This document shows positions 1-64,000 of a DNA stretch of 64,000 nt, piece by piece (the first letter of the stretch is position 1; each line of letters starts with the position of its first letter). The position numbers and the translations under genes are program-made. The notes below the pieces were generated by a model that had not been told where the DNA came from, made no database searches, and saw only the letters and a list, made by a program, of their open reading frames with translations. Source of the stretch: Thermoplasmata archaeon (lineage in GTDB: Archaea; Thermoplasmatota; Thermoplasmata; Lutacidiplasmatales; UBA184); NCBI GenBank assembly GCA_021819135.1, contig JAKASE010000002.1, positions 62,001 through 126,000 on the forward strand, given 5' to 3'.

Positions 1-12
1 CGCTGATGCGTC

Positions 13-792
13 TCATCGGGCAGCGGGGGTTTCGCGTCTCTGATGTCCCTCCTCCGGCACCGCCGCTCTCCTCGTCCAAGCCGACGTAGCTCCGGGGTCG
101 GCGCCGGACACGCGCGCGTCCAGGCGGTCGACCAGGGGGCGGTACTGCGGCCCGGTTCCCCCCATCGGTCTCGTGGCGCCGACCGACCGAAGGATGCGGT
201 CGGCCACCGCACTTGGCGGACCCGATGCCGGGACGAAACATAGGCGCCCCGGCAGGAGCACAGCGTAGTCCTCGCGGTAGAACCGTCGCTCGAACTCCCC
301 GATGGACTCGTGGCGGCGCGCGAGGGACGGCGGGTGGCCGGTCGGGTCTCGGGCCACTCGGGCCCGCCGGGCGGCGCGGGGCAGGTCCAGATAGACCGTT
401 AGGTCCGGTAGCCCGAGCGGGGCGCGCTTGCGCCCCGGACCGATCGACGTGCGAAGGGCCCGCCACGGGCCCGGGGAGGCGGCCCCGGTCGCCACGAGCC
501 CGGCCGAGTAAGTGAGCGGGCCGAGGAACCCGGTGTCGGCGACGACCGTTCGGCCCCGGGCGCGGAGGGACCGGGCCTCGGCGAAGCGCCGCCGCTCCTC
601 GGCGAGGAGCCGCCGTTCGATCGCGAGCAGCGCCCGGTCGGAACGGAACGCGAGCGACGGGCGTCGCCGCAGCCGATCGTACGCCTCCGGGAGGAACGTC
701 CAGCCGAACCGCTCCGCGGCCGCCCGGGCGATCGTCGTCTTGCCGCTGCCCGACGGCCCCTCGAGGGCGAGGATGAGCGCTCGCGGCCGCAT
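13..792 (-). CDS. P-loop nucleoside/thymidylate-kinase-like protein
   Basis: Probably phosphorylates a small substrate such as a nucleoside or nucleotide, using ATP; the substrate cannot be read from sequence. The N-terminus is a hydrophobic strand followed by a clean Walker A, EGPSGSGKTT. A later strand, TVVADTG, and the R-rich stretch RAARRARVARDPTG resemble the lid of deoxynucleoside or thymidylate kinases. I chose the internal ATG at 792 rather than the ORF start at 846, because the 18 residues before it are low-complexity and the P-loop strand follows this Met directly. The protein is about 259 residues; its last 50 or so look disordered. It is divergent from folP and shares a short promoter region with it. 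Confidence 0.7.
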   Translation of the reverse strand: MRPRALILALEGPSGSGKTTIARAAAERFGWTFLPEAYDRLRRRPSLAFRSDRALLAIERRLLAEERRRFAEARSLRARGRTVVADTGFLGPLTYSAGLVATGAASPGPWRALRTSIGPGRKRAPLGLPDLTVYLDLPRAARRARVARDPTGHPPSLARRHESIGEFERRFYREDYAVLLPGRLCFVPASGPPSAVADRILRSVGATRPMGGTGPQYRPLVDRLDARVSGADPGATSAWTRRAAVPEEGHQRRETPAAR

Positions 793-820
793 GGGCACCC
801 CAGGACCGCACGACCCCGGG

Positions 821-858
821 CCCAAAGGTTTGCCGGCCCGGCCCACCGTCTTTTTGAC
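821..858. promoter_or_regulatory. Divergent promoter region, kinase-like gene / folP
   Basis: The 89-bp spacer holds two TATA-like elements. On the plus strand, tctttttgac lies about 29 nt before the folP GTG. On the minus strand, AAACCTTTGG lies about 34 nt before the kinase ATG. Neither gene has a clear ribosome-binding site, which fits leaderless or very short-leader transcripts. Confidence 0.45.
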
Positions 859-881
859 GCGGTACCGGTCTCTCCTCGCCC

Positions 882-2183
882 GTGACGTCCGAGGCCGGCA
901 CGGTCCGGACCGGAGGGACCCACCGGTTCGGCGCCCGGGTGCTCGAGGGGGAGACCTTGAGCGAGATCGCCCGGGAGATCGAGCGCACCGCGAGCGACCC
1001 GGAGGGGGTCGGCATCATGACCCGCAAGGGACGGGTCTTTCCCGTGCGCCTGGAGGGAGTGCCGCTCAAGGCGGCGCCGCTGTTGAAACAGGAGCTCCTC
1101 GCGGTTGGAGGCGACGTCGCGCACGCGCGCGGGGTCGCGGACCACTCGGTCGAGGCGACCCCCGCGGTCGTCCTCGCGACGTGGGGCCAGTACCAGCGCC
1201 TGCTGCCGAAGCTCAGGCGCCAGCCGTTCCGGCTGAGGGAGATCGCCGGCGAGATCGACCGGGTCCTGCGCGCCTACGTCGCCCACGGGCCGCGCACGGT
1301 CCGCGGGGCGCACCGCTCGATCGTGCTCGGGGACCGACCCCGGGTGATGGGAATCGTGAACGTGACCCCGGATTCGTTCTCCGACGGCGGCCGCTTCCTC
1401 GACCCGGACGCGGCCGTCGCCGAGGCGGAGCGGCAGGTGGCGGAGGGGGCGTCGGTCGTCGACGTCGGCGGGGAGTCGACGCGGCCGCACGCGGCCCCGG
1501 TCTCCCCCGACGCCGAGTGGTCCCGGGTCGGTCCGGTCCTCACCGCCCTCCACGGACGCCTCGAGGTGCCGATCTCGATCGACACACGCCACCCCGAGGT
1601 GGCGGCGAAGGCGGTCGATGCCGGCGCGGACATCGTCAACGACGTCGAAGGTCTCCGCTCCGACGCGATGCGGCGGGTCGTCGCGCGGACGGGGGCGGCG
1701 GTCGTGCTGATGCACATGCGGGGGACCCCCGCGACGATGCAGGACGACCTCGTCTACGACGATCTCCGCGGGGAGGTCTACGCCGGCCTCGCCGGGTCCA
1801 CGGACGCGGCGCTCGAGGCGGGGATCGCGGACGACCGGATACTGGTCGACCCGGGCCTCGGGTTCGGCAAGTCGGCCGAGCAGAGCCTCGAGCTCCTCGT
1901 CCACGCCGGAGAGTTCCGCGGGCTCGGCTTTCCGGTGGTCCTCGGGGCCTCCCGAAAGTCGTTCCTCGACGCGGTGCTCGGCGGGGGGACGAGGCCGCTC
2001 GACCGTCTCGAGGCCGGGATCGCGGCCGCGGTGATCGCGGCGGAGCGCGGCGTCGCCCTCGTGCGGACGCACGACGTCGGCCCGACGGTGCGCGCGCTCC
2101 GCCTGGTGGAGTCGACGCGCCGGCTCACGGAACACCCGCCGTCGAGCGGGGAGGCCCTCGCCTCGACGGAGCCGGATTCCTGA
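882..2183 (+). CDS. folP: Dihydropteroate synthase
   Basis: Condenses 6-hydroxymethyl-dihydropterin pyrophosphate with an aromatic amine (4-aminobenzoate in the folate pathway). The catalytic TIM barrel starts near residue 148 with the pterin-binding signature GIVNVTPDSFSDGG, followed by DVGGESTRP, then IDTRHPEVA, NDVEG, DPGLGFGKS and LGASRKSF, all canonical motifs. In front sits an extra domain of about 145 residues without a recognised motif, as in several archaeal and actinobacterial FolP proteins; its role is unknown to me. The start is a GTG 29 nt after a TATA-like box. Its presence suggests folate rather than methanopterin as one-carbon carrier, although a methanopterin-type amine substrate cannot be excluded. 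Confidence 0.93.
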   Translation: MTSEAGTVRTGGTHRFGARVLEGETLSEIAREIERTASDPEGVGIMTRKGRVFPVRLEGVPLKAAPLLKQELLAVGGDVAHARGVADHSVEATPAVVLATWGQYQRLLPKLRRQPFRLREIAGEIDRVLRAYVAHGPRTVRGAHRSIVLGDRPRVMGIVNVTPDSFSDGGRFLDPDAAVAEAERQVAEGASVVDVGGESTRPHAAPVSPDAEWSRVGPVLTALHGRLEVPISIDTRHPEVAAKAVDAGADIVNDVEGLRSDAMRRVVARTGAAVVLMHMRGTPATMQDDLVYDDLRGEVYAGLAGSTDAALEAGIADDRILVDPGLGFGKSAEQSLELLVHAGEFRGLGFPVVLGASRKSFLDAVLGGGTRPLDRLEAGIAAAVIAAERGVALVRTHDVGPTVRALRLVESTRRLTEHPPSSGEALASTEPDS

Positions 2184-2196
2184 GCTCGGGGGATCG

Positions 2197-2382
2197 TCAC
2201 CCCGGGGGGAGGGTGCCTCCCTCATCGGGGACTTCGGTCTCGAAGACGAGCGAACCGACGTAGTCGCACTTCTGGCAGTGGTAGACCTGGCCGACGATCG
2301 ACCCCGCGACGAGGGCGATCTTCGACGAGCCGCACTGCGGGCAGAGGAGGACGGTCCTACCCTTCCGGGGGCGGCGACGCAT
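2197..2382 (-). CDS. Small zinc-ribbon protein
   Basis: A 61-residue protein with one four-cysteine zinc ribbon: CPQC near residue 14 and CQKC near residue 36, with a hydrophobic strand ([14 protein letters not shown]) between, as in TFIIS-like ribbons. The function is unknown. The ATG at 2382 lies inside the 3' end of gyrA (26-bp overlap), so it is probably translated from the gyrA transcript as the last gene of the rps15-DHH-gyrA operon. The longer ORF reaching 2619 is gyrA antiframe read-through and was discarded. Confidence 0.75.
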
Positions 2383-5011
2383 CGTCCTCCTCCGGGTCCT
2401 CCTCGCTCTCGGCGTCGTCCCCCTCGCCGTCCTCGGACTCCTCTTCGTCGCCCGGATCGTCCTCCGGCTCCTCCTCGGGGGTCGGGCCGGGCTCGGCGGA
2501 GGGAGGCGCGGAGGAGGGGGGGTCGGCCGTGCCGGGGCTCTCGCCGTCGAGCGCGGGCGCGAGGACGACCGCGTCCCGGACGGTGTCGCTCTCATCGAGG
2601 CGGATGATGCGCACGCCAAGGGTATTGCGGGCCTGGGAACGGATCCCCTTCACCGCCATCCGGATCGTGATCCCGTGCTCGGTCGTCACGAGGAGCTCGG
2701 AGTCGTCGGTCGTCGGGAGGACGGCGACGACCGTGCCGTTGCGACCACCGGTCCGGATCGTCCGGACCCCCTTCGCCCCGCGGCGCGTGCGACGGTAGTC
2801 GTCGGTCGGGCTCCGCTTGCCGTAGCCGGTCGTCGTGAGGGAGAGGAGCGTCGGGTAGTTCGCGTTCGCCGGTGCCATCGCGACCACCCGGTCCCCCTTC
2901 TCCGAAGAGAGCCGGACCCCGATGACCCCGTACGTCGCCCGCCCCATCGGGCGGATCTCCGAGATCGGGAAGCGTACGAGCTGACCGGACTGGGTCGCGA
3001 GGACGATCTCGGTCCCGGGGTCGGTGACCAGCACGACGTCGACGAGCTCGTCCCCCTCCTCGAGGAGGACCGCCTGGATCCCGCTCACCCGGATGTGCTG
3101 GAACTCGTCGAGCGTCGTCCGCTTGACCGTCCCGCGGCGCGTCGCGAAGACGAGCGAGCCGTCGGTCGCGAGGTCCCGCAGCGGGAGCAGCGTGCCGACC
3201 CGCTCGCCGTCCTTCAGGCGGGGAAGGAGGTTGATGATCGCCTTCCCCTTGGAGTGGCGGCTCCCTTCGGGGAGCTCGTAGGACTTGAGCCGGTAGACCC
3301 GGCCGAGGTTCGTGAAGAACAGGATGTTGTCATGGGTGCGCGTCACGAAGGTCCGGATGACGTAGTCCTCCTCCTTCGTCTCCATCTGGACGAGGCCGCG
3401 GCCGCCCCGGCGCTGACGCCGGTACTGGTCGAGCGGGAGGCGCTTCACGTACCCGTCGCGCGTCACGAGGACGACGACGTCGGTGTCCGGGATCAGGTCC
3501 TCGAGCGTTCGCTCGGTGAACGCGGGGACGATCCGGGTCCGGCGGGCGTCCCCGAACCGGGCCTTGAGGTCGGTGAGCTCCTCGACGATGAGCCCGTCGA
3601 GGAGCGCCGCGGACGCGAGGATCTCCCGGAGGTGGCGGGCGAGCGACTCCTTCTCCGCCTTCTCCTTCTCGACCGACTCGCGTTCGAGGGCGGTGAGGCG
3701 CGCGAGACGCATGTCGAGGATCGCCTTCGCCTGCTCGCTCGACAGGAGGAACTTCCCCATCAGGCTCGTCTCGGCGACCGGGGCGTCGCGCGAGCGGCGG
3801 ATGATCCGGATCACCTCGTCGATGTGGTCGATCGCGGTCAGGAACCCCTCGAGGAGGTGGAGACGCTCCTCCGCCTTCCGTAGGTCGAACCGGGTACGCC
3901 GCGTGAGCGTCGCCCGGCGGTGCTGGAGGTGGATCGTGAGGAGCTCCTTGATCGGCAGGACGCGTGGGCGGTCGTCGACGAGGCAGAGATTGTTGATCCC
4001 GAAGCTCGTCTCGAGCGGGGTGTGCTCGTAGAGGCGGTTGAGGACGATCTCTTCGGGGACCCCCCGCCTCAGCTCGAGGACGACGCTCGTGCCCTGCCGG
4101 TCGGACTCGTCCCGGAGGTCGGTGACGCCGTCGATTCGCTTGGTCTTGACGAGATCGGCGATCAGCTGGAGGAGATCGGCCTTGTTCACCTCGTACGGGA
4201 TCTCGGTGATCACGACCTCTTCCTTGTCGCCGCGCTCGCGCGGCTCGGCGGCCCCGCGCAGGTGGACCATCCCGCGGCCGGTCTCGTACGCCTCGCGGAT
4301 CCCCTCGCTCGAGAGGAACCCGCCGGTCGGGAAGTCCGGCCCGGGGAGGACCTTCATGATCTCGTCGAGGGAGGCGTCGGGCTTCCGCAGTAGGAGCAGG
4401 AGCGCGTCGACGACCTCGCCGAGATTGTGCGGCGGCATGTTGGTCGCCATGCCGACCGCGATCCCGGCGGAGCCGTTCACGAGGAGATTCGGGATCTTCG
4501 AGGGGAGGAAGTTCGGCTGCTTCAGCGTCCCGTCGAAGTTGTCGGTCCAATCGACGGTCTCCTTCTCGATGTCGAGGAGCATCTCCTCGGCGAGGGCGCT
4601 CAGGCGGGCCTCGGTGTACCGCATCGCCGCCGGCGTGTCCCCGTCGATCGACCCGAAGTTCCCCTGGCCGTCGATCAGGGGGTAGCGCAGGCTGAACGTC
4701 TGCGCCATCCGCACAAGGGCGTCGTAGACCGCGATGTCCCCATGGGGGTGGTACTTGCCGAGGACCTCCCCGACGGTCCGCGCGCTCTTGCGGTAGGCGC
4801 GGTCGTGGGTCGCCCCCGACTCCCACATCGACCAGAGGATGCGGCGCTGGACCGGCTTCAGGCCGTCCCGGGCGAGCGGGAGGGCCCGCCCGACGATGAC
4901 GCTCATCGCGTAGTCGATGTACGAGCGCTCCATCTCGCCCTCGAGCGGATGGTCATGGATCTTGTCGACCGGCGCCGTCGGCTCCGGGGCGGCCGGAGGG
5001 GTCCCGCTCAT
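2357..5011 (-). CDS. gyrA: DNA gyrase subunit A
   Basis: Breakage-reunion subunit of the type IIA topoisomerase that introduces negative supercoils, working as A2B2 with GyrB. The active-site tyrosine is Y132 in [10 protein letters not shown]. The C-terminal beta-pinwheel begins with a GyrA box, QRRGGRG, nearly identical to the gyrase consensus and absent from topoisomerase IV, so this is gyrase. At 884 residues it has normal length, ending in a strongly acidic tail. The residue equivalent to E. coli Ser83 is Ile ([10 protein letters not shown]); the Asp87 equivalent is kept. The start ATG overlaps the stop of the upstream DHH gene as ATGA, showing translational coupling. gyrB is not in this window. 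The gene is of bacterial ancestry, as in other euryarchaea with gyrase. Confidence 0.96.
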
Positions 5012-6405
5012 GCGAACCCCGACGCGGCCCCGTGCGCCTGTTCCTCGAGGGCCCGATCGGCCGCTGCGAGGAACGCCTCCCGGGTGCCCGCCGGGATCGT
5101 CGCCCCACTCGCGACCCGGTGTCCCCCGCCCTCGCCGCCGACCGACGCGGCCGCGGTCCGGCACACCGCCGAGAGGTCGAGGCCGCGGCCGACCTGCTTC
5201 AGGGTCCCCCGGGCGCTCAGCCGGATCGGTTCCGATCCCAGCTCGGAGAAGACGAAAACGGGCCGGTCCGGCGGAAGGAGGTAGTTCATCGCAAGTCCTG
5301 CCTGAGTGCCCGCGAGCGTCGTGTCCGGGCTCGCGAACCAGCGAAGGAATCGCAGCGCATTAACTCCGCCGTCCTCGAGACGCCGCAGCCCGTTGAGGAT
5401 CCCGCTCCGCCAGGACTCTTCAGCGGACTGGGCGCGCCCGGCCGCCCGGAGATCACCGAGGGCGAAGGCGATCCCGATCCCCGGGGTCCCGGCCCGACCG
5501 CAGGCGTTCTGGAGGTTCGCGAGCTCTTCCGCATCGCGTCCGAGCGAGGGGACCCACCACCGCTCCTGGTCGAGGATCGCCGCGAACTCCGGGGCCACGC
5601 CCGACTCGGCGAGACGGCTCTTGAGCGCGGTGGCAAGCCGTGCCGAGTCCGGCTCGGCGAGGTCCGCGGGTGGGGTCGCGGGGTCGAGCCCGATCGACCG
5701 GAGGAACGCATCCGCCGCCTCCGGCCGCCCCGAGAGGCCCCGGAAGAACGGATCGATGCTGTGGGCCAGCGCGGCCCCGAGGCCCGCGCCGAAGAGGGCG
5801 AGGCCCCGGCGCCGGACGAGGACCGATCGGCGCACCGCCTCCTCGACCAGCGTGGCGTTCAGCCCCCGGAAGCCGCCCACGTGCTGACGGTCGGCGATCG
5901 CCCCAGAGAGCCCCCACGGGGCATTGTCCCAGTTCGTGGGGTCGAGGAAGACCGTGAAGAGCCAGGTGAGGGTCGAGGCGGACATCTCGCTCATCCCGTC
6001 GACCCCCCAGTCGAGCGGGTTCACGAACGCGACGTGCTCCGGGAGGGGTGGCGGCTGCGGGACCCCGGGATAGCGGTGATGGTCGAGGATGACCACCGGG
6101 TGGGGATGGCGGGCGAAAACGTCGAGCCAGCTCGAGCCGGTATCCACGACCAGGATCGGACCCGAGGTCGCCCCGGTCAGAGCAGCGACGCGTTCCCGCT
6201 CGACGCCGACGAGCGCTGTCGCCTGGACCGGGTACCCGAGCCTCGTGAGGGCGCGGACCGCTCCGGAGGCGCTCGCAACGCCGTCCCCGTCGTAGTGGTA
6301 GATCACTCGCCAGCGACGGGGGTGGCCGAGCACGAGACGGCGGGCCCGCGCGAACTCCTCGGTGTAGCGGGGATCCGAAACGAAGGCATCCGGCCCGGAG
6401 GCCAT
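5008..6405 (-). CDS. DHH-family phosphoesterase (archaeal RecJ-like/GAN-like)
   Basis: A metal-dependent phosphoesterase or single-strand exonuclease of the RecJ/GAN group. Motifs: [12 protein letters not shown] (DHH motif I variant), ILVVDTGSS, and [11 protein letters not shown], the namesake DHH. The 465 residues match archaeal RecJ-like proteins. The start ATG overlaps the rps15 stop by one base (TGATG), and its own stop overlaps gyrA ATG, so the three genes are translationally coupled. The rps15-recJ-like adjacency is conserved in many euryarchaea, where the nuclease associates with the replisome (GINS/CMG); that role here is inferred. The 128 residues preceding this Met in the longer ORF belong to the rps15 shadow. 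Confidence 0.88.
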
Positions 6406-6860
6406 CACTCCACCTGGAGCGCCGCCCCCGCAGCCGAGTATCGCCAGTTCTCGGGGATCCGTCGGCGCTGCCGATAGTAGCGGGCGAGGCGGCGGATCCG
6501 AGATTCCATCAGCGACAGTCCGCGGCGGTTCGCGAGGTCCTTCGGGTGGGTCTGGAGGTGGCGCTGGAGGTGGACGACGCGCTTCAGGAGCGCCTGGAGA
6601 TCGTCGGGGATGTCGGGGCGGAGCCCGTTCTCGGCGAGGAGCGGGACGAGCCGCTTGCCCGTGATCGCGCGGACCGACGGCACGCCGAAGGAGTCCCGGA
6701 GGTTCTGCCCGACCTGCGCGGCGGGGACCCCGGTCTTCGCGAGCTGGACCGCTTGGGCCACGACCTCTTCGGAAGAGACCGACACCCACTCCGGCTTCGT
6801 CAGCGGGTACGGTCGGTGCGAGCCCGACTTACCCTTCCGGCCGGAGTGTATTCGCGACAT
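6405..6860 (-). CDS. rps15: Small ribosomal subunit protein uS15
   Basis: Ribosomal protein of the 30S platform, binding the 16S rRNA three-way junction. The 151-residue length and the N-terminal block MSRIHSGRKGKSGSHRP are typical of the archaeal/eukaryotic form, which carries about 60 extra N-terminal residues compared with bacteria. The C-terminal half (LLKRVVHLQRHLQTHPKD, then LMESRIRRLARYYR) is the conserved S15 helical core. It is the first gene of an operon with the DHH phosphoesterase, gyrA and a small zinc ribbon. A TATA box 28 nt upstream and no ribosome-binding site suggest a leaderless message. Confidence 0.96.
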   Translation of the reverse strand: MSRIHSGRKGKSGSHRPYPLTKPEWVSVSSEEVVAQAVQLAKTGVPAAQVGQNLRDSFGVPSVRAITGKRLVPLLAENGLRPDIPDDLQALLKRVVHLQRHLQTHPKDLANRRGLSLMESRIRRLARYYRQRRRIPENWRYSAAGAALQVE

Positions 6861-6883
6861 GGGGAGGCGGGGACACGTGTTCC

Positions 6884-6894
6884 CTACTTAAACG
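6884..6894 (-). promoter_or_regulatory. TATA-like promoter of rps15 operon
   Basis: On the minus strand the sequence reads CGTTTAAGTAGGGA, centred 28 nt before the rps15 ATG, which is the spacing expected for a leaderless archaeal transcript. The extended TTAAGTAGGG string recurs before the next gene (about 7304) and, as CTAAGTAGGG, at 33946. Confidence 0.65.
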
Positions 6895-6940
6895 TAGCCG
6901 ATTTGACCGCACGGTCCCGGACGCCCGTCCGACCCCGGGA

Positions 6941-7279
6941 TCAGGCGATCCGGTCGGGGTCCTGCACCGATTCGAGCAGGAACTTCTTCCCCTCGGCGGT
7001 GATGTGGTAGCGGACCCGCCCTCCGTTGGCGTGGGGGGCCGGTCCCGTGCCCCGCATCGCCTCGACCAGGCGATTGCGGAGCAGGAGCCCGAGGACGACC
7101 GGGATCTTCACATGGTCCTTCTCGATCGCCCAGAAGCGGGTCAGGAGGCGCTCGAGGTCGGGGAGCTCGAGGGATTGGTCGGCCAGCCGCCCTTCGTGCA
7201 GCGACTCCACGCGATTCAGTTGCTGGAGCACGGCGACGAGCGTCGCTCGGGTCGGATCCGGCCGTTCGCGCATCGCCAT
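6941..7279 (-). CDS. Winged-helix-like small protein, paralog A
   Basis: A 112-residue soluble protein of unknown function. Predicted helices (RATLVAVLQQLNRVESL, LPDLERLLTRFWAI, VPVVLGLLLRNRLV) are followed by RVRYHITAEGKKFLLE, which looks like the beta-wing and final helix of a winged-helix domain. The neighbouring downstream ORF (7337-7675) has the same length, the same LQQLNR/LRQLNR helix and the same ITAEGK/ITTAGK wing, so the two are tandem paralogs. The start at 7279 is supported by a TATA box 29 nt upstream. DNA binding is an inference. Confidence 0.7.
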   Translation of the reverse strand: MAMRERPDPTRATLVAVLQQLNRVESLHEGRLADQSLELPDLERLLTRFWAIEKDHVKIPVVLGLLLRNRLVEAMRGTGPAPHANGGRVRYHITAEGKKFLLESVQDPDRIA

Positions 7280-7303
7280 TGGGCCTGTCTACGTCGGCCT
7301 CCC

Positions 7304-7312
7304 CTACTTAAT
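7304..7312 (-). promoter_or_regulatory. TATA-like promoter of paralog A
   Basis: The minus strand reads CGATTAAGTAGGGGAGG, centred about 29 nt before the ATG at 7279. It shares TTAAGTAGGG with the rps15 promoter, suggesting common regulation or simply a strong consensus promoter in this genome. Confidence 0.6.
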
Positions 7313-7336
7313 CGAGTCGACGGTCGAGCCCCAGGG

Positions 7337-7675
7337 TCAGTCGACCCGGTTCGTCCGGGCGAGCCGGTCGAGCAGGTAGGTCTTGCCCGCGGTCGTGATC
7401 GTGAACCGGGAGCCGATGACCCGACCGCGGTCCCAGGCGTACTCGGGGTCGTCGCGGAGCTGGGCGAGGCCGTTCCCGACGAGCACGCCGACCGCCCGGG
7501 CGACGTCCGGGGTCGAGAGCCCGGCATGGCCCTGGCGCGCGAGCATGTGATGGAGCTCCTCGAGCTCGAGCCCTTCTCCGTCCGGCTCCTCCATCTCGGC
7601 CCGGTTGAGCTGGCGGAGGATCTCCACCATCTCGGCCCGGAGCTCCGCGGCCTCCTCCCGGGCGGGCCCGTCCAT
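7337..7675 (-). CDS. Winged-helix-like small protein, paralog B
   Basis: A 112-residue protein matching its downstream neighbour in length and layout: helix EMVEILRQLNRAEM, helix LELEELHHMLARQG, helix VARAVGVLVGNGLA, then the wing-like SRFTITTAGKTYLLDRLAR. It reads as a small winged-helix DNA- or protein-binding module; no target is evident. It is acidic at the N-terminus. The start at 7675 was picked because the longer ORF to 9169 is an antisense shadow of trpS. It diverges from the zinc-ribbon/trpS pair. Whether A and B heterodimerise is unknown. Confidence 0.68.
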   Translation of the reverse strand: MDGPAREEAAELRAEMVEILRQLNRAEMEEPDGEGLELEELHHMLARQGHAGLSTPDVARAVGVLVGNGLAQLRDDPEYAWDRGRVIGSRFTITTAGKTYLLDRLARTNRVD

Positions 7676-7700
7676 CGCGGCCGGTTCGCCCGGGGAGCTA

Positions 7701-7740
7701 GATGAACATATCCGTGCACGCGGCCGCGCCCTTTTTAGTG
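7701..7740. promoter_or_regulatory. Divergent promoter, paralog B / zinc-ribbon-trpS
   Basis: The plus strand has ctttttagtg about 30 nt before the ATG at 7766. The minus strand has CGGATATGTTC about 33 nt before the ATG at 7675. Both spacings fit archaeal TATA boxes with leaderless starts. Confidence 0.5.
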
Positions 7741-7765
7741 CGTCCGCGGTAACTACAGGGCAGTC

Positions 7766-8074
7766 ATGGCCTGTACCTGCCGCACTCCGGCCCGGTGCCC
7801 CATCTGCAACACCCCGGTCCGGATACCGCTCACGAACCTCGAGAACGCCGCGGGCGCGGCGATCCTCGTCGACCGGTTCGCGCGACGGGACTCGTCGACC
7901 TCGCGCGAGGGCCTCCGCCGGCTCATCGAGGGATGGGGGAACTGCCCGTCCTGCGGTCACTCGATCCACTTCGAGCATTCCCGCTCGTGCGTCGCCGAGG
8001 CATTGAGCACCGCCGGCATCCCGCTCGCCGAACGGGAGTCGCTCCTGTCGAAGATCACCTTCCCCGAAGGCTAG
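7766..8074 (+). CDS. Zinc-binding protein of unknown function
   Basis: A 102-residue protein with a cysteine-rich N-terminus (CTC, then CPIC near residue 18) and a second pair CPSC near residue 63 followed by HSIHFEH. The cysteines and histidines could bind one or two zinc ions. The middle is helical and charged (REGLRRLIEGWGN). No family is recognised. It is first in a short operon with trpS, 15 bp downstream. Confidence 0.7.
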   Translation: MACTCRTPARCPICNTPVRIPLTNLENAAGAAILVDRFARRDSSTSREGLRRLIEGWGNCPSCGHSIHFEHSRSCVAEALSTAGIPLAERESLLSKITFPEG

Positions 8075-8089
8075 GCAGGGCGACCGACG

Positions 8090-9241
8090 ATGGCCGGGAA
8101 CGACGAGTTCGTAGTCACCCCGTACGAGGTGAAGGGCCGTATCGACTACGAGCGGCTGCGCGAGCAGTTCGGAACCCAGCCGGTGACCCCCGAGCTCCTC
8201 GCGAAGGTCCACCACATCGCGGGCGGGGACCTCCCGCCGGCGCTCGCCCGGGGGATCTATTACTCCCACCGCGATCTGCCGGCGCTCCTCGACGGGTTCG
8301 CGAACGGCAAGCCGTTCTTCCTGTACTCCGGCCGGGGTCCCTCCGGGCCGCTCCACACCTCCCACCTCCTCCAGTTCTCTCTCTGCCAGTGGTTCCAGAA
8401 GCGCCTCGGCGTGCCGATGTACATCCAGATCACGGACGACGAGAAGTTCTGGTCGAGCAAGTCCGGCCTCTCGCGCGACGAGACGGTCCAGTGGGGGCTC
8501 GAGAACCTCACCGACATTCTCGCCCTCGGGTTCGATCCGAAGCGGACGTTCACGTTCTTCGACTCCCGTTCGATCGCCGCGATGTACCCGCTCGCGGTCC
8601 GCATCGCCCGCAAGATCCCCTACTCGACCGTGAAGGCGGTCTTCGGCTTCGAGCCGAGCATGAACATCGGGCTCGTCTTCTATACGGCCCTGCAGACCGT
8701 GCCGGCGTTCTGGCCGTCGTGGGCCGAGGGTCGGTCGATCCCCTGCCTCATCCCGTGCGGGATCGACCAGGACCCGCACTTCCGGGTCTCCCGCGACATC
8801 GCCGAGGGGATGGGCTTCCCGAAGCCGGCGCTCCTCCACAGCCAGATGGTCCCCGGGCTCCTCGGCGACTCGGTGATGTCGACCACGGGGGACCGCGCCG
8901 ACAACGCGCTGTTCCTGAACGACCCGCCCGAGACGGTCGACCGGAAGGTCCGCAACGCCTTCACCGGCGGGCGGGCGACGGTCGAGGAGCAGCGTCGCCT
9001 CGGGGCCAATCCCGAGATCTGCTCGGTGTGGGCGCTGTGGCGAACGCAGTTCGCCGAGACGAACGCGAAGTTCTCGGAGATCACCGAGGGGTGCCGTTCG
9101 GGCCGTCTTCTCTGCGGGGAGTGCAAGTCGCAGGTGCTCGAGCGGATCCACCGGTTCTACCGGTCCCACGCGGCGGCGCGCGCCCAGGCGGCCGAATGGG
9201 CGGAATCGACCATCCTGACCTCCGCCCCGCGGCCGCTGTAG
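8090..9241 (+). CDS. trpS: Tryptophanyl-tRNA synthetase
   Basis: Charges tRNA-Trp in the cytoplasm; class Ic synthetase of the archaeal/eukaryotic type. The HIGH-equivalent is GRGPSGPLHTSH near residue 85. The Rossmann core includes MYIQITDDEKF, and the tryptophan-pocket region PCLIPCGIDQDPHFR is well conserved. The KMSKS loop is unusual: it reads SVMSTTGD, so the first lysine is replaced by valine (about residue 262) and the last by threonine. Length is 383 residues, normal for archaea. The C-terminal helical anticodon-binding region (FTGGRATVEEQRRLG...) is intact, so I consider the gene functional despite the loop. Confidence 0.93.
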   Translation: MAGNDEFVVTPYEVKGRIDYERLREQFGTQPVTPELLAKVHHIAGGDLPPALARGIYYSHRDLPALLDGFANGKPFFLYSGRGPSGPLHTSHLLQFSLCQWFQKRLGVPMYIQITDDEKFWSSKSGLSRDETVQWGLENLTDILALGFDPKRTFTFFDSRSIAAMYPLAVRIARKIPYSTVKAVFGFEPSMNIGLVFYTALQTVPAFWPSWAEGRSIPCLIPCGIDQDPHFRVSRDIAEGMGFPKPALLHSQMVPGLLGDSVMSTTGDRADNALFLNDPPETVDRKVRNAFTGGRATVEEQRRLGANPEICSVWALWRTQFAETNAKFSEITEGCRSGRLLCGECKSQVLERIHRFYRSHAAARAQAAEWAESTILTSAPRPL

Positions 9242-9271
9242 TCCCCGGGACGGGAAGACCGCCGGGCGTCC

Positions 9272-10018
9272 CTACCCGACCTCGAGTCGCCGCTCCGGCC
9301 GTCGGTCCTTGCGGTCCTCGGGCCCGTGCGGGCCGGGGTAGCGGGGCCGCTCGGGGATCTCCGGGCCCCCCTGCACCGCGGTCAGGAGGCGGAGCATCGG
9401 ATGGAACAGCGAGTGCTGAGCGCGCTCGGGATCGAGGGTGTAGGCGCGCTCGTACGCCGCGATCGCCTCCTCCTCCTCGCCGAGGCTAAGCAGGCTGAGC
9501 GCGAGCTCGATCCAGCTCTTCGCCTCCCGGCCCCCCTCCCGTTCGCCGGCCTCGCGGACGTGGTCATCCGAGATCGGAGGCTCCCCGCGCCGGGGCTCGT
9601 CGTCCCGGGGGCCCTCTCGCGACAGGACGAGCGAGCGCTCGAACGCCGCGGTCGCCGCCGTCTCGTCCCCGGACTCGGCGAGCGCGACCCCGAGGCGGTG
9701 CCAGGCGACCAGGTCCGCCGGCGCCAGCGCGACCGCCCGACGGTAGGCGCTCGCCGCCTCGGTCCACTCCTCCCGCAGCGACCGGGCGACGCCGAGATGG
9801 AACCACGCCTCCGGGTTCTGGGGGGCGAGCCCGACCGCGCGCGCCAGCGCCGCCTCGGCCTCGATGGCCTGACCGGTGTGGGCGAGGCAGACCCCGTAGT
9901 ACGACCACGCGGCGGCGTTCGTCGGTTCTTCTCGGACCGCGTCCCGGAACGCCCGGACCGCGTCCACGTAGTTCCGACGCAAGAAGTAATGGACCCCGAG
10001 GTCGAAACGCTGGCTCAC
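9272..10018 (-). CDS. TPR-repeat protein
   Basis: A soluble scaffold of tetratricopeptide repeats, likely for protein-protein contacts. About three consecutive 34-residue repeats run from residue 1 to 130 (for example AAAWSYYGVCLAHTGQAIEA, PEAWFHLGVARSLREEWTEA, LVAWHRLGVALAESGDETAA). A charged linker follows, then a further repeat at WIELALSLLSLGEEEEAIAAYERA, and a disordered Arg/Pro-rich tail. There is no signal peptide or membrane segment. GTG start. It is convergent with trpS (30-bp gap) and divergent from the SSB leader. Partner unknown. Confidence 0.8.
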   Translation of the reverse strand: MSQRFDLGVHYFLRRNYVDAVRAFRDAVREEPTNAAAWSYYGVCLAHTGQAIEAEAALARAVGLAPQNPEAWFHLGVARSLREEWTEAASAYRRAVALAPADLVAWHRLGVALAESGDETAATAAFERSLVLSREGPRDDEPRRGEPPISDDHVREAGEREGGREAKSWIELALSLLSLGEEEEAIAAYERAYTLDPERAQHSLFHPMLRLLTAVQGGPEIPERPRYPGPHGPEDRKDRRPERRLEVG

Positions 10019-10140
10019 ACCCGGTACCGCGAGGGGGACGGAGTCCGCTCGGAAAAGGCTGCCGCACGGGTCCCGGGTCCCGGGTCCCCGCCGACCCCCG
10101 TGCTAGAGCCCCCCTCACTCCCCCGGCGCCCGCCACCGGG

Positions 10141-10299
10141 CTTATATCCCCCCGCGGGTCCTATGGGTTCGAGGAATCGACAGAGCCCAGCCCAATCGAG
10201 CGTCCTGCCCGTCCTGATTCTTGCGACGAGGGTTCGCGCGACGAGTCTCGCTCCAAGGTTCCTCGCAACGCGAAACGCGAACCCAAGAGGCGAAACGAG
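10141..10299 (+). promoter_or_regulatory. TATA box and structured 5' leader of the SSB gene
   Basis: A TATA box, cttatat, at 10141-10147 predicts a transcription start near 10170, giving a leader of about 130 nt, unusually long in this mostly leaderless window. The leader carries a perfect 9-bp inverted repeat, GGGTTCGCG (10230-10238) and CGCGAACCC (10276-10284). Immediately after it comes a ribosome-binding site AAGAGG (10285-10290), 9 nt before the ATG. The unit GCGAAAC occurs twice (10270, 10290) with a near copy at 10277. Folding near the ribosome-binding site suggests translational control or autoregulation by the encoded nucleic-acid-binding protein (inference). Confidence 0.5.
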
Positions 10300-10809
10300 A
10301 TGGCCGACAAGCCCCTGACGAAAGTGCGAGACCTGACGCCGAATTCGAAGCAAGTGAACGTGCTGGCCAAGGTGGTCAGTGTCGGAGAGCCCAAGGAGGT
10401 CATGGGCAAGTTCGGAGACCCGAGGAAGGTCTGTGAGGCGGTCGTCGGTGACGACACCGCGACGATCATCCTCTCGCTCTGGAACGAGCAGATCGGTTCG
10501 ATCCAGAAGGACGAGGTCGTCCTCGTCGACAACGGGTACGTCTCCCTCGTGCGGGGCCACATGCGCCTCAACGTGGGGCGGTACGGGAACCTCTCGAAGT
10601 CGACCGAGGCCGTGGGCGAGGTCAACCAGGGCCTCGACATGAGCCAGCAGGAGTTCGAGAGCGAGCGCCGCTCCTTCGGCGGCGGCGGCTACCGGGACCG
10701 GGGCTCCGGTGGGAGCTACGGCGGCGGTGGCGGAGGCCGCTACGGTGGCGGCGGTGGCGGCGGTGGGGGCGGGGGCCGGGAACGGTCCGACTCCTACAAG
10801 CGCTACTAG
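10300..10809 (+). CDS. ssb: Single-stranded DNA-binding protein, OB fold with Gly/Arg-rich tail
   Basis: Binds single-stranded DNA, or RNA, during replication and repair. Residues 5-100 form one OB fold of the short archaeal SSB/SOSS-B type: VRDLTPNSKQVNVLAKVVS, then VGDDTATIILSLWNEQIG and the C-terminal strand VSLVRGHMRLNVGRYG. Residues from about 123 are a flexible tail of Gly runs with interspersed Arg and Tyr (GGGGYRDRGSGGSYGGGG...), ending RSDSYKRY. Such tails mediate protein contacts, RNA binding or phase separation in other SSBs. A leader with its own ribosome-binding site and a hairpin precedes it. The run of Gly codons is uninterrupted and in frame. Confidence 0.88.
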   Translation: MADKPLTKVRDLTPNSKQVNVLAKVVSVGEPKEVMGKFGDPRKVCEAVVGDDTATIILSLWNEQIGSIQKDEVVLVDNGYVSLVRGHMRLNVGRYGNLSKSTEAVGEVNQGLDMSQQEFESERRSFGGGGYRDRGSGGSYGGGGGGRYGGGGGGGGGGGRERSDSYKRY

Positions 10810-10861
10810 GCCGGACTTCTCCGTCCGCGCCCCCTCGGCCTGAGGGGAACCCTTTCCAACC

Positions 10862-10883
10862 CCCCCGCCCCCCCGGGCGGGGG
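10862..10883 (+). terminator. GC-rich hairpin downstream of ssb
   Basis: A perfect 9-bp inverted repeat, CCCCCGCCC and GGGCGGGGG, with a CCCC loop lies 53 nt after the ssb stop and is followed by a pyrimidine-rich tctctccc. It may stall or end transcription before the next promoter, but it lacks the T-run typical of archaeal termination. Confidence 0.4.
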
Positions 10884-10904
10884 TCTCTCCCGCGCCCGTG
10901 ATTC

Positions 10905-10914
10905 GATATATATA
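10905..10914 (+). promoter_or_regulatory. TATA box of the RAM-domain gene
   Basis: gatatatata, one of the strongest TATA boxes in the window, is centred 28 nt before the ATG at 10938, so the message should be leaderless. Confidence 0.7.
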
Positions 10915-10937
10915 CGGCCTCGATTCGCCGCACGCCC

Positions 10938-11630
10938 ATGCCCGATGAACCCCGCGAGGTCACGCTCTACGTCCAGTCGAAGAAGGCCGTCAGCACGTTC
11001 TACCGCCCCCCGTCGTTGGCGACGCAGGTCGCCGCGACCGGGGTCGCCCCGGTCACGGGGTCGGGTCCGACCACGGACCAGGAAGCCTCGTCGGTCGGGG
11101 AGCCCGTCTACTTCCTCTCGGACGACCAGTCCCGCTGTGTCGCGATCACCGAGGAGGTCGCGGCCCGCCGGGGCTACAAGCTTCGGGTGGTCGATGTCGA
11201 GAAGACCGGCCGCCTCGAGCGCCTGATCACCGAGCACCTGCGCGGCGTCACGAAGCTCCCGGTGCTGATCACGCCCTCGGGCCGACGCCTCGAGGGGACC
11301 GAGCAGTTCACGATCGAGCAGCTCGCGGCGATCATGCCGACCGACCTCAAGAGCCAGCGGGCGTTCTCCTACCTCAAGGTCCGCGGGGGCGACCTCGACC
11401 GGATCCGCCGGCTGCTCGAGACCCTCCCCGAGGTCAAGGAGCTCCACTTCCTGACGGGCGACTGGGACATCCTCGTCGTTCTCGACTTCGAACCCGCGAC
11501 GACGGGATCGAACAAGCGGCGGGTGCTCGATTTCGTGACCGAGCGGATCCGGGGGATCCCCGAGATCCTCGATACCTCGACGATCGTCCCCGAGTACACG
11601 CTGACGAAGTTCCCGCTCGCGCTCACGTAG
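10938..11630 (+). CDS. RAM (AsnC ligand-binding) domain protein with thioredoxin-fold-like N-terminal half
   Basis: Residues about 140-222 form a clear Lrp/AsnC effector-binding (RAM) domain: FSYLKVRGGDLDRIRRLLE, KELHFLTGDWDILVVLDF, then VTERIRGIPEILDTSTIV. The Lrp helix-turn-helix is missing. Instead, residues 56-135 read as beta-alpha-beta-alpha-beta-beta-alpha (VYFLSDDQSRCVAITEEVA, LRVVDVE, KLPVLITPSGRRLEG), resembling a glutaredoxin fold with a single Cys67 and a possible cis-Pro108. That assignment is my inference. A redox- or metabolite-sensing role is possible. It is convergent with carB, overlapping by 8 bp. Confidence 0.75.
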   Translation: MPDEPREVTLYVQSKKAVSTFYRPPSLATQVAATGVAPVTGSGPTTDQEASSVGEPVYFLSDDQSRCVAITEEVAARRGYKLRVVDVEKTGRLERLITEHLRGVTKLPVLITPSGRRLEGTEQFTIEQLAAIMPTDLKSQRAFSYLKVRGGDLDRIRRLLETLPEVKELHFLTGDWDILVVLDFEPATTGSNKRRVLDFVTERIRGIPEILDTSTIVPEYTLTKFPLALT

Positions 11631-14600
11631 GGCGGCGACCGGTCCGGCGAGGACCGTTCCGCCGGACGCCGCGCGGCACCAGCGGCACGGGGCGGGCCGC
11701 GGTCGACCGGGGGACGGGGGCGCCCGGCTCCGGGCTCCCGTAGAGGGCGTCGACGGTCAGCGGGTGACCCTCGAGCCAGGCGACCCCCTCGGCGTACGCG
11801 GCGAACGGCTCGAGGCTCGTGAACAGCGGGATCCCGAGCTCGACCGCGCGGCGGCGCAGGACGAAGTCGTCCTCGAGCATCCGCTCGAGCTTCGCCTGGG
11901 TGAGCGAGAGGGGGACGTTGAGGATGAGATCGATCTCGCCCCGGTCGAGCGCCTCGACGACGTTCGGGTGGCGGTCCGGCTCGGAGACCTTGTGGAGGAT
12001 CCGCACCGGGCGGACCCCATGCTCGAGAAGGAAGGCGCCGGTGTCCTCGGTCGCGGCGAGGCGGAGGCCGAGGTCCCGCAGCCGCTCGGCGGTCGGCAAT
12101 AGCTCCCCCTTGAGCGCCATCCCCCCGACCGACAGGAACGCGGTGCCGCGCCGGGGGATCAGGCGGACCCCGGTCGCGACCAGGGCCTTCACGAGCGCGT
12201 CCGAGAACGTCGGTCCGAAGCAGGCGACCTCCCCCGTCGACTGCATCTCGACGCCGAGGAGCGGGTCGGAGCCGGCGAGCTGCAGGAACGAGAACTGTGG
12301 GACCTTCACGCCCCAGCGGTCCGGCGGGAGGGGCGCGACCCCGTCCCGTGAGATCGGCCGGCCGAGCATCGCGCGGGCCGCCTCGCGGAGGAGCGGGACC
12401 CCGGTCGCCTTCGTCAGGAACGGGAGCGACCGGCTCGCCCGCAGGTTGAGCTCGATGATCTGGTAGGCCCGGTCCTTCACGAGGAACTGCACGTTGAACG
12501 GCCCGCGGATCGCGAGCGTGCGCGCGAGCCGGCGCGCCGCGTCGAGGAGCTCCGCCTGCACCTCCGGGGGCGTGTGGCGGGGCGGCAGGCAGAAGATCGC
12601 GTCGCCCGAGTGGACCCCGGCCCGCTCGACGTGCTCGAGGATGCCGGCCACCAGCACCCGCTCGCCGTCCGAGATCGCGTCGAGCTCCACCTCGTCCGCC
12701 CCTTCGACGAACTTCGTGATGACGACCGGGTGCTCCGGGGAGACCCGGGCCGCCTCCGAGAGGAACTGCGCGAGGTCCGGGTGGCCGGCGATGACGCGCA
12801 TCGCCTGGCCCGAGAGGACGTAGGACGGGCGGACCAGGACCGGGTAGCCGACCTCGTCGGCGAAGGCGGCGGCCTCCTCGACCGTCCGGAACGCCCGCCA
12901 CGCCGGCTGTGGGATCCTCAGGCGCTCGAGCAGCGCCGCGAACCGCGCCCGGTCCTCCGCGGTGTCGATCGACTCGGAGGAGGTGCCGAGGATCGGGATC
13001 CCGCACATGTGGAGGAGCGGCGTCAGGTTCTGGGCGAGCTGGCTCCCGACGCAGCTCACGACGCCCGCGAACGACTCGAAATCCTGGATGTCCCGCACGC
13101 GCTCGAGCGTGATCTCCTCGAAGTACAGGCGGTCGGAGCGGTCGTAGTCGGTCGAGACCGTCTCGGGGTTCGAGTTCAGGAGCGCGACCCCGGGCACCCC
13201 CTCCGCCTTGAGGCCGTCCACGAGGTTCATCGTCGACCAGTCGAACTCGACGCTCGAGCCGATGCGGTACGGGCCGGCGCCGATGACGAGGGTCGAGCCC
13301 TGCGGCATCGGGCGCACGTCGTCCGCGTCCGCCCGGTAGGTGAGGTAGAGGTAGTTCGTGCGCGCCGGCCACTCTCCGGCGAGCGTGTCGATCATGCGGA
13401 CCCGCGGGCGGATGCCGGCGGCGAGGCGCGCGCGCCGCACGTCCTCCTCGTCGCGGCGGGCGGCCCGGGCGATCGCCCGGTCGGAAAGCCCCGTCTCCTT
13501 CGCGTGGCGCAGCAGCTCGGGCGGAACCGGGCCCGCTCCCTGGGCGGCGATCGCCCGGTCGGCCGATTCGATCTCGCCGAGCGCGTCGACGAACCACCGG
13601 TCGATGTACGTCGTCCGGCTCACGGTCGCGGGGTCGATCCCCGCCCGGAGCCCCTCGAGGACGTGGAACAGGATGCCCGGCGTAGGCGTGGCGAGATCGG
13701 CGAGGATCTCCGCCGCCGGTCGCACGGTCGCCGGCGGGAGGAGGTCCGAGCGCGGGTCGCTCATCCGGACCGCCTTCGCGAGCGCCTCGGGGAACGACGC
13801 GCCGATCCCCATCACCTCGCCGACCGACTTCATCGACGGTCCGAGCCGTCGGTCGGCCCGGGGGAACTTGTCGAGATCCCACCGCGGGAGCTTCACCACC
13901 ACGTAATCGAGCGCCGGCTCGAAGCAGGCCGTCGTGACCCCCGTGATGCGGTTCGTGAGCTCGGGGAGCGAGTAGCCGAGGGCGAGCTTCGCCGCGACGT
14001 AGGCGAGCGGATAGCCGGTCGCCTTGCTCGCGAGCGCGCTCGAGCGGGAGAGCCGGGCGTTGATCTCGATCGCGTAGTATTCCTCGCTCTCCGGGTCGAG
14101 GCAGAACTGGATGTTGCACTCCCCGACGATCCCGACCTCCTCGACGGCGCGGAGCGCCGCCTGGCGGAGCATCTGGTACTCGTGGTCGGTGAGCGTCTGG
14201 CTCGGGGCGACCACGACGTTGTCGCCGGTGTGGACCCGCATGCTGAGGACGTTCTCCATGTTGCAGACGGTGAGGGCGTTCCCCTTCGCATCGCGGACGA
14301 CCTCGTACTCGAGCTGCTTGAACGCCCCCACGTACCGCTCGAGGAGGACCTGCCCGACCGGGCTCGCCCGGAGACCCCGCCCGACGACCTCCCGCAGCTC
14401 CTCGGGGTCCCGCGCGACCCCTCCCCCGCGGCCCCCGAGCGTGAACGCGACGCGGACGATGACCGGAAAGCCGAGCTCCTTCGCGGCGTCGAGCGCCTCC
14501 TCGTAGGAATAGACGGCGCGGCTCGGGAGCGTCGGGACCCGGGCGCGCGTCATCGCCCGGACGAACTTCGCCCGGTCCTCGGTCGCCCGGATCCCGCGCA

Positions 14601-14955
14601 GGGGGGTCCCGAGGACCTCCGTCCCCAGCCGGCGGAGGGCGCCCGAGTCGGCGAGCCTCACGCCGCAGTTGAGGGCCGTCTGGCCCCCGAACGACAGGAG
14701 GATGCCGCCCGGGCGTTCCTCCTCGAGGATCGGCGTGACGAACTCGGGGACGATCGGCTGGAAGTAGACCCGGCCGAGCTTCGGCGGGTCGGTCTGCAGG
14801 GTCGCGATGTTCGGGTTGACGACGACCGTGTAGACCCCCTCCTCCTCGAGGGCCTTCAGGCACTGGCTCCCCGAGTAGTCGAACTCCCCGGCCTCGCCGA
14901 TCTTGAGCGCCCCGCTCCCGAGGAGCAGGACCTTCTTCGGCAGCGGTCGGTTCAT
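11623..14955 (-). CDS. carB: Carbamoyl-phosphate synthase large chain
   Basis: Makes carbamoyl phosphate from bicarbonate, ATP and ammonia channelled from CarA, feeding pyrimidine and arginine synthesis. The two ATP-grasp halves start at LLLGSGALKIGEAGEFDYSG and at LVIGAGPYRIGSSVEFDWS. Conserved segments include ENVLSMRVHTGD and HVERAGVHSGDAIF. The C-terminal MGS-like allosteric domain spans about residues 930-1060 (FLSVGGMALKGELLPTAERL...). At 1,110 residues it is about 40 longer than E. coli CarB because of an Arg/Pro-rich tail. Its ATG overlaps the carA stop as ATGA, so the two are translationally coupled. Confidence 0.97.
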   Translation of the reverse strand: MNRPLPKKVLLLGSGALKIGEAGEFDYSGSQCLKALEEEGVYTVVVNPNIATLQTDPPKLGRVYFQPIVPEFVTPILEEERPGGILLSFGGQTALNCGVRLADSGALRRLGTEVLGTPLRGIRATEDRAKFVRAMTRARVPTLPSRAVYSYEEALDAAKELGFPVIVRVAFTLGGRGGGVARDPEELREVVGRGLRASPVGQVLLERYVGAFKQLEYEVVRDAKGNALTVCNMENVLSMRVHTGDNVVVAPSQTLTDHEYQMLRQAALRAVEEVGIVGECNIQFCLDPESEEYYAIEINARLSRSSALASKATGYPLAYVAAKLALGYSLPELTNRITGVTTACFEPALDYVVVKLPRWDLDKFPRADRRLGPSMKSVGEVMGIGASFPEALAKAVRMSDPRSDLLPPATVRPAAEILADLATPTPGILFHVLEGLRAGIDPATVSRTTYIDRWFVDALGEIESADRAIAAQGAGPVPPELLRHAKETGLSDRAIARAARRDEEDVRRARLAAGIRPRVRMIDTLAGEWPARTNYLYLTYRADADDVRPMPQGSTLVIGAGPYRIGSSVEFDWSTMNLVDGLKAEGVPGVALLNSNPETVSTDYDRSDRLYFEEITLERVRDIQDFESFAGVVSCVGSQLAQNLTPLLHMCGIPILGTSSESIDTAEDRARFAALLERLRIPQPAWRAFRTVEEAAAFADEVGYPVLVRPSYVLSGQAMRVIAGHPDLAQFLSEAARVSPEHPVVITKFVEGADEVELDAISDGERVLVAGILEHVERAGVHSGDAIFCLPPRHTPPEVQAELLDAARRLARTLAIRGPFNVQFLVKDRAYQIIELNLRASRSLPFLTKATGVPLLREAARAMLGRPISRDGVAPLPPDRWGVKVPQFSFLQLAGSDPLLGVEMQSTGEVACFGPTFSDALVKALVATGVRLIPRRGTAFLSVGGMALKGELLPTAERLRDLGLRLAATEDTGAFLLEHGVRPVRILHKVSEPDRHPNVVEALDRGEIDLILNVPLSLTQAKLERMLEDDFVLRRRAVELGIPLFTSLEPFAAYAEGVAWLEGHPLTVDALYGSPEPGAPVPRSTAARPVPLVPRGVRRNGPRRTGRRPT

Positions 14956-16124
14956 GCGCGCCGCTTCACCGCCTCGGCGAGCCGGTCGAACACGAACCCG
15001 GCCTCCTGCGGCCCGGGGTGCCCCTCGGGGTGGCCCTGGAGCGCGAGGAGCCGGTGCCGGCTGTCGCGGAACCCCTCGACGGTCCCGTCGTCAGGGTTCG
15101 TCGCCCACAGGTCGAGCCCGCTCTCCCGGAGCGAGTCGGCCGTGACCGCGTAGCCGTGGTTCTCGCTCATGATGAGGGCGCGCCCGTCCGCGAAGCGGAT
15201 CGTCTTGTTCTGCCCCCGGTGTCCGTACTTGAGCTTGAACGTCGTCCCCCCGCGCGCGAGCGCGAGGAGCTGGTGGCCGAGGCAGATCCCGAGGGTCGGG
15301 AGCTCTCGCGTCCGGGGCCGGGCGAGCTCCTCGATCGTGGGCCGGAGCCCGGCGGGGTCGCCGGGACCGTTCCCGACGAGGAGCCCGCGCACCCGGCGCC
15401 CCTCCCACCGCTCGGGGACCTCGTGGTCGTACGGGAGCCGGAGCACCGACAGGTGCCGGTCGAGGAGCGCGCGGAGAATGCTCGCCTTGACGCCGCAGTC
15501 GAGCACGGCGACCAGCGGGTCCCGGGGGCGCCCGAGGACCGTCGGCCGCTTCGGAGCGACCTCCGCCATGTAGCTCTCCTCGGCGTACGCCGGCGCTCGC
15601 CGCAGGCTGTCGCGGAGCTCGTCATCGCTCGCGGGCCCCCGATCGGCGGTCCGCACGTCGATGACCCCGCGGATGACCCCGTCGGTGCGCAGGTGCTGGG
15701 TGAGCCGCCGGGTGTCGATGCCGCGGATCCCGGGAACCCCCTCCTCCAAGAGCCACTCCTCGAGCGACCGGGCGCTCGCCCAGTGGTTCGGGCGGGTCGT
15801 GCCGCGCACGAGGACCCCGCGGACCTGGACCTCCCCGCTCTCCAGCGCCGGGAGACCGTAGCCGTCATGGGCGCCGGCGGGCGGCACCCCGTAGTTGCCG
15901 AGGAGCGGATAGGTGAACGTGAGGATCTGGCCCCGGTAGCTCGGGTCGGTGAGCGACTCGGGGTACCCGACCATCCCGGTCGTGAAGACGACCTCGCCGA
16001 CGCGGCGGACGGCCGCGCCGAAGCCGGCGCCATCGAACCGGGTCCCATCCTCGAGAAAAAGGGTCCCCCGCAGCGCGGCATCCTCGGGCCGTGCCCGCGT
16101 CGTCGTCAAGAACCCGACCCGCAC
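14952..16124 (-). CDS. carA: Carbamoyl-phosphate synthase small chain
   Basis: Glutamine amidotransferase subunit that hydrolyses glutamine and passes ammonia to CarB. The N-terminal CPSase-small domain includes GEVVFTTGMVGYPESLTDPSY. The C-terminal class I amidotransferase has the nucleophile in GICLGHQL and the catalytic histidine in LQGHPEGHPGP. Length is 390 residues. The start is uncertain: the GTG at 16124 is the longest option, but a TATA box only about 21 nt upstream makes the in-frame TTG six codons on an alternative. First gene of carAB. Confidence 0.96.
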   Translation of the reverse strand: MRVGFLTTTRARPEDAALRGTLFLEDGTRFDGAGFGAAVRRVGEVVFTTGMVGYPESLTDPSYRGQILTFTYPLLGNYGVPPAGAHDGYGLPALESGEVQVRGVLVRGTTRPNHWASARSLEEWLLEEGVPGIRGIDTRRLTQHLRTDGVIRGVIDVRTADRGPASDDELRDSLRRAPAYAEESYMAEVAPKRPTVLGRPRDPLVAVLDCGVKASILRALLDRHLSVLRLPYDHEVPERWEGRRVRGLLVGNGPGDPAGLRPTIEELARPRTRELPTLGICLGHQLLALARGGTTFKLKYGHRGQNKTIRFADGRALIMSENHGYAVTADSLRESGLDLWATNPDDGTVEGFRDSRHRLLALQGHPEGHPGPQEAGFVFDRLAEAVKRRA

Positions 16125-16140
16125 GAGGAAGGGTGTGGCC

Positions 16141-16150
16141 CTTAACTTTT
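16141..16150 (-). promoter_or_regulatory. TATA-like promoter of carAB
   Basis: The minus strand reads AAAAGTTAAGG, centred about 21 nt upstream of the carA GTG, suggesting a leaderless message or a slightly later start. Confidence 0.5.
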
Positions 16151-16244
16151 GCCGTCGCGCGTCGCTCCGATCGCCGCGTCACGGGCTCGCACGCGACCGC
16201 GAGGCATCAAATCCCCCCGACCGGTGGCACGCGCCGTGCCGGGC

Positions 16245-17231
16245 ATGCCCCGTCTGCGCGACGCCTACGATCTCGTCGTCATCGGCGCCGGCCACGCCGG
16301 CCTCCAGGCCGGTCTCAAGGCGGCCCTGCTCGGGCACACGGCCGCGCTCATCGACCGGGGACCGAAGTACTCCCGGTCGTACTACGCGCCCCGGCTGGAC
16401 AACATCCCGGGGTTCCCGCGCGGGATCTCGGGCCATCAGCTCCTCGATCACCAGATCGCGGCGGTCCGAGAGGTCGAGTCGCAGGTCGGCTACTTCACGC
16501 CGGCCCGCGCGCTCGCCGCCGGGCGAACGGAGGCCGGCTATGAGGTCACGTTCGAGTGGCTGAAGATTCGCCACGTTGCCCGCGGGCGGGCCCTCGTCCT
16601 CGCGACCGGCGTCGTCGACCGGATCCCCGAGGTCGGAGGGAAGATCGACCCGATCTTTCCCTCGGCGAACCTCGGGATCGTCGACTTCTGCGTCCTCTGC
16701 GACGGGCACAAGCTCCGGGGCCGCTCCGTGGGCGTGATCGGCCACGACCCGTACGCCGTTCGCACGGCGCTCGACCTCGGGCACTTCGGTCCGACGTCCG
16801 TCGCGCTCCTCACGCACGGCCGGCCGCTGCTCGACGGGACCCCGGAGCCGGACCGCGCCGCGCTCACCCGGGCCCTCGCGGACCGGGGGATCGACGTCGT
16901 GGAGTCCGCGATCGTCGGGTTCGACGAGGTGCGCGAGAAGCGCTTCGGGGTGCGCTTCGCCGACGGGAGCCACCGCAGCTACGACAAGGGGTTCAGCGCG
17001 CTCGGGTGGTACGACATGCACAGCGCGATCCCGCGCTCGCTCGGCTGCCGGTTCGATCCGGACGGCTACGTCGTCACGGACGAGGACTGCCGCGCGATCG
17101 CCGACGCGACCGGGGAACCGATCCCGGGCCTGTACTGCGTGGGCGACCTGAGGAACGGCTGGAACCAGATCCCGGAGGCCTGGGCCACCGCCGAGCGGGC
17201 GGTCATTCACGCCTACGCCGAGTACCTGTAA
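16245..17231 (+). CDS. Thioredoxin-reductase-like FAD flavoprotein
   Basis: An FAD-dependent pyridine-nucleotide disulfide oxidoreductase of the thioredoxin reductase group. The FAD-binding dinucleotide fold is YDLVVIGAGHAGLQAGLKAA at the N-terminus; ALVLATGVVDRIPEV and the C-terminal GLYCVGDLRNGWNQIPEAWA bind FAD. The redox dithiol is CVLCDG, close to the usual CATCDG, so disulfide chemistry is plausible. The NADPH motif is weak (VGVIGHDPYAVRTAL instead of GGGxSA), so the donor is unclear. I moved the start to ATG 16245, since the 32 residues before it are low-complexity and a TATA-like catcaaatc sits about 36 nt upstream. It diverges from carA. Length 328 residues. Confidence 0.85.
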   Translation: MPRLRDAYDLVVIGAGHAGLQAGLKAALLGHTAALIDRGPKYSRSYYAPRLDNIPGFPRGISGHQLLDHQIAAVREVESQVGYFTPARALAAGRTEAGYEVTFEWLKIRHVARGRALVLATGVVDRIPEVGGKIDPIFPSANLGIVDFCVLCDGHKLRGRSVGVIGHDPYAVRTALDLGHFGPTSVALLTHGRPLLDGTPEPDRAALTRALADRGIDVVESAIVGFDEVREKRFGVRFADGSHRSYDKGFSALGWYDMHSAIPRSLGCRFDPDGYVVTDEDCRAIADATGEPIPGLYCVGDLRNGWNQIPEAWATAERAVIHAYAEYL

Positions 17232-17256
17232 CGGGCGGGCCGGTCGCGGGGCTCCG

Positions 17257-17673
17257 TCAGGGCACCGAGCCGGGGGGCCCGAAGCCGGAGGGGCCGCCGA
17301 GCCAGTTCCAGAAGTCGTCCTGCCAGAAATCGACCTCCTCCGGGACCCGACGCAGCGGGACCACGCGGAGCCCTTCCTGCTCGGCCCGCCGGAGCCGCTC
17401 GTTGAGCTGGTCGACCGTCTCGTTCGAGAGGTCGTCGAGGATCGACCGCAGCGTCGTCTTGAACCCGAGGTCGACGAGCCGCTCGGGATGCCGCAGGACC
17501 AGGCGGAAGTGGTGGGAGCGTGAACTCTCGACGCGGAGCACCTGCCAGTCGAGCGGCTCGTGGCGCTCGGAGGAAAGGCGGAACGCCGCCAGGTTGCCGA
17601 GCGCCTGGGCGACGAAGTCGTCGTCGGCGAGACCCCCACGAAGGAAGATGCCCACCTCGATGCCCCGATGCAT
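17257..17673 (-). CDS. Conserved-looking hypothetical protein
   Basis: A 138-residue soluble protein I do not recognise. It has mixed secondary structure: an N-terminal strand EVGIFLRGGLADDDFVAQAL, a central strand pair DWQVLRVESSRSHHFRLVLRH, an amphipathic helix TVDQLNERLRRAEQEGLRVVPL, then an acidic, aromatic tail VDFWQDDFWNWLGGPSG. No cysteines or membrane segments. It is convergent with the flavoprotein and 113 bp from the HAD gene. Confidence 0.6.
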   Translation of the reverse strand: MHRGIEVGIFLRGGLADDDFVAQALGNLAAFRLSSERHEPLDWQVLRVESSRSHHFRLVLRHPERLVDLGFKTTLRSILDDLSNETVDQLNERLRRAEQEGLRVVPLRRVPEEVDFWQDDFWNWLGGPSGFGPPGSVP

Positions 17674-17786
17674 CGCGCGTCGATGGGGACGGGGCTCTTC
17701 AATCTCGCGTGCGGACCCCGCGGCCCGGTATGCCGTGCGCGGGGTGGTCTCCCGGCCGGGGGGCCGCGGCCGTGATGGGGTAGCCG

Positions 17787-18527
17787 TTACGCTGCAGTAG
17801 GGGCGGCGGCGTCGAGCTGCCGCGCGAGCTCGTAGAGGTCCTTCGAGATCGCGCTCGCGCCGGCCGCGAGGAAGCGGTCCTCCGTCATCGAGTTCCGGTT
17901 CGACTCCGACGGGTCGGGCAGCATGGCATAGAACCGGACCCGGGCCCGCGTCGCGGTCTCGGCATCGATCAGGTGGTCGCCGACGAACAGCGCCCGATCG
18001 AGCGGGACCCCCATCTCCTGCAGGAGGAGCAGCAGGGACTCCGGCGAGGGCTTGGCCGGACCGGGGCTGCTGCGGCTGCGGAGGTAGGCGAAGAACGGCT
18101 CGAGGCTGGTGCGACGGAGCGCCTGGCGGGCGAACGTCTCGGAGGCGCGGGTCAGGAGGCCGAGCCGGAACCCCCGGGTCTGGAGCGCGCGGAGGAGCTC
18201 GGGGGCGCCCGCCCGGGCCACGGTCCGGGGCAAGGCTTCGAGCTCGATCGCATCGATCTTCCGGTGGTACTCCGCCTCGAAGCGGTAGAACGCGCCGTCG
18301 GGAACGCCGCGGGTACGGAATTCCTCCCGCGTCATCTCCACGATGCGATGGATCGGGTCCTGGACCGAGAGCCTGCCCGGCGGGACCCCATAGTGCTCGG
18401 CGAGCCGGATCACCTCGGCGCGCATGCGGCCGAAGTCGTGGTGCGAGAGGACGAGGGTCCCGTCGAGGTCGAACACGACCCCGAGGAGCGGCTCGAGGAA
18501 GCTCGGCTGGCTCTGTCGGATGGGCAT
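17787..18527 (-). CDS. HAD-family hydrolase (phosphatase-like)
   Basis: A haloacid-dehalogenase superfamily phosphohydrolase. Motif I is VVFDLDGTL at residues 18-26, motif II LLTRAS, motif III a lysine in PAKPSPESL, and motif IV FVGDHLIDAETA, the complete catalytic set. A helical cap (residues 30-110) makes it subfamily I, like phosphoglycolate phosphatase or pyrophosphatase PpaX. The substrate cannot be assigned. The internal ATG at 18527 was preferred because the ORF upstream of it is an antisense shadow of the zinc-ribbon gene. Length 246 residues. Confidence 0.85.
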   Translation of the reverse strand: MPIRQSQPSFLEPLLGVVFDLDGTLVLSHHDFGRMRAEVIRLAEHYGVPPGRLSVQDPIHRIVEMTREEFRTRGVPDGAFYRFEAEYHRKIDAIELEALPRTVARAGAPELLRALQTRGFRLGLLTRASETFARQALRRTSLEPFFAYLRSRSSPGPAKPSPESLLLLLQEMGVPLDRALFVGDHLIDAETATRARVRFYAMLPDPSESNRNSMTEDRFLAAGASAISKDLYELARQLDAAAPTAA

Positions 18528-18624
18528 GCCTGCCTCTGCTCCTCCCTTGAAGGCGCGCGAACCCCCGTTAAGGGTTTGCCTCCACCGGCACCCGGCGCGA
18601 CCACGGCCCGACCGGGGCGCCGAG

Positions 18625-18918
18625 CTAGACGCTCGGGCTCTGATGGTACGCGAGGCCGTACCACGTGCCCCGCTCCCGATCGAAGGTCGTCCCGCACTGG
18701 TAGCAGAAATAGATGCGGTGGGGGGGCTCCTTCGGCTCCTTGTCCATCGTGCCTCCGCAGACCGGGCAGAGGAGCTTTCCCTGGACCTCGGGCAACCCGT
18801 GCCAGGCATCCCGGCGCCGGTCGTAGACGACCCCATCGATCGCGCAGACGAACATCGGATAGGGAACGCGGGGCGAGACGGGGCCGCTCATCGCGCGCCC
18901 GCAGACCGGGCAGAACAT
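18625..18918 (-). CDS. Zinc-ribbon protein with internal tandem duplication
   Basis: A 97-residue protein made of two similar halves. The first is MFCPVCGRAM...MFVCAIDGVVYDRRRDAWHGLP; the second is LLCPVCGGTM...IYFCYQCGTTFDRERGTWYGLA. The second half keeps four zinc cysteines (CPVC, CYQC); the first has lost the last one (CAID), so it may be structural only. The ATG at 18918 has a weak upstream GAGG and avoids overlap; an ATG at 18951 would overlap the methyltransferase stop by 17 bp. Probably the second gene after the methyltransferase. Function unknown. Confidence 0.75.
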   Translation of the reverse strand: MFCPVCGRAMSGPVSPRVPYPMFVCAIDGVVYDRRRDAWHGLPEVQGKLLCPVCGGTMDKEPKEPPHRIYFCYQCGTTFDRERGTWYGLAYHQSPSV

Positions 18919-18934
18919 CAATCGTCGAGAGCCC

Positions 18935-20464
18935 TCAGGCTCGATGAACATGACGCCCGACGGCCGCCGACGGGCGCTCGAGGGTCACGACCGACTCGCG
19001 GAGTCCGAAGCTCCTCCGTTGGCCGCTCCGCCGCGACCGAGCGACCTCTACGGAAACGATCCGGAACCCGAGCGACCGGCCGATCCTCGCGAGCAAGAGA
19101 TCGCCCGGGACGTAGGTGCCCGCGAGGAGCGAGTCCCCGACCACGACCACGAACCGGCCGCCCGGGACGAGCGCCCGGTGGACGTTCCGGAGCACCGGGA
19201 CGAGGTCGGCGAAGTAGCGGTGGACGATCGCGTGCATGTCGTTCCTCCGATAGGTGCCTTTGCGACGCACGTTCTCCCGGATCCGCGGCAGGATCTCCGT
19301 GAGCCACGGATCGATCGAGGTCGTGGTCGCCAGGTACGGGCTCGCCTCGGCGCGGGGGAGGTTGTCGCAGGCGACCTCGGTCCGGCGGAGCCGTGCGAGG
19401 TCGGCATACGAACGGGCGTATCCCAGCCACGCGAGGTCGACCTTGTAGTTCATCACGTAGTCCATGCCGTTGACGTACGGTGGGCTCGTCACGGCGAGGT
19501 CGACCGACCCCGGGGGCCAGTCCCCGGTCCGTGCGTCGCGGGCGTCGATGACCGCGGGAGGACCGAGGCGGATCCGTTCTCCCACGAGCGATCGGAGGTC
19601 GTCGGCCATCTCGCCGGTGGCGTCGCGGAACCGATCGAGGACCGAAAGGCCGTCGTCGCCGTCGGAGCGACCGTACCCGAGGCAGGGCGAGCGGTGCAGG
19701 CGGCTCGAGGGGATCAGGATCCGGCCGAAGGCGAGGCGGAGCGCGTCCGGGACCGGAGTTCCCTCCCGAGGGAGCGAGTCCCTCAGGCGCGTCAGGTCCC
19801 CGAGCGCGGCGGGCGAGAACTGCCGGGCGGTCTCCCGGAGGAACGGGAATGCCCCCGGCCGGTGATGGGCCGCCGTCGATAGGACGCGGCCCGCCGCTCG
19901 GGCGAGGCGCCCGGGGTCAAGCTCGAGGTAGGTCTTCACCCGCGCGGCGAGCACGGCCGGGGGAAGCAGCTCGGTGCCGAGCGCCCGCGCGCCGGCCCGT
20001 CGGGCCTCGACCAGCGTCGTGCCGCTCCCCGCGAACGGGTCGAGCACGGTCACCCCCGGGCCGATTTGGTGCGCCGCGAGCACGCCCCGGACGAACTCGG
20101 CCGAGTAGCCCTGGACGTACGGCCACCACCGGTGGACCGGGAGCGACTCGTTCGAGCGGAAGGTGATCGGCCCCGCATAGGTGCCGAGCGACACGCCGTC
20201 CTCGCGCGCGAACCGCTCCACGAACGCCGCCGGGTCGACGAAGTCCTCCCGCTCCCCGAGGTCCTCGAAGTCACGGAGGACCCACAGACCGCGACCGATG
20301 CGGAGGACATCGCCCCGGACCCGGAGGTGGTCGAGGGCGGCCTCCACCGAGTCGAGGCTCCCGTCGATCCGTCGGGCGAGCTGGCGCACCGTCGCACCGA
20401 TCGCTCCCGTCTCGGTCAGGGCGAGCCGGATCGCCCCGGAACGATCGTCGCGCTGCGCCACCAC
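18935..20464 (-). CDS. Orphan DNA methyltransferase (N4-cytosine/N6-adenine type) with winged-helix front
   Basis: An S-adenosylmethionine-dependent methyltransferase of the N4/N6 amino group. The SAM-binding motif I, LDPFAGSGTTLVEA, is at residues 141-154, and the catalytic motif IV, TSPPY, at residues 326-330; TSPPY favours N4-cytosine. Motif I precedes motif IV with a spacer of about 175 residues that could hold target recognition. Residues 10-65 look like a winged helix (IRLALTETGAIGATVRQLAR..., GRGLWVLRDFE). No restriction endonuclease or specificity gene is near, so it is an orphan. GTG start with a TATA-like box 25 nt upstream. An RNA substrate cannot be ruled out. Confidence 0.8.
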   Translation of the reverse strand: MVAQRDDRSGAIRLALTETGAIGATVRQLARRIDGSLDSVEAALDHLRVRGDVLRIGRGLWVLRDFEDLGEREDFVDPAAFVERFAREDGVSLGTYAGPITFRSNESLPVHRWWPYVQGYSAEFVRGVLAAHQIGPGVTVLDPFAGSGTTLVEARRAGARALGTELLPPAVLAARVKTYLELDPGRLARAAGRVLSTAAHHRPGAFPFLRETARQFSPAALGDLTRLRDSLPREGTPVPDALRLAFGRILIPSSRLHRSPCLGYGRSDGDDGLSVLDRFRDATGEMADDLRSLVGERIRLGPPAVIDARDARTGDWPPGSVDLAVTSPPYVNGMDYVMNYKVDLAWLGYARSYADLARLRRTEVACDNLPRAEASPYLATTTSIDPWLTEILPRIRENVRRKGTYRRNDMHAIVHRYFADLVPVLRNVHRALVPGGRFVVVVGDSLLAGTYVPGDLLLARIGRSLGFRIVSVEVARSRRSGQRRSFGLRESVVTLERPSAAVGRHVHRA

Positions 20465-20484
20465 GCGCGGGCAGGACCCACGCG

Positions 20485-20492
20485 GGTTATGG
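20485..20492 (-). promoter_or_regulatory. TATA-like promoter of the methyltransferase
   Basis: The minus strand reads CCCATAACCCG, centred 25 nt before the GTG at 20464. It lies within the 30-bp gap to the CHAD gene, so the methyltransferase probably has its own promoter even though both genes point the same way. Confidence 0.5.
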
Positions 20493-20494
20493 GT

Positions 20495-21415
20495 CTACCG
20501 ATGCCCCGGGACGTCCTCGGAGGGCGGCACGGCCCGGACCAGCCCCGCCCGACGCGGCCGCATCCCCTTGAGGTCCCGCACCACCGAGCGCCGCTCTCGG
20601 CGCCGCTCCCGGCGGAGGGCCCGGACCCAACTGGCGTCCCGGAGACCGGGGTCGATCCCTTCGAGGAGCACATCGAGATCGTGGAGGCGCCCGAGGTCAA
20701 CCTGGACCCTCCGCGCCTGACCCGTCGCAAGACCGGGCGCCCCCGGATCGACCGCGTCGATCAGGTCGGCGAACTGCCGCATCCGACGCACGCGGATCCG
20801 GAGCCGGTGGAGCCGCTCCATCGAGGGCCGACGGCGGGCCCTGCGGTGGGCCGTGACCACCCGCTCGCCGTGGGCCGTTCGGTGCTCGCCCAGCACCCGT
20901 CGGAGCTCCCGGGCCGCGCCCGGCCGGAGCGGTGCGGCGAGCAGGGTGCTGAGCTCCGGTAGGAGCCGGGCGTCGGACTCGGAACGCAGGAACGCCCGCA
21001 GGAGCTCGCGGCCCGTGCGTGCGTCGTCCCGCAAGCGGCTACGGTGCCGTTCGAGCGCCTCCCGCTCCGTCGGGCCGTCCACCGCGTCGTCGACCCCGGT
21101 GAGCAGCTCGACCGCGACGTCGCGGTCGCGGACCTGTCCGACCAGCCGGGCGAGGCGGCGCAGGCGGCGGTCGAAGTCCGCCATCCGCTCCCGGTCCGCG
21201 GGAGGCAGGAGCCGCGTCCACGCCGCGATCTCGGTCCGAAGGCGGCGAAGGTTCCGGTGGAACCGGTGGAGACTGCCGGGAGAAGGATGGGGCTGGGCGA
21301 CCACTTCCTCCGCGCCCTGCCCGACCCGCGCGAGGGTGCGCCCGAGCGCCGAGCGGAGGCGCTCGGGGTCGAGGGCGGGTCGGCTCGTCGCAGGCTCCAG
21401 GGCGAACCTCCGCAC
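20495..21415 (-). CDS. CHAD-domain protein (polyphosphate-associated)
   Basis: The CHAD domain is an all-helical, Arg/His-rich module that binds inorganic polyphosphate and is found on polyphosphate granules in bacteria. Here it spans nearly the full 306 residues, with conserved histidines and arginines in the two halves: LHRFHRNLRRLRTEIAAW, LARLVGQVRDRDV, and ERLHRLRIRVRRMRQFADL, GRLHDLDVLLEG. I chose a GTG at 21415 because longer starts would overlap the divergent Ppx gene; a TTCAACTA element about 24 nt upstream supports it. There is no CYTH domain. Divergent from Ppx/GppA, which strengthens a polyphosphate role. Confidence 0.87.
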   Translation of the reverse strand: MRRFALEPATSRPALDPERLRSALGRTLARVGQGAEEVVAQPHPSPGSLHRFHRNLRRLRTEIAAWTRLLPPADRERMADFDRRLRRLARLVGQVRDRDVAVELLTGVDDAVDGPTEREALERHRSRLRDDARTGRELLRAFLRSESDARLLPELSTLLAAPLRPGAARELRRVLGEHRTAHGERVVTAHRRARRRPSMERLHRLRIRVRRMRQFADLIDAVDPGAPGLATGQARRVQVDLGRLHDLDVLLEGIDPGLRDASWVRALRRERRRERRSVVRDLKGMRPRRAGLVRAVPPSEDVPGHR

Positions 21416-21433
21416 CGGGAGCCCCGTGCCGGT

Positions 21434-21491
21434 AGTTGAACGGTGCGGTCGCCGGTGCCGTTCGACCCGGTCCCACCCGAGGGTAGTTAGC
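21434..21491. promoter_or_regulatory. Divergent promoter, CHAD / Ppx
   Basis: Two similar elements face away from each other: gtagttgaac (minus reading GTTCAACTAC, about 24 nt before the CHAD GTG) and gggtagttagc (about 27 nt before the Ppx ATG). The shared TAGTT core suggests a common regulator or simply two TATA-like boxes. Confidence 0.45.
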
Positions 21492-21512
21492 CCGGGCCGC
21501 GCTCGGGCCGCC

Positions 21513-23072
21513 ATGGACCGGGGTCGCACGGGCGTCGCCGGCCAGGAACGGGCATCGGACCCGAGTCGCCCAGCCGACCGCCTCGCCGTCATCGACATCG
21601 GTTCGAACACGGCACGGTGTGTCGTCTTCGAGGCCGCCGGCGGCACCGTCCGGGCCATCTATGAGACGAAGGACGTTCCGCGGCTCGGAAGCGCGGTCCG
21701 CGCGGAGGCGATGCTCTCGGAGGCCGCGGTCGAACGCGGCCTCGCGACCGTCCGCCGCTTCGCGCGGGCGATCCGCGAGCTCGAGGTGGCGAAGACGATC
21801 GCGGTCGCGACCAGCGCGGTCCGCGACGCCGCGAACGGTCCGGACTTCGTGCGCGCGGCGGAGCGCGGGACCGGCATCTCCCTGCGGGTGCTCACCGGGG
21901 CCGAGGAGGCCCGGTACGGCTACCTCGGGGTGGCGAGCGCGATGGAGCTCTCCGATGACCTCGTGCTCGACCTCGGCGGAGGTTCCCTGCAGCTGGTCCG
22001 GGTCCTCTCGAGCGCCCTACGGAACTCGGTCAGTCTCCCGCTCGGGGTGCTCCGTCTCACCGAACGGTTCTTCGAACACGATCCCCCGAAGCGTCGGGAG
22101 TGGGATGACCTGCGCGCGCACGTCCGCACCTCGGTCACCTCGGCCCTCGAGGCGTTCGGCGCCCGACCGTCCCGGGTGATCGGGATCGGGGGGACCGTCC
22201 GATCGCTCGCGAGGGCCGCGATCGAGATGCGCGTGTATCCCGTACGACGGGTCCACGGCTACCCGCTCACAGACCACGACATCGAGGCGCTGAACGAGAT
22301 CCTCGGAGAGATGCCCGCCACGAAGCGTCGGGCGATCCCGGGGATCGGGAACGACCGCTCCGACGTCATCCTCGCCGGGATCGTGGTCCTCGAGGAGGTC
22401 CTGCACGCGGCGGGGGCCGATCGCATGGCGGTCTCGGGCACCGGCATCCGCGAGGGGCTCGCCGTCGAGGCGATCGACGCGGAGCTCCCCGCGGCGGCCG
22501 AGGTCCTCGCCGAGCGGTCGACCGTCGCGGCGGCCCGCTCCTTCGCCTTCCCTCTCGAGCACGGTCGGGAGGTCGCGGAATTCGCCCAGCAGCTCTTCGA
22601 ACTCCTCGCGCCCCGGTTCGGGGCGGGCCGGAGCGAGTCGCTCGCGCTGCGGGTCGCGGCCTGGATGCACGATGCGGGGGTGGCGGTCGACCTGTGGAAC
22701 CACGCCCACCACTCGGCCTACCTCGTCGAGAACTACCCGATCTGGGGCCTCGACCAGCGCGAGGTCCTGCTCGCGGCGATGACCACGTACCTCCACGAGG
22801 GAGGCGATCCCCCCGACGAGTGGAAGAAGGGGTACCTCCCGATCATCCGGCCGACCGACCTCGCGGCCGCCGTCCGCCTCGGGGCGATCCTCGACGTGGC
22901 CGAGATCCTGGCCCCGGCCCGCCCCACCGTGAGCCTCGCCGCGGGAGGGCGCACGCTCGCGCTGGCTTTTTCTGCTCCGACCGATACGACCCTTTCCCCC
23001 CGCTGGGTCGAGAAGGTCCGTAAGCCGATGGAACGGGCATTCGGGCTCGAGGTGCGCGCGCGTGATGCGTGA
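21513..23072 (+). CDS. ppx: Ppx/GppA family exopolyphosphatase with HD-type C-terminal domain
   Basis: Hydrolyses terminal phosphates of polyphosphate, or the pppGpp 5' phosphate in GppA. The actin-like ATPase fold shows phosphate-1 motif LAVIDIGSNTARCVVF, phosphate-2 motif DLVLDLGGGSLQLV, and GIGGTVRSLARAAIEM. From about residue 330 a helical HD domain follows, with LRVAAWMHDAGVAVD and later HHSAYLVEN. At 519 residues it matches two-domain Ppx. It starts at ATG 21513, 27 nt after a TATA-like box; the much longer ORF is an antisense shadow of CHAD. The stop overlaps the next kinase gene, so they form an operon. Confidence 0.9.
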   Translation: MDRGRTGVAGQERASDPSRPADRLAVIDIGSNTARCVVFEAAGGTVRAIYETKDVPRLGSAVRAEAMLSEAAVERGLATVRRFARAIRELEVAKTIAVATSAVRDAANGPDFVRAAERGTGISLRVLTGAEEARYGYLGVASAMELSDDLVLDLGGGSLQLVRVLSSALRNSVSLPLGVLRLTERFFEHDPPKRREWDDLRAHVRTSVTSALEAFGARPSRVIGIGGTVRSLARAAIEMRVYPVRRVHGYPLTDHDIEALNEILGEMPATKRRAIPGIGNDRSDVILAGIVVLEEVLHAAGADRMAVSGTGIREGLAVEAIDAELPAAAEVLAERSTVAAARSFAFPLEHGREVAEFAQQLFELLAPRFGAGRSESLALRVAAWMHDAGVAVDLWNHAHHSAYLVENYPIWGLDQREVLLAAMTTYLHEGGDPPDEWKKGYLPIIRPTDLAAAVRLGAILDVAEILAPARPTVSLAAGGRTLALAFSAPTDTTLSPRWVEKVRKPMERAFGLEVRARDA

Positions 23073-23763
23073 GACCCCCTCCTCGAGCCACGGCTTCCCG
23101 GGCCGCCTGTTCGTCTTCGAGGGGCTGGACGGGAGCGGGAAGTCGACCCAGGCCTCCCTGTTGGGCAAATGGCTCGGGGCCCGCGGCTACCGGGTCTTCC
23201 GTACCGAGTGGAACTCCTCCGAGCTCGTCTCGAGCACGATCCGCCGCGGCAAGAAGAAGGGCCTCCTCACGCCCACGACGTTCTCGCTGCTCCACGCGAC
23301 CGACTTCGCGGACCGCTTCGACCGGCAGATCCTCCCCCCGCTCCGGGCGGGGTACGTCGTGCTGTGCGACCGCTACTCCTACACCGCGTTCGTGCGGGAC
23401 ACCGCGCGCGGGTGCGACCCGGCCTGGGTCCGCACGATCTACTCGTTCGCCCCGCGCCCGGACCGGGTCTTCTACTTCCGGGTGCCGGTCGCGGTGACGC
23501 TCAAGCGGAAGATCGCCTCCCGTCTCAAGATCAGCTACTACGAGGCCGGCATGGACCTCGGGCTCTCCGACGATATCGAGGAGAGCTACGCCCGGTTCCA
23601 ATCGCGCCTCAAGCAGGTCTACGAGGACCTCGCGGTCTCCGACCAGTTCACCGTCATCGACTCGACCCGTTCGGTCGAGGCGATCCAGGCCGACCTGCGG
23701 TCGCACGTCGCGCCGATGCTCGGCCACTTCCCCACCCAGACCCGGTTGATGCATGACGGATAG
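23065..23763 (+). CDS. tmk: Thymidylate kinase-like protein 1
   Basis: A P-loop nucleotide kinase of the dTMP kinase family, forming dTDP from dTMP. Walker A is FEGLDGSGKST; the DRY-type motif is VVLCDRYSYTAFVRD. The stretch ISYYEAGMDLGLSDDIEES near residue 160 replaces the usual LID and is shared with the next gene. At 232 residues it is slightly longer than E. coli Tmk. The ATG at 23065 overlaps the end of ppx (a GTG at 23062 is also possible), and the stop overlaps gene 2. Location between Ppx and SixA/PhoU raises the possibility of another phosphate-linked substrate. Confidence 0.82.
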   Translation: MRETPSSSHGFPGRLFVFEGLDGSGKSTQASLLGKWLGARGYRVFRTEWNSSELVSSTIRRGKKKGLLTPTTFSLLHATDFADRFDRQILPPLRAGYVVLCDRYSYTAFVRDTARGCDPAWVRTIYSFAPRPDRVFYFRVPVAVTLKRKIASRLKISYYEAGMDLGLSDDIEESYARFQSRLKQVYEDLAVSDQFTVIDSTRSVEAIQADLRSHVAPMLGHFPTQTRLMHDG

Positions 23764-24553
23764 GACCTACGGGACCCGGCTGCCCGGGATGACCACCGAG
23801 ACGCTCGCCGGGAAGCTGATCGTCGTCGAAGGGGCCGACGGGTCGGGGCGCACGACGGAGGTCGCGCTCCTCAAGGACTTCCTCGAGGTCGAAGGGCATG
23901 CCGTCGTCGACACGGGGCTCCGCCGCTCGGACCTCGTGAGCGCGGAGATCGACCGGGCGAAGCAGGGCCACACGCTCGGGGCGACCACGCTCGCGCTCCT
24001 CTACGCCGTCGATTTCGCCGACCAGCTCGAGAACAAGATCATCCCGGCGCTGACCGCCGGCTCGACCGTCCTCGCCGACCGGTACATCTACACGCTCATG
24101 GCGCGCGCGATCGCCCGGGGGGCGTCGCGCGAGTGGGCCCGCGTCCTGTACGGCTTCGCCCTGCGGCCGGACCTTGTGGTCTTCCTCGATGCCCGGCCCG
24201 AGATCCTCCTCCACCGGGCGATCTCGAAGTACGGCTCGCTCGACTACTGGGAGAGCGGGATGGACCTCTCCCTCTCGCGCGACCTCTTCGAGAGCTTCTT
24301 CCTCTACCAGGACCGCCTTTCGCGCGAGTTCGAGTGGATGGCGGGGGAGTACTCCTTCCACCGGGTGGACGCGAACCGCACGCCGGAACAGGTGCACGCC
24401 GATGTCCTCGAGCGCGTGCGTCCGCTCTACGGCCCGGTACCGGCGGCGGACCCGCCGAAGTCCGGGGGGAAGGCGCGGTCCCCGGTCAGTGCTGCACGCG
24501 GGAGAGCTGCTTCCGGGTCAAGAGCCAGACGAGGCGCCCGGCCCCCGGAGTGA
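23753..24553 (+). CDS. Thymidylate kinase-like protein 2, altered Walker A
   Basis: A paralog of the preceding kinase, with the same order of motifs: VVEGADGSGRTTEVALL, STVLADRYIYTLMAR and LDYWESGMDLSLSRDLFES. The Walker A lysine is arginine here (R33, codon cgc), which in most P-loop kinases cripples phosphate transfer, so it may be a regulatory or heterodimeric partner, or a kinase with a changed mechanism. The last 45 residues are Ala/Arg/Pro/Gly-rich and overlap the convergent sixA gene by 68 bp. The start at 23753 overlaps gene 1 by 11 bp; M13 is an alternative. Both kinases keep an Asp-Arg-Tyr motif, so the divergence is specific to the P-loop. Confidence 0.78.
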   Translation: MTDRTYGTRLPGMTTETLAGKLIVVEGADGSGRTTEVALLKDFLEVEGHAVVDTGLRRSDLVSAEIDRAKQGHTLGATTLALLYAVDFADQLENKIIPALTAGSTVLADRYIYTLMARAIARGASREWARVLYGFALRPDLVVFLDARPEILLHRAISKYGSLDYWESGMDLSLSRDLFESFFLYQDRLSREFEWMAGEYSFHRVDANRTPEQVHADVLERVRPLYGPVPAADPPKSGGKARSPVSAARGRAASGSRARRGARPPE

Positions 24554-25022
24554 TCGCGGCCGGGAACTCGATGCACGCGGCCCCGCCCTTCGCGAACCGG
24601 ACGAGCGGCTGGCCATCGCCGCTCAACGAGAGACCGATGAACTCGGCGAGGGTCGGTTCGTGCCCGACCAGCAGGATATCCTGACCGGTCCGGATGGAGT
24701 GCCGGAGCCGGTCGAAGATCGGCGCCGCGAGCCGACCGGAGGCGAGCTCCTCCCAGGTCTCCATGTCGGCCTTGCCGCCGGATAAGTGACGGACGATCTC
24801 GGCGGTCGCGAGCGCCCGGTCGGCGGCGCTGGTCGCGATCTTGCGGACCGGTTTCGCGAGACGGGCGATCCCCCGCGCCGCCCGGGCGGTCTGTCTCCGT
24901 CCCTTCGAGGTGAGCGGTCGCCGGTCGTCATCCGGCCACTGGATCGGGTCGCGAAGCTCGGCGGGGCCGTGCCGTACCACGATCACCCGGACGTTGCGGG
25001 GTCCCGGACGCACCCGAGGCAT
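24486..25022 (-). CDS. sixA: SixA-like phosphohistidine phosphatase (histidine phosphatase superfamily)
   Basis: A branch-1 histidine phosphatase. The catalytic histidine is in VIVVRHGPAE; the second RH-type position is KIATSAADRALATAEIV; the distal histidine is ILLVGHEPTLAEF. The 178 residues and the GHEPTLAE block match SixA, which removes phosphate from phosphohistidine in bacterial signalling and the nitrogen phosphotransferase system. No phosphorelay is visible here, so a phosphoprotein target is speculative. It is convergent with kinase 2, sharing 68 bp of 3' end, and lies 75 bp after the PhoU-like gene on the same strand, possibly co-transcribed with it. Confidence 0.85.
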   Translation of the reverse strand: MPRVRPGPRNVRVIVVRHGPAELRDPIQWPDDDRRPLTSKGRRQTARAARGIARLAKPVRKIATSAADRALATAEIVRHLSGGKADMETWEELASGRLAAPIFDRLRHSIRTGQDILLVGHEPTLAEFIGLSLSGDGQPLVRFAKGGAACIEFPAAITPGAGRLVWLLTRKQLSRVQH

Positions 25023-25097
25023 GGCCCAGTGAGGGGGGATGGGGGAGCCTCCGGCGCAGAAAAAGGTTCCGAGAGCCGCTGTTCCATCCGACCCGGG

Positions 25098-26075
25098 TCA
25101 GGAGGCCGCGGACGGGGACGCCGTGCCGGCGAGCAGCTCGGCCCGGGGCGGCCCGGGCGGCGAACCGTCGAGAACGACCTGGGCGATGTCCTGGGCGTAG
25201 GCGATCGTGCGCCCGATCGACTCGAGGATCCGGGCCACCGCCGCCGCCGTCGCGGGCGGCATCGCCCCCCCGTTCACGGCCGGCAGGAGCCGATCGGAGA
25301 GCGAGCGGCCCGACGCGAGGAGCGCCTCCCCCATGTCGAGGAGGTCGTTCGCGCTCGCCCCGTCGGGGGCGGCGAGCACCCCCTCGAGGTGGTCCATCGC
25401 CTGCTGGTGGAACTGCTTGAGCGAGGTCAACGGACCTCCCCCGTGGGGCAGGTCGACCAGACGACGGCCCTCGTCGCCGAGGGTGATCGCGTGGTCGGCG
25501 ATCCGCTCGAGGCTGCGGGCCATCGTCCAGAGCCCAAGGACGCGGGCGCCGTCGATCCCCTCGCCGATCTGGATCGCCGCGAGGCGCTCGATGTACCAGG
25601 CCTCCCGGTCGATCTCGTCATCCCTCCGTTCCCAGGCGTCCGGGTCCCCGAAGGGGAGGTGGGACCAGCTCTCGACCGCCTCGCGGTGAAACTCGACCAC
25701 GATGCGGCCCATCCGGGCGAGGCGCTGGTCGAGGGGCACCGGGCTCTCGAAGGCGAGGTCGCGGAGCCGCAGCACGCCCGGTTCGTCCGAGATGATCTCG
25801 GGCTGGCGCGTACGCCGGCAGAAGCTGCGGACGACCTCGCGGGTTCCCGCGCTCACGGTCGGGCGTTCGCGGAGGGCGAACTCTCGGGCTCCCCCGAGGT
25901 AGGCCCCGAGGAGCCGACGGAACAGGTGTTCGGGAGGCTCTCCGCGGGTCACCGGGATCACGGCGTCCCGGGTGCCTCCGATCGGCCCCGATCCCCCGGT
26001 CGGGCCGCGCAGACCGCTCATCCCCACCCCCGACGGGGGCCGGGGGCCCTCGGGGGTCGTGCTCGTTCGTTTCAT
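25098..26075 (-). CDS. phoU: PhoU-domain phosphate-response regulator
   Basis: Resembles archaeal COG0704 proteins, which join an N-terminal AbrB/SpoVT-like swapped-hairpin segment to PhoU helical bundles. The PhoU repeats are at about residues 130-215 (VPLDQRLARMGRIVVEFHREAVESW, WTMARSLERIADHAITLGD) and 225-310 (LLDMGEALLASGRSL..., ILESIGRTIAYAQDIAQVV). The Arg-Ile-Ala-Asp-His metal-binding motif ERIADHA is intact. In bacteria PhoU restrains the Pst phosphate transporter; no pst genes are in this window. The TATA box CTATATAT lies 27 nt upstream of the ATG, preceded by repeated ACTATA elements. Confidence 0.85.
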   Translation of the reverse strand: MKRTSTTPEGPRPPSGVGMSGLRGPTGGSGPIGGTRDAVIPVTRGEPPEHLFRRLLGAYLGGAREFALRERPTVSAGTREVVRSFCRRTRQPEIISDEPGVLRLRDLAFESPVPLDQRLARMGRIVVEFHREAVESWSHLPFGDPDAWERRDDEIDREAWYIERLAAIQIGEGIDGARVLGLWTMARSLERIADHAITLGDEGRRLVDLPHGGGPLTSLKQFHQQAMDHLEGVLAAPDGASANDLLDMGEALLASGRSLSDRLLPAVNGGAMPPATAAAVARILESIGRTIAYAQDIAQVVLDGSPPGPPRAELLAGTASPSAAS

Positions 26076-26098
26076 CAGGTCGAATAGGCGAAGCAGGG

Positions 26099-26148
26099 GA
26101 TATATAGAATTTCAATTTAGACTATAGGCAGTACTATAGGTATAGTGC
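26099..26148 (-). promoter_or_regulatory. AT-rich promoter with repeated ACTATA operator-like boxes upstream of phoU
   Basis: The only strongly AT-rich stretch in the window. ggatatatagaatttc contains the phoU TATA box (about 27 nt before the ATG). Behind it, ACTATAGG occurs at 26121-26128 and again at 26133-26140, 12 bp apart, and the second copy forms a perfect inverted repeat ACTATA-GG-TATAGT (26133-26146). A 12-bp phasing with a palindrome looks like an operator, possibly a Pho box; the regulator is unknown. Confidence 0.6.
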
Positions 26149-26176
26149 TACGGCGTCGCACGGCCGATCCGCCCGA

Positions 26177-27484
26177 TCAGGGCGCACAACCGCTGACGGC
26201 GTAATCGTCGCCGTTGAACTCCGCGAAGCCGTAGTCCTCGTAGAGGTCGGTCTCGGTGACCGTGACCTGGTTCACCGGGTCGTAGAACGTCACGACGCCC
26301 GTGGAGGCGTCGTAGGAGAGGATCACGGACGGGCCGAGGACCTTGTGCAGGCTCGTGAGGTCGGAGGACGGAATCGACGGGTTGTCCGTCTGGCAGGCGG
26401 TCGCCACCCCGCCGCCGCCTCCCCCGCCCGAGCCGCTCGGGCTCGTGACCTTCAGCACCGGGCTCGGCGTGGAGGAGAGCGGGTTCGCCCCGGTGACGGC
26501 CGCGAGGACCACCACGACGGCGATACCGGCGCCGATGCGGTAGGAGAGGGTCCAGCGGGCCGGCGTGCTCCGCGAACGCCGCCGCTCGCTCCCCGTGCTC
26601 GGGCGCGAGCTCCGGCGCTCGCTCGATCCGCTCCGGCTCCGGAGCCGGTCGAGCGACTCGGCCGGGCTCCACCGCAGGAGGACCGCGAGGAGGTTCCCGC
26701 CGAGCAGGGCCACGAGGATCCCGAGCGAGGGCAGGAAGAGCGGCAGGAAGGCGGCGAGCGTCCCCACGACCCCGGCGTACAGGACCATCTGGTGGGGCGC
26801 CGCCGGCGAGGTGCGCGGCTCGGGGACCATGAAGAGAGCGAAGAACAGGGTCGCCGGATCGGCGATCCCCAGGAGGAGGATGCGAGGGTCGGTGCTGGCG
26901 CCGGCGACGACGTGCTCGACCACCATGAGGAAGCCGTAGGAGACCAGGAAGACGGCGGGGAGGCGCCAGGACGTCGGGGTCCGTGCGATCAGGAGGATGC
27001 CGAGGGCGAGGAGCAGCGGCAGTCCGTACGGTCCGATCCCGACCCACCAGGACGGCGCGAGCCCGAGCAGCACCGTCCCGAGGACGACCGCGGTCGCCGC
27101 CGGGTTGAACCAGGGCCGGCCCGCGGCCCGGAGCGCATGGCGCACGGCGACCGCGACGAAGGTCAGGGTGCCGGCGAGGAGCATCGGGGCGATCGGCGGC
27201 AGGATCAGCGCGAGGAACAGGCCCGTGGCCAGGGCCGCATCCGGGAACCGGACCCGGGAGAAGCGGAGGGCCTGGAAGGAGAGGTCCACGACCGCGGAGA
27301 TCAGCGGCAGGGCGACAAGGGTCGTCAGCCCGAGGCCGAGCAGGTCGTAGGCGCTGTAGGCGCCGATGACCGTGAGCGAGATCCAGGCGAGCCGGGCCGG
27401 CGGGAGCCACCGGGGCCACCGCCACCGGGGACGGGGTGCCGCTCGCGGCGTCTCGACGTCGGGAACCGGGGTAGTCCTCCCCAT
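26177..27484 (-). CDS. RnfD/NqrB-like membrane protein with extracellular C-terminal extension
   Basis: The N-terminal 250 residues are about nine or ten transmembrane helices with motifs of the NqrB/RnfD family: RFPDAALATGLFLALILPP, GRPWFNPAATAVVLG, and ADPATLFFALFMVPEPRTSP. Bacterial members carry covalent FMN and move electrons across the membrane. No other rnf or nqr gene is nearby. Residues 270-310 are a Ser/Arg linker (RSRSGSSERRSSRPS...), then another membrane helix, a Gly run, and an outside domain of about 75 residues with two cysteines (ACQTDNPS..., YAVSGCAP). That extension is not part of the family as I know it. A TATA-like CCTTATCC lies 29 nt upstream. Confidence 0.75.
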   Translation of the reverse strand: MGRTTPVPDVETPRAAPRPRWRWPRWLPPARLAWISLTVIGAYSAYDLLGLGLTTLVALPLISAVVDLSFQALRFSRVRFPDAALATGLFLALILPPIAPMLLAGTLTFVAVAVRHALRAAGRPWFNPAATAVVLGTVLLGLAPSWWVGIGPYGLPLLLALGILLIARTPTSWRLPAVFLVSYGFLMVVEHVVAGASTDPRILLLGIADPATLFFALFMVPEPRTSPAAPHQMVLYAGVVGTLAAFLPLFLPSLGILVALLGGNLLAVLLRWSPAESLDRLRSRSGSSERRSSRPSTGSERRRSRSTPARWTLSYRIGAGIAVVVVLAAVTGANPLSSTPSPVLKVTSPSGSGGGGGGGVATACQTDNPSIPSSDLTSLHKVLGPSVILSYDASTGVVTFYDPVNQVTVTETDLYEDYGFAEFNGDDYAVSGCAP

Positions 27485-27506
27485 CGGATGGGTACCGAGC
27501 AGGGGG

Positions 27507-28448
27507 TCAGGATAAGGGCTTCGAAGGGGCAGAAGCGGGATCGTCGGGAGGTTCCCGCCCGTCCCGTCCGCGCCGGAACCCGAGGAGGGCGACCGCGACG
27601 ACGATCAGCGCTCCCCCGACGTACTGCAGCGTCGACAGGGTGACCCCGAGGAACCCGTACGTCGCGGCCGCCGCGCCGATCGGTTCGCCGGCGGCAGCGA
27701 CCCCGACCTCGGTCGCCGGCAGGTGGCGGAGGCCGAAGAGGTAGAGCCCGTAGGCGAGCAGGGTGCCGAAGAGGATGACGAAGCCGACGAGGCCGATCAC
27801 CGCGAGCCGGTCCTCGACCCCGTGCGGTGGGGTGTAGGAGAGGAGCGACCCCGCCCCGAACGGGAGCGTCACGATGCCCCCGACGAGGAACCCCCACCCC
27901 GTGACCGACCAGGAGCCGTAGCGCTCGGCGAGCGACTTCCCCGCGAGGGAGTAGTAGGCGGCGGAGACGGCTGCGAGGAGTCCGAAGAGCAGCCCGGCCG
28001 GGGTCACGAGGACACCGATCGACCCGGCGACCGGGTTCGCGACGAGGAGGAGCGTCCCGACGCCCGCCAGCGCGAGCGTCGCGCTCCACGCCCGGGACCA
28101 CTGGATCTGCCCGTGGAGCGCCTCGTACGCCGCGACGATGGGCAGGAACAGGTACTGGAGGAGTGTCGCGGTGACCGCGTTCGAGTACTGGATCGCCGCG
28201 AGATAGGTGACCTGCGAGCCGGCGATGCCGAGGATCGACACCGCGAGGAAGTTCGCGGTGAACGCCGGTCGGGGCTCGTTCCGGAGCACCGCGACCAGGA
28301 GGAGGCCGGCGACGAGCCCGCGGAGAGCGACCAGCCCGAGGACGGGGAAGCCGAAGAAGTCGAAGAGCGCCTGGGCCGCGGTCCCGCTCAGGCCCCAGAG
28401 CCCGGCGGCGGTGATGGCCGAAGCGAATGCGAGGCGCGCGGTACGCAC
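27507..28448 (-). CDS. EamA/DMT-family transporter
   Basis: A ten-helix membrane protein of the drug/metabolite transporter superfamily with two EamA repeats: ITAAGLWGLSGTAAQALF in the first half and GLLFGLLAAVSAAYYSLAGKSLAERYGSWS in the second. The conserved end AATYGFLGVTLSTLQYVGGALIVVAVAL is typical. The substrate is unknown; relatives export amino acids or metabolites. GTG start. A TATA-like CTCTAGTAGCC sits about 40 nt upstream. The 3' end contains the probable promoter of the RnfD-like gene. Confidence 0.88.
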   Translation of the reverse strand: MRTARLAFASAITAAGLWGLSGTAAQALFDFFGFPVLGLVALRGLVAGLLLVAVLRNEPRPAFTANFLAVSILGIAGSQVTYLAAIQYSNAVTATLLQYLFLPIVAAYEALHGQIQWSRAWSATLALAGVGTLLLVANPVAGSIGVLVTPAGLLFGLLAAVSAAYYSLAGKSLAERYGSWSVTGWGFLVGGIVTLPFGAGSLLSYTPPHGVEDRLAVIGLVGFVILFGTLLAYGLYLFGLRHLPATEVGVAAAGEPIGAAAATYGFLGVTLSTLQYVGGALIVVAVALLGFRRGRDGREPPDDPASAPSKPLS

Positions 28449-28611
28449 GGGAGTCTCGACCGTCCGAGGAGCGAAGAGGACCGGGGGCTACTAGAGGTTC
28501 CCCCGGCCGGGGTCGGTTGGCGCCGCTCAAGTAGCGGCGGCCGATCCGGCCCGACGCCGAGCGACCGGTGCGGCGCGCACCGCCGCCGCCCGCCGCGAAG
28601 AGGAACGGACG

Positions 28612-29079
28612 ATGACAGAGACCCAGCAGGTGCGAGTGACGCTGACGCGACAGGACGGATACCGGTTCACCGCGGACTGGGGGATGCCGGAGGCGCCGCC
28701 CGGCGTGCTCGATGAGGCGCCGCCCGTCGGGCAGGGGGCGGGTCCGAACCCCTCCCGCCTGATCGCCTCCGCGGTCGCCCACTGTCTCTCGTCGAGCCTC
28801 CTCTTCTGTCTGGAGAAGTCCCGGGCCCCGGCGCGCTCGGTCACCGCGGTCGCCACGGCCGAGATCGCCCGGAACGAGAGAGGGCGCTGGCGTCTCGCGC
28901 GGATCCGGGTCGAGCTCTCACCCGACATCCCGGAGGAGTCCCGCGCCGCCTTTGCCCGCTGCCAGGGGCTCTTCGAGGAGTTCTGCATCGTGACCGAGAG
29001 CGTCCGGCACGGGGTCCCCGTCGACGTGAGCTGGTCGGCGGAGACCCCGCGAGCGCCGAGCGGGCCAGATTCTCGGTAG
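28612..29079 (+). CDS. OsmC-like peroxiredoxin-type protein
   Basis: An OsmC/Ohr family protein; members reduce organic hydroperoxides through two cysteines. The first redox cysteine sits in ASAVAHCLSSSLLFCLEK near residue 58, and the second in LFEEFCIVTESVRHGV near residue 127. The order and spacing match OsmC, though an additional Cys in the first helix is present. Length 155 residues. It diverges from the EamA gene across a 163-bp spacer with no further gene. Substrate specificity cannot be read. Confidence 0.86.
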   Translation: MTETQQVRVTLTRQDGYRFTADWGMPEAPPGVLDEAPPVGQGAGPNPSRLIASAVAHCLSSSLLFCLEKSRAPARSVTAVATAEIARNERGRWRLARIRVELSPDIPEESRAAFARCQGLFEEFCIVTESVRHGVPVDVSWSAETPRAPSGPDSR

Positions 29080-29213
29080 CCTCCCGGGCATCCGCCCGGA
29101 TCGGGAGCGCCGGGGTCCGGCGGTCCCCGGCGCGGGTCCGGACGGGGCTTGCGCCAATCGTTCTATTCCGCGCACCAAAATCGATACTCCCCCCCGGGCC
29201 GGAAGCGAACTCG

Positions 29214-30488
29214 ATGTCCGCGACCCGCGAAGGGAGCTCCACCGCTTCCGCAGCCGCCCGTTCCCCTGGTCTCGCGCCGTACCCCGAATTCCCCTCGGCC
29301 CCCGTTCCGTCCGGCCCGGCGAGTCCGATCACCCCGTCGGCCGGGACCGATCCGGTCCATGCCCCCACGAAGGTCCCGATCCCGGTCCCGGAGAGCGCGA
29401 AGTGGGGCTGGGCCCTGCGACGGCTCTCGGAGTCTGAGGTACGTCTCGAGCCCCCGGTCCCCTCGTCGCCGCCCCGGGTCGGAGACGTCGCCGTGGTGCG
29501 CGTGGCCCAGCTCGGGTACCACACCTCTCTGGTCACCACGGACAACCGCAAGCGGCGCATCTACCCCGGGGACCTTCTCGCGGGGGTGTTCGGTCACCGC
29601 TACGCGACCGACGCGTACGAGGCCGAGGTGGACGGTACGGAGGACCTGAGCCTGCTGACCGCGGGCGGCATGATCGGCACCGTGCGGTCCCGGCACCGGG
29701 GCATGGCGCATCCGACCTCGCTCGAGTTCGTCGGATACCTGGCGGATGCCGAGGGGACCCGAGTGAACCTCAAGGAACGGTTCTTCCGGCCGCCCGCCGG
29801 CCCCGTCGGGCCGGCGCACCCGCTCATCGTCGTCGTCGGGACCGGGATGAACTCGGGGAAGACCACCGTGCTCTCGCAGACGCTGCACGGGCTGAGCCGG
29901 CAGGGCCTGCGGGTGGCGGCCGGGAAGCTCACCGGGAGCGTCTCGAACCGCGATGTCGACGAGATGCGGTCGGCCGACGCCGCCTCGGTCATCGACTTCA
30001 GCGACTACGGGTTCCCGTCGACGTACCTCGCGGACCGGACCGAGCTCGCCCAGCTCTGGGAAGCGATCCTCGCCGAGGGCGCCGAGGGCCACCCCGACCT
30101 CCAGCTGATGGAGATCGCCGACGGCGTCCTCCAGCGGGAGACGGCCATGATCCTCCGGGACGACCGGTTCCGCCGCCGAACGACCGGCGTGATCCTCGCG
30201 GCGGACTGTGCGATCTCCGCGCTCGGCGCGGTGGAGGAGCTCCGGGGCCTCGGGTATACCCTGCTCGGGGTCTCGGGCGCCTTCACCTCGTCCCCCCTCT
30301 TCGTCCGGGAGTTCCGCTCGCGCAGCGCGCTCCCGGTGCTGCCCTCGACCGGCGGCGGCGAGGAGCTGGCCGCGAGCGTTCTCGCCCACCTCTCGATCCC
30401 CGCCTGGACCGGCGCCGCGTTCCCGGGCGAGGGTCCGCTCTCCGAGAGCCCGGTCCGCCCCCACGCTTCCCGGGTGTCGGGGTCGTGA
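29214..30488 (+). CDS. P-loop protein, possibly DUF1611/DgcN-like
   Basis: A 424-residue protein of three parts. Residues 1-60 are Pro/Ser/Ala-rich and disordered. Residues 65-195 look like a beta-rich domain (PRVGDVAVVRVAQLGYH, TDNRKRRIYPGDLLAGVFG). Residues 200-400 form a P-loop domain, with Walker A VVVGTGMNSGKTT, then VAAGKLTGSVSNRDVDEM, VIDFSDYGFPSTYL and LQLMEIADGVLQRET. This order resembles the DUF1611/DgcN group and dethiobiotin-synthetase-like NTPases, but I am not certain. It starts 30 nt after caaaatcgatac, a TATA-like element. It is followed 55 bp later by an ABC exporter. Confidence 0.6.
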   Translation: MSATREGSSTASAAARSPGLAPYPEFPSAPVPSGPASPITPSAGTDPVHAPTKVPIPVPESAKWGWALRRLSESEVRLEPPVPSSPPRVGDVAVVRVAQLGYHTSLVTTDNRKRRIYPGDLLAGVFGHRYATDAYEAEVDGTEDLSLLTAGGMIGTVRSRHRGMAHPTSLEFVGYLADAEGTRVNLKERFFRPPAGPVGPAHPLIVVVGTGMNSGKTTVLSQTLHGLSRQGLRVAAGKLTGSVSNRDVDEMRSADAASVIDFSDYGFPSTYLADRTELAQLWEAILAEGAEGHPDLQLMEIADGVLQRETAMILRDDRFRRRTTGVILAADCAISALGAVEELRGLGYTLLGVSGAFTSSPLFVREFRSRSALPVLPSTGGGEELAASVLAHLSIPAWTGAAFPGEGPLSESPVRPHASRVSGS

Positions 30489-30543
30489 AGTATCCGCGTC
30501 TCCGAGGACCGCACCGAACCCCTCACCCCCCAGCCCGATCCCG

Positions 30544-32337
30544 ATGAACGAGCCCTCGCGAACCGTGACGGACCCGCCGAAGAGCCCGACGCGGTTCATC
30601 TTCCACCATCTCGTCCGGTTCCGCTGGCCGTTCGTCGCGGCCATCCTCTGGTCGGTCGTCTTCGTCATCGTCCCGATGCAGGTCCCCCTGCTCGCCGGGA
30701 TGCTGGTCAACGGCCTGATCGGGAACCCGGCCTCGTTCTACGGCCTCATCACGCTCACCGGAACGAACGCGATCTTCCAATTCTCGGTCATCGGTCTGGT
30801 GGTGGTGGCGGGGGCGTACGGGGCCACCGCCTTCCTGAGGGCCTCCTCCGTCGCGGAGCTCGGGCGCACGTTCGTCCGAGAACAGCGGAAGGACCTGATC
30901 CGCAAGCTCGACCGCAGCCCGATCGCCTTCCACCAGCGGCTCGGCTCGGGCGAGCTGCTGAGCCGGATGATCTCCGATACGGAATCCACCCGGATGTTCG
31001 TCACGCAGGTCTTCTTCAACACCGTCCAGAACGCGGTGCGCGTGGCGTACCCCGTCGTGGTGCTGGTCCTGATCGATCCCTGGGTCGCCCTCGCCGCGGT
31101 CGCGATCCTTCCGTTCGAGTGGATCATCTCCCGGTACCTCCAGGCGCGGCTCCGGCTCGCTTCCCGTACCGCCCGGGCCACGAAGGGACGCCTCACCGGC
31201 GCGGTGGTGGAGAATCTGGAGGGGATCGAGACGATCCAGACGTCGAACGCGGAGGAATCCGCGATCGGTCGCGTGGCCGACGAGGCGGATCGGCTCGCGG
31301 CCGACGAGATCCGGGTCCGCAGCTACTTCGGCATGATCAACGGAACGACATGGACGCTCACGTCGATCGGCGTCGCCATCGCCTGGGGTATCGGCGGGTG
31401 GCAGGTGCTCCAGGGCGCGCTCACCGTGGGAGCCCTCGTGGCGGTCACCGGCTACGCGGCGCTGCTCTACCTGCCGATGCAGGGGTTCACGTCCACCGCG
31501 AACACCTACCAGAACGGGGTGGTCGCGTTCGAGCGGATCCGGGAGGTGCTCGACGCGCCGAACCCGCTCGAGGGGGACCCCTCGGCCCCTCCCCTCAGGG
31601 TATCCGCCGGGCGTATCGAGTTCGAGGATGTCTCGTTCGCCTACGGGCTCGAGTGGAGGCTCATCGGCGTCGATGTCGCGATCCCCGCGCGGCGCCTCAC
31701 GGTGCTGGTCGGCGCGAACGGTTCCGGCAAGAGCACGGCCCTGAAGCTCATCTCCCGACTCTACGACCCCACGGCCGGGCGGGTCCTGATCGACGGACAG
31801 GACATCCGTTCCGTCAGCCTGGGCTCCGTTCGTTCCCAGGTGGCGGTGGTTCCCCAGTCGCCGATGGTCTTCTCCGGGACCGTCGCCGACAACATCCGCT
31901 TCGGGCAGGGCGGGGTCTCCGACCGGGACGTCGCACGGGCCGCCGAGATCGCCGGCGCCGCTCCGTTTATCGAGCAGTGGCCCGAGCGATACGCGACCCG
32001 GCTCGGCCCGGGCGGGCCACGCCTGTCGGGCGGCGAGGTCCAGCGGATCGCGATCGCTCGCGCGCTCGTTCGACGGCCTCGCATCCTGCTGCTCGACGAA
32101 GCGAACTCCGCCCTCGACCGAGAGTCGGAGTCGCGACTGATCGGCCACCTCGCGACGTTGCGGGGCGAGACGACGGTCGTGATGGTCGCCCACCACCTCG
32201 AGGGGGTGCTCGAGCACGCCGACCACGTGATCCGGCTCGACGGCGGACGGATCGTCCCATCGAGAGATCCCGCCGGGGACGGTCGAACCGAACTCTTCTC
32301 CCGCGGGGTCGGGGCCCGGGGGGTCGGGACGTCATGA
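30544..32337 (+). CDS. ABC half-exporter (transmembrane plus ATPase)
   Basis: A fused type IV ABC exporter of the MsbA/lipid-or-peptide group, 597 residues, active as a dimer. Residues 25-330 hold six membrane helices with the cytoplasmic-loop motif FHQRLGSGELLSRMISDTES. The ATPase has Walker A VGANGSGKST (389-398), Q-loop VVPQSPMVFSGTVADNI, signature LSGGEVQR, Walker B RILLLDEANSALD with the catalytic Glu, and the H-loop VAHHLE, all intact. The ATG at 30544 follows the P-loop gene; the stop overlaps the next ATG as ATGA, so it is coupled to the carboxypeptidase. An export substrate, perhaps a peptide, is inferred from that coupling. Confidence 0.92.
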   Translation: MNEPSRTVTDPPKSPTRFIFHHLVRFRWPFVAAILWSVVFVIVPMQVPLLAGMLVNGLIGNPASFYGLITLTGTNAIFQFSVIGLVVVAGAYGATAFLRASSVAELGRTFVREQRKDLIRKLDRSPIAFHQRLGSGELLSRMISDTESTRMFVTQVFFNTVQNAVRVAYPVVVLVLIDPWVALAAVAILPFEWIISRYLQARLRLASRTARATKGRLTGAVVENLEGIETIQTSNAEESAIGRVADEADRLAADEIRVRSYFGMINGTTWTLTSIGVAIAWGIGGWQVLQGALTVGALVAVTGYAALLYLPMQGFTSTANTYQNGVVAFERIREVLDAPNPLEGDPSAPPLRVSAGRIEFEDVSFAYGLEWRLIGVDVAIPARRLTVLVGANGSGKSTALKLISRLYDPTAGRVLIDGQDIRSVSLGSVRSQVAVVPQSPMVFSGTVADNIRFGQGGVSDRDVARAAEIAGAAPFIEQWPERYATRLGPGGPRLSGGEVQRIAIARALVRRPRILLLDEANSALDRESESRLIGHLATLRGETTVVMVAHHLEGVLEHADHVIRLDGGRIVPSRDPAGDGRTELFSRGVGARGVGTS

Positions 32338-33953
32338 TCGTCGACCCCCCCCGGCCGTCCGCGCTTTGGACACCGGGGCCGTCCCTCCTGCGCCCTATCC
32401 CCGAGTCATCCCCCGCCGAGGGCCGAACGGTCCCGATCGGACGGACCGCCCTTAGCCGACCGATCGAGGTGAGCGTCGCCGGTGACCCGCGCTCGCGGCT
32501 ACGACTCCTCGTCCTCGCGGGCCAGCACGGCGACGAGGCCCGGGGACGCGTCGCGGCCCGGCGTTGGTGGACCGAGCCCGACCGGCTCGAACCGGTGGAT
32601 GGGACCGGTCTCGAACGGGCCGTCCTCGTCGACGCGAATCCGGACGGCTCGGCCGGTCGCACCCGGACGAACGCCGCCGGCATCGACCTCAACCGGGACC
32701 ACCGCGCGCTGCGGGCACCGGAGACCCAGGCAATCCACCGGTTCATCCGGGAGTTCCGTCCCCACCTGGTCGTCGATGTCCACAACTACCCCGCCCGCCG
32801 GCGTATCCTGCTGGACCGCGGGTGGACGATCGACGAGTACGTCCGGCTCGCCGGGCCGACGCACCCGGCGGTCCGAACGGCGCTCTCGTCCGAGGAGACC
32901 GAGGACCTCTTCCGGTCGGTCACCTCCGACCTCCGCGTCCGCGGGTACTCGAGCTCGCCGTACCTTCTCTACCGCCGGACCGGTCGGCTGCGCCCGAGCA
33001 CCGTCGGGACCCGGGACGCGCGCAACGCGATCGCGCTGCGATACGGAGTACCGACGGTCCTTCTCGAGGGGCGAGACCCCGGCCGAGACGGGACGGCCGA
33101 CGATTTCGAGCGTACCGTGGCGGCCCAGCTCGAGGCCCTGCGCGCGATCGAGCGGTGGATCCTCACGCATCGTCGTCCGCTCCTCCGAGGCCCGCCGATC
33201 CCCGAGGTCGGAGAGCCCGTTCCCGTGCGCGGGAGCTGGGTCGACGAGGGGATGGGGCTCACCGTCTCCCTTCGGAACCTCGGGACGGGCCGTGCCGAAC
33301 CGGTCTCGTGGGCGGCGTACGCGGGCACCCTACGGGTCCGCCGATCGGTACCGCTCCCCCGGGCATACGCCGTGCGCCCCGACAGTCGAACCCGGCTCGA
33401 GTGGCTGCGACGTCATGATTTCGAGGGAGAGGTCGTTCCGTACTCCCGGGTCGCCCGGGTCGAGCCGGTGGCAAGCGGAGTCGCAGCGCACCCGACCCCA
33501 TCGCCATCGCCTTCGGGAACCGCTCCTCCGTTCCCCGTGGCCCGGGACCTCGAAGGGTACGTGGTGTACAGCACCTTGCAGCGCGGCGGGCGTGCGCTCG
33601 CGGTCTGGTGCGAGCGTCAGGCGTTCCCCTCGGTCCGCTCCGAAGACGCGGCCCCAGAGGACGGGGTACCGGGGGACGTTTGGAGGGTCCTCTCCTGGGA
33701 AGATCCTCTCCCGCGCTCGGTCCGGGGATTCCTGGTCGGGATGTCCCCCGGCACCGACCTCGGGGGCGCCGTGGCACCGTCTCCATCACCTCGCGTTGGG
33801 CCATCCGCCTTCCCGGGGACGCTGCCGGTTCCAGAGGCGACGGACCCGACCGGTCGGAGGGACACGGTACCGCAGGCACGGCTCATCCGCCCCCGGACGG
33901 CTCCACCGACCGGGCGGGGGGACCTTGCGGTCGACGCCCCCCGGGCTAAGTAG
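32334..33953 (+). CDS. M14-family zinc carboxypeptidase-like protein
   Basis: A zinc metallopeptidase of the carboxypeptidase A superfamily. The zinc ligands are H65 and E68 in AGQHGDEARG and H150 in VVDVHNYP. The substrate-binding Asn-Arg pair is in IDLNRDHR (120-121), and the catalytic Glu is E245 in VLLEGRD. No signal peptide is visible, so it probably acts in the cytoplasm. Residues 300-539 are a second, beta-rich and Pro/Ser-rich region without recognised motif. Its ATG overlaps the ABC exporter stop (ATGA). Trimming a peptide before export is a reasonable guess, as is an aspartoacylase-like deacylation. Confidence 0.8.
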   Translation: MIVDPPRPSALWTPGPSLLRPIPESSPAEGRTVPIGRTALSRPIEVSVAGDPRSRLRLLVLAGQHGDEARGRVAARRWWTEPDRLEPVDGTGLERAVLVDANPDGSAGRTRTNAAGIDLNRDHRALRAPETQAIHRFIREFRPHLVVDVHNYPARRRILLDRGWTIDEYVRLAGPTHPAVRTALSSEETEDLFRSVTSDLRVRGYSSSPYLLYRRTGRLRPSTVGTRDARNAIALRYGVPTVLLEGRDPGRDGTADDFERTVAAQLEALRAIERWILTHRRPLLRGPPIPEVGEPVPVRGSWVDEGMGLTVSLRNLGTGRAEPVSWAAYAGTLRVRRSVPLPRAYAVRPDSRTRLEWLRRHDFEGEVVPYSRVARVEPVASGVAAHPTPSPSPSGTAPPFPVARDLEGYVVYSTLQRGGRALAVWCERQAFPSVRSEDAAPEDGVPGDVWRVLSWEDPLPRSVRGFLVGMSPGTDLGGAVAPSPSPRVGPSAFPGTLPVPEATDPTGRRDTVPQARLIRPRTAPPTGRGDLAVDAPRAK

Positions 33954-33994
33954 GGCGGATCGCGTTCCCCCGCGACCGGGAACCGGAGGAGAAC

Positions 33995-34294
33995 GTGGAG
34001 CTCGACGAGGTGGTCCTTTCGGTGATCCTGCTCGTGCTCGCCGGCTCGATGGCCACCGTCTCCTTTGCCGCGCGGCGAGAGTACCTCGACCCCCGGTTCG
34101 TCGCGGTGGGGCTCGGCCTCGTGCTGCTCAGCGTCGTCGGCGCGACCTCGCTCTTCTCGGCCCTGTTCCCCGACGCCGAACCGGCGGTCGATATCGGGAT
34201 CGTGCCGCTCGCGCTCCTGGTCCTGGTGGCGGTGATGCTGAACCTGCCGGTGTTCCTGCGGTTCCCTCAGTCGCGCCGCCGCGACCATGACTGA
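33995..34294 (+). CDS. Small three-helix membrane protein
   Basis: A 99-residue protein with three hydrophobic segments: VVLSVILLVLAGSMATVSFA, FVAVGLGLVLLSVVGATSLF and IVPLALLVLVAVMLNLPVF, and a basic C-terminus FPQSRRRDHD. The GTG start has a strong ribosome-binding site ggagg 7 nt upstream and a TATA-like CTAAGTAGGG at 33946 in the 3' end of the carboxypeptidase gene. It overlaps the winged-helix regulator by 8 bp, and the pair may act as a membrane sensor and regulator (inference). Confidence 0.75.
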   Translation: MELDEVVLSVILLVLAGSMATVSFAARREYLDPRFVAVGLGLVLLSVVGATSLFSALFPDAEPAVDIGIVPLALLVLVAVMLNLPVFLRFPQSRRRDHD

Positions 34295-34817
34295 GGTCCT
34301 GCAGCTCGAGACGCGCCAGCGGATCTTCGGGGTCGTTCGCAAGAACCCCGGGTTCAGCGCGCGAGAGGTCCAGCGGCAGCTCGGGCTCGGTTGGGGAGAG
34401 ACCGCCTATCACCTCGACCGCATGGCGGAGGCGGGGGTCCTCCGTCGCGAGCGCGCTCCGAACCGGGACTTCTACTTCGCCTCGGAGGTCACCTGGGACG
34501 ACCGTCGGTATCTCGTCTTCCTGAGAGGAGAAGCGACCCGGAGCATCCTGCTTGCTCTCATCGAGAACCCCGGCCTCTCCCCCGCCGACCTCGCCGAAAA
34601 GCTGGGGATCGCGAGGTCGACGGTCTACTTTCACCTGACCCGGCTCGTGCGGGGGGGTCTCCTCGAGGGACGGCTCGACAACGCGACGCGACGCTACCGC
34701 GTGGCGCAGCCCGAGCAGGCGATCCGGCTCTTGCGCACCTACCGGGAGAACTTCGGGGAGGAGATCGTCAGTCGGTTCGCGGAGATCTTCGGGGCGATCT
34801 TCCCGGAAGCCGAGTGA
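34287..34817 (+). CDS. Double winged-helix transcriptional regulator
   Basis: A 176-residue regulator with two winged-helix domains. The first is residues 5-65 (LETRQRIFGVVRKNPGFSAREVQRQL, ETAYHLDRMAEAGVLRRE); the second is residues 80-145 (RSILLALIENPGLSPADLAEKLGIARSTVYFHLTRLVRGGLLEGR). Both match the ArsR/MarR-like fold common in Thermoplasmata. A C-terminal helix could dimerise. It is translated with the small membrane protein before it, overlapping it by 8 bp. Probable targets are its own operon, but no operator was identified. Confidence 0.85.
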   Translation: MTEVLQLETRQRIFGVVRKNPGFSAREVQRQLGLGWGETAYHLDRMAEAGVLRRERAPNRDFYFASEVTWDDRRYLVFLRGEATRSILLALIENPGLSPADLAEKLGIARSTVYFHLTRLVRGGLLEGRLDNATRRYRVAQPEQAIRLLRTYRENFGEEIVSRFAEIFGAIFPEAE

Positions 34818-34965
34818 TCGGCGCCCCCCGGATCACCCCGGTCCGCGCACGGCGGGTCCGGCGGAGGACAGCCGGGGCGGCGATCGCCGCCGTAAGTTCA
34901 TGGGCAGTCGTGGGTCCGGTCACCGCTCGGTCTATGGGCGTCGCGTGATCCTCCCCGGACGGCCA

Positions 34966-35038
34966 TGGGCCGAGGCGGAATCGAACCGCCGATCTCCGCG
35001 TTGTAAGCGCGGCGTCTTCACCACTAGACTACCGGCCC
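34966..35038 (-). tRNA. tRNA-Val (anticodon UAC)
   Basis: On the minus strand: 7-bp acceptor GGGCCGG with TCGGCCC (one G-U pair), D-arm GTC...GAC with G18-G19, anticodon stem CCGCG/CGCGG with loop CTTACAA giving anticodon UAC, T-arm GGCGG-TTCGATT-CCGCC, discriminator A. 73 nt, no intron, CCA not encoded. G15 is present, the site of archaeosine. The first 15 nt overlap the 3' end of arcS on the same strand, and no TATA box is visible upstream, so it may be read from the arcS transcript. Confidence 0.93.
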
Positions 35039-36886
35039 GTCGTCGGGGAGAGGCTCCTCCGTCATGGGAGTGTCGGTCGGCCGGGCGAGCCGGTGGCGGA
35101 CCCGGACCGCGAGACCCCGGCCGAGCTCCGTCATGAGCGGTCCGGGCAGGACCGCCTCGCCCACCCCCGCGAGCGCCTCCTCCCGCAGGAGAACGACGGA
35201 GTCGCCGATCCGGATCGACCGGTCGGCGTCCCGTACCCCCGGCGCGAACAGGTCCCCGGTGAGCGGCAGGGATGGATCGACGCGGACGGCGAGGGGGTAC
35301 GGAGCCCCGATGCGCCGGGCCCCGGCGATGGTGAGGTGGAAGAGCCCCCGTTCCTCCCGGACGGTGGCGAGGTCGGTCCGGCCGTCGGTGAGCCGCTGGA
35401 ACCACGGCCGGCCGGCGAGGCGCGGGGTCGGGGTGAAGAGCCGGTCGGCGAAGGCGCGGCCGAACTGAACGCTCGCGAGCTCGTGGAGCTCCTCGCGGAC
35501 GACCGCGAGCGGCCCTCCCGCGACGGGTGCGACGCTGCTCAGCGCCTCCGTAGCCGCCGAGCGGAGGAGCCCGAGCGCCTCGGAAGAGGTGGTGCGTCCG
35601 TCGGAGAGGGTCCATCGTGTCGTTCCGTCTCGGGGCGCGAGGTCCCGGAGGAAGGCGTACTCCTCGGGATCGAGATGGGCGATCACCGAACGGTACGCGC
35701 CGGTCCGCAGGAGGTGCTCGAGACCGGCCCGCACGAGCTCCCGTTCGCTCTCCGTCCACTCGCCCGTGACCGGGATGTCGTACTGGCGGGCCGGCGGCAC
35801 GTCCTCGAGCTCGCGGGGGACGAGCCCGATCGGCGAGCTCACCGAAACGACGTGCACCCGTTCGAGCGGGGCGAGCCCCTCCAGGGCGGAGGCGAACCGT
35901 CGATGCGACCGGGACCGCCGATACGGCTTGGTCTTCGAGCAGGGAACGAGCAGGAGGACCGATTTCGACGGCGGGGGGCGGTACCGCTCGAGGAGCCGGG
36001 CCCGGAACCGGACCATCTCGGGTCGCCGGTGAGACTCGGCGATCGCGTAGGCCCGGGTCGGGCCCCCCGACACCGGGGTCCGCTCCTCGAACGGGCCGGC
36101 AAGGTCCCGGTCGGCGTACCGGAGCATCTCGGCGAGAGCCGGCTCGGCGACCAGGCGGGACTCGACCCGTTCCCGCAGTCGCCCGACCCGAATCGCGGCG
36201 CGCGTCTCGGCGAGCTCCCGCTCGTAGGCCCACCGGACGTGGTCGACCAGCGACCCGGGGGGGTCGGCCCGGCACGCCGGGCACAGGCACCCCCGCTCCC
36301 GGAGGAAGCCGGCACGGTCGACCGGTCCGAGGGCCGGGTCGAAAAACTCCCCGTCGACCGCACGGAGCTCCCCTTCGGTGGTGTCGACGAGGTCGACGCC
36401 TGCGAAGACGAGGAAAGGGATCCGGTGCGGCAGGGCGACCCGAGGGGCCCACAGGAGGGGAGCCGCCCCGAACGCCGCGCGTACGTCGCGGACCGCCTCG
36501 ACGAACGGTCGGCCGTCGTTCCATAGCGCCCGGGCGTTCCCGAGGACGAGGAGCGTCGGCCGCTCGGCGCGCGCCCGCTCGGCGGCCGCCCGGTCGAACG
36601 GCGCGTGGACCAGGAGCGCCCCCTCGCCGACCGCGTGGATCCCGGCCCCGGTCCCGACGATCTCGGGGGCGAGGACCGGGATGCGGAGGTCGACCTCGGC
36701 TCCCTCGGTGGCGATCACGAGGTGCCGGGTCCCGGCCGGAGCGTCCGCCCGACGGACCGAGAGGCCCGGAGCGGGCAGGCCCCCGACCGAGTCGCGGAGG
36801 AGGGCGGGAACCTCGAGCGAGAGCGGGCCGAGCGACGCGGTGCCGAGCAGGGCGAGCCCCTCCCCGGCCGTGACGGTCCTCGGCAC
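35024..36886 (-). CDS. arcS: Archaeosine synthase (ArcS / TgtA2-like)
   Basis: Acts on preQ0 at position 15 of archaeal tRNA, the last stage of archaeosine formation. The N-terminal TGT-like domain (residues 1-290) keeps a zinc site C200, C202, C205, H216 (CLCPAC...VDH). The diagnostic ArcS motif LLLVPCSKTKPY is at residues 311-322. A C-terminal PUA RNA-binding domain covers about 540-615 (GAPYPLAVRVDPSLPLTGDLFAPGV..., GDSVVLLRE). GTG start. Its last four residues and stop (GPVV, TAG) are encoded by the first 15 nt of the tRNA-Val gene, itself a likely substrate. 620 residues, normal for ArcS. Confidence 0.9.
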   Translation of the reverse strand: MPRTVTAGEGLALLGTASLGPLSLEVPALLRDSVGGLPAPGLSVRRADAPAGTRHLVIATEGAEVDLRIPVLAPEIVGTGAGIHAVGEGALLVHAPFDRAAAERARAERPTLLVLGNARALWNDGRPFVEAVRDVRAAFGAAPLLWAPRVALPHRIPFLVFAGVDLVDTTEGELRAVDGEFFDPALGPVDRAGFLRERGCLCPACRADPPGSLVDHVRWAYERELAETRAAIRVGRLRERVESRLVAEPALAEMLRYADRDLAGPFEERTPVSGGPTRAYAIAESHRRPEMVRFRARLLERYRPPPSKSVLLLVPCSKTKPYRRSRSHRRFASALEGLAPLERVHVVSVSSPIGLVPRELEDVPPARQYDIPVTGEWTESERELVRAGLEHLLRTGAYRSVIAHLDPEEYAFLRDLAPRDGTTRWTLSDGRTTSSEALGLLRSAATEALSSVAPVAGGPLAVVREELHELASVQFGRAFADRLFTPTPRLAGRPWFQRLTDGRTDLATVREERGLFHLTIAGARRIGAPYPLAVRVDPSLPLTGDLFAPGVRDADRSIRIGDSVVLLREEALAGVGEAVLPGPLMTELGRGLAVRVRHRLARPTDTPMTEEPLPDDGPVV

Positions 36887-36922
36887 GATGCTCCGATCTC
36901 CCTGAAACTGCGGCCGGACCGT

Positions 36923-37279
36923 TCAGTCGCCGGCCGCGCCCTTCGTCGCCTTGCGCCGGGGTGGGCTCGCGGTCGGCGCCGGCGGGAAGAGCGCGGCCCA
37001 CGCCGCGATCAGCGCCTCGCGTCGTTCGGCGCCGGCGTCGGTCCGGCCCCGCCTCCCGATGAGCGGGTCGTGGGTCTCCCGCACGTCCCGAAGGAAGCCG
37101 GCCGGATCGGTGCTCGCGCGTTCGAAGCCGAAGAGGATCAGCTCCCGGAGGAAGCTCGACCGGCCTCTCCAGCCGATGCGCCGACGGACCGCGGGGTTCA
37201 GATGCCGCTTCGCGAGCCGCCAGACCTCGTTCGTCGTCCGGTAGTCCCGGGCCGAGAGTCCGATCATCACCTGAGGCAT
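36923..37279 (-). CDS. Basic hypothetical protein
   Basis: A 118-residue, strongly basic protein that I do not recognise. The N-terminus MPQVMIGLSARDYRTTNEVW leads into a helix-rich region (RLAKRHLNPAVRRRIGWRGRSSFLRELILFGFERA) and ends in a flexible Pro/Ala/Lys tail. The composition would suit nucleic-acid binding, but no motif supports it. It lies 36 bp upstream of arcS on the same strand, so it may share a transcript. A TATA-like AGATAGCTAG is about 36 nt before its ATG. Confidence 0.6.
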   Translation of the reverse strand: MPQVMIGLSARDYRTTNEVWRLAKRHLNPAVRRRIGWRGRSSFLRELILFGFERASTDPAGFLRDVRETHDPLIGRRGRTDAGAERREALIAAWAALFPPAPTASPPRRKATKGAAGD

Positions 37280-37345
37280 GGGATCCGGCGGGTCACGTCC
37301 CCCGCTCCTTTCTAGCTATCTCTCCCGCCGGCGCGACCCCCGCGC

Positions 37346-38236
37346 TCACGCGCCGAGCGCCGGGCCGATCGGCAGGAAGACCGCGAGGAGCACCCCCGCG
37401 AGGTAGAGCGCGGCCATCGCGAAGTGGCGCTCAAAGGGGGGACGCGCGAGGGTCGGAGCGCGGGCGAGGGCCCGGTCCGTGAGCGCCGCGAGCCCGGCCA
37501 TCGCGAGGAGCGCGACGAAGTACGCCGGGGTAAGGCCGAGGGCGAGTCCGAACCCCGCGAGGAGCGCGAGCGCGATCGCGTGGAGCACCGGGACGAATCG
37601 CACCGAGCTCCGGACCCCGAAGCGCACCGGGACCGAGAACAGTCCGAGCGCCCGGTCGCTCTCGACGTCCCCGAGGCTGTGGATCGTCTCGAACGCCGTA
37701 CCCCAGGCGAGGAGGCCGAACACCGCGTAGAGGACCGCGGCCGGCAGGGTCCCGGTGACGGCGATGTAGACCGCCGCCGGCGTGATCGCCTGGACGAGCC
37801 CGAGGAAGGCCGTCGTGAACGTCGTGACCCGCTTCGTGTAGCTGTAGCCGAGGACGAGGGCGAGCGCGACCGGGGCGAGGAGGAAGGCGAGCGGATTGAG
37901 CAGATAGGCGGCGATGACGAGGAGGGCCGCGTTCGCCCCCGTGAAGCCGAGGGCGAACGCGGGCGAGGTCCGCCCCGCGACCAGCGCGCGGTCGCGGGTA
38001 CGAGGGTTCGCCGCGTCGAGGTAGCGGTCGGCCCACCGGTTGAAGCTGTGGCCCGCGTTCCGGGCCGCGACGAACGCGACCACGATCCACAGGATCGTAA
38101 GGGGGGCCGGGACGCCCCGGGCGGCGAGGAACAGGAAGGCGAGGGCGAACGCGAGGTTGAGACCGAGGGTCTGGATCTCGAGGAACCGGCCGAGCTCGCC
38201 CAACGGTCCGCGGCGGGGAGCGACGCCGGCGTTCAC
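37346..38236 (-). CDS. ubiA: UbiA-family prenyltransferase
   Basis: An intramembrane prenyltransferase that joins a polyprenyl chain to an aromatic or quinoid acceptor. It has about eight or nine membrane helices. The first Asp-rich motif is NRWADRYLDAANPRTRDRAL, the second LGDVESDRALGLFSVPVRFG; both bind the diphosphate through Mg2+. The length of 296 residues fits 4-hydroxybenzoate or menaquinone-type enzymes. The GTG start overlaps the ubiD stop (GTGA), so the two are coupled, suggesting quinone synthesis by prenylation plus decarboxylation. In archaea UbiA paralogs also make ether lipids, but pairing with UbiD favours quinones. Confidence 0.88.
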   Translation of the reverse strand: MNAGVAPRRGPLGELGRFLEIQTLGLNLAFALAFLFLAARGVPAPLTILWIVVAFVAARNAGHSFNRWADRYLDAANPRTRDRALVAGRTSPAFALGFTGANAALLVIAAYLLNPLAFLLAPVALALVLGYSYTKRVTTFTTAFLGLVQAITPAAVYIAVTGTLPAAVLYAVFGLLAWGTAFETIHSLGDVESDRALGLFSVPVRFGVRSSVRFVPVLHAIALALLAGFGLALGLTPAYFVALLAMAGLAALTDRALARAPTLARPPFERHFAMAALYLAGVLLAVFLPIGPALGA

Positions 38237-39726
38237 GAGCCGGTGCGTGCGAAGAGGCGTGCGAGGACCGGGTCCTCGCGGAGGAGGCGCTCGGCCTGCT
38301 CGGCGGCCGCCGGGTCGGAGCGGATCTCCTCGGGCCACGCCCGGGGGAAACCGTCCTCCGGCCGCTTGCGGGTCGCATCGATCCCGACCTTCGTGCCGAG
38401 GTTCGGGACCGGGTTCGAGATCGACAGCTGGTCGACCGGGCCATGGGAGATCTCGAAGTCCCGGCCCGGGTCGGCCTGCAGTCCGACGCGGTAGAGGACC
38501 TCGGAGAGGTCGTGGACATTGACGTCGTCGTCGACGACGACCAGGTAGCGCACGAACATCATCTGGCCGAGCCCCCAGAGGGCGTGCATCACCTTGCGCG
38601 GCAGTTCCGGATAGGTCTTCTTGACCGAGACCACCGCGACGTTGATGAAGAGGCCCTCGAGCGGGAGGTCCATGTCCACGATCTCGGGGAGCACGAGGCG
38701 GATCACGGGCAGGAAGACCCGCTCGACGGCCTTGCCGAGCACGGCGTCCTCGGTCGGGGGCTTGCCCGTCACGGTCGTGAGATAGACCGGGCGGGCGCGG
38801 TGGGTCACGCGCGTCACATGGAAGACCGGGAACTCCTCGGGCGCCGAGTAGTAGCCGGTGTGGTCGCCGAACGGCCCTTCGACCCGGCGCTCGGTCGGGT
38901 CGACGTAGCCCTCGAGGACGATCTCCGCCTGCGCGGGGATCTCGAGGTCGACCGACCGCGCGGGGACGAGCTCGACCGGCTCGGAACGCAGGAAGCCGGC
39001 GAAGACGAAGTTCGAGACCCCCTCGGGCACGGGGGCGAGGCCGGAGAAGACCGTGGCGGGGTCCGCGCCGATGACGGCGGCGACCGGCATCTTCTCGCCG
39101 CGGGCGGCCCACTTGCGATAGTTGTTCGCCCCGACGCGGTGGACCTGGAAGTGCATCCCGAGGGTGTCGCGGCCGTACTGCTGGAGCCGGTAGATCCCGG
39201 TGTGGGGCTCGCCGGTCTCGGGGTCCTTCGTGATCACGACCGGGAACGTCACCGTGCGGCCCGCGTCGTGGGGCCAGCACTTCAGGATCGGGAGCCGGTC
39301 GAGGTCCACCGTGCTCTCCTCGACCTCCTGGCACGGGCCCGAACGGACCCGCTTCGGGGCCAGCGAGCGCAGGGTCGAGAGGGTCTCGATCGTCCCGGGG
39401 AGGTCCCGCACCGCGCCGAGGATCCCGGCGGGAGGCCGGAGCTTCACGAGCGCGCCGATCCGTTCGGCGACCTCGTCGACCGTCGATACGCCGAGCCCGA
39501 GCGCGATCCGGCGCGGCGAGCCGAACAGGTTCGTCACGACCGGCATCGTCGCGCCGGGGACGTTCTCGAAGAGAAGGGCGGGCCCATCGCGACGGAGCAC
39601 CCGCTGGGTCACCTCGGTGATCGCGAGGTCGCGGGAGACCGGGGCGCGCACGCGGACCAGGTCCCCCCGCGACTCGAGGGACTCGAGGAACTCCCCCAGG
39701 GACCGGAACGTCACGGGCCGAGCCAA
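38233..39726 (-). CDS. ubiD: UbiD-family prenylated-FMN decarboxylase
   Basis: Reversible (de)carboxylase using prenylated FMN; in quinone synthesis it removes the ring carboxylate. The family blocks are intact: FENVPGATMPVVTNLFGSP, HTGIYRLQQYGRDTLGMH, the catalytic-site EGPFGDHTGYYS, and FVRYLVVVDDDVNVHD. The length of 497 residues is standard. It starts at a TTG (39726), about 15 nt after TCTAAATAACC, a TATA-like element, so a start at the next GTG (V5) is an alternative. The partner UbiX that makes prFMN is not in the window. The gene is directly upstream of ubiA. Confidence 0.93.
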   Translation of the reverse strand: MARPVTFRSLGEFLESLESRGDLVRVRAPVSRDLAITEVTQRVLRRDGPALLFENVPGATMPVVTNLFGSPRRIALGLGVSTVDEVAERIGALVKLRPPAGILGAVRDLPGTIETLSTLRSLAPKRVRSGPCQEVEESTVDLDRLPILKCWPHDAGRTVTFPVVITKDPETGEPHTGIYRLQQYGRDTLGMHFQVHRVGANNYRKWAARGEKMPVAAVIGADPATVFSGLAPVPEGVSNFVFAGFLRSEPVELVPARSVDLEIPAQAEIVLEGYVDPTERRVEGPFGDHTGYYSAPEEFPVFHVTRVTHRARPVYLTTVTGKPPTEDAVLGKAVERVFLPVIRLVLPEIVDMDLPLEGLFINVAVVSVKKTYPELPRKVMHALWGLGQMMFVRYLVVVDDDVNVHDLSEVLYRVGLQADPGRDFEISHGPVDQLSISNPVPNLGTKVGIDATRKRPEDGFPRAWPEEIRSDPAAAEQAERLLREDPVLARLFARTGS

Positions 39727-39797
39727 CCCCGCAGGTTATTTAGACCGCCCGGCCCGCGCCAAGGTTCATATCGGAACCCGGGTTCCGCGTCCGCGGC

Positions 39798-40535
39798 ATG
39801 CAGTCGGTCACCCTCGAGTTCCGCACCGAGGACCTCGCCCTCCTCGGTGTGATCCCGCCCGGCCTCTTCGACAAGTACGAGGAGGTCGAGCTGCTCGAGA
39901 CCCTCCGCCTCGAGGAGGGCTGGCGTCTCCAGCTCCTGCGCGTGCGCCGGCGCGGGGTGCTCAAGACCGCGGCGGAGCTCGAGCGGGAGTCCCGGCGCAT
40001 CCGGGCGCTCTATGGGTTCGAGAGCTTCGAGCTGGTCGAGCGTCGGCCCCGGACGCGGGACTACGTCCTGCTCGTCCGGCAGCGCAATCCCGAGCGGCTC
40101 CAGCGCTGGCTCTCCCTCGCGGGGGGCGAGATCTCCCCCACCGCGCCGTTCCGTCTCACGCCCGAGAAGGTCGTGGCGTCGTTCCTCGGGGAAGAGCGGG
40201 CGCTTCGCCGGGTGCTGAAGCGCCTCGACCGGGAGGAGTTCCCGTACCGGGTGCTGCGGGCCTCGGGGCGACCCCAGATCCCCGAGGAGGTGTCGGCGGG
40301 CCTCACGCCGCTCCAGACCCAGCTCATCGCGCGGGCCTGGGTCCTCGGCTACTACGCCGTTCCCCGACGCATCACCCTGACCCGTCTCGCCCGACAATCC
40401 GGCCGGAGCGCGCCGGCGTACGGCAAGGTCCTCCGGCGCGCCGAGGGGCGGCTGGTGGCCCGCTGGCTCGTGGCGGAGGGGGGCGTCCCGGGCTCCGAGG
40501 AAGGGGCGACCGAGGAGACCTCCCACGAACCGTAA
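39798..40535 (+). CDS. HTH_10 (bacterio-opsin-activator-like) regulator
   Basis: A transcription regulator of the archaeal Bat/HTH_10 group. The C-terminal DNA-binding segment is LTPLQTQLIARAWVLGYYAVPRRITLTRLARQSGRSAPAYGKVLRRAEGRL (about residues 170-222), a good match to the HTH_10 layout. The N-terminal 160 residues are a mixed alpha/beta sensing domain (TLEFRTEDLALLGVIPPGLFDKYEEVELLETL), of the kind seen in HTH_10 proteins, without PAS or GAF motifs. It diverges from ubiD across 71 bp, so it could regulate quinone synthesis (inference). Confidence 0.85.
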   Translation: MQSVTLEFRTEDLALLGVIPPGLFDKYEEVELLETLRLEEGWRLQLLRVRRRGVLKTAAELERESRRIRALYGFESFELVERRPRTRDYVLLVRQRNPERLQRWLSLAGGEISPTAPFRLTPEKVVASFLGEERALRRVLKRLDREEFPYRVLRASGRPQIPEEVSAGLTPLQTQLIARAWVLGYYAVPRRITLTRLARQSGRSAPAYGKVLRRAEGRLVARWLVAEGGVPGSEEGATEETSHEP

Positions 40536-40559
40536 AGAGCGACCGGGATTCGGAGCGCC

Positions 40560-41003
40560 GTGGTCCGACGCGTCCCGGCCGTGATCGTGGAGCGGGTGGC
40601 CGGGGCCCCCGAGGTCCCCCTGCCCGCGCGCGCGACCCGGGGGTCTGCGTGCTTCGACCTCGCCGCCGCGGAGGCGGTCACGCTCGAGCGCGGGAAGGTC
40701 ACGCTCGTGCGGACCGGCCTACGGATGCGCTCGCCGCCCGGCACGTTCCTCGAGGTCCGGCCGAGGAGCGGGCTCAGTACGCGCGGGGTGCTGATGGTCA
40801 ACGCGCCGGGGACGATCGACCGCGACTACTCCGGCGAGGTGAAGGTGCCGCTCACGTTCCTGTTCGACGGGCAGTATGCGATCGCGGTCGGCGACCGCAT
40901 CGGCCAGGTGCGCGTCGTCGACGACCGACCGACCGCTTTCGCCCCGGGTCGGGTCGAGCCGCACCGGTCCCGGAACGGCGGGTTCGGCAGTACCGGCCGC
41001 TAG
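40560..41003 (+). CDS. dut: dUTP diphosphatase
   Basis: Hydrolyses dUTP to dUMP and pyrophosphate, keeping uracil out of DNA. Trimeric dUTPase motifs in order: GSACFDLAAAE, VRPRSGLSTRGVLMVNAPGTIDRDYSGEV (motifs 2-3, with the SGLS and the Asp of TIDRDY), GDRIGQVRVV (motif 4), and the C-terminal GGFGSTGR (motif 5) that closes over the nucleotide. Length 147 residues, GTG start. It follows the HTH_10 gene by 24 bp. Its stop shares CTAG with the stop of the convergent helicase gene. Confidence 0.93.
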   Translation: MVRRVPAVIVERVAGAPEVPLPARATRGSACFDLAAAEAVTLERGKVTLVRTGLRMRSPPGTFLEVRPRSGLSTRGVLMVNAPGTIDRDYSGEVKVPLTFLFDGQYAIAVGDRIGQVRVVDDRPTAFAPGRVEPHRSRNGGFGSTGR

Positions 41004-42604
41004 GGGAACTCGGTCAGGATCCGCTGGACACGCCGCGGCTCGGGCGGCGGGGGAGCGCCGCCCCGCGCGGCCTCCTCCTGCACCCGTTCGAGCATGTCGT
41101 GCATCCGCCGCTCCCGCGCGAACGCCGCCCGGTGGAGCCCCACGTCCCGGGTCCCCTCGGCGACCAGGACGACCGCACGACCCGTGCGGACGCGCCCGGT
41201 CCGCCCGCGCCGCTGGATCGTGCGGATGACGTCGGGGATCGGCTCGTAGAAGACGACGAGGTCGGTGGAGGGGATGTCGAGCCCCTCCTCGGCCACCGAC
41301 GTCGCGACCAGGCAGTTCACCGCACCGGCTCGGAACCGATCGAGCGTCGCGACCTGGTCCTTCTGCGAGAGCCCGATATCGGACCCGTGCGTGGCTTGGC
41401 CGACGAACCGGGCGGGGCGGACCGCCGGGTCGGCGAGCCGCTCAAGCTCGCCGACCAGCCGGTCTACGGTGTCCCGGTACTGGGTGAAGACGATCACGCG
41501 GGCGGTCGACTGGCGCGCGAGTTCCCCGCGCACGATGCGCACCGCCGTGGCGACCTTCGGGTGCTCGAGCGTGAGCCGCCCGAGCTCTCCCCGCGCCGCG
41601 CGCACGTCCGGGTCGTCGAGGAACGCCCGCAGCGCGGGGGTCCATCGACGGCCACCGGTCGGTTCCTGACGCGCGAAGTACTCGCGCAGCGAGTCGACGC
41701 CCTGACTCTCGATCAGCTCGAGCGCGTGCAGCCCCTTCATCGCGGCCGCCTGGGCGGTCACGGCCTTCCAGACGATCCCGGCCGCGCCGCCACCGCTTCC
41801 TCGCTCCACCTCGATCTGGTGGTGGAGACGCGCGCCGAGGTCGAGGAGGGCCCGTCGGTTCGGCTCCCCGCCCGGCAGGAGGTCGAGCTGACGCAGGACC
41901 TCGGCCTGGCGTTGCACGGCGGTCCGAAGGTGGATCGCGAGGCGCTGGACCTCGGGCGGCACCGGCACCTCGACCGTCTCGAGGCCGACGCCGTGGACGT
42001 ACGGCAGGACGTCCGGGCTCTGGTCGGTGCGGTACTCGAACCGTTCGATCCCGAGGTTCGCCCAGACCTCGCGGATGCGGCCGAGGGACCCGCCGGGGGA
42101 GGCCGTCATCGCAAGGACCCGCGCGTTCGGTCCGGCCCGGTTCGCCTTCGCGATCGCGACGTAGGGGTAGTCCCCGACCGACCGATGGGCCTCGTCGAAG
42201 ACGAGGAGGGAGAACGTCGCGAGGGGGAACTCGCCGGCCTCGAGGTCGTTCGACACCACCTGGGGGGTCGCCACGACGACCTGCGGAGGATGCAGCAGGG
42301 CCGCCCGACGGTCGGGAGGGATCGCCCCGGTGAGCGTCAGCGGCGTCGGAGCGAAGAGGGTGCGCTCGACGTCCCGTCCGTGCTGGACCACGAGCGGGCG
42401 CGTCGGAGCGAGGAACAGGACCGACTCGGTGGGTCGCTTAAGGAGGAACTCGGCGACCGTTCGGAGCGCGATCGCGGTCTTGCCGAGCCCGGTCGGCAGG
42501 ACGGCGAGGGTGTTGTGCGCGACGGCGGTCTCCGCGATCCGGGCCTGGTAGAGCCGGTCCTCGAGCGTACCGGGGCGCACCCTGGGGTGCTCGACGGTTC
42601 CCAT
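41000..42604 (-). CDS. hef: Hef/Mph1-type DNA helicase lacking the nuclease domain
   Basis: An SF2 helicase for replication-fork repair, related to Hef and FANCM. Motif I AVLPTGLGKTAIA, motif II VFDEAHRS, motif III MTASPG, then motif V VATSVAEEGLDIPSTD and motif VI QRRGRTGRVRTGRAVVLV are complete. The insert between the RecA lobes (residues 215-340) matches the Hef helical insert. The 534-residue protein ends right after motif VI, with no XPF-like nuclease, as is usual in Thermoplasmata. It is convergent with dut with shared CTAG stops. Confidence 0.9.
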   Translation of the reverse strand: MGTVEHPRVRPGTLEDRLYQARIAETAVAHNTLAVLPTGLGKTAIALRTVAEFLLKRPTESVLFLAPTRPLVVQHGRDVERTLFAPTPLTLTGAIPPDRRAALLHPPQVVVATPQVVSNDLEAGEFPLATFSLLVFDEAHRSVGDYPYVAIAKANRAGPNARVLAMTASPGGSLGRIREVWANLGIERFEYRTDQSPDVLPYVHGVGLETVEVPVPPEVQRLAIHLRTAVQRQAEVLRQLDLLPGGEPNRRALLDLGARLHHQIEVERGSGGGAAGIVWKAVTAQAAAMKGLHALELIESQGVDSLREYFARQEPTGGRRWTPALRAFLDDPDVRAARGELGRLTLEHPKVATAVRIVRGELARQSTARVIVFTQYRDTVDRLVGELERLADPAVRPARFVGQATHGSDIGLSQKDQVATLDRFRAGAVNCLVATSVAEEGLDIPSTDLVVFYEPIPDVIRTIQRRGRTGRVRTGRAVVLVAEGTRDVGLHRAAFARERRMHDMLERVQEEAARGGAPPPPEPRRVQRILTEFP

Positions 42605-42636
42605 CCTCGGCCCTCGCCCCCGCGCAGAGGGCAGTC

Positions 42637-42648
42637 CTTAATGATAAG
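42637..42648 (+). promoter_or_regulatory. TATA-like promoter of the glycosyltransferase
   Basis: ccttaatgataag is centred about 24 nt before the ATG at 42665, which selects that start over the in-frame ATG at 42641 lying inside the element. Confidence 0.55.
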
Positions 42649-42664
42649 GGGTCTACCGCGGGCG

Positions 42665-43807
42665 ATGCTCCCGGAGTGGGTCGTCGGGGTCCTCCTCGTG
42701 GGCGCGGTCGTCGCCCTCCTCTACCAGGGGCTTGCCCTATGGCTCGCGGCGGAGATGCCCCGGCTCGACCCGGAAGCGCCCGGCACCCCCGGCGGGGCGC
42801 CCCCCCGCGTGAGCGTCGTCATCGCCGCGCGGGACGAGGAGGATGAGCTTCCGGCGACCCTCGACGGGCTCCTCGCCCAGGACTATCCGAACCTCGAGAT
42901 CGTCGTGGTCGAGGACGGCTCGGTCGACGGGACCCGGTCCGTGATCGACGCCCGGGCCCCGCGGGTACGACGGATCGAGGCGCCCCCTCTCCCGCCGGGC
43001 TGGGTCGGCAAGAACTGGGCCTGCTGGACGGGCGCCCGGGCGACCTCGGGCGAGCGGCTCCTGTTCCTTGACGCGGACGTCCGCCTCGACCCGGCGTCGG
43101 TCCGCACCACGCTCGACTGGTCGGTCCGGGAAGGGGCGGACCTCGCGACGGTCGCGCCCCGGGTCGAGATGCGGGGGTTCTGGGAGCGGGTCGTGCTGCC
43201 GTTCTACATCCAGACGGTCCTCACGTACTTCCGGGCGCCGCACGTCAACCGCGACCGCTCGAAGACGGCAATGGCGAACGGACAGTTCTGGCTGGTGCCC
43301 CGGTCGACGTACGACGTCCTCGGCGGGCACGAGGCCGTGCGCTCCCTCGTCCTCGAGGACGTCGCGATCGCGCGGCGGTTCCGTGCGGCCGGCCGCCGCC
43401 TCCGGATCGCTTGGGGCCCTGCGATGGCGGTGACCCGGATGTACCGAGACCGGCACGAGATGTTCGAGGGGCTGCTCAAGAACGTGCACGGGCAGGAGTA
43501 CTCGGCGCTCCGCCTGGTCGCGTTCCTCTTCGGGCTCGTCGGCCTGTTCTGGCTGCCGCTCGGCCTGCTTCCCCTCGGCCTGGTCGTCGGGAGCCCGCTC
43601 CTCACCGGTGTCGGGGCCTTCCTCTACGTCGCCCTGTTCGGGAAGCACGTCGTCTTCTCCCGCTCGGTCGGCGCTCCCGCCGCCTACGGCCTCCTCTACC
43701 CCGTCGCGGTCGGGTTCTATGTGGTCCTCGTCGCGACCTCGCTGGTCCGAGGTCTCCGACGTCGGCCGGTCGTCTGGAAGGGCAGGTCGTACTCCGTGCG
43801 CGGGTAG
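42665..43807 (+). CDS. Membrane-anchored family-2 glycosyltransferase
   Basis: A GT-A-fold glycosyltransferase on a membrane scaffold. An N-terminal anchor, WVVGVLLVGAVVALLYQGLAL, leads to the nucleotide-sugar site RVSVVIAARDEEDELPATLDGL and the DxD motif LLFLDADVRL. The acceptor loop includes MANGQFWLVPRSTYDVLGGHE and EDVAIARRFRAAGR. C-terminal helices (LVAFLFGLVGLFWLPLGLLPLGLVVG...) complete it. Relatives act on carotenoids, hopanoids or lipids (CruC/CrtQ/HpnB-like); the acceptor is not identifiable. 380 residues. It diverges from hef. Confidence 0.82.
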   Translation: MLPEWVVGVLLVGAVVALLYQGLALWLAAEMPRLDPEAPGTPGGAPPRVSVVIAARDEEDELPATLDGLLAQDYPNLEIVVVEDGSVDGTRSVIDARAPRVRRIEAPPLPPGWVGKNWACWTGARATSGERLLFLDADVRLDPASVRTTLDWSVREGADLATVAPRVEMRGFWERVVLPFYIQTVLTYFRAPHVNRDRSKTAMANGQFWLVPRSTYDVLGGHEAVRSLVLEDVAIARRFRAAGRRLRIAWGPAMAVTRMYRDRHEMFEGLLKNVHGQEYSALRLVAFLFGLVGLFWLPLGLLPLGLVVGSPLLTGVGAFLYVALFGKHVVFSRSVGAPAAYGLLYPVAVGFYVVLVATSLVRGLRRRPVVWKGRSYSVRG

Positions 43808-44106
43808 CACCGCCCACCGATCCGGGCCGCGGGTCCGCGAACCGGTGCGAGGGCCGGGTCGTGGGTTCCTCCGGCGGGCGGTTCGGGCGTCGGCCGATCC
43901 GGGCGGGTACCCTGTCGAGCTCCGGGGTCCCTTCCGCGATCCGGATTCCTCGCCGGTTCGACGCGTCTCCGTAAGCAAGAGTGGCCCGCCCGGATACACG
44001 AGCAATGGGTGGGACGCACCCGTTCGGGCCTCCGGGCGCGGCTCACGCGCGGAGCCCCCTGGCGACCCCGGCCCCCGGGGCAGAACCCGATTAGTAACCG
44101 GAGGCG
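43808..44106 (+). other. 300-bp gene-free stretch with hairpins upstream of the zinc-ribbon membrane gene
   Basis: No convincing ORF. It contains hairpin candidates GGGTG-ggacg-CACCC (44007-44021) and GGCTC-acgcgcg-GAGCC (44040-44056), and a ribosome-binding site GGAGG (about 44100) immediately before the ATG at 44107. An ATTAGTAA stretch at 44090 is too close to the ATG to act as a TATA box for a leaderless start, so transcription probably begins further upstream and this is a structured leader. I looked for RNase P RNA, SRP RNA and 5S features and saw none. Confidence 0.35.
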
Positions 44107-44637
44107 ATGCCGCGATCCGTGTACGGATCCCGCCCCGTGCCTCGGTCGGCTGAGAGCGCGAAGATCCTGATCCTGATCGGGCTGGTCCTTCAGGCGATCG
44201 AGGTCGGCGTCCTCGTCGTCGTCGGGCTGCTCCTCTTCCTCGTTCCGTTCTTCGGAATCGTCGTCGGGATCCTCATCGCCTTCGGGGTGGTCTGGATCGT
44301 GCTCGTGTACCTCTTCTCCTACCGTCGGGTCGTGGAGGGGGATTATACCGGGGCGAGGGGCCCCACGCTCGTCTTCGGGATCCTTTCCCTGCTCACTCTC
44401 AACCTGATCTCGGGGATCCTCTACCTGGTTGGCTACGCCGAGCTCGGCACGGCGGAGCAGGAGATGGGAAGGTCCATTCCGGCACCGCCGGGGTACCCCG
44501 CGACCTGGTCTCCCGCGGCCCCCCTGGCCGCTTCGGCGCCGAGTCCGCAGGGCCCCGTCCGCTACTGCCCGCGCTGCGGCCGACCGAACGCGGCGGGAAG
44601 CCGGTTCTGTCCGTCATGCGGCGCCCCCCAACCGTAG
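44107..44637 (+). CDS. Membrane protein with C-terminal zinc ribbon
   Basis: A 176-residue protein of about three transmembrane helices in residues 18-115 (AKILILIGLVLQAIEVGVLVVVGLLLFLVPFFGIVVGILIAF..., LVFGILSLLTLNLISGILYLVGY), resembling the DUF996-like archaeal membrane family. A Pro/Ala linker leads to a zinc ribbon YCPRCGRPNAAGSRFCPSCGAPQ with all four cysteines. Ribbon and helices suggest a membrane-tethered adaptor. It is one of several zinc-ribbon membrane proteins in the window. Translation starts at an ATG preceded by GGAGG. Confidence 0.8.
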   Translation: MPRSVYGSRPVPRSAESAKILILIGLVLQAIEVGVLVVVGLLLFLVPFFGIVVGILIAFGVVWIVLVYLFSYRRVVEGDYTGARGPTLVFGILSLLTLNLISGILYLVGYAELGTAEQEMGRSIPAPPGYPATWSPAAPLAASAPSPQGPVRYCPRCGRPNAAGSRFCPSCGAPQP

Positions 44638-44694
44638 GTGGGTCCGCCAGTACGGCCCGCGCCGGAACTGGCGGGCGCGTGCCGCGCCGACACA

Positions 44695-45156
44695 TCACTT
44701 CGGGCTCGTGCCTCGCATCCAGGGGGTGTGGGTGACGCCGAGCAGGAGACCCTCGGGGCTGAGGAACCGGGTCACTGTCTGGCCCCACGGCTCCCGACGG
44801 GCGGCGACGAGCAGCCGGTAGCCGCGGCGTGTGAGCTCCTCGGTCGCCGAGGTCACGTCCTCGACGTCGAACTCGAGCCAGGCCTGCGGGACGGGAACGT
44901 CGGGCGGCCACCGGTCGGTGCCGAAGCAGGACTCCGCGGCCTGGGAGAGCGGCCACAGGGCGAACGCCTTCGCGCCCTCCAGCGCCTCCGTGTGGTGGTA
45001 CCCGCCGTCCGCGACCTCGAACGGGATCCCGAGCACATCGCAGTAGAGGTTCCGGCTCGCCCCGGGGTCCCCGACGACCGGTCCGAAGCCGGCCACGAAC
45101 AGCACGCGGATGGGCTCGTTCGTCCGTGTCTTCTGGCTCCGTTGCGAGCGCGGCAT
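44695..45156 (-). CDS. VOC-superfamily protein (glyoxalase/dioxygenase fold)
   Basis: A single vicinal-oxygen-chelate protein of 153 residues with paired beta-alpha-beta-beta-beta units: VLFVAGFGPVVGDPGASRNLYCDVLGIPFE and AWLEFDVEDVTSATEELTRRGYRLL...TRFLSPEGLLLGVTHTP. The family covers glyoxalase I, dioxygenases and antibiotic-binding proteins. Metal ligands are not clearly conserved (the first strand lacks the usual His), so it may be a binding protein. It is convergent with the zinc-ribbon membrane gene and divergent from aldehyde dehydrogenase. Confidence 0.75.
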   Translation of the reverse strand: MPRSQRSQKTRTNEPIRVLFVAGFGPVVGDPGASRNLYCDVLGIPFEVADGGYHHTEALEGAKAFALWPLSQAAESCFGTDRWPPDVPVPQAWLEFDVEDVTSATEELTRRGYRLLVAARREPWGQTVTRFLSPEGLLLGVTHTPWMRGTSPK

Positions 45157-45270
45157 GGCAGGTACTGGCGAGCCCGTTCCGGATACATGAGGGGAGACGA
45201 GAGGTCGAGAAACGGCCGCTCGGGGCCTCGCGAACCGCTATGAGGCCCGGTACCGGTGGGCGGGAGGACC

Positions 45271-46752
45271 ATGGAGGCGACCGTCGAAGCGCCGTTCGAT
45301 CTCATCATCGGCGGGCGTGAGATCCCCGGGACCCGCGGCGAACACCAGGAGCTGCTCGATCCGGCGACGAACCGGCCTCTCGCGCGCGTGGCGGTCGGCT
45401 CGCGGGAGGACGCCCGGCACGCGATGGAGGCGGCGGACCGGGCGTTCCGCGAGTCCCCGTGGGCGCAGGACGACGGGGCGCGGCGGTCGAAGACGCTGAT
45501 GCGGCTCGCCGCGCGGCTCGAAGCGGAGGCCGAGGCGTTCGCGCGCCTCGAGACGCGGAACGTGGGGAAGCCGCTGCGCGAGGCGCGGGTCGACGTCGGC
45601 TACGTCACGCGCACCCTCGAGTACTTCGGGGGGCTCGCCGACAAGATCGAGGGCGAGACGATCCCCGTGCCGGGGCCGCGGGTCGACCTCACGATTGTCG
45701 AGCCGCTCGGCGTGACCGTGCACATCGCCCCGTGGAACTATCCCCTCCTCCTCGCCATGCGTTCGGTGGCCCCCGCACTGGCCGCGGGGAACGCGGTCGT
45801 GCTGAAGCCGGCGAGCCTGACGCCGCTCACCGCGGTCGCCCTCGGCCGGCTCGCCCATGACGTGGGGATCCCGGATGGGATCCTCAACATCGTCCCGGGC
45901 GGGGGCCGCGAGGTCGGGGAGGCCCTGATCGAGGACAGCCGGTGCCGGTCGGTCTCGTTCACCGGAAGCGGTGAGGTCGGGGCGCGGATCGCGGAGCTCG
46001 CGGCCCGGCGCCATCTCCCCGTCACGCTCGAGCTCGGCGGCAAGGGACCCGCGATCGTGTTCCCGGATGCCGACCTCGACCGCGCGGCGAAGGGGATCGG
46101 CTACGGGATCTTCCAGAACGCCGGCCAGATGTGCTGGGCTGCCTCCCGCCTGATCGTCCACGAGAGCGTGCGGGGGCCGCTCCTCGAGCGGGTCCGTGCG
46201 ATCGCCGACGGCCTGAAGCTCGGGCCCGGGACCCAGGACGGGGTCGAGATGGGCCCGCTCGTCTCCCGCGAACAGCTCGACCGGGTGCTCGGGTACGTGC
46301 GCGAGGCGATCGACGAGGGCGCCCATGCGGTCGCCGGCGGCGCGCGGGCGGCCGAGCCCGAGCTCGCCGACGGGAACTTCCTGCGCCCGACGGTCTTAGC
46401 GGACGTGCCCCCGTCCGCCCGGGCGCTGCGCGAGGAGATCTTCGGGCCCGTCCTCTCCACGATGCCGTTCGGCGACACGGACGACGCGGTCCGCCTCGCG
46501 AACGACACGACCTACGGCCTCCTATCGACCCTCTGGACCCGGGACCTCGCGACCGCCCACTCGGTCGCCCGGCGGCTCGAGAGCGGCATGGTCGTCGTCA
46601 ACGAGGCCCCGATCACGTTCCCTCAGCTGCCGTTCGCCGGCATCAAGGGGAGCGGGCTCGGCTTCGAACAGGGCCGGCGGGCGGTCGAGAGCTTCGTCCG
46701 CCGGAAGAACCTCCTGCTCCACCTCGGAGGCGGCCGCAAGAAGTCGGCGTGA
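45271..46752 (+). CDS. NAD(P)-dependent aldehyde dehydrogenase
   Basis: Oxidises an aldehyde to the acid. Motifs: VTVHIAPWNYPLLLAMRSVAPALAAGNAVVLKPA (coenzyme binding), SFTGSGEVGARI, the general-base Glu in TLELGGKGPAIV, the nucleophile Cys in NAGQMCWAASRL, and EEIFGPVLSTMPF. Close to betaine- or aminobutyraldehyde-type enzymes (BADH-like), though substrate choice is uncertain. 493 residues. The ATG at 45271 has a ribosome-binding site GGGAGGA 6 nt before it, better than the upstream GTG at 45256. It diverges from the VOC gene. Confidence 0.93.
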   Translation: MEATVEAPFDLIIGGREIPGTRGEHQELLDPATNRPLARVAVGSREDARHAMEAADRAFRESPWAQDDGARRSKTLMRLAARLEAEAEAFARLETRNVGKPLREARVDVGYVTRTLEYFGGLADKIEGETIPVPGPRVDLTIVEPLGVTVHIAPWNYPLLLAMRSVAPALAAGNAVVLKPASLTPLTAVALGRLAHDVGIPDGILNIVPGGGREVGEALIEDSRCRSVSFTGSGEVGARIAELAARRHLPVTLELGGKGPAIVFPDADLDRAAKGIGYGIFQNAGQMCWAASRLIVHESVRGPLLERVRAIADGLKLGPGTQDGVEMGPLVSREQLDRVLGYVREAIDEGAHAVAGGARAAEPELADGNFLRPTVLADVPPSARALREEIFGPVLSTMPFGDTDDAVRLANDTTYGLLSTLWTRDLATAHSVARRLESGMVVVNEAPITFPQLPFAGIKGSGLGFEQGRRAVESFVRRKNLLLHLGGGRKKSA

Positions 46753-46824
46753 GCCGGTCGCTCGCCGCGCCCGCAGTTCGTACGAAACCCCAAAAGGCCC
46801 CTCCGCGGCTCGCGACCGACGGCC

Positions 46825-47457
46825 ATGGGCGACACGGGCACTCCCGACGGCGGGACATGGGGGGCCTGCCGCTTCTGCGGCGTCGCCGTGCGGGCCGGCG
46901 CGAGCCGGTGCGAGATCTGCGGGGCCGAGCGGCCGCTTCGGGCCGGAGAGATCGCGACCGCGCCCCGCCGGCTCCGTCGTCGCCTGAAGCTCACCGGGAT
47001 CCTCCGCTCGATGCTCGTCGTCGGGGTCATCGCCGGGATCCTCTACGCCGTCGTGAGCGCCGAGATCTCCGGACCCCCGAACCTGAGCTCGGACCCCCTC
47101 TCGACGACCGGCTCGTACCTCCTCTCCCCGGGGAACTTCACCGTGATCTCGGGCGAGATCACGGGCGGGGACTATGTGCTCGGGAACTTCACCGCCGTGG
47201 ACCCGGTCGGCCTCAATGTCTCGCTCGCGGTCTACAACTCGACCGGGTGGACCGCGTTCGCCGGCCATCTCGGCTCCGACCCGGTATGGGCCCTCGATCC
47301 CGCCCCGAGCGGACGGATCGTCTATTCCGCGCCGGTTACGGACAACTACTACTTCGTCTTCTCGAACCCGTATCCGTCGAGCACCCACTTCCTCATCGAC
47401 GTCTACGTGGTGACGCAGTACGAGACGAACGTCGCCACCGGCGGCGGGTTCATGTGA
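46825..47457 (+). CDS. Zinc-ribbon membrane protein with extracellular beta domain
   Basis: A 210-residue protein oriented with the zinc ribbon inside. Residues 10-40 hold CRFCGVAVRAGASRCEICGAE; then basic residues RRLRRRLKL and one transmembrane helix (ILRSMLVVGVIAGILYAVVSA). The remaining 130 residues are beta-rich with NFT/NST glycosylation sequons (LSPGNFTVISGEITGGDYVLGNFTAVDPVG), as expected for an exposed S-layer-side domain. No family recognised. It follows the aldehyde dehydrogenase gene by 72 bp and is convergent with kptA. Confidence 0.78.
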   Translation: MGDTGTPDGGTWGACRFCGVAVRAGASRCEICGAERPLRAGEIATAPRRLRRRLKLTGILRSMLVVGVIAGILYAVVSAEISGPPNLSSDPLSTTGSYLLSPGNFTVISGEITGGDYVLGNFTAVDPVGLNVSLAVYNSTGWTAFAGHLGSDPVWALDPAPSGRIVYSAPVTDNYYFVFSNPYPSSTHFLIDVYVVTQYETNVATGGGFM

Positions 47458-47463
47458 ACGTCG

Positions 47464-48129
47464 TCAGGGAGCGTCGTCCGACGGGACGTCGGTCGGCGCC
47501 TCGATCTTCTTCAGGTACTCCGCCGGGACCCGGTCGACCACGAAGACGGTCTTGCCGGCCTTGCGGATCACGAGGCCGTCCGCGCGGGCGCGGGTCGCAT
47601 CGACCTCGAGGATGATCGGCTCCGGCGTGCGGACCGACCCGGCGGAGCGGGCATCCTCGGCGGTCTTGGAGAGGTGCACCTTCTTCCGGTCGGACGGCTT
47701 CAGGCCCACCTCGAGGACGATCTCCGCCTCCTCGGCGGTCACGGGGTAGTAGAGGCGGTCCGGGATGTTCTCGGTCGGAAGGTCCGGCTCGACCTCGAGC
47801 GTGTGACCGTAGGTCGCCCGCATCCGGTCGTCCCGGACCTCATAGCGGCCCTTCGCGTCGGTCTCGGCGATCGCGACCAGGTGGGAGGCCCGGAGCCAAT
47901 GGTAGGAGGGGTGCCGGGACGAGATCGCCCGGACCATCTGGGGCAGCGAGATCCACCCCTGCGGATCGATCGTGAGCTGATAGCGGTCCGGGAAGTGGCG
48001 GAGGATCCCGGTGACGACCCGCCCGAGGTGGTCGAGCTCACGGTCGTTCATGAGGAACCGACCGCCCTGGCCGCAGACCGGGCACGCCTCGGCCCGGAAG
48101 TACCCGTGCTGGGCACACTCCTTCAGCAT
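47464..48129 (-). CDS. kptA: RNA 2'-phosphotransferase (Tpt1/KptA)
   Basis: Transfers the 2'-phosphate left at an RNA junction to NAD. The core blocks are HLGRVVTGILRHFPDRYQLTIDPQGWISL, IAETDAKGRYEVRDDRMRATYGHT (with the catalytic-site RAxxGH), LYYPVTAEEAEIVLEVGLKPSDRKKVHLSKT and EPIILEVDATRARADGL. Four additional N-terminal residues (CAQHGYFRAEACPVC) form a zinc-ribbon-like extension typical of archaeal KptA. Length 221 residues. Function in archaea, whose splicing does not normally leave a 2'-phosphate, is unsettled. It is co-transcribed with rpoL, 14 bp upstream. Confidence 0.92.
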   Translation of the reverse strand: MLKECAQHGYFRAEACPVCGQGGRFLMNDRELDHLGRVVTGILRHFPDRYQLTIDPQGWISLPQMVRAISSRHPSYHWLRASHLVAIAETDAKGRYEVRDDRMRATYGHTLEVEPDLPTENIPDRLYYPVTAEEAEIVLEVGLKPSDRKKVHLSKTAEDARSAGSVRTPEPIILEVDATRARADGLVIRKAGKTVFVVDRVPAEYLKKIEAPTDVPSDDAP

Positions 48130-48143
48130 GGCGCCGCCTTTCC

Positions 48144-48431
48144 CTAGGCCTTGACCTTGTCGGCCTTCTTCTCGAAGTCGGTCAAGAGGTCCCCGTAGAG
48201 GTCGGTGAGGTCCTTCAGGACACGCTTCAGGATCTGCTGGGGCTTCTCGCCCTTCGTCTTGAGGAGGAGCGTCGGGCGCTCGAGGTACGGGTGGCCGAGG
48301 TAGTACCGCGCCTCGACGACCTTCTCCTCCTTCTGGAGCGCCTCGACCAGGGGGATCAGGATCGTCTCCTCGCCCCGCGGGAACTCGACGCGGAGGAGGT
48401 CGTGCTCTTTCTCGATGACGCGAAGGTCCAT
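48144..48431 (-). CDS. rpoL: DNA-directed RNA polymerase subunit L (Rpo11)
   Basis: Assembly subunit that pairs with Rpo3, corresponding to eukaryotic Rpb11 and half of bacterial alpha. A 95-residue protein with the typical IEKEHDLLRVEFPRGEETILIPLVEAL and VVEARYYLGHPYLERPTLLLKTKGEKPQQILKRVLKDL, ending in a charged C-terminal helix. The ATG at 48431 is 39 nt after a TATA-like CGCTTAAGAACC, so a short leader of about 13 nt is expected. The longer ORF to 48890 is antisense of purD. It is divergent from purD. Confidence 0.95.
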   Translation of the reverse strand: MDLRVIEKEHDLLRVEFPRGEETILIPLVEALQKEEKVVEARYYLGHPYLERPTLLLKTKGEKPQQILKRVLKDLTDLYGDLLTDFEKKADKVKA

Positions 48432-48464
48432 CGGCTCGCTCGGGAGACGGGCCACCGTCGGTCG

Positions 48465-48537
48465 GTTCTTAAGCGTGGCGGGAGCGCCCCGCTCCCTGAC
48501 GGAAGGCGGGCGGGAGGCCCGACGGCGATTTATCCCG
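48465..48537. promoter_or_regulatory. Divergent promoters rpoL / purD
   Basis: The minus strand reads CGCTTAAGAACC (48465-48475), about 39 nt before the rpoL ATG. The plus strand reads gatttatccc (48528-48537), about 25 nt before the purD GTG. Confidence 0.5.
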
Positions 48538-48555
48538 ACTCGACTCCCCCGCGTC

Positions 48556-49962
48556 GTGCGCTTCCTGGTGGTGGGCGGGGGGGCCCGGGAGCACGCGATC
48601 GCCCGGGCGCTCGTTCCCGCGGAGGCCGAGGTCGTGGTCGCGAGCGCGAACGCGAACCCCGGCCTCGAGCGGATCGCCCGCCGCTCCGCCCGGATCGATC
48701 CCACGGACGCCGCGAAGGTCGTGGCGTTCGCCCGCGACTCGGGCGCCGACATCGCGGTGATCGGACCGGAAGCCCCCCTCGCGGCGGGCGTGGCGGACGC
48801 CCTGCGGGCCGCCGAGATCCCGACCGTGGGTCCGGACCGGGACGCCGCCCAGATCGAGTCCTCAAAGCTGTTCTGCCGGGAGCTCCTCACGCGGCACGGG
48901 GTCCCCGGTCAGCCGAAGTGGGTCGCCCCGCTCTCCGTCGACGAGGCGGATTCGGCCGCCGCCGGCTTCGGTCGGCCGTTCGTCGTCAAGCCGAGCGGGC
49001 TCACCGCGGGCAAGGGGGTCTGGGTGCAGGGCTCCGACTTCACCGAGGCGCGGGAGGGCGCCGCCTACGCGAAGACGCTCCTCGTGCAGGGGGGCCGGGT
49101 CCTCCTCGAGGAGCGTCTCGAGGGCGAGGAGTTCAGCCTGATGGCGTTCGTCACCGACTCGGGGGTCTACCCGATGCCGGCGGTCCAGGACTTCAAACGG
49201 GCGCTCGAGGGGGACCACGGCGGGAACACCGGGGGCATGGGGTCGTACTCCCAGCGCGACCACCTTCTGCCGTTCCTCTCGGCCCGGGACCGCGACCTCG
49301 CGCTCACGATCCTGCACCGGACCGTCGATGCGCTCCGGGCGCAGGGGTTCCGCTACCGGGGGATCCTCTACGGCGGGTTCATGCTCACGGCCACCGGTCC
49401 GGTCCTCCTCGAGTTCAACGCCCGGTTCGGGGACCCCGAGGGGATCAACGTCCTGACCCTCTACGAGGAGGGGGACTTCGCCGACCTCCTCGCCGGGGTC
49501 GCCCAGGGACGCGTCGACTCGAACCTCGTCACCTTCCGGCCCCGCGCGACGGTCGTGAAGTACCTCGTCCCCCCGGGGTACGGCGGGTCGGTCCGCCCCG
49601 GCGGGATCCTCACGCTCGACGCGAAGGCGATCGAGGCGGCCGGGGTGCACGTCGTCTACGGGAGCGTCGACATCGCCGGGCCCGGCCAGGTCCGCCTCGG
49701 CTCGTCGCGCGGTGTCGCGCTGGTCGGCGAGGCGAGCGCGATCTACGAAGCGGGGGCCCGGGTCGAGTCCGCGCTCCGGCACGTCTCGGGACCGTACTAC
49801 GTCCGCCACGACATCGGGACCAAGGAGGACCTCGCGCGGCGCTGGGAGCACGTCCGCCGGCTCCGGGCCCCCGAGGCGAAGCCCTCCCCCCTGCCCCTGA
49901 GCGTCGCACCCCCCGACGCCCCGCCGGCGAGCCACGGGATCCCCGAACAGCTCCTAGGCTGA
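48556..49962 (+). CDS. purD: Phosphoribosylamine-glycine ligase
   Basis: Second step of de novo purine synthesis: joins phosphoribosylamine and glycine with ATP. An ATP-grasp enzyme with N-terminal MRFLVVGGGAREHAIARAL, the ATP site PFVVKPSGLTAGKGVWV, LLEERLEGEEFSLMAFV, the family signature DHGGNTGGMGSYS, and metal-binding LEFNARFGDPE. The GTG start at 48556 follows a TATA box by 25 nt; 468 residues. A Pro/Ala tail extends past the usual end. The other purine genes are not in this window. Confidence 0.96.
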   Translation: MRFLVVGGGAREHAIARALVPAEAEVVVASANANPGLERIARRSARIDPTDAAKVVAFARDSGADIAVIGPEAPLAAGVADALRAAEIPTVGPDRDAAQIESSKLFCRELLTRHGVPGQPKWVAPLSVDEADSAAAGFGRPFVVKPSGLTAGKGVWVQGSDFTEAREGAAYAKTLLVQGGRVLLEERLEGEEFSLMAFVTDSGVYPMPAVQDFKRALEGDHGGNTGGMGSYSQRDHLLPFLSARDRDLALTILHRTVDALRAQGFRYRGILYGGFMLTATGPVLLEFNARFGDPEGINVLTLYEEGDFADLLAGVAQGRVDSNLVTFRPRATVVKYLVPPGYGGSVRPGGILTLDAKAIEAAGVHVVYGSVDIAGPGQVRLGSSRGVALVGEASAIYEAGARVESALRHVSGPYYVRHDIGTKEDLARRWEHVRRLRAPEAKPSPLPLSVAPPDAPPASHGIPEQLLG

Positions 49963-49976
49963 CCGCGCCGCGAACC

Positions 49977-49985
49977 GTAAAATAG
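49977..49985 (+). promoter_or_regulatory. TATA-like promoter of tfs-asnS
   Basis: gtaaaatag, centred 28 nt before the tfs GTG at 50009, the spacing of a leaderless archaeal transcript. Confidence 0.6.
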
Positions 49986-50008
49986 CCACCGCCGGATGTT
50001 GAGGGTCC

Positions 50009-50323
50009 GTGACGTTCTGCCCCACGTGCAAGCGGCTCATGCGGCCCGACCGGGCCGCCGGGGTCTGGGTCTGCTCCGCCTGCGGGACGAAGGTACCCCT
50101 CGGGCCGGGCAAGGCGGTCGTGCACGCGACCGCGACCCACCGATCGATGGACGTGGTCGAGGAGTCGAAGATCGCGACGCTCCCGAAGGCCGAGGAGACC
50201 TGCCCCAAGTGCGGGAACGGCGAGGCGTACTGGGTCCTCCGCCAGACGCGCGGGGCCGATGAGCCCGAGACCCGGATCTTCGAGTGCACGAAGTGCGGGC
50301 ACAAGTGGCGGGAGTACCAGTGA
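50009..50323 (+). CDS. tfs: Transcription elongation/cleavage factor TFS
   Basis: Archaeal relative of TFIIS and Rpb9/Rpa12 that stimulates transcript cleavage in backtracked RNA polymerase. The N-terminal ribbon is FCPTCKRLMRPDR...WVCSACG; the C-terminal ribbon is CPKCGNGEAYWVLRQTRGADEPETRIFECTKCGHKWRE with the catalytic acidic pair DE in ADEPET. At 104 residues it is typical. GTG start 28 nt after a TATA-like box. It overlaps asnS as GTGA. Confidence 0.93.
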   Translation: MTFCPTCKRLMRPDRAAGVWVCSACGTKVPLGPGKAVVHATATHRSMDVVEESKIATLPKAEETCPKCGNGEAYWVLRQTRGADEPETRIFECTKCGHKWREYQ

Positions 50324-51624
50324 GCGAGCCGGCGTTCGACACGATCGGGCGGGTCTTTCGCGACGACGCGCGCGGTCGGGCGGTCCGTCTTAGGGGCTGG
50401 GTCCTGCGCTCGCGCTCGTCGGGCGGGATCCTCTTCGTCCTCCTCCGCGACCGGAGCGGGGTCGTGCAGGTCACGGGAAAGCGTGACGTCCTGGGGGCCG
50501 AGGCGTTCGACGCCGCCGAACACGTTCAGGTCGAGGGGGCGATCTCGGTCGAAGGGACCGTCGCCGACGATCCCCGGGCCCCCGGCGGCCGCGAAGTGCG
50601 CGCCGCCCGCATCGTCGTGATCGACGCCGGACTTCCCTTCCCGATCTTCGCCGACCAGACGGAGGAGTTCCGCCTCGATACGCGCCACCTCGCGATCCGC
50701 TCGCAGGAGCACGCCGCCACGTTCCGGGTGAAGGCGGAGCTCCTCCGCGCGTTCCGGGAGTTCCTCGACCGCGAGGAGGTCCTCGAGACGACGCCACCGG
50801 TCCTCACGGGGAACGCCGCCGAGGGCGGCTCGGAGGCGTTCCGCTTCGACTACTTCGGTCGGCCCGCGTACCTCTCCCAGACCGCCCAGCTCTACCTCGA
50901 GGCGCTCCTCGCGCCCCACGAGCGGGTCTACGCGCTGACCCCCTCGTTCCGCGCCGAGAAGTCGCGCACGCCGAAGCACCTCACCGAGTACCTCCATCTC
51001 GAGGTCGAGCTCGCCTGGTGCGACCTCGACGGGCTCATCGACTTCATCGAGCGGATGGTCGTCCACGCGCTCCACGCGCTCGCCGAGCGCCGCGCGGCCG
51101 AGCTCACGCAGCTCGGTCGCCCGCCCGCGGAGCTCGCGGCGATCCGGGCGCCGTTCCCGCGGATCCCCTACGGGGAGGCGATCGCCCAATTGAAGGCCCG
51201 CGGCCTGCCCGTCGACTGGGGGAGCGACCTCGGCACCGCCGAGGAGCGCGCCCTCACCCTCGAGGAGCCGACGCCGATCTTCGTCACGCGGTGGCCGCGC
51301 GCGATCAAGGCGTTCTACATGCCTCCCTCGCCGGACGACGAGCGGACCGTCGAGGCGGCCGATCTGCTCGCGCCCGAGGGGTACGGTGAGATCGTCGGCG
51401 CGTCGTGCCGCGACACCGACCCCGAGCGTCTCGCCCGCCGGCTCACCGAGATGGGCGTCGACCCGAAGGAGTACGACTGGTATCTCGACCTCCGCCGCCA
51501 CGGGAGCGTCCCCCACGCCGGTTTCGGCCTCGGGATCGAGCGGTTCCTGCGGTGGGTGCTCCGGCGCGAGCATATCCGGGACACGACCCCGTTCCCGAGG
51601 ACGCCGTCGCGCCTGACCCCGTGA
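50320..51624 (+). CDS. asnS: Asparaginyl-tRNA synthetase
   Basis: Class IIb synthetase, probably charging tRNA-Asn. N-terminal OB anticodon domain (VRLRGWVLRSRSSGGILFVLLRDRSGVVQV), motif 2 YALTPSFRAEKSRTPKHLTEYLHLEVELAW, and motif 3 GFGLGIERFLRWVLRREHIRDTTPFPRTP. The Thr-Glu-Tyr following HL in motif 2 and the final PFPRTPSR favour AsnRS over archaeal AspRS, in which HLNEA... is usual. 434 residues. The GTG start overlaps the tfs stop by 4 bp, so the two are translationally coupled. Confidence 0.88.
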   Translation: MSEPAFDTIGRVFRDDARGRAVRLRGWVLRSRSSGGILFVLLRDRSGVVQVTGKRDVLGAEAFDAAEHVQVEGAISVEGTVADDPRAPGGREVRAARIVVIDAGLPFPIFADQTEEFRLDTRHLAIRSQEHAATFRVKAELLRAFREFLDREEVLETTPPVLTGNAAEGGSEAFRFDYFGRPAYLSQTAQLYLEALLAPHERVYALTPSFRAEKSRTPKHLTEYLHLEVELAWCDLDGLIDFIERMVVHALHALAERRAAELTQLGRPPAELAAIRAPFPRIPYGEAIAQLKARGLPVDWGSDLGTAEERALTLEEPTPIFVTRWPRAIKAFYMPPSPDDERTVEAADLLAPEGYGEIVGASCRDTDPERLARRLTEMGVDPKEYDWYLDLRRHGSVPHAGFGLGIERFLRWVLRREHIRDTTPFPRTPSRLTP

Positions 51625-51680
51625 GCCGGGCGTCGCGCGCGTTCGCGGGCGCGCGCGGTGGGCAAGGTTCAATACGGACC

Positions 51681-52340
51681 GTGAGTGTCGCCGCCTCCGA
51701 GTCCCGAACCGGAGATCGTGACGTCGTGGCCGAGCAGCGACCGGGTCGGGAAGGAGAGCGTACCACGCCGTCCGCAACGGGGGACCGTTCGCCGGAGGCC
51801 GCCGAGCGACCGCCGAAGCCGGCAGAGCGGCCGGCCGAACGCGCTCCCGGGACCCTCGCCGTCGAGCGGATCACGCACCAGGACGTGCCGGCGGTCTGCG
51901 CGCTCTACAAGAAGGTCTGGGAGTCCGAGCCGGTGGGCCTCCCGGCCCCGCTCGTCAAGTCCTGGCAGCCGACCCCGCTCGAGTTCACGAGCTGGATGGA
52001 GGGGGTCACCTACTTCGCCGGCCGGCGCGACGGCCGGGTCGTCGGCGCGATCGGATGCGAGCTGCTCCACGGAAGCTGCCACCTGGTCCACCTCGCGGTC
52101 GACCCCGAGTTCCGCCGGCAGGGGGTCGCGAGCGCCCTCCTCTCCGCGGCGATCGACTGGGCGAAGCGCGCGAACGCGCCCTCGGTGTGGGCGGACATGC
52201 TCTCCCGCTTCTCCGCCGCCGCCGCGCTGTTCAAGCACCTCGGCTTCGCCGAGAGCGGCCGTCTCCACCGCAACCAGTGGAACGAGGACGTCCTGCTCTA
52301 CGAGCGGCTGCTCGGCGGCGAGGCCCCGGCCCGGTCCTAG
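51681..52340 (+). CDS. GNAT-family N-acetyltransferase
   Basis: Acetyl-CoA-dependent acetyltransferase. A flexible charged N-terminus of about 55 residues (ERTTPSATGDRSPEAAERPP...) precedes the GNAT domain: AVERITHQDVPAVCALYKKVW, VGAIGCELLHGSCHLVHLAVDPEFRRQGVASALLSAAIDWAK (motif A with RRQGVA for CoA), and AALFKHLGFAESG. The substrate is unknown; the sequence resembles archaeal RimI-like ribosomal or protein acetyltransferases. The start is uncertain: GTG 51681 lies only about 10 nt after TTCAATA; GTG 51726 is an alternative. It is convergent with the zinc-ribbon coiled-coil gene, with shared CTAG stops. Confidence 0.8.
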   Translation: MSVAASESRTGDRDVVAEQRPGREGERTTPSATGDRSPEAAERPPKPAERPAERAPGTLAVERITHQDVPAVCALYKKVWESEPVGLPAPLVKSWQPTPLEFTSWMEGVTYFAGRRDGRVVGAIGCELLHGSCHLVHLAVDPEFRRQGVASALLSAAIDWAKRANAPSVWADMLSRFSAAAALFKHLGFAESGRLHRNQWNEDVLLYERLLGGEAPARS

Positions 52341-53317
52341 AGCGGACGGACGCCGGAGCGGCCGGCCCGGCCGGTCGGCGTTCCGTGGCGCTGCTGGAGC
52401 GAGCGCAGTCGCCGCAGGCCTTCCTCGGGATGCCCACGGAAGAAGTCGCGGGCCCCGCGGGCGAGCTCGACCGCCTCGAGCTCGGTCGCGATCCCGTGCG
52501 TCCGTTCGCTGATCAGGTAGTCCCCGTACTCGGCGATGTACTTCGGGAGGCCGGCCTTGAGCCGGTTGACCGACTGCAGACGGAGGGCCCGGATCTGCTG
52601 CTTGAGCGACGCGAGCTTCCCCGCACGGAGCTCGCTCTCGAGATCGTCGGCGATCTCGTCCGGGTCCTGCGGCGTCTCGACGCCGAGCGCCTGCATGTCC
52701 TTCAGGAGCGCGATCACCCGTTCGAGCTCCTCGCGCGCCTGGTCGAGATGTCGCTCCTTCAGCGCCACGACCCGGTCGACCTGCTGGAACGTGGAGAGGG
52801 CGAGCGGGATGTCCCCCGAGCGCGCCGAGTGGAGGACCTCCTCGATTTGCTCCCGCTCGAGCCGGCTGTCCACGCTGTAGGCCTCGAGCCGGGTGAGGCG
52901 GGCCTTCTCCCGACGCTCCCAGTCCTCGAGGGCGGACGTGATCCGACGCTGGGCGATCCGCTCGATCCCCCGCACGACCTCGGCCCAGGGTTCCGGGTTC
53001 GAGGAGGCCCGGGCCGCCTCCTCGCCCCAGGCCGGAAGCCGCGGCAGCTCGATCCCGAGGGACTGGGATCCCTCGGCCCATTGCGCGACCCGGTTCAGGC
53101 GGCGGGCGAGCTCGGAGGCGAACGGATTCGCCGGCGGCGTGGAGGTGCGCCGGAGCGTACCCCGGGGCCGGGCGGCCGCCGTGGAGGCCGGCGACCCGCC
53201 GCCGGCCCCCGCCGCCCCCTCCTCCGGGGCGAGAGGGGCGTGGCAGGTCGGGCAGACCAAGAGATCGGCCGTGACGCTCGCGCCGCACTGGGGACAGAGG
53301 ATCGGAGGGGTCGCCAT
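52337..53317 (-). CDS. Zinc-ribbon and coiled-coil protein
   Basis: A 326-residue soluble protein. Residues 6-30 form a zinc ribbon (LCPQCGASVTADLLVCPTCHAPL). A Gly/Pro/Arg-rich linker of about 35 residues follows. From 65 to 300 the sequence is almost entirely helical and charged (LERIAQRRITSALEDWERREKARLTRLEAY, LKERHLDQAREELERVIALLKDMQ), with coiled-coil character. No enzymatic motif. It starts 18 nt after the tRNA-Leu gene on the same strand, so tRNA and mRNA probably share a primary transcript. Confidence 0.75.
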   Translation of the reverse strand: MATPPILCPQCGASVTADLLVCPTCHAPLAPEEGAAGAGGGSPASTAAARPRGTLRRTSTPPANPFASELARRLNRVAQWAEGSQSLGIELPRLPAWGEEAARASSNPEPWAEVVRGIERIAQRRITSALEDWERREKARLTRLEAYSVDSRLEREQIEEVLHSARSGDIPLALSTFQQVDRVVALKERHLDQAREELERVIALLKDMQALGVETPQDPDEIADDLESELRAGKLASLKQQIRALRLQSVNRLKAGLPKYIAEYGDYLISERTHGIATELEAVELARGARDFFRGHPEEGLRRLRSLQQRHGTPTGRAGRSGVRPL

Positions 53318-53335
53318 CGTCTCGTTCGATCGGGA

Positions 53336-53420
53336 TGCAGGGGGTGAGATTCGAACTCACGAACTCCTACGAGACCAGGACCTCAACCTGGCGCCTTTGA
53401 CCAAGCTGGGCCACCCCTGC
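53336..53420 (-). tRNA. tRNA-Leu (anticodon GAG)
   Basis: On the minus strand: acceptor GCAGGGG/CCCCTGC, anticodon stem CCAGG/CCTGG with loop TTGAGGT giving anticodon GAG, long class II variable arm (TCTCGTAGGAGTTC), T-arm GTGAG-TTCGAAT-CTCAC, discriminator A. 85 nt, no intron, CCA not encoded. Its own TATA-like GGTTATCGC lies about 30 nt upstream. The zinc-ribbon coiled-coil gene begins 18 nt downstream. Confidence 0.94.
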
Positions 53421-53445
53421 GCCGCTCCGCGCGTACGGGGCCCGA

Positions 53446-53509
53446 GCGATAACCTTTGCGAACGTGGGCGTTTTCGCATAGGGAAAGGGCGGCGCCGCAC
53501 CGATAAGCC
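53446..53509. promoter_or_regulatory. Divergent promoters, tRNA-Leu / alba
   Basis: The minus strand reads AAGGTTATCGC (53446-53456), about 30 nt before tRNA-Leu. The plus strand has cgataagcc (53501-53509), about 34 nt before the alba ATG. Confidence 0.5.
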
Positions 53510-53538
53510 TTGTGTATCTGCGCGGGCGTAGGGAATCC

Positions 53539-53919
53539 ATGGTCGAGGCCCCCTACAACGGCGCGACGGTCTTCATCGGTCAGAAGCCGACCATGACCTA
53601 CGTGTTCCAGGTCGTGACCCAGCTCAACGCAGGTCTCGGACCCGTGATCGTGAAGGCCCGGGGGAACGCGATCGGCAAGGCGGTCGATGTCGTCGAGGTA
53701 GTGCGCCGTCGATTCCTCGAGGGACAGGTCGAGCTGGGGCGGATCGCGATCGACACCGAGCGCCTCGTGAACCGCGAGGGCCGGGACGCGAACGTCTCCT
53801 CGATCGCGATCCCGCTCACCCGGACCGGTCCTCCCCCGGCGCCGAGGTCGGGGGCTGGGTCAGGGGCTGGGTCGGGGGCACCCTCCCCGCCGGCCCCGGC
53901 GGGGGGACGACCCCGCTAG
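53539..53919 (+). CDS. alba: Alba DNA/RNA-binding chromatin protein
   Basis: Small archaeal chromatin and RNA-binding dimer. The fold is complete: TVFIGQKPTMTYVFQVVTQLNAG, VIVKARGNAIGKAVDVVEVVRRRFLEG, and LGRIAIDTERLVNREGRDANVSSIAIPLTR. The RNA/DNA-contact loop PTMTYV replaces the usual KPvMNYV but keeps the lysine region. At 126 residues it exceeds the usual 90: a Pro/Gly/Ser tail of about 30 residues (GPPPAPRSGAGSGAGSGAPSPP) overlaps the convergent membrane gene by 104 bp. ATG 53539 was chosen over the longer start because the Alba fold begins there. Confidence 0.92.
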   Translation: MVEAPYNGATVFIGQKPTMTYVFQVVTQLNAGLGPVIVKARGNAIGKAVDVVEVVRRRFLEGQVELGRIAIDTERLVNREGRDANVSSIAIPLTRTGPPPAPRSGAGSGAGSGAPSPPAPAGGRPR

Positions 53920-55741
53920 TCCGTCGGACGACCCAGGTTCCGGCGATCACATCGCCGAACCGCTGCCGTTCGCTCGTCAGCACGATCCCGAGGACGGCGA
54001 ACATCCCGAGGAAGCCGACCCCTCCGACCAGGAAGACGAGGACCCCCGAGAGCGCGAGGGGGCCTCCCGAGAGGGTGATCCCGCCCACGGTCACGCTCGA
54101 GAGGCTGTCGAACCGGAGCCCGAAGGCGACCGCGAGCGCTCCGCCGAGGCCGACCACGGTGAGGAGCGGAAGGACCGAGACGTTCCGCACGAGCGCGCCG
54201 AGGAACCGGACCGGACGGAGCGCCCGGTCCCGCACGACGAGCCCGACCAGTCGCTTTCCCGGTGAGCTCCCGGTCCAGGTCTCGGCGAGGACCAGGAACA
54301 GGAACGAGAGCGCGATGAACCCGTAGATCGCCGCGTTGAACGGGAGGCTCGTGAGGATCGCGTCGATCCCGCCGGGCGTCGCGAGCACGATCCCGATCCA
54401 GACGGCCACCGCCGGGAGCGTGACCAGCACGAGGTCGATCAGGAACCCGAGGGTACGGGTCCCGATCGAGCCGAACCGCCGTTGCCCGAGGTCCCGGCCC
54501 AGGTAGACGAGCGTCCGGGCCGTGAGCCAGGCCCGGAACCCCTCGCGGCCGTCGCTCGATCGGGCCCGGGCGATCGCCTCCAGGTTCGCCTGGTCGCTCA
54601 CGACCCATCCCGGTACCGGCAGCCCCTCCCACGGGCGGTCGGGCGGCGGGGTCGGGAGGTCGAAGAGCCGGCGCGCCTGCGCCGCGGCATCGCGCGCCGA
54701 GCCGGCCGACTCCTCGAGGGAACGGTCGAGCGAGCCGTCGAGGCCGGCCCGGAACGCCCGGGCGAGGCGGCCGACGGGCGTCACGGGGTAGGTCGGCACC
54801 GGCTCGCCCGGCGCCCCGTCCGTCACGGGGCGTCCGACGGCGCGGTGGACGGCGTAGGCGGCGAGCAGGGCGAGGAGCCCGGAGAGGTAGACGAGGTCGA
54901 GCACCCCGGCACCCCCGACCGTGTAGATCCCCGACGGGCCCGAGGCGTAGAGGGGGGGCTGGCGGAGCAGGTCGGCACCGAGGAGGACGCCCCACGTCGA
55001 GGCGAGGTAGGCGACCGGCAACGCGTATCGCTCCCGGCCCGGCAGGAACCGAGACGCGGCCCAGGCCGCGACCGCACCGGCTAAGACCGGGGGCAGGAAG
55101 TAGTAGGGGAACGGCTCCGCGATCCCCACGCCGGGGATCGCCTGGCTCCCCGCGAACGTCAGGAGGAGGACGGCCGAGGTGAGGAGGAGCACAAAGGGGA
55201 CGGCCCTCTCGTTGTCCGCCCCGGTCCGCGGCGGGCCGGCGCGTACGAAGGCGAGGACCGGGAACGCGAGCGCGACCGGAACGAGGAGGAGGACCGCCGC
55301 GAGCCAGCCGTTCCCACCGAGCCCATCGGCGATCCTCGCGACGAGCGGAGCGGAGACCGGCAGCACCAGGACGAACAGCGTGGCGCTCTCGACCGCCAGG
55401 TAGAGCAGGAGGCGGCCGAGCGTACGGCCGAGCGGCGGCGCGACCCGGCCGAGGGCGAGGGAGCCGATGATCAGGGGGAAGATCGCCCCTCCGAGGCTCA
55501 CTGCGAGGAGGTCGGTGGCGAGCGGGTTCGAGATCACCCCGAACGGAACGATCGCGAAGCTCGCGAGCACGGCGCCCGGCAGCAGCAGCCAGAACGCCGC
55601 CCGTCCGAACCCGATGCTCTCCGCGAACGGCCGTTGCTCCCAGGCGAGCAGGAAGAGGAACGCCCAAAGCACCGCCGGGGTCGCGAGCGTCACCGCGTTC
55701 GCGACGATGTCGCTCGAAAGGGCTGCGGGGTCGACCACCAC
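53816..55741 (-). CDS. DUF1614-RDD fusion membrane protein
   Basis: A 641-residue membrane protein. Residues 10-300 contain eight or so transmembrane helices of the DUF1614 type (for example NPLATDLLAVSLGGAIFPLIIGSL). A soluble, helical linker (residues 320-410: SLDRSLEESAGSARDAAAQARRLFDL...) is followed by an RDD domain (IGTRTLGFLIDLVLVTLPAVAVW, AETWTGSSPGKRLVGLVVRDRALRPV, ERQRFGDVIAGTWVV). The C-terminus is Pro/Thr-rich. Both domains are of unclear function; RDD proteins have been linked to ion or solute transport. GTG start. Convergent overlap with alba of 104 bp. Confidence 0.78.
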   Translation of the reverse strand: MVVDPAALSSDIVANAVTLATPAVLWAFLFLLAWEQRPFAESIGFGRAAFWLLLPGAVLASFAIVPFGVISNPLATDLLAVSLGGAIFPLIIGSLALGRVAPPLGRTLGRLLLYLAVESATLFVLVLPVSAPLVARIADGLGGNGWLAAVLLLVPVALAFPVLAFVRAGPPRTGADNERAVPFVLLLTSAVLLLTFAGSQAIPGVGIAEPFPYYFLPPVLAGAVAAWAASRFLPGRERYALPVAYLASTWGVLLGADLLRQPPLYASGPSGIYTVGGAGVLDLVYLSGLLALLAAYAVHRAVGRPVTDGAPGEPVPTYPVTPVGRLARAFRAGLDGSLDRSLEESAGSARDAAAQARRLFDLPTPPPDRPWEGLPVPGWVVSDQANLEAIARARSSDGREGFRAWLTARTLVYLGRDLGQRRFGSIGTRTLGFLIDLVLVTLPAVAVWIGIVLATPGGIDAILTSLPFNAAIYGFIALSFLFLVLAETWTGSSPGKRLVGLVVRDRALRPVRFLGALVRNVSVLPLLTVVGLGGALAVAFGLRFDSLSSVTVGGITLSGGPLALSGVLVFLVGGVGFLGMFAVLGIVLTSERQRFGDVIAGTWVVRRTSGVVPPPGPAGRVPPTQPLTQPPTSAPGEDRSG

Positions 55742-55783
55742 CGTCCGTCCGCGCCGACTGGCGGAGGAAAGGGGCGCCGGGGG

Positions 55784-55795
55784 CCTAAACGTTTT
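55784..55795 (+). promoter_or_regulatory. TATA-like promoter of aspartase/fumarase
   Basis: cctaaacgtttt is centred about 30 nt before the ATG at 55820 and lies between it and the divergent DUF1614-RDD gene, which could use the same region on the minus strand. Confidence 0.55.
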
Positions 55796-55819
55796 GTCGG
55801 CGACCTTTTTGAAGCGTTC

Positions 55820-57220
55820 ATGTCGCCGGTTCGCATGGAGAAGGACTCCCTGGGACCCCGTGAGGTCCCGGAGTCGGCCTACTGGGGGATCCAGACGCTT
55901 CGCGCCCGCGAGAACTTCCCGGTGAGCGGTCTCCGCTCCTCCCGGCACCTCATCCGGGCCTACGCCTACCTCAAGCTCGCCTGTTGCCGCGCGAACGTCG
56001 AGCTCGGCGGGCTCGATGCCGACCGGGGTCGCGCGATCGCCCAGGCGGGAGAGGAGATGGCCGCGGGCCGCTTCGACGGGGAGTTCGTGATCGACGTCTT
56101 CCAGGCCGGGGCCGGCACCTCCTTCCACATGAACGTCAACGAGGTCCTCGCGAACCGGGCGCTCGAGATCCGTGGCAAGGCCCGGGGCGACTACCAGGAC
56201 CTGAGCCCGAACGACCATGTCAACCGGGGACAGTCCACCAACGACACCTACCCCTCGGCGGCGCAGGTCGGCTCGCTGCTCGCCTTCCGCGAGCTAAGGC
56301 CGTCGCTCACGACGCTCATCGCGAGCCTGCGGAAGAAGGGCGAGGAGTTCGCCCACGAACCGAAATCCGGCCGCACGCACCTGAAGGACGCCATGCCGGT
56401 GACGCTCGGGAGCGAGTTCCGGGCGTACGCCTCGGCCCTCGAGCACGTGCTCGAGTCGCTCCCGGCGGTCGAGCGCGCGCTCGCCGAGATCCCCCTCGGG
56501 GGAAGTGCGGTGGGTAGCGGGGTCAACTCGGTGCCCGGGTTCCGGGCCCGCTCGGTCGCGGAGTACGCGCGCCTCACGGGGCTCCCGCTCGCCGTGAGCC
56601 GCGACCCGTTCGAGACGATGCAGAGCCGCTGGCCTCTCGGGGCGGCCGCGGGCTGGCTGCGCACCCTGGCGCTCGAGCTCGTGCGGATCGCGAACGACCT
56701 CCGCCTCCTGTCGAGCGGCCCCGCGACGGGCTTCGACGAGATCCGGCTTCCCGAGATCCAGCCCGGCTCGTCGATCATGCCGGCCAAGGTGAACCCGTCC
56801 GCGGCGGAGTGTCTCAACATGGTGGCGTTCCACGTGATCGGCGCCGACGCCGCGACCGCCCAGGCGGTGGCGGCCGGCCAGCTCGAGATCAATGTGATGA
56901 TGCCGCTCGCGGCGTACGAGGTGATGTTCGCGGCCGAGATCCTGACGAACTACCTCCCCGTCTTCGCGCGGACGTGCGTCGACGGGATCACCGCGAACCG
57001 ACCCCGTCTCGAGAAGTTCCTGATGGAGTCGGCCGCCCTCGCGACCGTCCTGACGCCGAAGCTCGGGTACCTCAAGGTCGCCGAGGTCCTCCACGAGGCC
57101 GAGCGGTCGGGCCGTCCGGTCAAGGAGCTGCTCGTGGCCCAGGGGCTGCTCACGAAGGAGGAGGTCGAGTCCCTCCTCGGGCAGGCGGCCCTCCTGAAGC
57201 TCACCGCGCCGGTACCGTGA
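55820..57220 (+). CDS. aspA: Class II aspartase/fumarase family lyase
   Basis: Reversible elimination of ammonia from aspartate or water from malate, giving fumarate. Conserved blocks: GAGTSFHMNVNEVLANRALE, DHVNRGQSTNDTYPSA, GRTHLKDAMPVTLGSEF, the catalytic SS loop GSSIMPAKVNPSAAE, and QLEINVMMPLAAYEVM. VNRGQSTNDTYP leans to aspartase, whereas NVNEVLANRA and GRTHL recall fumarase C, so I cannot fully separate them. 466 residues. ATG 55820 lies 30 nt after a TATA-like box; the upstream extension is antisense of the membrane gene. Confidence 0.85.
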   Translation: MSPVRMEKDSLGPREVPESAYWGIQTLRARENFPVSGLRSSRHLIRAYAYLKLACCRANVELGGLDADRGRAIAQAGEEMAAGRFDGEFVIDVFQAGAGTSFHMNVNEVLANRALEIRGKARGDYQDLSPNDHVNRGQSTNDTYPSAAQVGSLLAFRELRPSLTTLIASLRKKGEEFAHEPKSGRTHLKDAMPVTLGSEFRAYASALEHVLESLPAVERALAEIPLGGSAVGSGVNSVPGFRARSVAEYARLTGLPLAVSRDPFETMQSRWPLGAAAGWLRTLALELVRIANDLRLLSSGPATGFDEIRLPEIQPGSSIMPAKVNPSAAECLNMVAFHVIGADAATAQAVAAGQLEINVMMPLAAYEVMFAAEILTNYLPVFARTCVDGITANRPRLEKFLMESAALATVLTPKLGYLKVAEVLHEAERSGRPVKELLVAQGLLTKEEVESLLGQAALLKLTAPVP

Positions 57221-57279
57221 CGAGCGGGCCAGCGCGCGCTTAAGACCCTCCGGGTCCGTCCGCCGGCCCACGGGACCGC

Positions 57280-58038
57280 ATGGCCACGATCGAGGAGACC
57301 GCCGTCGCGCTCGCGAACCAGGGGTCGGAGGAGTTTCGGCAGGCGACGGACGTCCTCGGCAAGGTCGGGCTCACCCGGTACGAGGCCCGGGCGTACATCG
57401 CGCTGGTCGCCCGGGGCGTCGGCGACGCCGCGACGATCGCGACCGCCGCCGGCATCCCGCGGACGAGCGCCTACAAGGTCCTCGAGTCGCTCGCGGAGAA
57501 GGGCTACGCGCAGCCGACCGGGGGGAAGCCGATCCTCTTCCGTCCGTCCCCCCCGCTCGACGTCGCCGACGCGCTCAAGGGGGCGATCCAGGAGGTCTTC
57601 GAGAAGCTCGCGAACCTCCACCGGGTCGTCGCCGAGCATGGCGAACCCCAGCTCGTCTACCTCCTGAGCGAACGCGACAAGGTCGTCGGCAAGATCGGCG
57701 AGCTCCTCGACCAGGCGACGGCGACGTTCATCCTCACGACCCCGCAGGTCGCCGAGCTCCGGGATGACCTCGGCAAGAAGATCCAGCACGCGGTGAAGCG
57801 CGGGGTCCACGTCACCTTCGTCACCGCCCCGCTCCAGCGCGTGCCCGAGGGGGTCGAGTACGTCCCCCGCGAGAACCTCCTCGCGACCGAGGTCCTCGCC
57901 GATGGGGAGCACGCGCTCCTCGCCGCCCCCGGCCTCGACGCCTGCGGGTTCACCGACAACCCGATCCTGATCGCCCACCTCAAGCAGTTCCTCGAGGTGA
58001 TCCTCGAGAAGGGACCCGAGGCCCCGCCCCCCTCCTAG
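57280..58038 (+). CDS. TrmB-type transcriptional regulator
   Basis: Regulators of this family control sugar and other catabolic genes in archaea. The N-terminal winged helix is VLGKVGLTRYEARAYIALVARGVGDAATIATAAGIPRTSAYKVLESLAEKGYAQ (residues 24-78). A coiled-coil segment (DVADALKGAIQEVFEKLANLHRVV) is followed by a PLD-like effector half (ATFILTTPQVAELRDDLGKKIQHAVKRGVHVTFVT). 252 residues. A TATA-like GCTTAAGACC is about 38 nt before the ATG. It sits between aspA and taw2 and might regulate either; no operator is visible. Confidence 0.88.
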   Translation: MATIEETAVALANQGSEEFRQATDVLGKVGLTRYEARAYIALVARGVGDAATIATAAGIPRTSAYKVLESLAEKGYAQPTGGKPILFRPSPPLDVADALKGAIQEVFEKLANLHRVVAEHGEPQLVYLLSERDKVVGKIGELLDQATATFILTTPQVAELRDDLGKKIQHAVKRGVHVTFVTAPLQRVPEGVEYVPRENLLATEVLADGEHALLAAPGLDACGFTDNPILIAHLKQFLEVILEKGPEAPPPS

Positions 58039-58057
58039 GGCGCGGGACCCGCCTCGG

Positions 58058-58936
58058 ATGACGGACCCCCCGACGCCCCGGCGGGAGCGGATGGCGCCCG
58101 CCGAACGGGTGCGGGCGCGTCTCCGCGCGGCCGCGGGCGAGGCGGTGGCCGAGGCGATGCCGGACGGCTACCAGAGGCTCGGGCGCGTCCTTCTGCTCCG
58201 TCTGCCGGAGTCGCTCCGGCCGTACGGGCCGACGATCGGCTCGGCCTGGAAAGAGGAGCTCGGCGTCGCCACGGTCCTCGCCGTCTCGGGGCCGGTCGCC
58301 GGGGAGTACCGGGAGCCACAGGTCGAGCGGCTGGCGGGCACGGACACGGAGACGGAGGTCGTCGAGCACGGCGTCCGCTGGCGGTTCGACGCCGCCCGCC
58401 TCATGTTCGCGGCCGGGAACCGGACCGAACGCCAGCGCGCGGGTCGGCTCGCCCGGCCCGGCGAGTCGGTCGTCGACCTGTTCGCCGGGATCGGTTACTT
58501 CACGATCCCGGCCGCACGCGCGGGAGCGGCTCGCGTGGTCGCCGTCGAGAAGAACCCGGTCGCCGTCCACTACCTCCGGGAGAACGTCCGACGCAACGGC
58601 GTGGCGGACCGGGTCGAAGTGCGGCCGGGGGACAACCGCGAGGTGCCGCTCGCCCGCGGGGAGGCGGACCGCGTGTTCCTCGGCTACCTGCCGAGCGCGA
58701 TCCCCTGGGTGACCCGCGCGCTCGACCTCCTGCGCCCGTCGGGCGGGTGGATCCACGTCCATCTGGTGGTCGACGCGCGGGGCGCGCTCCGACATGCCGC
58801 CGACACCGTCGAGGCGGCGGTGCGCGCGGGCGGGGGGGTCCTGCTCGCGCCTCCCCAGGCCCGGGAGGTCAAGCCGTACGGGCCGGGCCGCACGCATGCC
58901 GTCGTCGACGCCCGGGTCCGACCCCGGCGACCGTGA
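58058..58936 (+). CDS. taw2: tRNA wybutosine-pathway enzyme Taw2-like (Trm5/Tyw2 family)
   Basis: Class I SAM-dependent enzyme acting on G37-derived wyosine of tRNA-Phe. The SAM fold has VVDLFAGIGYFTIPAARAGA and VVAVEKNPVAVHYLRENVRRNG; the active-site region is RVFLGYLPSAIPWVTRALDLLRPSGGWIHVH. The Asn-Pro-Pro or Asn-Leu-Pro active-site motif of Trm5 is replaced by GYLPSA, as in Tyw2/Taw2, which transfers the aminocarboxypropyl group. The N-terminal RNA-binding segment is shortened to about 120 residues. Start ATG 58058; M12 is possible. Trm5b remains an alternative. Confidence 0.75.
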   Translation: MTDPPTPRRERMAPAERVRARLRAAAGEAVAEAMPDGYQRLGRVLLLRLPESLRPYGPTIGSAWKEELGVATVLAVSGPVAGEYREPQVERLAGTDTETEVVEHGVRWRFDAARLMFAAGNRTERQRAGRLARPGESVVDLFAGIGYFTIPAARAGAARVVAVEKNPVAVHYLRENVRRNGVADRVEVRPGDNREVPLARGEADRVFLGYLPSAIPWVTRALDLLRPSGGWIHVHLVVDARGALRHAADTVEAAVRAGGGVLLAPPQAREVKPYGPGRTHAVVDARVRPRRP

Positions 58937-59002
58937 GCCCACGCCGGGGCCCAAGGGCCGCCGCCTCCGAACCTTCATCCCTCTCCCCTCCTACCGGGGT
59001 CC

Positions 59003-59545
59003 GTGAGGAGCAGCACCGGCTCCATCCGACCGGTCGCGACCTCGGACCCGGTCGGCGAGCGGGTCCTTGAGGCCGCGCTCGAACGCATCCGTACGATGCG
59101 TACCGCGGGTCACCTGCGGGCCTGGTTCGACCGGGAGCTCCGCCACGACCTCTATCGCATCTCCGCTCCGCTGCTCCGTGCGGCCCCGGCGCTGGACCGG
59201 ATACCGGACCCCCTCGTGCCCGTGGTCCTGCAGCACTTCCTTCCGCTCGTGACCGAGGGAGCCGACCTGTTCCCGGAGGAGCTCCGCACAGGATCGGACC
59301 TCTTGAGCCCGGAGTCGGCGGTCCCGGGACCGCTCGTGCCGGCCACGGTCCAGGTCCGGGGCCCGGATCGCGCACCGCGGACCGTGCCCGGCGTGCTCCT
59401 CCTCCCCGGGCTCGTGACGTTCCCGGTCCACGTGTCGGGGGTCGAGGGTGCCTCCGAGGTGCTCGTCTGCTTCGGACCGTCGTCGTTGACGGGCGCGTAC
59501 CTCGATCGCACCGCGGACTCCCTCGTGCTCGACGCCGTCCGCTAG
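59003..59545 (+). CDS. Hypothetical protein
   Basis: A 180-residue soluble protein with no recognised family. The N-terminal half is helical (ERVLEAALERIRTMRTAGHLRAWFDRELRHDLYRISAPLLRAAP), with a Pro-rich connector (DRIPDPLVPVVLQHFLPLV). The C-terminal half is beta-like (GPLVPATVQVRGPDRAPRTVPGVLLLPGLVTFPVHVSGVEG). GTG start; the AT-rich signal upstream is weak. It lies 66 bp after taw2 on the same strand and convergent to the aminotransferase. Confidence 0.55.
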   Translation: MRSSTGSIRPVATSDPVGERVLEAALERIRTMRTAGHLRAWFDRELRHDLYRISAPLLRAAPALDRIPDPLVPVVLQHFLPLVTEGADLFPEELRTGSDLLSPESAVPGPLVPATVQVRGPDRAPRTVPGVLLLPGLVTFPVHVSGVEGASEVLVCFGPSSLTGAYLDRTADSLVLDAVR

Positions 59546-59598
59546 CGGCCGCGCCCGGGAGTCCCGATCCCGACGAAGCGGGCCGGGGGGCGGCGGTC

Positions 59599-60726
59599 CT
59601 ACGTCGCGGAGGGGGCAGGCGCGCGGGCGGAGAGCTCCCGCACGGTCTCGGGGAACGCGCGGGCGAACCGCTCGATGTCCGACGGGGGGTTCGAGAAAGA
59701 GACGCGGACGAACCGGTTCCCGTGCTTCGGGGAGAGGTAGTTGCCCGCGCGGACGAAGACCCCATGCTCTCGCAGCATCCGGTCCTGGATCGCGTCGGGG
59801 GAGAGCCCGAGCTCGCCGACGTCGATGACCATCATGTTCGCCCGCGACGGGTAGACCGGGAGCGAGGTCCGCGGGACGTGCTCCACGACCTCCCGGATCC
59901 GGGCGGCGTTCGCCCGGGTCTGGCGGACGACCTCGCCGATCCAGGCGGCCTTCGAGCGGAGCGCCGCACGGGCAGCGACCTGGGCGAGGATGTTCACGCC
60001 GAGGTCGTTCGTGTTAAACCGCCCCACCTTCGCGAGGAGATCCGGCCGGGCGGAGAACCCTCCGATCCGCAGACCCGCGAGTCCGCAGTTCTTGGAGACG
60101 GACCAGACGGTCACGGTCTCCTCGGGGGCGAACTCCGCGGCGAGGGCGTGCGCGTCGGTGAAGTCCCGGTAGGTGACGTCGTTGAGGAGCGTGAGGTGGT
60201 GGTCGTGCGCGATCTCAGCGATCGCGCGGACCTCCTCCCGCGGGTACCCCGAGCCGAGCGGGTTGAGCGGATCGATCAGGAGGATCATCCTCGTCTTCGG
60301 ACCGATCGCCTCGCGGACCCGATCGCTCGTCAGGCGGAAGGGGGGCGCGTAGATGTCGAGGTTCTTCGTGTGCGCGCCGGCGAGCTCCACGAACTTGTGG
60401 ATGATGAGGTAGCTCGGGTCGGAGGCGATCACTTCGTCGCCGGCGGAAAGCAGCGCCCGCGCGATCATGTAGAGCGACTCGGTCCCCCCGCTCGTCAGGA
60501 ACGGTCGGATCCCCGCCAGCCCGAGGTCGGCGGTGATGAGGTCGAGGAGCTCGGGGTCGCCGGCAGCCGGCGGGTACCCTTCGTACCGGCGCTCCCGGAT
60601 CGCCTCATCGAGGGCCCCGCGGACGACCTCGGGGGGAACGAGGTGGTTCGTGTTCTGGCTCAGCCAGGCGATCTCCTGGCGGTGGGCATGGGCGTAGCGG
60701 AAGGCGTCGGACGCCGGGCTCGCCAT
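59599..60726 (-). CDS. Class I/II pyridoxal-phosphate aminotransferase
   Basis: A fold-type I aminotransferase, resembling histidinol-phosphate or aspartate/tyrosine enzymes. The PLP lysine lies in TVWSVSKNCGLAGLRIGG; the Asp/Tyr contact block is LLIDPLNPLGSGYPREEV, where the canonical NPxNPTG is changed to DPLNPLGSG. The glycine-rich site is FLTSGGTESLYMIARALL, and the C-terminal Arg for the substrate carboxylate is in FVRVSFSNPPSDIERF. 375 residues. The specific substrate is not readable. It is 37 bp after ubiE on the same strand. Confidence 0.88.
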   Translation of the reverse strand: MASPASDAFRYAHAHRQEIAWLSQNTNHLVPPEVVRGALDEAIRERRYEGYPPAAGDPELLDLITADLGLAGIRPFLTSGGTESLYMIARALLSAGDEVIASDPSYLIIHKFVELAGAHTKNLDIYAPPFRLTSDRVREAIGPKTRMILLIDPLNPLGSGYPREEVRAIAEIAHDHHLTLLNDVTYRDFTDAHALAAEFAPEETVTVWSVSKNCGLAGLRIGGFSARPDLLAKVGRFNTNDLGVNILAQVAARAALRSKAAWIGEVVRQTRANAARIREVVEHVPRTSLPVYPSRANMMVIDVGELGLSPDAIQDRMLREHGVFVRAGNYLSPKHGNRFVRVSFSNPPSDIERFARAFPETVRELSARAPAPSAT

Positions 60727-60763
60727 GCCCGTTCACGGTCCCGGACGGGCATAACGCTGCGGG

Positions 60764-61546
60764 TCAGCGGGACGAACCGGCCTCTCCGAGGAACGTCGTC
60801 ACGATCCCGAGGGACTGGGGGCGTCCCTCCGCCCGCGGGAATCCGGCGCGGCGCATCTTCTCCGTCAGGGCCTCGCGGGAGGGGAGGAGCTTGAGCGACT
60901 CGGGCAGGTACCGGTACGGGCCCTCGCTGCCGACGGCCGCCCCGAGGCTCGGGACGACCCGGTCGAAGTAGGCGTGGAAGAGCCGTCCGAACGCCGGCCG
61001 GACAGGCTCCGTGATCTCGAGCATCAGCACCACCCCGCCCGGCCGCAGCACGCGCCGCATCTCCCCGAGCGCGAGGTCGAGGTCGGTCAGGTTGCGGGCG
61101 ACGAAGGCGCTCGTGACGAGATCGAACGCCCCGTCCGCGAACGGCAGGCGCATCGCGGTCGCGCGACCGAAGTCGAGCCGGCCCCCTTCCCCGTGGCCCC
61201 GGGTCGCCGACCGCGCCCGCCGGACCATGGCGGCGGTGAAATCCCCCGCGACGACCCGCATCGCCGGATAGTGCCGGGCGACCTGCCGCGCGAGCTCGCC
61301 GGTCCCGCAGCCGATGTCGAGCGCCCGCGCGAACCGACCCGGGGCGCGGAACCGGTCGAGGTCCCAGAGCGCTCTCGGCCGCCAGAGGTAGTCGTTGCCG
61401 AGCGACGCGAGATGGTCGAACCACTCGTACCGTTCGACGATGTGCGTGAACATCCGCTGGACGTCCCGCTCGAACGAAGGGAGCGAGCGGCTCGGATACG
61501 GGGAGCCGTCGGCGGCGGACGGCCCCGGTGCCCCCCCGATCGGCAT
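60764..61546 (-). CDS. ubiE: UbiE/MenG-type C-methyltransferase
   Basis: SAM-dependent methylation of a demethylquinone ring. Motifs: VQRMFTHIVERYEWFDHLASLGNDYLWRPRAL, SAM motif LDIGCGTGELARQVAR, VVAGDFTAAMVRRAR, PFADGAFDLVTSAFVARNLTDLDLALGEMRRVLRPGGVVLMLEIT. It has the standard UbiE order with 260 residues. The internal ATG at 61546 was chosen because a TATA-like GCTTAAGGC lies about 25 nt upstream. With UbiA and UbiD elsewhere in the window it supports a prenylated quinone, probably a menaquinone relative. Confidence 0.86.
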   Translation of the reverse strand: MPIGGAPGPSAADGSPYPSRSLPSFERDVQRMFTHIVERYEWFDHLASLGNDYLWRPRALWDLDRFRAPGRFARALDIGCGTGELARQVARHYPAMRVVAGDFTAAMVRRARSATRGHGEGGRLDFGRATAMRLPFADGAFDLVTSAFVARNLTDLDLALGEMRRVLRPGGVVLMLEITEPVRPAFGRLFHAYFDRVVPSLGAAVGSEGPYRYLPESLKLLPSREALTEKMRRAGFPRAEGRPQSLGIVTTFLGEAGSSR

Positions 61547-61571
61547 CGAGGACCCAGCGCGGCGTCCTGCC

Positions 61572-64000
61572 TTAAGCGGGAGGTGTCGACGGCGCCCCGC
61601 GGAGCGCCCGGGCCAGCGATTCGTGCCGCGCGGCAAGGTCCGGCCGGTGCGCGAGGAGGCCCTCCTTCTCCGCCTCGGCAAGGCGCGCCCGGGCCTCGTC
61701 GAGCTCGCCGCGGCGCGAGGAGAGGCCGGCGAGCCGGAACAGCATCTCGGGGACCTCGGAGCCGAGCCGCAGCTCCCGGCCCCGGGCGAGCGCCTCCTGG
61801 TAGTGCCCCTCGGCCTCGTCGAGCGATCCCTCCGCCTCGGCGACCTGGCCGCGCGTCATCGCGATCTGCTGGTCCGCGAGGCGGTCCCCGATCGGACCGA
61901 GGGTGCGGACCGAGCGGTCGAGCGCGCGCCTCGCCTCCACAGGTCGGCCGAGCTCGCTCAGCCACTGGGCGAGATTGAGGTGGCAGTAGCCGATCCATAT
62001 CGGGGAACGGGAGCGCTCGGCGGCCGACACCGCGACCTCCATGTCCCGCAGCGCCCCCTCGGTACGGCCGGCGCTGTACTCGAGCACGGCGCGGTTCATC
62101 AGGACCCGCGCCCGGGCGCCGTGGTCCTCCACCGTGGCGAACAGGTCGGCCGCCCGTCCGTAGAGCTCGAGCGCGGGACCGAAGCGGGTCTCCCCGAGCG
62201 GCACCATCGTGTTCGCGACATCGACCAGGGCATGGCCCCGCTCGAGCGGGGTCCCCTCCCGCTCCGCGATCTCGAGAGCGGCGCGTTGATGGGTCTCGGC
62301 CGCGACGAGGTCGCCCCGCCGCCAGAAGACGACGCCGAGCACCCGGTGGGCCGCCATGAGGTCGCGGGGCGTCCCGACCCGCTCCAGGATCCCCATCGCC
62401 TCCCGCGCCAGGGCCTCGGCCGAGGCGTACTCGCTCTTCTCGCTGCGGGTCTGCGCGAGCCCGAGCAGGGCGCGCCCGAGCTCGAGGGCGGCGCCGGGGT
62501 GCGCGCGCGCGAGCTCGACGGCCTCCGCGAGGGCGGCCTCCGCTCGGGGGAGGCTCCCGAGCTCGTCGAGCAGGCGCCCCTCCTCCGTCAGGAGGCGGAT
62601 CTCCCGGCGGAGGTCCCGCGACGCGGAGCGCCGCTCGGACTCGAGCGCCCGGGCGATGTGCGCGACCGCGGCCTCGAACGCGAACGCCCGCGTCGCTCCC
62701 TCGGCGGCGCGGAGGTTGTACTCGATCGCTCGAGGGTCGTCCTGGCCGAGGTAGAACTGGCGGGCGAGCTCGGCGTCGCTCACCCCGCCGACCATGGCGA
62801 GCGCGCGCCCCGCCTTGCGATGGAGGATGCGGCGTCGGGTCTCGGTGAGCTCGGCGTAGACGCTGGCCCGGACCCCCTCGGTGACGAACTCGTAGACCTC
62901 GTCGCCCCGCTCCCGGAGCAGTCCCTGGTGGACGAGCCGGTCGAGGCTCTCGGTGACCCGCTCCTCGCCCATGCCGGCCACCGCGGCGAGGCACGGGAAC
63001 TCGAACCGCTTCCCGAGGACCGCCGCGTACGTCAGGAGCCGCCGGTCCGAGAGGGCGAGGTTCCGGGTCCGTTCGAGCAGGATCGCCGAGAGGTCCCGTT
63101 CGACCGAGGGGGGCTCGGCCGAACGGCTGCTCGAGCCGGTCACGGTCCGTACCAGCTGTTCGAAGAACAACGGATTCCCCTCGGTCTGGGCGTGCCACCG
63201 GGTCACGTCGCTCGGGTCCGGGGCGTGGCCGCCCAGGATCCACCGGGCGAACTCGGTGACCTCGGGCATCGTGAGGGGACGGAGCACGACCGAGCGGACG
63301 GAGGGATGGCGGCGCAGCGCCGCGAGGGAGGTCGGGTCGGTCTCCGAGGGCTCTCCGACGGCGCCGAGCGTGGCGACGAGCGCGATCGGGCTCTGGTCGA
63401 ACTCGTTCACGAGCCTCCGCAGGAACTCGATCGACGGAGGGTCGGCGAGCTCGAGGTCGTCGACCGCGAGGAGCAGGGGCTGCTCCCGCGCGAGCTCCCG
63501 GAACCCCTCGGAGAGGCGGCCGAGCATCTCCTCCCGGCCGGCCCCGAGACCCTCGATGTGGGTCGGACCGACCGGAGCGAGGAGCCGCTCGAGGTCGTCG
63601 CGCATCGGAGCCACCGACGCGGGCTCCGGACCCGGCTCCGGGGGGGCCGGCTCCGTCTCGAACGGTGCCACGAACATCGCGAGACCCGTCACCGGGCCGA
63701 GCGAGACCGTGCGGTGCCGGCTCGCCCCTCCCGACCCGCCCAGGAGCTCCCGGACGAGCGAGAACGGCACGGGGATCTCGGTGGGGGCGGCCCGTCCCGT
63801 GAGGACCCGGTATCCCTGGAGCTCGGCCCGGTCCGCCGCGGCCCGGAGGACGTGGCTCTTGCCGATGCCGCCGGGGCCGGTGACCAGGAGGACGGCGCCC
63901 TGCCCGTCGCGCGCCCGCCGGAGCGTCCGCTCGACCTCGTCGAGGACCTCCTCACGGCCGAAGACCGGGACCGACGGCTCCGACCGGGCGGTGCCTCCGC
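61572..64000 (-). CDS. AAA_16/MalT-like STAND-type ATPase with TPR repeats (5' end outside window)
   Basis: A large signal-transduction ATPase cut by the window's right edge. Translating past the listed ORF start shows an N-terminal PVFGREEVLDEVERTLRRA and Walker A TGPGGIGKSH just inside the edge; the ORF's GTG at 63770 is therefore internal. Walker B is LLLAVDDLELAD. After the ATPase, winged-helix segments (LALSDRRLLTYAAVLGKRF, VTESLDRLVHQGLLRERGDEVYEFV) precede about ten TPR-like repeats to the C-terminus. No LuxR-type DNA-binding domain is visible; about 808 residues are seen. Role: likely a ligand-gated switch. Confidence 0.82.
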   Translation of the reverse strand, partial: GGTARSEPSVPVFGREEVLDEVERTLRRARDGQGAVLLVTGPGGIGKSHVLRAAADRAELQGYRVLTGRAAPTEIPVPFSLVRELLGGSGGASRHRTVSLGPVTGLAMFVAPFETEPAPPEPGPEPASVAPMRDDLERLLAPVGPTHIEGLGAGREEMLGRLSEGFRELAREQPLLLAVDDLELADPPSIEFLRRLVNEFDQSPIALVATLGAVGEPSETDPTSLAALRRHPSVRSVVLRPLTMPEVTEFARWILGGHAPDPSDVTRWHAQTEGNPLFFEQLVRTVTGSSSRSAEPPSVERDLSAILLERTRNLALSDRRLLTYAAVLGKRFEFPCLAAVAGMGEERVTESLDRLVHQGLLRERGDEVYEFVTEGVRASVYAELTETRRRILHRKAGRALAMVGGVSDAELARQFYLGQDDPRAIEYNLRAAEGATRAFAFEAAVAHIARALESERRSASRDLRREIRLLTEEGRLLDELGSLPRAEAALAEAVELARAHPGAALELGRALLGLAQTRSEKSEYASAEALAREAMGILERVGTPRDLMAAHRVLGVVFWRRGDLVAAETHQRAALEIAEREGTPLERGHALVDVANTMVPLGETRFGPALELYGRAADLFATVEDHGARARVLMNRAVLEYSAGRTEGALRDMEVAVSAAERSRSPIWIGYCHLNLAQWLSELGRPVEARRALDRSVRTLGPIGDRLADQQIAMTRGQVAEAEGSLDEAEGHYQEALARGRELRLGSEVPEMLFRLAGLSSRRGELDEARARLAEAEKEGLLAHRPDLAARHESLARALRGAPSTPPA

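Follow-up and report, generated by a model that had tools for sequence, protein, structure and literature searches.

The arcS gene of a Thermoplasmata archaeon runs into the adjacent tRNA-Val gene across a putative tRNA core promoter

Same-strand overlaps between protein-coding and tRNA genes occur in animal mitochondrial genomes, where the products are released by processing of a single long transcript and stop codons can be completed by polyadenylation. In Haloferax volcanii, transcription starts located inside coding sequences form a separate class (iTSS), and 144 of the 1153 internal starts have a downstream gene no more than 250 nt away (PMC4983044). The literature searched yielded no direct precedent for a same-strand overlap of a coding sequence and a tRNA in bacteria or archaea, which is weak evidence given that subscription papers were mostly outside the search. 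Here, we analyze one such overlap, between arcS and tRNA-Val, in a 64,000-nt stretch of the high-GC genome of a Thermoplasmata archaeon from a group of soil archaea (GCA_021819135.1, contig JAKASE010000002.1, positions 62,001 to 126,000 of the forward strand; hereafter, the window).

Gene identities and the shared nucleotides

The letters shared by arcS and tRNA-Val are GGG CCG GTA GTC TAG, and the arcS stop codon, TAG, occupies tRNA positions 13-15 (Table 1). The direct sequence, the ORF and the ARAGORN call agree, so that the 15-nt overlap, the identities of the two genes and their common strand, all noted in the first-pass annotation, are upheld. The tRNA-Val(TAC) gene is intact, and its cloverleaf exceeds the Rfam cut-off with the top RF00005 score in the genome. 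A single copy was found: there are two Val-like DNA matches in the genome, and the other is tRNA-Val(GAC).

The ArcS protein contains both the core domain (DUF5591, PF17884, 3e-41) and the C-terminal PUA domain (PF01472, 6e-8). Its match to the NCBIfam family NF040592 (tRNA_mod_ArcS; 2.6e-114, 382.9 bits) remains below the curated equivalog cut-off of 440 bits but is by far the best to any family; judged by these profile matches, the protein is a divergent ArcS rather than another enzyme. TgtA, the partner enzyme of ArcS, is encoded in the same genome (TIGR00432, 413 bits against a cut-off of 350 bits; G000:C42, where G000 denotes the genome of the window). Just upstream of arcS, there is a 118-aa ORF (window positions 36923-37279, minus strand) without a Pfam or NCBIfam match.

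An arcS mRNA that includes its stop codon also carries tRNA-Val positions 1-15. As the first-pass annotation soundly reasoned, an arcS transcript that reads through the tRNA would lose its stop codon, and become a non-stop message, if RNase P cut it at the tRNA 5' end. We know of no polyadenylation-type stop repair for this situation. No RNA structure joining the end of arcS to the tRNA was detected: the long transcript folds no better than its shuffles (z 0.15).

Table 1 Features of the arcS/tRNA-Val locus and of the Endo_dU locus in the same genome. Positions are those of the window unless a contig is named.
Feature	Position	Strand	Description	Basis
tRNA-Val, anticodon TAC (UAC)	34966..35038	minus		ARAGORN; RF00005, 72.7 bits
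15-nt overlap	35024..35038	minus	last five arcS codons (GPVV*) = tRNA positions 1-15	direct sequence
Putative BRE/TATA-like core promoter of tRNA-Val, CCGACACTCCCATGAC	35061..35076	minus	-38 to -23 of the tRNA; within the arcS coding sequence	
arcS, archaeosine synthase subunit alpha	35024..36886	minus	620 aa, GTG start, TAG stop within tRNA-Val	sequence, ORF
C-terminal tail of arcS past the PUA domain	35027..35089	minus	aa 600-620	
PUA domain of ArcS	35090..35254	minus	residues 545-599; last conserved domain	Pfam
DUF5591 domain of ArcS with the PCSKTKPYRRSRSH motif	35558..36013	minus	residues 292-443	Pfam
Endo_dU locus	L058:1-1512 (G000:C30)		adjoins tRNA-Arg(TCT); relatives L148-L177	

A conserved block at promoter distance from tRNA-Val

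For comparison, arcS loci were gathered from three sources: a set of 61 genomes selected as relatives, a second set of 28 that were either additional (24 new genus members) or searched again (four that had given no first match), and a name-bearing collection. Removal of duplicates left 61 distinct same-genus arcS loci long enough to reach the tRNA. The relatives found by name are Thermoplasmata metagenome-assembled genomes (MAGs), several of which (AcS1-36, AcS1-45, AcS1-67 and AcS4-93) are listed as Ca. Lutacidiplasmatales (PMC9287336). The genomes compared are MAGs, many of them incomplete; the loci are related, so the counts below are not independent. In all 61 loci, tRNA-Val(TAC) lies directly 3' of arcS on the same strand, an adjacency that is far beyond chance. 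In genomes of the same order and the same class, tRNA-Val(TAC) is located elsewhere, with several copies carrying an ordinary TATA box, and no tRNA-Val was found in the seven arcS downstream regions examined from such relatives.

Ahead of the tRNA, the arcS loci share a block with the consensus (A)CCGACA(C/G)NN(C/A)CWWGAC, also written (A)CCGACAnnnnCWWGAC. With at least 10 of 14 positions matching CCGACACnnCCATGAC required for a call, 57 of the 61 loci have a block whose start lies at -37 to -45 relative to the tRNA, a count that is partly circular because the block was spotted by eye and then scored on its own consensus; the tests based on the promoter matrix, the +28 position and the frame shifts, described below, are free of this circularity. 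A good block is absent from three or four of the 61 loci (L023, L024, L137, L029), and L021 and the L127/L128 pair carry the more canonical CCGAAACGACCAATAG. Relaxed-pattern matches recur at the arcS end across the genus. The possibility that the block is a general genomic motif was rejected given that CCGACANNNNCATGAC has one exact match in the whole window genome, the site at the arcS end. Another recurrent string, CCGACATCGTCAAGAC, which is found on other contigs of many genus members (for example, G007:C40:10741-10756, G029:C3:116421-116436 and G023:C136:1398-1413), is probably a conserved coding site.

The block is conserved as DNA, irrespective of the arcS reading frame. It is read in phase 1 (as TDTPMT) in 46 loci, in phase 0 in nine and in phase 2 in two, and on the arcS tree, its phase switches eight times or more. 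In the phase-0 loci, the TGA of the block itself is often the arcS stop codon, and in L084 and L133, the block lies entirely past the stop. Of the 11 loci in which the block is present in a shifted frame, 10 match it better there than in any window of their own arcS gene (0 of 143-343 windows); in the remaining one, L132, 12 of 337 windows reach the block match. Between the block and the tRNA, the mean pairwise differences at codon positions 1, 2 and 3 are 0.46, 0.46 and 0.50, compared to 0.17, 0.19 and 0.53 at the end of the PUA region. Thus, this stretch of arcS lacks codon periodicity and, accordingly, shows no visible protein-level selection. Together, the frame independence, the tRNA-linked position and the lack of codon periodicity suggest that the block is a tRNA-linked DNA element that arcS reads through.

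This element resembles the promoters of other tRNAs. A matrix was built from 25 other tRNAs of the same genome; nearly all of them show, at about -38 to -25, a box like CAAGGCTTTAAAG. Over the 57 orthologues, the matrix score peaks exactly at block+4, with a mean of 1.42 against -3.6 for the next offset and -11.4 overall, and among 1774 aligned arcS positions, a single one reaches the block+4 mean. This peak corresponds to about -37/-33 of the tRNA, the usual promoter distance. In addition, the base at block+28, 16 bases past the WW pair and not used for finding the block, is A or T in 51 of the 57 loci, compared to a background of 29%. The promoters reported for haloarchaea combine a BRE (CGAAA) and a TATA element (TTWT) with a -10 'WW' element (PMC4983044), to which the block+28 position would correspond.

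In the window itself, the tRNA-Val box scores -1.7 bits on this matrix, whereas most other tRNAs score roughly 5-14 bits; the T-rich core seen in the other tRNA promoters is missing from it, and no TATA match above 3.0 bits was found within 400 nt upstream of the tRNA. The window sequence alone shows no canonical promoter, and with a score this low, the impression in the first-pass annotation that no separate tRNA promoter is visible is understandable. This impression does not hold once the relatives are aligned, because a conserved, frame-independent element is located at the canonical BRE/TATA distance within the 3' end of arcS. It seems likely, then, that arcS reads through a weak, GC-rich core promoter of tRNA-Val and stops on a TAG that is built into the tRNA.

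A second overlap in the same genome has a similar organization. An Endo_dU gene (PF01949, 3.2e-48) upstream of tRNA-Arg(TCT) overlaps this tRNA by 15 nt and ends in GPVA*, and its coding frame holds CGAAGGTTAAAG, a TATA box that scores 11.9 bits on the tRNA promoter matrix. The relatives of this gene end 10 or 15 nt inside tRNA-Arg or else on the TAA of the box. The unmistakable TATA box points to a separate tRNA-Arg promoter and to the same architecture as at arcS/tRNA-Val: an overlap of 15 or 10 nt, a stop codon supplied by the tRNA, and a promoter, at tRNA-Val a putative one, within the coding frame. The difference is that the tRNA-Arg box is canonical, whereas that of tRNA-Val is GC-rich and weak. 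Elsewhere in the genome, the TATA-like box of tRNA-Leu(CAA) supplies the TAA on which a gene with an Rpr2/Rpp21 RNase P protein domain (L051, G000:C35) ends.

An alternative is that tRNA-Val has no promoter and is only cut from the arcS transcript, which would then yield the tRNA or an intact arcS mRNA, never both. The window box does score far below those of other tRNAs, the adjacency of the two genes is fixed in the genus, and co-transcribed tRNAs may exist in this genome. Indeed, tRNA-Leu(TAA) (L056), directly 3' of a PRC-barrel gene with the stop at -4, and tRNA-Met(CAT) (L050), 3' of the gene for ribosomal protein S3Ae with the stop at -39, lack a visible TATA box, and each is a candidate for genuine co-transcription with the gene before it. 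In Haloferax, 13 of the 52 tRNAs have no proximal start, a few of them because they belong to operons (PMC4983044). However, exclusive processing gives no reason for a frame-independent element that lies at promoter distance and matches the tRNA matrix in register, and the sister overlap at tRNA-Arg retains a full TATA box. We therefore regard this scenario as unlikely. In silico, a putative promoter element does precede the tRNA, contrary to what would define an mRNA-tRNA operon devoid of a tRNA promoter.

The block might also be read as a C-terminal ArcS peptide, TDTPMT, rather than as a DNA element. The predominance of a single frame (46 of the 57 loci) and the invariance of the T-D residues in the 22 loci of identical spacing would fit a peptide, but the block bases persist in the other two frames and past the stop codon. 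Furthermore, third codon positions vary less within the block (0.31) than in the PUA region, and the Pro/Ala/Thr codon in the block always ends in C. Conservation at the peptide level thus appears very improbable.

Gain and loss of the overlap among relatives

Unlike the adjacency, the overlap is not a constant trait. The arcS frame enters tRNA-Val in 43 of the 61 loci, by 15 nt in 25 of these, 21 nt in seven, 10 nt in six and 22 nt in five, and stops 4-37 nt ahead of the tRNA in the other 18, with at least 13 changes of state on the arcS tree. The first-pass annotation had proposed to check whether the overlap is conserved in related genomes; what is conserved is the gene neighborhood. The close relatives L127 and L128 have near-identical arcS ends (GGCTCAGG and GGCTGAGG, respectively) that differ by one TCA/TGA base, and this base by itself decides between a 15-nt overlap and a stop at -18, making the two loci a natural on/off pair. 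Shuffled linkers are expected to be open into the tRNA in 73% of the cases, compared to the observed 70% (43/61). Thus, the overlap is as frequent as expected by chance once arcS and tRNA-Val adjoin. From the sequence comparison, the adjacency is a shared character of the genus, and the overlap itself is unstable, gained and lost at a rate that needs no selection.

The stop codons of the overlapping frames are supplied by the tRNA. These frames end at tRNA position 10, 15, 21 or 22 (frames 1 and 0): besides the TAG of the window, the relatives use TAG at positions 8-10, TGA at 19-21 or TAG at 20-22, all built from the conserved T8-A9-G10 and A14-G15 region or its neighbors. In the third frame, the 5' part of the tRNA offers no stop, and all six loci in that frame stop earlier, without overlap, versus 43 overlapping loci and 12 stopping before the tRNA among the 55 in the other two frames (Fisher p 3e-4, uncorrected for relatedness). 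The 5' ends of tRNAs thus hold ready-made stops in two of the three frames, with ends at position 10 or 22 in one and at position 15 or 21 in the other.

The likely arrangement, a coding frame that crosses a tRNA promoter, can be outlined as follows. The same-strand neighbors arcS and tRNA-Val(UAC) would be packed so tightly that the arcS frame crosses the core promoter of the tRNA, the block acting as a weak, GC-rich BRE/TATA element. From this block, a short tRNA-Val precursor would start a few bases upstream of the tRNA. The arcS mRNA would be made separately, from upstream, with a 3' end that takes in tRNA positions 1-15 or more. RNase P may cleave a fraction of the arcS transcripts and so strip them of their stop codon; the cost to arcS is probably small, given that the gains and losses of the overlap show no sign of selection.

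A further, very improbable reading is a regulatory switch, a trade-off device in which an arcS transcript would either be translated to its stop or be split by RNase P to give tRNA-Val plus a non-stop message, so that RNase P or translation of the overlap would set the balance between ArcS and its substrate and couple tRNA supply to the modifying enzyme: this follows logically from the non-stop nature of a cut read-through transcript, but the overlap is often lost and regained, is no more frequent than with shuffled linkers and can hinge on one stop-codon base, the last codons before the tRNA lack protein-level constraint, and tRNA-Val is no special substrate. The feedback between enzyme and substrate that had been suggested on the basis of G15 loses its footing because AG is present at positions 14/15 in 27 of the 28 tRNAs examined in the window genome, and the Thermococcus combination of ArcTGT, ArcS and RaSEA modified all 46 tRNA transcripts tested (PMC11298593). 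The best reading of the arcS/tRNA-Val locus seems to be tight gene packing that varies between species, not a demonstrated feedback circuit.

Significance and comparison with known systems

One short stretch of a high-GC archaeal genome can carry three signals at once: a coding sequence, a tRNA promoter and a tRNA. The 61 related loci, with and without the overlap, provide a natural series for the study of mRNA-tRNA interference on shared bases. Annotation pipelines that forbid overlaps between coding sequences and tRNAs could truncate genes like arcS.

As in the animal mitochondrial overlaps, bases are shared at the arcS locus, so that coding or stop bases can be lost when the tRNA is processed; unlike the mitochondrial tRNAs, tRNA-Val appears to have a promoter of its own. 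The arrangement resembles the iTSS class of Haloferax volcanii in that a downstream gene would be expressed from a start within the preceding coding sequence (PMC4983044), but at arcS, that gene is a tRNA which the coding sequence itself enters, and the start is a predicted one.
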